This document shows positions 1 to 15,884 of a DNA stretch of 15,884 nt, piece after piece. Each line of letters opens with the position of its first letter. Position 1 is the first letter of the stretch. The stretch is taken from NCBI GenBank assembly GCA_013153345.1, contig JAADEQ010000019.1:1-15884 (forward strand), written 5' to 3'. The notes under the pieces are model-generated. The model searched no databases and was not told the DNA's origin. It was given only the letters and a program-made list of their open reading frames with translations. Origin of the DNA: Campylobacterota bacterium. GTDB lineage: Bacteria > Campylobacterota > Campylobacteria > Campylobacterales > Sulfurovaceae. The position numbers and the translations under genes are program-made.

Positions 1-795
1 ATAAGGGGTTCCTAGAAAGCGTTTTGCATATCTTACGATTCTTTGGTTTCCTCTTGAGCTACTCTTTCCTCCTCTAAGAGTATAAGAGTAGGTGTATACT
101 TTTCTATATTTTGCTAATTTTCCTCTTAGTTTGCTTTGTCTAGCTTTTGATAACTTAAGGAGTTTACGAGCTTCTTCTTTAGATACATTTAAGACCAATC
201 CAGACTTTAATCTTCTAAGAGTTCTTAATTTTGGATTTAGAATTCTTAGCTCTCTTAAAGTAAGATTATATCTTTTTGCAATTGACCAAAGAGTATCTCC
301 TTTTCGAACTACAACTCTAGTTACTCTTCTTCTTTTTTTTAGGAGTTTTTTATTTGCAAATACATTAATCTCAGTTCCAGGTCTGAGTTTTTTTCTTCTT
401 ATATTATTAATCTCTAGTAGCTCCTCAATGCTCATATTAAACTTTCTTGCAATTGAGCGTAGAGTATCTCCTCTTTTTACTCTATATACGGTCTTTTTTT
501 GAGTTTTAACCGCCTTTTGAGCCTCTTCTACATAACTTTTATTTGGAATTTTTAGGATATCACCAGGATAGATTAGGCTATTTGACTTTAGGTGGTTTAC
601 TTTATTAATTTCACTAATACTTACTTTAAACTTTCTAGCGATTGAAAAGAGAGTATCCCCCGATTTTACTCTATATTTTTTATATTTACTATTACTTCTT
701 TCTTCTTTTTTGCTACTTTGAATTTTTGAACTGGCACTAGGAGCAGCAAATACTAGAGCAGTAGAAAAGAGTATTATATAAAATTTTTTAAACAT
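1..795 (-). CDS. LysM (x3) - NlpC/P60 peptidoglycan endopeptidase, 3' end cut by window edge
   Basis: Translating the minus strand from ATG 795-793 gives 265 residues open to the window edge. Residues 1-18 are a signal peptide (basic MFKK, hydrophobic core, AFAAP-like end). Three LysM modules follow at about 41-84, 104-146 and 161-204, each opening with a (Y/V)xV(K/R)xGDTL(F/R/W)SIA motif. A basic linker leads to RIVRYAKRFLGTPY at 252-265, which is the first helix of an NlpC/P60 domain; the catalytic Cys would lie just beyond position 1. The family cleaves peptide cross-links in peptidoglycan while LysM binds glycan, so the product probably acts in the periplasm on cell-wall remodelling or division. 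The RBS AAGGAG (complement of 805-810) fixes the start. It diverges from the lipoprotein gene at 919. The LysM part is certain; the NlpC/P60 call rests on about 14 residues plus the usual architecture. Confidence 0.85.
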   Translation of the reverse strand, partial: MFKKFYIILFSTALVFAAPSASSKIQSSKKEERSNSKYKKYRVKSGDTLFSIARKFKVSISEINKVNHLKSNSLIYPGDILKIPNKSYVEEAQKAVKTQKKTVYRVKRGDTLRSIARKFNMSIEELLEINNIRRKKLRPGTEINVFANKKLLKKRRRVTRVVVRKGDTLWSIAKRYNLTLRELRILNPKLRTLRRLKSGLVLNVSKEEARKLLKLSKARQSKLRGKLAKYRKVYTYSYTLRGGKSSSRGNQRIVRYAKRFLGTPY

Positions 796-874
796 ATATT
801 TAAACTCCTTCGATATTTTGTTATATTTAAATTTTAACATTTATTAAATAATGAATTATTAACAACATTTTATT

Positions 875-880
875 TATAAT
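875..880 (+). promoter_or_regulatory. -10 box TATAAT for the lipoprotein gene at 919
   Basis: TATAAT lies in an A/T-rich divergent intergenic region, giving an expected leader of about 32 nt before ATG 919. No clear -35 is visible, which is normal for sigma-70 promoters in Campylobacterota. Confidence 0.5.
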
Positions 881-918
881 ATAAACTATTTACTCTACTT
901 ACCATAAAAGGATTATAG

Positions 919-1353
919 ATGTTAAAGATTCTACATTTTATTATAATATTTCTAATTTTGGGCTCATTTAATGGATGTAATATGCAAGAAAATAGAGAAT
1001 CAGACTCCAATTTTACTAAAAGTAACAGACAAAATGGGACTATAGAGCAAAATACTACTCTAAATAAGGAAGAGGATAAGGTTTTAAGAAAAATTGGAAT
1101 CTCAACAGAAAATGGGAAAATTGTGATAGAACCAAATAAGACAAAAGAGTTTTTAGAGACTATTGCAAAAAAGTTTGAGAGTGAAGCTATCAAACTTCAA
1201 CAAAAGGCTAAAGATATTAATATCTCAACTTTAGGGATTAAAAAAGAGAGTGATAAGATTGTAATTGATATAAATCAAACACAAAAAACCTTAGAAAAAA
1301 TTTCAAAAGATTTAGAAAATATAGCTAAAGAGATTGGGAAAATATTTCAATAA
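919..1353 (+). CDS. Small Lys/Glu-rich lipoprotein with internal duplication, function unknown
   Basis: 144 residues. The N-terminus MLKILHFIIIFLILG is a hydrophobic signal ending at Cys20 (SFNGC), a loose but usable lipobox, so a lipid-anchored envelope protein is likely. I do not recognise a family. The mature part holds two similar units of about 37 residues, starting at IGISTENGKIVIE and LGIKKESDKIVID. They share about 15 identical positions (G, K-IVI, N-T, L-E-I-K, E, A), each a short beta-like KIVI segment followed by a charged amphipathic helix. The RBS AAAAGGAT precedes ATG 919. The gene is monocistronic: divergent from the LysM gene and convergent with rplT. Confidence 0.7.
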   Translation: MLKILHFIIIFLILGSFNGCNMQENRESDSNFTKSNRQNGTIEQNTTLNKEEDKVLRKIGISTENGKIVIEPNKTKEFLETIAKKFESEAIKLQQKAKDINISTLGIKKESDKIVIDINQTQKTLEKISKDLENIAKEIGKIFQ

Positions 1354-1373
1354 GTAGGAGTTAAAAATGGAAA

Positions 1374-1396
1374 GCAAAAGCCTATGAAGCTTTTGC
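1374..1396 (-). terminator. Rho-independent terminator of rpmI-rplT
   Basis: Perfect 8-bp inverted repeat GCAAAAGC/GCTTTTGC with a 7-nt loop, followed on the minus strand by a T-rich run (TTTCCATTTTT). The loop contains the rplT stop codon, so the terminator overlaps the gene end. It could also slow transcription from the convergent lipoprotein gene, though no T-run follows on that strand. Confidence 0.7.
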
Positions 1397-1744
1397 TAGA
1401 GCCTCTTTAGAAACCTCTACTAGTTTTGCAAACTCATTTGGCTCATTCATTGCAAAATCAGCTAAGATTTTTCTATCTAGCTCAATTCCTGCGAGTTTTA
1501 ATCCATGCATAAATCTTGAGTAGGTGATATCGTTTAATCTTGCAGCTGCATTAATTCTCATAATCCAAAGTTTTCTAAAGTCTCTTTTTCTTTGCTTTCT
1601 ATCTCTATATGCATAAACTAATGAGCGCTCAACCTGCTCTTTAGCTTTTCTAAAATGTTTTCTTCTACCGCTGTAGAAGCCTTTTGCCATCTTAAGAATT
1701 TTTTTATGTCTTTTTCTTCTTACATTTCCTGTTTTTACTCTCAT
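1382..1744 (-). CDS. rplT: 50S ribosomal protein L20
   Basis: 120 residues against the usual 117-118. The L20 signature is present throughout: [57 protein letters not shown] and [24 protein letters not shown]20 binds 23S rRNA early in large-subunit assembly, with a basic extended N-terminus and a globular C-terminal domain. In many bacteria it also represses its own operon through the leader mRNA. It lies 72 nt downstream of rpmI and is presumably cotranscribed. infC is not adjacent here, unlike the infC-rpmI-rplT order of E. coli and Bacillus. Confidence 0.98.
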
Positions 1745-1816
1745 TTTCTTCCTTTCTTCTTTACCATAATTTGGTGTCAGCTAATGCTGAACTTGCCCTT
1801 TATTAGGGGAGCCTTT
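1745..1816 (-). other. rpmI-rplT intercistronic spacer with small hairpins
   Basis: The 72-nt spacer holds two small inverted repeats, TCAGC-TAAT-GCTGA and CCCT-TTATT-AGGG. They are short and could simply protect or space the bicistronic mRNA, or take part in L20 feedback. The sequence does not show a clear copy of a known L20 binding site. Confidence 0.3.
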
Positions 1817-2011
1817 TTATAGAACAATCATTATTCTGATATGGTCAATATCAGCTTTACTCACATATTTTGGTTTTCTCATCTGTCTGTGGTGCTTTCC
1901 ATCAACTTTAGTTAAGATGTGGCTTCTATAAGCACTACCTCTTTTAATTTTGCCACTCTTTTTTACTCTAAAGCGTTTAACAGCACCCTTTACGCTTTTC
2001 ATCTTTGGCAT
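1817..2011 (-). CDS. rpmI: 50S ribosomal protein L35
   Basis: 64 residues, the normal L35 length. It begins [14 protein letters not shown], has the basic core [18 protein letters not shown], and the family pattern [18 protein letters not shown] near the end. L35 is a small basic protein of the large ribosomal subunit. The RBS GGA lies a few bases upstream of ATG 2011-2009. First gene of the rpmI-rplT unit, with its own promoter at 2054-2059. Confidence 0.97.
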
Positions 2012-2053
2012 CTACAATCCTTTCTTTGCACCATTGGTTTAAAAATGCCTCGC

Positions 2054-2059
2054 ATTATA
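2054..2059 (-). promoter_or_regulatory. -10 box of the rpmI-rplT promoter
   Basis: On the minus strand the sequence reads TTGCTATAATGCGAG, a TGCTATAAT extended -10 of the kind typical of strong Campylobacterota sigma-70 promoters. The implied start is near 2047, giving a leader of about 35 nt before the L35 start codon. Confidence 0.7.
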
Positions 2060-2160
2060 GCAAGATTTACTTAAATTTTGTATAGATAAACTTTAATTAT
2101 ATATTAGCTTTGTGAAGTAGAGGTGAACTAAAAAGTAATTTTGAGGTAATACTTATTTAG

Positions 2161-2166
2161 TATAAT
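2161..2166 (+). promoter_or_regulatory. -10 box for the DUF2202 gene pair
   Basis: TATAAT in the context TTTAGTATAATTTAG. The start would fall near 2173, just before the inverted repeat at 2175-2213, leaving a leader of about 75 nt before ATG 2249. Confidence 0.55.
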
Positions 2167-2174
2167 TTAGATAA

Positions 2175-2213
2175 GGAATTTAACATTCACTTAACGTTTG
2201 GATGTTAAATTTC
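2175..2213 (+). promoter_or_regulatory. 15-bp inverted repeat at the 5' end of the DUF2202 transcript
   Basis: AATTTAACAT (2177-2186) is perfectly repeated inverted as ATGTTAAATT (2202-2211). In RNA the stem extends to 15 pairs with two G-U pairs, closing a 9-nt loop. It sits about 9 bp after the TATAAT box, where either a repressor operator or a 5'-UTR hairpin would work. No T-run follows on the + strand, so a plain terminator is unlikely. Confidence 0.5.
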
Positions 2214-2248
2214 GATTCTTAAATAACTATAAAAAAAGGAGTTAAAAA

Positions 2249-2836
2249 ATGAGAAAAATGAGAAGAAGAGCTTTAATGGCATTAGCACTTGGAGCGATAA
2301 CTACAGCATCACTTGATGCAAGATGGGGTCACTTTGGTGGCGGACATGGTGGAGGAGGAGTTGCGTATCAGCAAGTAGCAACAACACCTGCAGCAACTCT
2401 TACTCAAAAGCAAAAAGATGATTTGATTTTTATGTATCAAGAGGAGAAACTTGCAAGAGATGTATATATTACCCTTGGAAGAAAGTGGGGTGCAAGAGTA
2501 TTTTTAAATATTCAAAACTCTGAACAAAGACATATGGATGCAGTTAGATATCTCTTAAATAAATATAACTTAAGAGTGCCAGTGTTATCAGATGATATTG
2601 GAGTATTTGAAAATGAAGAGCTTCAAGCTCTATATAATCAACTTGTAGCAAAAGGTTCTCAATCTTTAAGAGATGCACTAGAGGTTGGAGTAACAATTGA
2701 GGAGACCGATATTGCAGATTTAGAAGAGAAGATGGAAGGTGCTCCAGCAGATATTAAGAGTGTCTATAGCAATCTTTTAAGAGGTAGCTATAATCACCTT
2801 AGAGCATTTAAAAGAAACTTGGAGTATCTAAGATGA
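2249..2836 (+). CDS. Exported DUF2202 ferritin-like protein
   Basis: 195 residues. Residues 1-24 form a signal peptide (MRKMRRR, then a hydrophobic core), followed by a Gly/His-rich stretch (RWGHFGGGHGGGG, 25-37). From about 52 to 190 it matches the DUF2202 family of the ferritin-like superfamily: EEKLARDVY (65-73), SEQRHMDAV (91-99), GSQSLRDALEVGVTIEE (136-152), TDIADLEE, and GSYNHLRAF (179-187). Candidate diiron ligands are Glu65/66, Glu92 and His95 (ExxH), Glu151/152 and His183. Family members are uncharacterised; metal binding or oxidant handling in the periplasm is inferred from fold and export. ATG 2249 is supported by AAAAGGAG 7 nt upstream. Its stop overlaps the next start in an ATGA, so the two are cotranscribed and translationally coupled. 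Confidence 0.88.
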   Translation: MRKMRRRALMALALGAITTASLDARWGHFGGGHGGGGVAYQQVATTPAATLTQKQKDDLIFMYQEEKLARDVYITLGRKWGARVFLNIQNSEQRHMDAVRYLLNKYNLRVPVLSDDIGVFENEELQALYNQLVAKGSQSLRDALEVGVTIEETDIADLEEKMEGAPADIKSVYSNLLRGSYNHLRAFKRNLEYLR

Positions 2837-3558
2837 GATTAATCTCTAAAGCGGCATCTATTGCCGCTGTTGCTATTTTAGTTGGTTGTGGCGGAGGCGG
2901 AGGCAATGGCCCAGTAGTTATAGGAGATGATGAAAACTTCTATCAAGGGGCTCCTAATGTCTATGCCTATCCACAATATGAGCTAACTCAACAAAATAAG
3001 GATGATTTAGCTTTTATGGGAAATGAAGAGAGATTAGCCTATGATTTATATACCTATTTATATAATTACCACTTAACCAATAGCAATACTGAGATAAGGC
3101 AGCTAAGTAATATTGCAAATCAAAGTGAAACTACTCATATTAAAGTGGTAAGAGATTTAGTAAATAAGTATGAGATTGAGCCAGATGAGTTAACTATTAT
3201 TGGAGAGCCAGTTGCATCTAGAACCACTCCACAAGATGAATTACCAGCTGGAAAATATGATGTGGAGCATGTTCAAGAGTTATATGATGCGTTAGAGGAT
3301 AAAGGTAAGCAGTCAGTAAGAGATGCACTTGAAGTTGGATGTATGGTAGAAGTTACTGATATTAATGATTTAAATCCTAAAATTGATGCAGCAAATGCTT
3401 CTGGTGCTAAAGATTTAGTAGAGGCATTTGAGTTTTTAAGAGCTGGAAGTTATAATCACTACTGGGCTTTTGATAGAGGCCTAAAGAGTTTGGGTATTAG
3501 TGATGGCTGTTGCTCGTTGGGAGATGAGTGGTGCCATCCTGAATACCCACAAAGGTAA
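2833..3558 (+). CDS. DUF2202 ferritin-like lipoprotein
   Basis: 241 residues, a paralogue of the preceding gene. The signal peptide ends in a lipobox ILVGC with lipid-modified Cys19, followed by a Gly-rich tether. The DUF2202 domain spans about 52-215: EERLAYDLY (65-73), SETTHIKVV (98-106), GKQSVRDALEVG (158-169), EVTDINDL (173-180) and GSYNHYWAF (205-213). Possible metal ligands are Glu65/66, Glu99, His102, Glu173 and His209. It is longer than its neighbour through an insert at about 115-142 and a C-terminal tail holding three cysteines (C226, C227, C234, in CCSLGDEWC), which may form disulfides or bind metal. The start overlaps the upstream stop (ATGA, 2833-2836). The pairing of a soluble and an anchored paralogue suggests a two-part periplasmic device. 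Confidence 0.88.
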   Translation: MRLISKAASIAAVAILVGCGGGGGNGPVVIGDDENFYQGAPNVYAYPQYELTQQNKDDLAFMGNEERLAYDLYTYLYNYHLTNSNTEIRQLSNIANQSETTHIKVVRDLVNKYEIEPDELTIIGEPVASRTTPQDELPAGKYDVEHVQELYDALEDKGKQSVRDALEVGCMVEVTDINDLNPKIDAANASGAKDLVEAFEFLRAGSYNHYWAFDRGLKSLGISDGCCSLGDEWCHPEYPQR

Positions 3559-3570
3559 GGTAAAATAGAT

Positions 3571-3606
3571 ATATAGGAGAGTTTGCTCCTTTTCTCTCCT
3601 ATATTT
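3571..3606 (+). terminator. Terminator after the DUF2202 pair
   Basis: Perfect 11-bp inverted repeat ATATAGGAGAG (3571-3581) and CTCTCCTATAT (3594-3604) with a 12-nt loop, only 12 nt after the stop codon. The following T-run is short (TTT), with another T-rich run at 3619. Likely a Rho-independent terminator of moderate strength. Confidence 0.6.
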
Positions 3607-3713
3607 ACATTATATCCCTTTTTTCTCCTTTCTTCTAAAAATATTTCAATTTTTACTATTTTTTCCCTCTTTGAGAGGAAAATAGCTCTATTTTTATTTA
3701 GCTCTCAAATAAA

Positions 3714-3735
3714 ATTGTAAAGAGATTGTAAAGAA
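3714..3735 (+). promoter_or_regulatory. Direct-repeat operator, CpxR/OmpR-like, copy 1
   Basis: Two direct 11-bp repeats, ATTGTAAAGAG and ATTGTAAAGAA, directly abutting. The core reads GTAAA-N6-GTAAA, close to the known CpxR box GTAAA-N5-GTAAA. One-helical-turn direct repeats are the usual target of OmpR-family response regulators. It ends 30 bp before the TAAAAT box at 3766 and 92 bp upstream of ATG 3806. A second copy with the same spacing precedes the gene at 6029. Confidence 0.6.
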
Positions 3736-3765
3736 AAATTATTTCTATTTTTGACACTTTTTTTC

Positions 3766-3771
3766 TAAAAT
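3766..3771 (+). promoter_or_regulatory. -10 box (TAAAAT) of the SHP-fccAB operon
   Basis: The region TTTTTGACAC-N9-TAAAATAA is closely matched at 5983-6006 upstream of the DHC gene. A consensus TTGACA is present at 3751-3756, but only 9 bp from the -10, so it is not a usable -35. The promoter therefore probably depends on the activator bound at 3714-3735. Confidence 0.5.
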
Positions 3772-3805
3772 AACTCTATCAAAAGAAAAACTATAAGGAT
3801 TAATT

Positions 3806-4210
3806 ATGAAAAAGCTACTGCTTTTAATAGGGATTACAACTTTTGCTTTTTCAAATGAGGTTATAGATAAATATTTAAAAGAGCTAGAGGCACAAGTAAA
3901 AGCGCAAGAGCCAGATTTTAAAGGTTTTAGTGCCAAAAGAGGAAAAGAGATTTTTTTCTCCACTCATATTGGAAAGAGAGGGAAAGAGATATCGTGTGCG
4001 AGTTGTCATACAAAGGATTTAACAAAACCCGGAGAGAATATATTTACTGGGAAAAAGATTGAGCCACTCTCTCCAAAAGTAAATCCCAAAAGATTAACAG
4101 ATTTAAAAAAGGTAAAAAAATGGTTAAGGAGAAACTTTAAGGATGTATATAAAAGAGATGGCACCCCAAAAGAGAAAGGGGATGTGTTGATGTTTATTTT
4201 AGAAAATTAA
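3806..4210 (+). CDS. DUF1924 / SHP-like periplasmic monoheme cytochrome c
   Basis: 134 residues: signal peptide MKKLLLLIGITTFAFS, then a DUF1924 domain over the whole mature protein. Visible are FSAKRGKEIFFSTHIGKRGK, the heme-c site C64-x-x-C67-H68, KKIEPLSPKVNPKRLTD, KVKKWLRRNFKDVYKRDGT and PKEKGDVLMFIL. This matches the sphaeroides heme protein (SHP) group, whose heme iron carries His and a displaceable Asn and binds O2 or other small ligands. Asn110 (RRNF) is the likely counterpart. The Cys pair that many relatives carry around this loop is absent. First gene of a tight operon: 10 nt to the next start. SHP normally receives electrons from DHC, encoded here at 6029. Confidence 0.85.
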   Translation: MKKLLLLIGITTFAFSNEVIDKYLKELEAQVKAQEPDFKGFSAKRGKEIFFSTHIGKRGKEISCASCHTKDLTKPGENIFTGKKIEPLSPKVNPKRLTDLKKVKKWLRRNFKDVYKRDGTPKEKGDVLMFILEN

Positions 4211-4220
4211 AGGAGAGAGT

Positions 4221-4628
4221 ATGGAAAAAAGAGTAGTACTATTTGGTTTAGTAGCAGTTTTAATGAGTGGATGTGGAGGTGGAGATAGTACAACTACAAC
4301 AACCACTACTACCTCTACATCAGTTACTCCAACCTCATTACCAACTAGCTTTGTGCCAAATGATGGAAGGCTTTTAGCATCAAATTGTTATGGATGTCAT
4401 GGAACAGATGGAGTCTCAACTACTAAGTGGGATTCAATTGCTGGAGAGGATGAGCTTCATGAGGAGATGTTTGAGAGTGATGGAATAATGCTTGCTCAAG
4501 CAAAGGGGTATAGTGATGATGAGATTGCTAAGATGGAAGAGTTTTTAAAGAGTTTGCCAAAAAGCGATAGTGATGATGACGATAGCTATGATAGTGACGA
4601 TAGTTATGACGATGACGATGATGATTAA
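4221..4628 (+). CDS. Monoheme cytochrome c lipoprotein, FccA-like, with Asp-rich tail
   Basis: 135 residues. The lipobox LMSGC gives lipid-modified Cys18. A Thr/Ser-rich tether follows (eight consecutive Thr at 24-31), then a class I cytochrome domain of about 65 residues: LLASNCYGCHGTDGVS with C56-x-x-C59-H60, and IMLAQAKGYSDDEIAKMEEFL, where Met90 is the probable sixth ligand. The AKGYSDDEI pattern is that of the cytochrome subunit of flavocytochrome c sulfide dehydrogenase. The C-terminus (115-135) is almost only Asp with some Ser and Tyr, encoded by a GAY-rich repeat; this is unusual for FccA and could bind cations or an electropositive partner. It lies 15 nt before the FccB-like gene, which supports pairing. 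RBS GGAGAG. Confidence 0.8.
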   Translation: MEKRVVLFGLVAVLMSGCGGGDSTTTTTTTTSTSVTPTSLPTSFVPNDGRLLASNCYGCHGTDGVSTTKWDSIAGEDELHEEMFESDGIMLAQAKGYSDDEIAKMEEFLKSLPKSDSDDDDSYDSDDSYDDDDDD

Positions 4629-4643
4629 GAAAGGAGAGAGAGT

Positions 4644-5882
4644 ATGAAAAGAAGAGATTTTTTTAAACTAATAGGAGTTGGAACAGGAATCTTTTTTGCT
4701 CCATCTATATTAAAAGCAGGTACTACCCCTCCTCGAGTTGTTATTGTTGGTGGAGGATATAGTGGAAGGAGTGCTGCAAAATATTTAAAGAAGTGGGGAG
4801 GAAGTAGTATAGATGTAACTTTAATAGATAAAGATAGTATCTATACATCTCCAATATTGAGTAATTTAGTATTAAATAATCAAAAGACAATTTCTCAATT
4901 GCAGTTTGATTACTCAGCTATAACCTCAAATTATGGAGTAAAATATATTAATGGAGAGGTTAGCTCTATTGATAAAGATAATAAAAAGGTTATATTAAAA
5001 GATGGTTCAATATTTGAGTATGATAAGTTGATTTTAGCAACGGGAATTGATTTTATAAAGAGTAATGATTATGATTTTAATATAGTGCCACATGCTTGGA
5101 TTGCAGGGGAGCAGACTACTCTTTTAAAATCAAAAATCGATAGTTTACAAAGTGGAGATAGATTTATTTTAACTATTCCAAAATCTCCTTATAGATGTCC
5201 TCCAGGCCCATATGAGAGAGCATGTGTGGTAGCAGACTATTTAAAGAATATAAGAGGAGTAGATGTTGAGATAGTAGTGTTGGATGAGAATAGTGATTTT
5301 GTTGTAGAGAAAGATAGTTTTGAGCCAGCATTTAGTAGATATGGAATTAAGTATTATCCAAATTCAAAAGTTATTAATGTAGATGATTCTAATATGGTTT
5401 TAAAATATGAAGAGAGCGGAGTTTTAAAGGAGTTATCAGCAAGAGTAATAAATGTAATCCCAAATCAAAAGGCACCAGCTTTACTAATAGATAGTGGGCT
5501 TTGTGATGAGACAAACTTTGCGCCAGTAAAACTAATTAATTATGAGTCTTTGATAGTAAAAGATATTCATATTATAGGAGATTCTCATAAAAGTACTCAA
5601 CCAAAAGCGGGCCATATTGCAAATGTGGAGGCAAAGGTTTGTGCAGATGCTATTTTACGGGAGCTAAATGGGTATGAGTTATATCCAAAGCCAAAGACAA
5701 ATTCAGCTTGCTACTCTCCGCTATCTAGCTCAACAGCTACGTGGTTAACGGCTGTATATGAGTATGATGCAGCTACTAATTCGATGATAACTATAAGCAA
5801 AGATGCTGGTAGTGAGAGTAGCAGCAACTATGAAGAGATGTTTAACTGGAGTGGAAATCTATTTAGCGACACTTTTAGTTAA
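4644..5882 (+). CDS. fccB: FccB-type flavoprotein (flavocytochrome c / sulfide dehydrogenase FAD subunit)
   Basis: 412 residues. The N-terminus MKRRDFFKLIG is a twin-arginine signal, so the FAD protein is exported folded. The Rossmann motif VVIVGGGYSGRSAAKYL lies at 32-48 and the second FAD motif IIGDSHKSTQPKAGHIAN at 310-327. Two family cysteines are present: C185 in SPYRCPPGPYERAC and C356 in SACYSP, which match the redox-active disulfide that attacks sulfide in FccB. A C-terminal W-x-x-N-x-x-x-D-x-F pattern (402-411) is also typical. The reaction would be sulfide oxidation to sulfur or polysulfide with electrons passed to cytochrome c, here the lipoprotein at 4221. SoxF-type function is an alternative. 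RBS GGAGAG upstream; last gene before the terminator at 5906. Confidence 0.88.
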   Translation: MKRRDFFKLIGVGTGIFFAPSILKAGTTPPRVVIVGGGYSGRSAAKYLKKWGGSSIDVTLIDKDSIYTSPILSNLVLNNQKTISQLQFDYSAITSNYGVKYINGEVSSIDKDNKKVILKDGSIFEYDKLILATGIDFIKSNDYDFNIVPHAWIAGEQTTLLKSKIDSLQSGDRFILTIPKSPYRCPPGPYERACVVADYLKNIRGVDVEIVVLDENSDFVVEKDSFEPAFSRYGIKYYPNSKVINVDDSNMVLKYEESGVLKELSARVINVIPNQKAPALLIDSGLCDETNFAPVKLINYESLIVKDIHIIGDSHKSTQPKAGHIANVEAKVCADAILRELNGYELYPKPKTNSACYSPLSSSTATWLTAVYEYDAATNSMITISKDAGSESSSNYEEMFNWSGNLFSDTFS

Positions 5883-5905
5883 TTTCTCATTTTTTAACTC
5901 CTTTT

Positions 5906-5932
5906 ACCCCTCTTTGAGGGGTCTGCTTTTTT
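5906..5932 (+). terminator. Terminator after fccB
   Basis: Perfect 7-bp stem ACCCCTC-TTT-GAGGGGT followed by CTGCTTTTTT. A typical Rho-independent terminator, 23 nt after the fccB stop. A similar but degenerate hairpin (CCTCTTTGAGAGG) lies at the matching place upstream of the SHP gene. Confidence 0.75.
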
Positions 5933-5946
5933 GGGCCTCTTTTATA

Positions 5947-5968
5947 ATTGTCAAGAGATTGTAAAGAG
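5947..5968 (+). promoter_or_regulatory. Direct-repeat operator, CpxR/OmpR-like, copy 2
   Basis: ATTGTCAAGAG followed directly by ATTGTAAAGAG, 11-bp period, one mismatch between halves. It ends 30 bp before a TAAAAT box, exactly as copy 1 does at 3714-3735. It lies between the fccB terminator and the DHC gene, so it should start a separate transcript under the same control. Confidence 0.6.
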
Positions 5969-5998
5969 ATATCCTTTTTAATTTTTACACTATTTATT

Positions 5999-6004
5999 TA
6001 AAAT
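5999..6004 (+). promoter_or_regulatory. -10 box (TAAAAT) of the DHC-cytochrome b operon
   Basis: TTTTTACACTATTTATTTAAAATAAG matches the promoter region at 3750-3775 closely. The implied start is near 6011, leaving a leader of about 18 nt. No consensus -35 at the correct spacing, which fits activator dependence. Confidence 0.5.
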
Positions 6005-6028
6005 AAGAAAAAATAAGAAGGAGCAATA

Positions 6029-6646
6029 ATGAAAAAGATAGCTTTAGTTACTGCTTTAGCATTTATGTTTGGAGCATATTTATATGGTGATGAGGATGAA
6101 AGAGAGTATGAGTATAAGAAAAAATATGAAAAGGAGTATAGAAAATATAAAAAAGAGGATGAGGAGTATAAGTATAAAAAGATGGGTTGGCTCTCTACTT
6201 CTGAGGATACTAAAGCAGCAAAACTCTATAAGCAAGAGTGTGGAAGCTGCCATATGGCATATCAGGCTGAGTTTTTACCAAAAAGGAGCTGGAAAAAGTT
6301 AATGGAGCCAAAATCTTTGGAGGACCATTTTGGGGTTGATGCTACTTTGGATGAAGAAGATAGAAGAGTTATATTAGAGTTTTTATTAAAACATGCTGGG
6401 GATGCTAAGAGGGTTTATGGGGAGTATAAAGAGTTTATAGAGAGTATAAGAAAAGATTCAACTCCTTTAAGAATTAGTGAGGTTCCATATTTTAAAAAAG
6501 AGCATAAAAAGATTCCAAAAAAATATATTAAACAAAAAGAGGTAAAGACAATTGCAAATTGTATAGCGTGTCATAAAGATGCACAAGAGGGAATATATGA
6601 TGAGGATAATATCTTTATTCCAAATTATGGAAAGTGGGATGATTAA
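6029..6646 (+). CDS. Periplasmic diheme cytochrome c (DHC family)
   Basis: 205 residues. Signal peptide 1-19 (MKKIALVTALAFMFGAYLY). Residues 21-52 are an unusual Glu/Lys/Tyr/Asp-only stretch, probably disordered or helical. The DHC domain follows with heme site 1 C71-x-x-C74-H75 (ECGSCHMAYQ), the family signature LPKRSWKKLMEP and DHFGVDATLDEE (His100 a likely axial ligand), VPYFKKEHKKIP, then heme site 2 C178-x-x-C181-H182 (NCIACH). Known DHC proteins have bis-His hemes and reduce SHP; the SHP-like gene is 2 kb upstream. The next gene starts 10 nt downstream and carries a close copy of this domain. RBS AAGGAG. Confidence 0.88.
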   Translation: MKKIALVTALAFMFGAYLYGDEDEREYEYKKKYEKEYRKYKKEDEEYKYKKMGWLSTSEDTKAAKLYKQECGSCHMAYQAEFLPKRSWKKLMEPKSLEDHFGVDATLDEEDRRVILEFLLKHAGDAKRVYGEYKEFIESIRKDSTPLRISEVPYFKKEHKKIPKKYIKQKEVKTIANCIACHKDAQEGIYDEDNIFIPNYGKWDD

Positions 6647-6656
6647 AGGAGATAAG

Positions 6657-7595
6657 ATGAAGAGATATGTTTGGAGCTTACCAACTAGATTATTTCACTG
6701 GCTATTGGTGCTTTTTATTGTGGGGGCCTATTTGGCTTCTGAAGAGGAGAATCTTTTAAGAATCCATACAGCTTTTGGGTATGGGGTTGGAGTATTGGTG
6801 ATATTTAGAATAATCTGGGGCTTTATTGGTCCGAAATATTCAAGATTTAGTGATTTTCCATTAAGTATTAAGGAGGCAATTGAGTATATTAAAAATATTT
6901 TTCATCCAAAAAAGAAGTATATTGGTCATAACCCAGCAGCCTCTTTTGTTATGTTAGGAATTATTATTACTCTATTTTTTGTGGTAGTAAGTGGAGTCTT
7001 AACTTATGGAATCCAAGAGGGAAGAGGAGTTTTGGCCTTTTTAAATAACTCTTTATTTAGGGAGATGGAGGTTTTTGAGGAGCTTCATGAGGTGTTTGTC
7101 TCAATTTTGCTATTTTTAATTGCTCTTCATTTAGCAGGAGTTGCAACTGATTATATTTTGCATAAAGAAGATGGCACTATTGCTTCTATATTTACTGGCT
7201 ATAAAAATATTGAAGGAGAGAGTGTTAAGTTAAATAGTATCCAAAAGATTGTTGCAACTCTATTTTTAGCTGCCTCTATTGGAGTAGTTATTTGGGGATT
7301 TACTCAAGATGCTCCTTTAAATAAATCTATATATGAGGAGATAGAGTATGAGGAGCACTCAAGTTTATTTGTAGAGGAGTGTGGAGCTTGCCACACCCTC
7401 TATCCTCCACATCTATTGCCAAAGAGAAGTTGGGTGAAGTTAATGGAGCCAAAGGCACTGCAAAACCACTTTGGGGATGATGCCTCTTTGGATGAGGAGA
7501 GTAGAGTAGAGATTGAGAAGTTTTTGGTTGCAAATAGTGCTGAGAGCTCTACAAAAGAGGCTGCAGTTTATATCTTAAAGAGTCTAAAAGATTAG
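6657..7595 (+). CDS. Cytochrome b561 fused to a DHC-like diheme module, cut short by in-frame TAG
   Basis: 312 residues to the stop. ATG 6657 (MKRYVWSLPTRLFHW) is chosen because AAAGGAGAT lies just upstream; a longer reading from 6579 would run through the DHC gene. Residues 1-215 are a cytochrome b561-type membrane domain with heme-ligand candidates His14, His37, His144 and His158, plus one further transmembrane segment at about 195-213. From 235 comes the first half of a DHC domain: C242-x-x-C245-H246, LLPKRSWVKLMEPKAL, NHFGDDASLDEE. About half the positions of this half are identical to the DHC encoded upstream. The reading frame then meets TAG at 7593 (codon 313), but the same frame continues for 59 codons encoding the second heme half. 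The product would be a quinol-linked electron donor to periplasmic cytochromes, now lacking its last heme unless the stop is read through. Confidence 0.85.
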   Translation: MKRYVWSLPTRLFHWLLVLFIVGAYLASEEENLLRIHTAFGYGVGVLVIFRIIWGFIGPKYSRFSDFPLSIKEAIEYIKNIFHPKKKYIGHNPAASFVMLGIIITLFFVVVSGVLTYGIQEGRGVLAFLNNSLFREMEVFEELHEVFVSILLFLIALHLAGVATDYILHKEDGTIASIFTGYKNIEGESVKLNSIQKIVATLFLAASIGVVIWGFTQDAPLNKSIYEEIEYEEHSSLFVEECGACHTLYPPHLLPKRSWVKLMEPKALQNHFGDDASLDEESRVEIEKFLVANSAESSTKEAAVYILKSLKD

Positions 7596-7775
7596 CCCAA
7601 AAATGATATAATAGCAATTACTAAAACCCCATACTGGAAAGAGAAGCATAAAAGCATCTCTAAAGAGATTTTTAGCTCTTCAAAGGTAAAATCTAAAGCC
7701 AATTGCAAAGCGTGTCATAGCGATATAGAAAAGGGGTTAATAGAGGATGAGAATATAAAGATACCAGAGGAGTAG
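7596..7775 (+). pseudogene. Second-heme half of the b561-DHC fusion, downstream of the in-frame TAG
   Basis: Same frame as the preceding gene, 59 codons from 7596 to a second TAG at 7773-7775, with no internal stop, no ATG and no RBS of its own. It encodes TKTPYWKEKHKSI and ANCKACHSDIEKGL, with C350-x-x-C353-H354 in fusion numbering. These match VPYFKKEHKKIP and ANCIACHKDAQEG of the intact DHC. The heme motif and spacing are well kept, so the stop is recent, a sequencing error, or read through. The RBS of the next gene lies in its last codons, as expected if it was the true 3' end of a coupled gene. Confidence 0.8.
7607..7612 (+). promoter_or_regulatory. Possible internal extended -10 promoter for the Spy/CpxP-like gene
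   Basis: TGATATAAT directly after the premature stop matches the promoter seen at 10191-10199. It would give a start near 7619 and a leader of about 158 nt before ATG 7777. It may be chance in AT-rich coding sequence (Asp-Ile-Ile codons). Confidence 0.3.
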
Positions 7776-7776
7776 T

Positions 7777-8160
7777 ATGAAGCGATTAATTTTAATCTTC
7801 TTAACTCTTTTTTTATTTGCTGATGATAGAGATTATTATAAAAAAGAGATTCATCTCCCTAAAGATTTGAGTTTTTTGGATTTAAACTCTACTCAAAAAA
7901 AACTTCTTACTAAGCTTTTGCTTGAGCATCGTAAAAAGTTAAAAGAGCTTCATGATGAAGAGGAGGAGTGGGAGGAGGGATTGAAGGTGGATTTTATAAA
8001 GGATGATTTTGATAAAGATGATTTTATTGAGAAGAATTTGGAGTTTAAAAAGAAGATTGTGGAGGTGGAGGCTAACTTTTTTGAAAAGATTCACTCAATC
8101 TTAAATAAGAAGCAGAGAAAAAAGTTTATTGAGTATATTGAGGAGTGGGAGATTGAATAG
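7777..8160 (+). CDS. Spy/CpxP-like periplasmic protein
   Basis: 127 residues: signal peptide MKRLILIFLTLFLFA, then a highly charged all-helical mature part. Two LTxxQ-type motifs are visible, LNSTQ (36-40) at the start of the first long helix and LNKKQR (109-114) near the end, with about 70 residues between them. This matches the Spy/CpxP/ZraP group in size and layout. These proteins act as periplasmic chaperones or as brakes on sensor kinases of the Cpx type. The gene follows the diheme remnant by 1 nt, with AGAGGAG of the preceding codons as RBS, so it belongs to the DHC-cytochrome b operon. The CpxR-like repeats upstream of the operon make a stress-response role attractive. Sequence similarity is loose, so family assignment is tentative. 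Confidence 0.65.
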   Translation: MKRLILIFLTLFLFADDRDYYKKEIHLPKDLSFLDLNSTQKKLLTKLLLEHRKKLKELHDEEEEWEEGLKVDFIKDDFDKDDFIEKNLEFKKKIVEVEANFFEKIHSILNKKQRKKFIEYIEEWEIE

Positions 8161-8162
8161 AG

Positions 8163-8771
8163 CTACTTTAGCCACTTTTTAATAAACTCTTTTGCCTCTT
8201 GAGTACTCATCTTATTTCTAGCTGCATTTGCAATTGCTACAAAGGCCTTTGTTGCCTCTTCAATATCATCATTTAATATTACAAAATCATATTCGCCAAT
8301 TGCTTTAATCTCCTCTTTGGCATTTTGAAGCCTCTTTTGAATTATCTCTAAACTCTCACTACTTCTACTCTTTAATCGCTGCTCTAAAATCTCTATATTA
8401 GAAGGGGTAATAAAAGCACTAACCATAATATCGCTTAGGCTCTTTTTAATGATTCGATGCCCTTGCACATCTATATCAAAAATTACCAATTTTCCCTCTT
8501 TTAGCGCCTCTTGAATCGGTTTTAAGGAGGTGCCATAGTAGTTTCCATGCACAATAGCATACTCTAAAAACTCATTATTTTTGATTCCCTTTTCAAACTC
8601 CTCTTTAGAGACAAAGAAATAATCTTTCCCTTCAACCTCTCCCTCTCTTGGGGCTCTAGTTGTAGTGGAGACTGAAAAGTAAAAATCTCCAATCTCAGCT
8701 GCGGCTTTATTAATAATTGTGCTCTTTCCAGCTCCACTAGGCCCAGATAGGACCAATATAGCACTATTCAT
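8163..8771 (-). CDS. gmk: Guanylate kinase
   Basis: 202 residues, the normal length. P-loop GPSGAGKST at 10-18; GMP-binding signature STTTRAPREGEVEGKDYFF at 35-53; VIFDIDVQGHRIIKK; lid region RLKSRSSES. It catalyses ATP + GMP = ADP + GDP in the cytoplasm, essential for GTP supply. The start codon overlaps the stop of the upstream gene by one base (TAATG), so translation is coupled. Its 3' end faces the Spy-like gene only 2 nt away; no strong terminator is visible between them. Confidence 0.97.
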   Translation of the reverse strand: MNSAILVLSGPSGAGKSTIINKAAAEIGDFYFSVSTTTRAPREGEVEGKDYFFVSKEEFEKGIKNNEFLEYAIVHGNYYGTSLKPIQEALKEGKLVIFDIDVQGHRIIKKSLSDIMVSAFITPSNIEILEQRLKSRSSESLEIIQKRLQNAKEEIKAIGEYDFVILNDDIEEATKAFVAIANAARNKMSTQEAKEFIKKWLK

Positions 8772-9370
8772 TACTCTTTTTCCTTTAGCTCTATTTTAAG
8801 CGATATTTTACAATTTTTTAGGAGTTTTTTTCTCTCTTTTTTATCCATTTTGCATAACTCTTTTAAGATATTTTTAGCCTCTTTATTTTTGGCCTTTATC
8901 TTTTTGCGATTTTTTAAGATAGATACAAAGTCAGTCTCTATTTGAGTCTCCATTAGCTCTTTTATCTTTGCAACCTCTAGAGGGTCTAAAACATTGGTCT
9001 TTATAGGGGAGTTGGAGGTGGTTAGGTTTGTGGCTAAATCTTCGATGCTCTCTATAATATCTATATCTTGAGTAATTTCTAAATTCTCTATTAGCTCCTC
9101 TAAATCTTTTGGCAAGAATGGTTTTTTTAGAGTCAAATCAAATTCACTCTCACCCCCTTCTCCCACTAAAATTAGATACTCATATTTAAGATTATTCTCT
9201 TTAATATAGGAGAGCTCAGATTTTACATTCATAATATCGTCTATAAAGATGATATTATACTCTTTATCTTTTGCCTCTTTTGCGCTAGTTACATACTCAC
9301 CTTTATCTTTTAACACTATCTTAAAAAATTGCAATAATACCTTTGATTTGCTAATAACTAGTGATTTCAT
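8771..9370 (-). CDS. Degenerate receiver-domain protein upstream of gmk
   Basis: 199 residues. Residues 1-98 look like a two-component receiver: beta-strand KSLVISKSKVLLQFFKIVL, IIFIDD with Asp44/45 at the phospho-acceptor position, and LKKPFLPKDLEELIENL with Lys83-Pro84 as the conserved KP. The acidic pair normally found after the first strand is replaced by Ser-Lys-Ser, so Mg2+ binding and phosphorylation are doubtful: a pseudo-receiver. The rest is a charged linker and a very Lys/Glu-rich helical C-terminus without a DNA-binding domain. In Helicobacter a poly-E-rich protein gene also neighbours gmk, and this may be its counterpart, though I recall that only from general knowledge. Cotranscribed with gmk through the TAATG overlap. 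Confidence 0.7.
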   Translation of the reverse strand: MKSLVISKSKVLLQFFKIVLKDKGEYVTSAKEAKDKEYNIIFIDDIMNVKSELSYIKENNLKYEYLILVGEGGESEFDLTLKKPFLPKDLEELIENLEITQDIDIIESIEDLATNLTTSNSPIKTNVLDPLEVAKIKELMETQIETDFVSILKNRKKIKAKNKEAKNILKELCKMDKKERKKLLKNCKISLKIELKEKE

Positions 9371-9427
9371 AAGTTAGCCTTGATAATATATTGATAAGAA
9401 GATTTTACAATAAGTTAAATTAAAAAG

Positions 9428-9504
9428 TGGTACACCCAAGAGGATTCGAACCTCTGACCTTCTGAACCGCAATCAGATGCTCTATCCAGCTGAGCTATGG
9501 GTGC
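9428..9504 (-). tRNA. tRNA-Arg, anticodon GCG
   Basis: 77 nt including encoded CCA. Acceptor GCACCCA/TGGGTGT (first pair G-U), D-stem GCTC/GAGC, anticodon stem TCTGA/TCAGA, loop TTGCGGT giving anticodon GCG (complement of 9468-9470), T-arm AGAGG-TTCGAAT-CCTCT and discriminator A73. A20 in the D-loop is an arginine identity base. GCG reads CGC and CGU. Most bacteria use ACG (inosine) for this box, so the anticodon is worth noting. The tRNA is upstream of, and in the same direction as, the pseudo-receiver gene and gmk. Confidence 0.93.
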
Positions 9505-9520
9505 TTAAAAGTAGAGTGAA

Positions 9521-9526
9521 ATTTTA
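9521..9526 (-). promoter_or_regulatory. -10 box of the tRNA-Arg promoter
   Basis: On the minus strand TTTTGGTAAAATTTCAC places TAAAAT about 17 nt upstream of the tRNA 5' end. No clear -35. The pseudo-receiver gene and gmk could be read from the same promoter. Confidence 0.45.
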
Positions 9527-9560
9527 CCAAAATACCCTTTAAATAAAATTAAATTTATGA

Positions 9561-9566
9561 TACAAT
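9561..9566 (+). promoter_or_regulatory. Extended -10 box (TGATACAAT) placed for a leaderless LysE/RhtB mRNA
   Basis: TGATACAAT ends 6 nt before ATG 9573, where transcription would start at or next to the A of the start codon. No Shine-Dalgarno sequence lies between, which fits a leaderless message. Confidence 0.5.
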
Positions 9567-9572
9567 TATTTT

Positions 9573-10166
9573 ATGGAATATTTAATATTAGCCTCAGTTG
9601 GATTTATTGCTGCTTTAACCCCAGGGCCAGATATTTTTTATATTATTCGTCAAGGTTTATGCAATGGAAAAGGGGCAGCATTTTGGGCTGTTTTTGGAAT
9701 TTTAACTGGAAATATTATCTATCTAACTCTAGTTGGGCTTGGAGTTGGGATTATTGGAAAGAGTGATATTTTTCAAGCAGTAGTTGGCTTAATTGGAGGA
9801 TTATATCTTATTAAAATCTCTTATAGTATATTTAGAGATGAGCCAAAATTTAATAGAAGTTGCTCAAAACAAGATGGATTAAAGATTTTTAAAGAGGCTC
9901 TATTTTTAAATCTCTCAAATCCAAAGGCGATGATTTTTTTTGCTATAATAATTACACCTTTTATAACCAAATCTATAATGTTTAGTTTGGTATCACTATT
10001 TTTAGGGATTGCAACTGCCTTTATTTTATCTGCCTATATTAGCTCCATTATTGAGATAAATACTCAAATTATGAAAGTAATTAATAAAATCTCTGCCATT
10101 ATTTTCCTATTTTTTAGTCTATCTTTATTTCAAATCTCTTTTAGGGCATTTAAAAATCTCCTTTAG
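9573..10166 (+). CDS. LysE/RhtB-family amino-acid exporter
   Basis: 197 residues, about the usual RhtB length, with six predicted membrane segments. The N-terminal signature SVGFIAALTPGPDIFYI (8-24) is the family hallmark, and NLSNPKAMIFF in the middle is also typical of the superfamily. Proteins of this group export amino acids or related metabolites in exchange for protons; the substrate cannot be read from the sequence. ATG 9573 has no ribosome binding site and lies 6 nt after a TGATACAAT box, so the mRNA is probably leaderless. The gene is divergent from the tRNA and separated by 60 nt from the lipoprotein hydrolase, which has its own promoter. Confidence 0.88.
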   Translation: MEYLILASVGFIAALTPGPDIFYIIRQGLCNGKGAAFWAVFGILTGNIIYLTLVGLGVGIIGKSDIFQAVVGLIGGLYLIKISYSIFRDEPKFNRSCSKQDGLKIFKEALFLNLSNPKAMIFFAIIITPFITKSIMFSLVSLFLGIATAFILSAYISSIIEINTQIMKVINKISAIIFLFFSLSLFQISFRAFKNLL

Positions 10167-10193
10167 CTCTATTTTTATACTCTCCTTTTGTGA

Positions 10194-10199
10194 TATAAT
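10194..10199 (+). promoter_or_regulatory. Extended -10 promoter of the hydrolase-FadL operon
   Basis: TTGTGATATAATTTAA gives TGATATAAT, implied start near 10206 and a leader of about 20 nt with RBS AGGAGGAG before ATG 10227. Confidence 0.7.
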
Positions 10200-10226
10200 T
10201 TAAAAACTCTTAAGTTAGGAGGAGAG

Positions 10227-11483
10227 ATGAAGAGGTTATTGGTGCTATTTATTGCCTTTTTTATAGCTGGATGTGGGGGGAGTAGTGACCCAGGAGAGAT
10301 AGAAGAGGTTAAGGTTGTTGGAGGAGAGTTAATAGCTGATTATCCAGCCAATCTCTTAAAAAATGAGCTTGTTGCTCAAAATAAGATTTCACCAGAAGAT
10401 GATGTGTTTGGTTTTAGAGCCTATAAGATATATTATAAGACTACTGATGCAAATGGAGTTGAGGTTAATGCAAGTGGGGTTATGGTTGTGCCAACAGCTG
10501 TTGGGGCATCTGAGAGTGTGGCTCAAAAGCTTCTTTATATGCAGCAAGTTGGGCTTGGTGCAGTTGTAGATTGTCATGGGACAATATTTGCCAATAAAGA
10601 GGCACCAAGTGTTAAGATTTCTCAAACTCTTGAGCCAGATGGAGCTCCTATTATATTTACCTCTTTGGCTGGATTTATCTCTTTGCAGCCTGATTATATT
10701 GGGTTTGGGGAGTCAAAAGAGCATATTCAAGAGTATTTAATTAAGAAATCTTCAGCCTCTAGTGTTGTAGATTTTATCAATGCAGCAAAAGAGTTTGCTA
10801 AAAATAATAATATCCCTTGGGCGAATGGATATGAGTTTTATTTAACTGGCTACTCTCAAGGGGGATATGTTAGTATGGCTGCTTTAAAGGAGCTGGAGAA
10901 AAATGATACTTCTGTTTTAATGGCAGCTCCAATGGCTGGTCCCTATCTATTGGACCCTATTGCAAAGGGTGTATTGAGTCTAGAGGAGATTAGTGCTCCA
11001 TCTTTTATGGCTGCAGTTGGATATTTTTATTCAAAGGTATATAACTATCCAGTAACTCAAATTATTAAAGAGCCTTATGCTTCAAAACTAGATACTCTAT
11101 TTAGTGGAGAGTATAGTAGAGAGGAGATTGATAAGGAGCTAACTACCAAAGTAAAAGAGCTCTTTAGTGATGAGATTTTATATACCTATGAGCTATCTTG
11201 GTTTAGGTTAAAGTTGGTAGAGAATAGCGTTGTTGATTTTGCTCCTAAAACGCCAGTTAAGATGGTTCATTGTTTAGGGGATGATATTATCCCTTATCAA
11301 ATATCAGAAGCTTCTTTTGAGCTATTTTCCAATGTTTTTGGAGCAAGTGATATTGAGCTACTTGCCCTAGAGGATATATTGCAAACCTCTAATAGATATT
11401 CTCATACTCAGTGTGCACCATATGCTTACTCTTTAGTAGCAAAGATTTTTGCTCAAGATAGAAAAGTAAGGTTAGGATACTAA
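10227..11483 (+). CDS. Alpha/beta-hydrolase lipoprotein, secretory-lipase/esterase-like
   Basis: 418 residues. Signal ends in lipobox FIAGC, lipid-modified Cys16. The body is an alpha/beta hydrolase: strand and loop LQPDYIGFGES (153-163), nucleophile elbow GYSQGG (208-213) with Ser210, acid LGDDIIPY (Asp352 or 353), and His393 in YSHTQCAPYA. The LQPDYIGFG and GYSQGG pattern is that of the secretory lipase group, which hydrolyses esters outside the cytoplasm. Cys116, Cys349 and Cys396 could form a disulfide. One base separates it from the FadL-type gene, so released acyl chains may feed directly into that transporter. Substrate unknown. Confidence 0.85.
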   Translation: MKRLLVLFIAFFIAGCGGSSDPGEIEEVKVVGGELIADYPANLLKNELVAQNKISPEDDVFGFRAYKIYYKTTDANGVEVNASGVMVVPTAVGASESVAQKLLYMQQVGLGAVVDCHGTIFANKEAPSVKISQTLEPDGAPIIFTSLAGFISLQPDYIGFGESKEHIQEYLIKKSSASSVVDFINAAKEFAKNNNIPWANGYEFYLTGYSQGGYVSMAALKELEKNDTSVLMAAPMAGPYLLDPIAKGVLSLEEISAPSFMAAVGYFYSKVYNYPVTQIIKEPYASKLDTLFSGEYSREEIDKELTTKVKELFSDEILYTYELSWFRLKLVENSVVDFAPKTPVKMVHCLGDDIIPYQISEASFELFSNVFGASDIELLALEDILQTSNRYSHTQCAPYAYSLVAKIFAQDRKVRLGY

Positions 11484-11484
11484 G

Positions 11485-12702
11485 ATGAAAAGAGAGTTAA
11501 TATTAATTATGAGCAGCTCTTTACTATTTGGAGCAGCATATAAACTACCAGAGCAGTCTCTAAGTGGGACGGCACTAAGTGCTGCTAATGTGGCAAGTTG
11601 TAGAGGTGCTGATTGTAGCTACTATAATAGTGCTAATATCTCTTTTTTGGAGGATAAAAGCTATATTGAGGCTGGTTTAACCTATATTCATCTTCCATCA
11701 ATTGAGTTTGAGGGGTATCATAATCTATTTGGCCAAAAGGTTAGAGCAGATGCTAAGAGTAGAGTAGAAAATATTGTAATTCCCTATTTTCACTATGTCT
11801 CTAAAGAGTATGGAAAGTTTAGATACTCTTTTAGTCTAACTTTTCCTGGAGGACTTAGAAAGAGATGGGATGCTCCTGTTCAAAAGCTATATGCTCAAGA
11901 GTTTGATTTAAAGACCTTTCAGCTTACCCCTTCAGTTGCATATAGAGTTAATGATAACCTCTCCTTGTCAATAGGGGCTAATATTATATATAGCGAAGGG
12001 AAAGTAGTAAGTGATGGGAGTGATATTAATATTCCTCTAAAAAGAGAGATGGAAGGGGATAGTATTGATTATGGCTTTAATATTGGAGCTGCTTTAAGGC
12101 TAGATAGTGGTTGGAAGATGGCTCTTAACTATCGCTCAAAAACTACCCTATCTGAGGAGGGTAAGGCTAATTTATATATTGGGTTGGTTGGAAAGAGGTA
12201 TGATGCTAGTGTAGATATCTATCTTCCAGCAACTTTAACATTTGCAATAGCTAAGGATTTTTATAATACTACATTAGAGTTTGTATATGAGAGAACCTTT
12301 TGGAGTAGCTATGAATATTTAGATTTTAACTATAATCCTCCTATTGAGTCAGCAACCTTAGCAGCTGTTTTTGATAGGCCAATCTTAAAAGATTGGAAAG
12401 ATACAAATACCTTTAGAGTGGGAGTTAAATATAGATATAGTAATCGTTTAACTCTAATGGGAGGGTATAGTTATGATGAGACTCCTATTCCTCAAGAGAC
12501 TCTAAGTTATGAGCTTCCAGATAGTGATGCTCATATCTTTTCAACTGGATTTAAATATCAATATAGCTCAAACTTAAGCTTTGGAGCTGCCATATTGTAT
12601 GATTATAAAAAAGAGAGGAGAGTGGTTAATGATTTAATTGATGGCACCTTTAAAGAGGGGGGAGCCCTATTGGTAACTACTGGTTTGGAGTATAGATTTT
12701 AA
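11485..12702 (+). CDS. FadL/OmpP1/TodX-family outer-membrane transporter
   Basis: 405 residues: signal peptide 1-18, then the N-terminal hatch KLPEQSLSGTALSAANVA (20-37) typical of FadL relatives. C39 and C44 probably form a disulfide. The usual NPA motif is NSA here (48-50). The rest is alternating beta-strands with aromatic girdles, ending in GLEYRF with a terminal Phe for BAM recognition: a 14-strand barrel. FadL proteins take up long-chain fatty acids or other hydrophobics by lateral diffusion. The start codon lies 1 nt after the hydrolase stop, with an RBS inside that gene, so expression is coupled. No strong terminator is visible downstream. Confidence 0.88.
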   Translation: MKRELILIMSSSLLFGAAYKLPEQSLSGTALSAANVASCRGADCSYYNSANISFLEDKSYIEAGLTYIHLPSIEFEGYHNLFGQKVRADAKSRVENIVIPYFHYVSKEYGKFRYSFSLTFPGGLRKRWDAPVQKLYAQEFDLKTFQLTPSVAYRVNDNLSLSIGANIIYSEGKVVSDGSDINIPLKREMEGDSIDYGFNIGAALRLDSGWKMALNYRSKTTLSEEGKANLYIGLVGKRYDASVDIYLPATLTFAIAKDFYNTTLEFVYERTFWSSYEYLDFNYNPPIESATLAAVFDRPILKDWKDTNTFRVGVKYRYSNRLTLMGGYSYDETPIPQETLSYELPDSDAHIFSTGFKYQYSSNLSFGAAILYDYKKERRVVNDLIDGTFKEGGALLVTTGLEYRF

Positions 12703-12709
12703 CTCCTCT

Positions 12710-12772
12710 CTATCCACACCCTACTAAATAGAATAAAATTATTAAAACTGCTATTAAAGTCTTAGTTTTCAT
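12710..12772 (-). CDS. Possible 20-residue microlipoprotein
   Basis: ATG at 12772-12770 reads MKTKTLIAVLIILFYLVGCG, then TAG. It is a complete lipoprotein signal peptide with a canonical LVGC lipobox and one residue after it. AAAGGA lies at good distance upstream. Processed, it would leave a lipidated dipeptide, as in the smallest known bacterial lipopeptides. It could instead be the surviving start of a decayed lipoprotein gene. It lies between fadL and the HTH gene on the opposite strand. Confidence 0.35.
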   Translation of the reverse strand: MKTKTLIAVLIILFYLVGCG

Positions 12773-12793
12773 TTTTTTCCTTTGAAAAATGGA

Positions 12794-12799
12794 TATAAT
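12794..12799 (+). promoter_or_regulatory. -10 box of the HTH regulator gene
   Basis: TATAAT in GGATATAATTTTTTT. Implied start near 12806 and a leader of about 80 nt, which contains the direct repeat. Confidence 0.5.
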
Positions 12800-12846
12800 T
12801 TTTTTAATAATATAGAACTAGAGAGTAAATATCAACTCAAGAGAGC

Positions 12847-12867
12847 TAAAGATTTAATAAAGATTTA
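12847..12867 (+). repeat. Direct repeat TAAAGATTTA x2 in the HTH gene leader
   Basis: TAAAGATTTA at 12847-12856 and again at 12858-12867, 11-bp period, both on the same helix face, 20 bp before the start codon. A candidate autoregulatory operator; the AT-rich background makes chance possible. Confidence 0.35.
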
Positions 12868-12887
12868 CTAAATTAAAAGGAGAATGG

Positions 12888-14039
12888 GTGACTCTTCAAG
12901 AGAAGTTAATAGTAGTTTTGGAAAATCTTCCCTATACTCAAGCACAAATTGCGCAGATTCTAGGGATTAATGAGAGCAATATAAGTCAATGGAAAAATAG
13001 AGGGGTTTTAAAGAGATATCACTATTTGGCTTTGGAGGCTGCATTTGGGGTTCCTAGAGAGGTTTTTGAAGATAGTACTATTGATACTCCCTCAAAGATT
13101 ATTGAGTATCTAAAAGAAAGAGCTGTTAATTTGACCTCTTTGAAGATAGAGCCCCAAGTGGAGAGTAAAATTTTAGCTCTTTTGGAGGGGAGTTGGTATT
13201 TTTATGGATATTCAAGTGTTTCAGATAAGGTTTATGAAAATAAGATAATGGTGGAAAAAGGCAATATTATTTTTAAAGATTTAAAAGGAAATATTGAGTA
13301 TAGAGGAGAGATTTTAGAGAGTAATTCCTTTTATACTACTTTTATTTTAAGAAAAAAGGGTGGGGTGGTATATATGGTTTTGAATAATGCTTTGTTATAT
13401 AAGAATCTCTTTTATGGGGTATTTTTTACTAAGAGCTCATTTTTTCATCAAGACTTTTTTCAATTTGTTCTACTAAGTAGAGAAAAGGTTCCTTTGGAGA
13501 TAGCTAAGAGAATATTGGGTGATAGAGAAAAGATTCAACTCCATATTCCAACAGAGTTTTTAGAAAAGATTGCTAAGTTTAATAGTCAAGAGTTGGAGGT
13601 TAAGAAATATTCAGATGAGGATTTTTTAAACTATCTTTCATTAAAAAAGAGACTCTATATATATGTAAATTTAAACTCTCCTCATAGCTATAGTTTAGAG
13701 GTAGAAAATATTAATAGGGTAAAGCTCTATAGTAATAATAAGCTCTATTTGGTTGGGAAGATGAGATTTTATAGAGATGAGATATTAATTGATTTTGAGA
13801 GTGAGAGTGGAGAGAAAATCTACTTTTTAATAGAAAAGATTTATAAATCGCTAATGCCTTTTTCTTTTAAAGCCCCTTTGTTCTCTACTGATGAGCAAGT
13901 TATTGGGGTGGGACTAATTAGTGATAAAGAGTTAGAAGAGGATGCTATTGAGTATATTTTGGGTAAAAAGGAGGAGAATATCTTAAATATTAGTGAAGTT
14001 TGGAGGAAGATAAATGAGGTGGAGGGTTTTTTAAATTAA
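12888..14039 (+). CDS. HTH transcriptional regulator with large uncharacterised C-terminal region
   Basis: 383 residues from a GTG start. Upstream in-frame codons reach a stop at 12858 without an ATG, and AAGGAG (12877-12882) is well placed for the GTG. Residues 16-39 (TQAQIAQILGINESNISQWKNRG) are a clear Cro/XRE-type helix-turn-helix. After a short linker come about 290 residues I do not recognise. One block at about 96-200 begins LLEGSWYFYGYSS and is rich in short beta-strands; a second mixed alpha/beta block runs to the end. The layout suggests a one-component sensor-regulator with a ligand-binding C-terminus. It has no membrane segment. msrBA follows after 44 nt and is the most likely target or operon partner. 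Confidence 0.7.
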   Translation: MTLQEKLIVVLENLPYTQAQIAQILGINESNISQWKNRGVLKRYHYLALEAAFGVPREVFEDSTIDTPSKIIEYLKERAVNLTSLKIEPQVESKILALLEGSWYFYGYSSVSDKVYENKIMVEKGNIIFKDLKGNIEYRGEILESNSFYTTFILRKKGGVVYMVLNNALLYKNLFYGVFFTKSSFFHQDFFQFVLLSREKVPLEIAKRILGDREKIQLHIPTEFLEKIAKFNSQELEVKKYSDEDFLNYLSLKKRLYIYVNLNSPHSYSLEVENINRVKLYSNNKLYLVGKMRFYRDEILIDFESESGEKIYFLIEKIYKSLMPFSFKAPLFSTDEQVIGVGLISDKELEEDAIEYILGKKEENILNISEVWRKINEVEGFLN

Positions 14040-14083
14040 AAACAAGTAAAATAGGGCTCTTAAATTAACTTTAAGGATTGAGT

Positions 14084-14947
14084 ATGAAATTTAAGAGATT
14101 AACTCCACAAGAGGAGTATGTAATAATTCATAAGGGGACAGAGCCTCCATTTAGCGGAAAGTATGATAAGTTTTTTGAAGAGGGAATTTATAGATGCAAG
14201 CAGTGTGGGCAGCCACTTTTTAAATCTAGTGCCAAATTTAATTCAGGCACTGGCTGGCCAAGTTTTGATGAGGCAATTGATGGGGCTGTAAAGGAGCTTT
14301 TGGATGCTGATGGGAGAAGAGTTGAGATTGTCTGCTCAAACTGCAATGGCCATTTGGGGCATGTGTTTGATGGGGAGCAGTTTACCCCTAAAAATAGGAG
14401 ATTTTGTGTAAACTCTCTATCATTAGATTTTGATAGATATGAAGATATTTACCCTAACTTAAAGAAGGCATATTTTGCTGGAGGATGCTTTTGGGGAGTT
14501 GAGCATATGTTTGAGCAGCTTGATGGAGTTATTTATGCTCAAAGCGGATATATGGGAGGGAAGAGTAAGAATCCTACCTATAAAGAGGTCTGCTCTGGAG
14601 ATAGTGGCCATTTGGAGGTTGTTGAGGTTGCATATGACCCTTCAAAAATCACTTTTAAAGATTTAGCAAAATATTTTTTTGAGATTCACGACCCAACCCA
14701 AACAGATGGTCAAGGGCCAGATATTGGACCACAATATCTCTCAGCAATATTTTATAATGATGAGGAAGAGAAAAGAATTGCTCAAGAGTTGATTAATGAG
14801 CTTGAAAAGAAGGGGTTAAAGGTTGCTACAAAATTAATTCCTGCAAAAGAGCATCCATTTTATAAAGCTGAGGAGTATCATCAAAACTACTATAAAAAAA
14901 GAGGCTCTAAGCCATATTGTCATAGTTATATAAAACGTTTTGATTAA
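14084..14947 (+). CDS. msrBA: Peptide-methionine sulfoxide reductase MsrB-MsrA fusion
   Basis: 287 residues. ATG 14084 is preferred over the TTG 6 nt upstream because AAGGA lies 6 nt before the ATG. Residues 1-122 are MsrB: zinc ligands C38, C41, C84, C87; SGTGWPSF; catalytic Cys108 in RRFCVNSLSL. Residues 128-287 are MsrA: YFAGGCFWGVE with catalytic Cys135, QSGYMGG, GDSGHLEVVEV, and HDPTQTDGQGPDIGPQY. C170 and C279 are candidate resolving cysteines. Together the two domains reduce both the R and S forms of methionine sulfoxide with thioredoxin. The order is B-A. No signal peptide, so cytoplasmic. It follows the HTH gene at 44 nt in the same direction. Confidence 0.96.
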   Translation: MKFKRLTPQEEYVIIHKGTEPPFSGKYDKFFEEGIYRCKQCGQPLFKSSAKFNSGTGWPSFDEAIDGAVKELLDADGRRVEIVCSNCNGHLGHVFDGEQFTPKNRRFCVNSLSLDFDRYEDIYPNLKKAYFAGGCFWGVEHMFEQLDGVIYAQSGYMGGKSKNPTYKEVCSGDSGHLEVVEVAYDPSKITFKDLAKYFFEIHDPTQTDGQGPDIGPQYLSAIFYNDEEEKRIAQELINELEKKGLKVATKLIPAKEHPFYKAEEYHQNYYKKRGSKPYCHSYIKRFD

Positions 14948-14964
14948 GAGGCTATTTTGCCTCT
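14947..14964 (+). terminator. Bidirectional hairpin between msrBA and the L,D-transpeptidase gene
   Basis: AGAGGC-TATTTT-GCCTCT, 6-bp stem, placed over the two convergent stop codons. T-runs on both sides are weak, so a modest shared terminator at best. Confidence 0.4.
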
Positions 14965-15884
14965 ATTAATCTAACTTCAGGCATAACAAAATCATACTTA
15001 ATGTTTGGAGGGGTTGACTCTTCTATCATCTTATCATACATATATGCATCATACATAAATTTAGGAGCCCCCCCTTCAAACTCCAAAGTAAAATAGACAA
15101 TATGGACTGGAATCTTTCTTTTTAATCTGATTTTATAGGTTTTCCCACTTTTTAGATATTTTTCATAGTTTGGATTTTGAAGATAGGGCCTTAAGTGTTC
15201 AAGAAGTCCATATGGGTCTTGAAGTCTAATACATCCTGAGCTATTATATCGATATCGATGGGCAAATAGACCCTTTTCTGGGGTATCATGCAAATAGACT
15301 GCATATTTATTTGGAAACATAAACTTAACTCTTCCAAGTGCATTATTTGGCCCTGGCATTTGAACAATTCTATATGGAGATGGTCTATTTGTCCCTTCAA
15401 TGCTAAGTAGCTTTTTTATATTTGGTTTTACCTCTTTACCCCGCTGGTATGCTTTTAGATTGGCAATCTCAAATATATTTGGATATTTTTTTAGAGCTGG
15501 AATTAGAGCCCTTTTTATAATGCTATCTGGAACACTCCAAGTTGGATTTATTACAATATACTCTAAATAGTCATCAAAGATTGGAGTTGGGTGTTGAAGA
15601 CTTCCTACAATTGCATTTGTTTGAAACACCTCAACTCCATTTTGATAGAACCTTGCAACAAACTCTGGAATATTAACCTCAATATAGGTCTTTCCAAAAC
15701 TTGGTAGAAAGACTTTAGTCTTATCTAAATTTACAATAATCTTTTTAATATAGTAGCTCTTTGGAAGGTTGATATAGGCTAGTAGTTTATTATCAATATA
15801 GACCCCATCTTTTAGATTAAAACTTCTTCTAAACTTCTTTATTGCATAGGCTAAATCTCTATCAAACTTTCTATTAATAGAGCC
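14952..15884 (-). CDS. L,D-transpeptidase (YcbB/LdtD type), 5' end cut by window edge
   Basis: The frame stays open from the stop at 14952 to the window end, giving 310 residues. A GTG at 15627-15629 is internal and not the start. Fragment residues 1-41 (KFDRDLAYAIKKFRRSFNLKDGVY, then NKLLAYINLP) are a peptidoglycan-binding domain. The YkuD catalytic domain follows: YIEVNIPEFVARFY, IVGSLQHPTPIFDD, YIVINPTWSVPDSI, then YLHDTPEKGLF with His199 and SSGCIRLQDP with catalytic Cys218. LdtD-type enzymes make 3-3 cross-links in peptidoglycan in the periplasm, or attach lipoproteins to it. The signal peptide and N-terminal part lie outside the window. The second cell-wall enzyme of the window, at the opposite end from the LysM-NlpC gene. 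Confidence 0.92.
   Translation of the reverse strand, partial: GSINRKFDRDLAYAIKKFRRSFNLKDGVYIDNKLLAYINLPKSYYIKKIIVNLDKTKVFLPSFGKTYIEVNIPEFVARFYQNGVEVFQTNAIVGSLQHPTPIFDDYLEYIVINPTWSVPDSIIKRALIPALKKYPNIFEIANLKAYQRGKEVKPNIKKLLSIEGTNRPSPYRIVQMPGPNNALGRVKFMFPNKYAVYLHDTPEKGLFAHRYRYNSSGCIRLQDPYGLLEHLRPYLQNPNYEKYLKSGKTYKIRLKRKIPVHIVYFTLEFEGGAPKFMYDAYMYDKMIEESTPPNIKYDFVMPEVRLIEAK

Follow-up and report, generated by a model that had tools for sequence, protein, structure and literature searches.

The SHP gene cluster and its interrupted cytochrome gene

The window is a stretch of 15,884 nucleotides from a Campylobacterota bacterium (Sulfurovaceae). It is a whole contig of a 1.03 Mb (1,025 kb) assembly, which consists of 161 contigs and is 82.55% complete. 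A gene cluster of the SHP operon type was found in it, with the following features:

3806..4210, + strand: SHP-like monoheme c-type protein (DUF1924; PF09086; PDB 1dw0, 1e8e)
4221..4628, + strand: small c-type cytochrome adjoining the flavoprotein gene (weak Cytochrom_C/CBB3 matches)
4644..5882, + strand: FCSD-type sulfide dehydrogenase flavoprotein (PF21706, 4.7e-26)
6029..6646, + strand: sDHC, a soluble diheme cytochrome c, intact (PF09626 over its full length; PDB 3u99, 2fw5, 2fwt)
6657..7595, + strand: CytB (cytochrome b561) with the heme-1 half of mDHC, ending at a premature TAG (PF01292, PF09626 positions 2-62, homologues)
7593..7595, + strand: in-frame TAG between c-heme 1 and c-heme 2, in a linker of variable length (translation, alignment)
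7596..7775, + strand: second DHC half with the second CxxCH, 59 open codons and the native stop (PF09626 positions 74-114)
7777..8160, + strand: small protein downstream of CytB/mDHC, starting 1 nt past the native stop (neighbourhood conservation)

The structure entry 1dw0 is itself named cytochrome c, and we take it to be SHP. The gene starting at 6657 is the CytB/mDHC chimera of the SHP operon. The other genes of the operon have intact open reading frames in the window, and two adjoining DUF2202 genes (2249-3558) were observed upstream of the cluster.

SHP, DHC, the fused gene and the small protein occur together in 16 of 18 relative records, with L016 and L017 as the exceptions. These records represent 17 distinct places, as L078 lies within L123, and the gene is frame-split in L009. 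The small protein adjoins the gene in 16 of the 18 records (15 of the 17 distinct places), and this position directly behind CytB/mDHC is kept in Campylobacterota. The protein had no match above the cut-off in Pfam or NCBIfam, and the only one below it was to LTXXQ (E 0.1). The window (4221-5882) and four of the 18 relative records (L121, L122, L127 and L016) have a small cytochrome c together with an FCSD-type flavoprotein within the SHP/CytB cluster or next to it, at differing positions. The recurrence suggests that the pair may be functionally linked to the cluster.

Translation of the frame from 6657 to 7775 gave 312 residues, the TAG at 7593-7595, 59 sense codons and the native TAG at 7773-7775. 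A b561 domain was recognized by Pfam upstream of the premature stop (PF01292, 2.6e-26). The DHC profile (PF09626) was matched in two parts, positions 2-62 before the TAG and 74-114 after it (E 6e-10), and because the latter positions match there, the tail at 7596-7775 is no chance open frame. The CxxCH motifs lie at residues 242 and 350 and the stop at 313. An earlier note on this DNA had described a b561-DHC fusion split by an in-frame amber codon, with the product ending after the first heme and the second CxxCH lying in 59 stop-free codons; translation and the Pfam matches bear out each of these points. The heme spacing of the tail was compared with that of the intact DHC at 6029 through the shared DHC profile only. 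Since the second heme lies behind the TAG, a complete diheme DHC is fused in frame only on the condition that the TAG is not real or undergoes readthrough. The membrane histidines of b561, H14, H37, H91, H144 and H158, are all present, and they are conserved in 117-119 of the 119 other homologues listed.

The listing of open reading frames puts the start of the gene at 6579. Position 6657 is to be preferred: most of the aligned homologues start at this point or only a few residues away, and AAAGGAG precedes it. At the other end, the native stop closes at 7775 and the ATG of the next gene lies at 7777, with GAGGAG ahead of it within the last codons of the tail. The frame indeed ends 1 nt before the next gene and contains its ribosome-binding site, as had been stated.

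Two other arrangements were considered and rejected. A separate downstream gene is contradicted by the lack of any in-frame ATG, GTG or TTG within the 59 tail codons and of any + strand ORF of at least 20 aa starting between the TAG and 7777; furthermore, a heme domain without the membrane part would have no export route. Ribosome hopping from a GAT to the next GAT over the TAG found no supporting evidence; judged by eye, it would produce a linker shorter than that of the homologues compared.

Distribution of the stop and condition of the tail

The homologue set comprised the best 120 of 1323 matches, one of which is the window's own protein, ending at the TAG. Two CxxCH motifs are present in each of the 119 other homologues listed, so that the alignment proposed in the earlier note revealed both hemes in one protein throughout. 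The stop column is an alignment gap in 118 of them. The closest among the listed homologues is 76% identical; its linker is as long as that of the window protein, with a sense residue at the stop position. The window protein is the sole sequence of its 90% cluster and comes from one contig.

The search of the family covered 175 genomes, of which 43 had a match. The site was spanned by 41 match rows, and the stop was present in the window's only; none of the 40 others shared it at the same position. The arrangement that the earlier note had named as contrary to its reading, with all homologues stopping here and the downstream part forming a separate gene, is contradicted by the 119 listed homologues with both hemes in one protein, by the 40 of 41 family matches that are open across the site and by the lack of a usual start codon in the tail.

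The order-wide search covered 398 genomes, at least 137 of which had a match. Among the matches listed, one further in-frame stop was observed in G344 (L144), a TAA just before the second heme motif. This homologue is 36% identical and belongs to an incomplete genome, and the position of its TAA differs from that of the window's TAG. In G055, a second CytB/mDHC copy (C1:1744944-1746033) was represented by two matches meeting near residue 105; it could represent a genuine pseudogene or reflect an error of sequencing.

On the - strand of L148 (G210), from 1753, a b561 gene was found whose product is 65% identical to the window's, ends in the acidic stretch EEEDDD and has no DHC. In L016, the match stops at residue 207, ahead of the c part. 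Natural loss of the c part thus occurs in relatives, L148 lacking DHC. The b561 without any c part in L148, together with SHP operons without mDHC, some of which have been described (PMC2909971), would fit the proposal that the one-c-heme protein of the window is a selected form with a tail too young to have decayed. A form with the first c-heme only was seen in no other homologue among the best 120 of 1323, however, and nothing sets such a truncation apart from neutral loss. An adaptive origin is considered very improbable.

The condition of the tail was evaluated by several measures. Identity to the nearest listed homologue (P0002) was 79.7% in the tail, 75.3% before the stop and 0.782 in the heme-1 part. 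When the 120 sequences were ranked by mean identity of the tail minus that of the heme-1 part, a low rank indicating decay, the window took the 100th place. None of the 15 tail positions with at least 95% conservation was changed. On the window's own branch, changes were assigned to 4 of 59 tail positions versus 31 of 312 before the stop, and 4 further tail differences were not assignable to a branch. In simulated neutral drift, the probability of acquiring no stop and keeping all 15 residues was 0.40 at 0.02 substitutions per site, 0.10 at 0.05 and 0.026 at 0.08.

The relaxed constraint expected after the stop of a decayed pseudogene was found neither in the identities nor in the conserved positions nor in the branch changes. 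These three observations rule out long decay, in line with what the earlier note had argued. A tail without decay leaves three possibilities for the stop, namely a recent origin, an error or readthrough, which are the options named in that note. The age of the stop is only loosely bounded because the nearest listed homologue is only 76% identical. An undecayed tail is predicted by readthrough and by error as well.

The +1 frame change in Arcobacter-family genes

Among the matches listed order-wide, those of at least 14 genomes of one family ended at residues 251-255, directly past heme 1, and in all 14 the remainder of the gene was found in the +1 frame. This family, which contains Arcobacter, comprises 104 genomes, at least 69 of them with a match. 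The +1 frame change right after heme 1 was detected in at least 28 of the 104, and all 28 loci were read (L129-L142 and L209-L222; the family of G043). The shift site ACT_CTN_TAT_CCC_(T/A)CC is present in 28/28, with TCC in 19 and ACC in 9. In 27 loci, the 0 frame runs into a stop 14 codons past the codon for the first heme cysteine; in one locus, the distance is 23 codons. In every case, the +1 part encodes 108-122 residues with one CxxCH. A +1 step at CCC restores the YPPxxxP motif of the intact relatives, as seen in 14 of the loci. CCC was found at the equivalent codon in none of the 18 intact family members examined, and it accounts for 12 of 126 proline codons elsewhere in 14 of the frame-split genes.

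The ratio dN/dS was determined by simple counting, many pairs having a high dS. The median for the frame-split genes was 0.280 after the shift (range 0.068-0.596) and 0.276 before it (331 of 378 pairs with usable dS); the corresponding medians for the intact relatives were 0.255 and 0.240 (116 of 153 pairs). Judged by these ratios, the sequence after the shift is under purifying selection, which favours decoding over decay. Pairwise identities among 14 of the loci go down as far as 0.55 before the shift and 0.61 after it, so the frame-split state is old. Shifted and intact genes are intermingled in the tree, with nine changes of state, at least seven of them forced by well-supported branches; the tree is midpoint-rooted and several long branches leave parts of it unsure. 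The pattern is compatible with an old shift that was lost repeatedly, and some of the changes could be gains. Repeated loss of an old frameshift has been described for prfB (PMC12421855).

A database search with the 0-frame product of G043 was inspected for its best 120 of 376 matches. Of these, 118 were absent from the homologues listed for the window protein, among them P0121, which is 100% identical. Ninety of the 120 are shorter than 300 aa, and 88 of the 90 end 5-18 residues past a single CxxCH; in 83 of the 90, the motif reads CxxCHTLYP and is followed by S, T or A. The matches include proteins of Aliarcobacter butzleri, A. cibarius, A. cryaerophilus and Poseidonibacter antarcticus, annotated as cytochrome b or cytochrome b/b6 domain-containing protein. 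In the databases, the protein of the Arcobacter family thus passes for a short cytochrome b, with its diheme half hidden by the conserved frame change. No report of frameshifting in Arcobacter or Aliarcobacter, or of frameshifting with a diheme cytochrome, was found in the open-licence PubMed Central literature. Neither cytochrome nor Arcobacter appears in the main text of a survey of frame transitions (PMC3711429). A. butzleri is counted among the species with the chimera in PMC2909971, in which the word "frameshift" is absent.

The genome of G043 (one contig, 100% complete) was used to look at proline decoding. All 49 of its 49 tRNA matches were covered, and proline has a single tRNA among them, with the anticodon UGG. 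This tRNA would decode CCC through wobble and could then re-pair one base on, at CCA or CCT. Based on the sequence comparisons, programmed +1 ribosomal frameshifting is a highly probable explanation for the conserved frame change in the Arcobacter-family species. At least six of the 28 genomes (G491, G506, G516, G551, G552 and G560) possess a second CytB/mDHC copy that is open over its full length and shares 33-47% identity with the query, so the shifted copy is possibly not the sole source of the diheme form. If confirmed, +1 slippage at CCC would here serve to decode a respiratory gene of cells, an arrangement retained in many species and apparently lost several times. It would also offer a natural system for studying why a cell would use frameshifting to fix the proportions in which two forms of an electron-transfer protein are made.

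Explanations of the TAG

The way in which the host reads TAG was evaluated in a 124.8 kb sample of the 1,025 kb assembly. TAG ends 39 of 115 non-overlapping ORFs of at least 100 aa, and RF1 is present in the genome; together, these findings rule out a genome-wide reassignment of TAG. No CUA anticodon was found among 32 tRNA matches, all of them covered, in this 82.55% complete genome. No notable RNA structure was detected after the TAG (z -0.94).

The same sample was screened for in-frame stops followed by open frame. At least 45 open codons lie behind the stop in 11 of the 115 ORFs, and in eight cases the tail runs into a further ORF of the sample. This leaves three, namely the window gene, an ORF with its tail over tRNA genes and one with an endonuclease-like tail, presumably a separate endonuclease gene. 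The window gene is hence the sole otherwise unexplained open-tail ORF among the 115. As far as in-frame stops can tell, the assembly is not generally error-ridden, because only this ORF is unexplained and the operon is otherwise open. This speaks against a consensus or assembly error, which would make the TAG unreal and leave the full 372-residue protein encoded. Such an error is favoured by the nature of the source, a MAG of 161 contigs and 82.55% completeness, by the undecayed tail and by the restriction of the stop to a single assembly, where the protein is alone in its 90% cluster. An error is regarded as unlikely, although it ranks second to the nonsense change and ahead of readthrough and adaptive truncation.

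Functional readthrough of a leaky TAG would yield b561 products with one and with two c-hemes at a set ratio. The apparent constraint on the tail is in agreement with it, and the location of the stop in a variable linker should make any inserted residue tolerable. The conserved +1 frameshift of the Arcobacter-family relatives, in the same gene family, offers a parallel and shows that the region between the two c-hemes can be a site of translational control. It does not make readthrough of the TAG likely, however, because the sites differ (residue 250 versus 313) and the window gene is in frame at 250. In addition, the stop occurs in none of the 40 other site-spanning family matches, no notable structure follows it, and the genome has RF1 but, among its 32 tRNA matches, no reader of UAG. 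Functional readthrough of the window's TAG is therefore unlikely. A wider proposal is that the c-heme part is under recoding control in Campylobacterota, through +1 slippage at CCC in the Arcobacter family and, independently, through TAG readthrough. If true, one mRNA would give b561-only or one-c-heme forms and the full diheme form in a tunable ratio. This combined proposal is unlikely.

The best reading of the TAG is a nonsense change that arose recently, is either fixed or polymorphic, and deprives the protein of its last heme (probability roughly 0.6). In its favour are the isolation of the stop, the undecayed tail, the use of TAG as an ordinary stop in this genome and the tolerated loss of the c part in relatives. 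CytB/mDHC would carry electrons from quinol through two b hemes and two c hemes to sDHC and SHP, which follows the path quinol - CytB - mDHC/sDHC - SHP proposed for these operons (PMC2909971). A sense codon of the linker between the c-hemes would recently have turned to TAG in the sequenced population, and ribosomes would terminate there. The predicted truncated product would retain the b561 part, c-heme 1 (C242, C245 and H246) and the conserved H271; it would lack the second heme site (C350, C353 and H354) and the conserved H331. Traces of the full-length protein may arise from background suppression. The lesion would be tolerable for a while because the separate sDHC and SHP are intact, and these probably keep electrons flowing at reduced capacity. 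Taken alone, the TAG is probably just another nonsense change of recent date and of little consequence.

The gene resembles the CytB/mDHC chimera described for SHP operons (PMC2909971) in that b561 is fused to a diheme DHC, with sDHC and SHP in the cluster. In contrast to that chimera, its frame is cut by a TAG between the two c-hemes, and the cluster differs from the operons described there by containing an FCSD flavoprotein and a small cytochrome c. The isolated in-frame stop, in a gene that still resembles constrained coding sequence, recalls the in-frame stop genes of PMC7918605, where such stops are reported to be widespread in bacteria and to tend to be short-lived. Orthologous stops in at least two species were required in that work, whereas the stop of the window was found in one sequence and no shared one was detected. 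As regards the Arcobacter-family frame change, the closest likeness is with the cps mRNA of Listeria phage PSA, in which a +1 shift takes place at CCC_UCC (PMC5009743), that is, at a CCC proline codon with UCC next. Unlike the phage case, the frame change reported here concerns a cellular respiratory gene in 28 genomes and lies after TAT, with TCC (19) or ACC (9) as the following codon.
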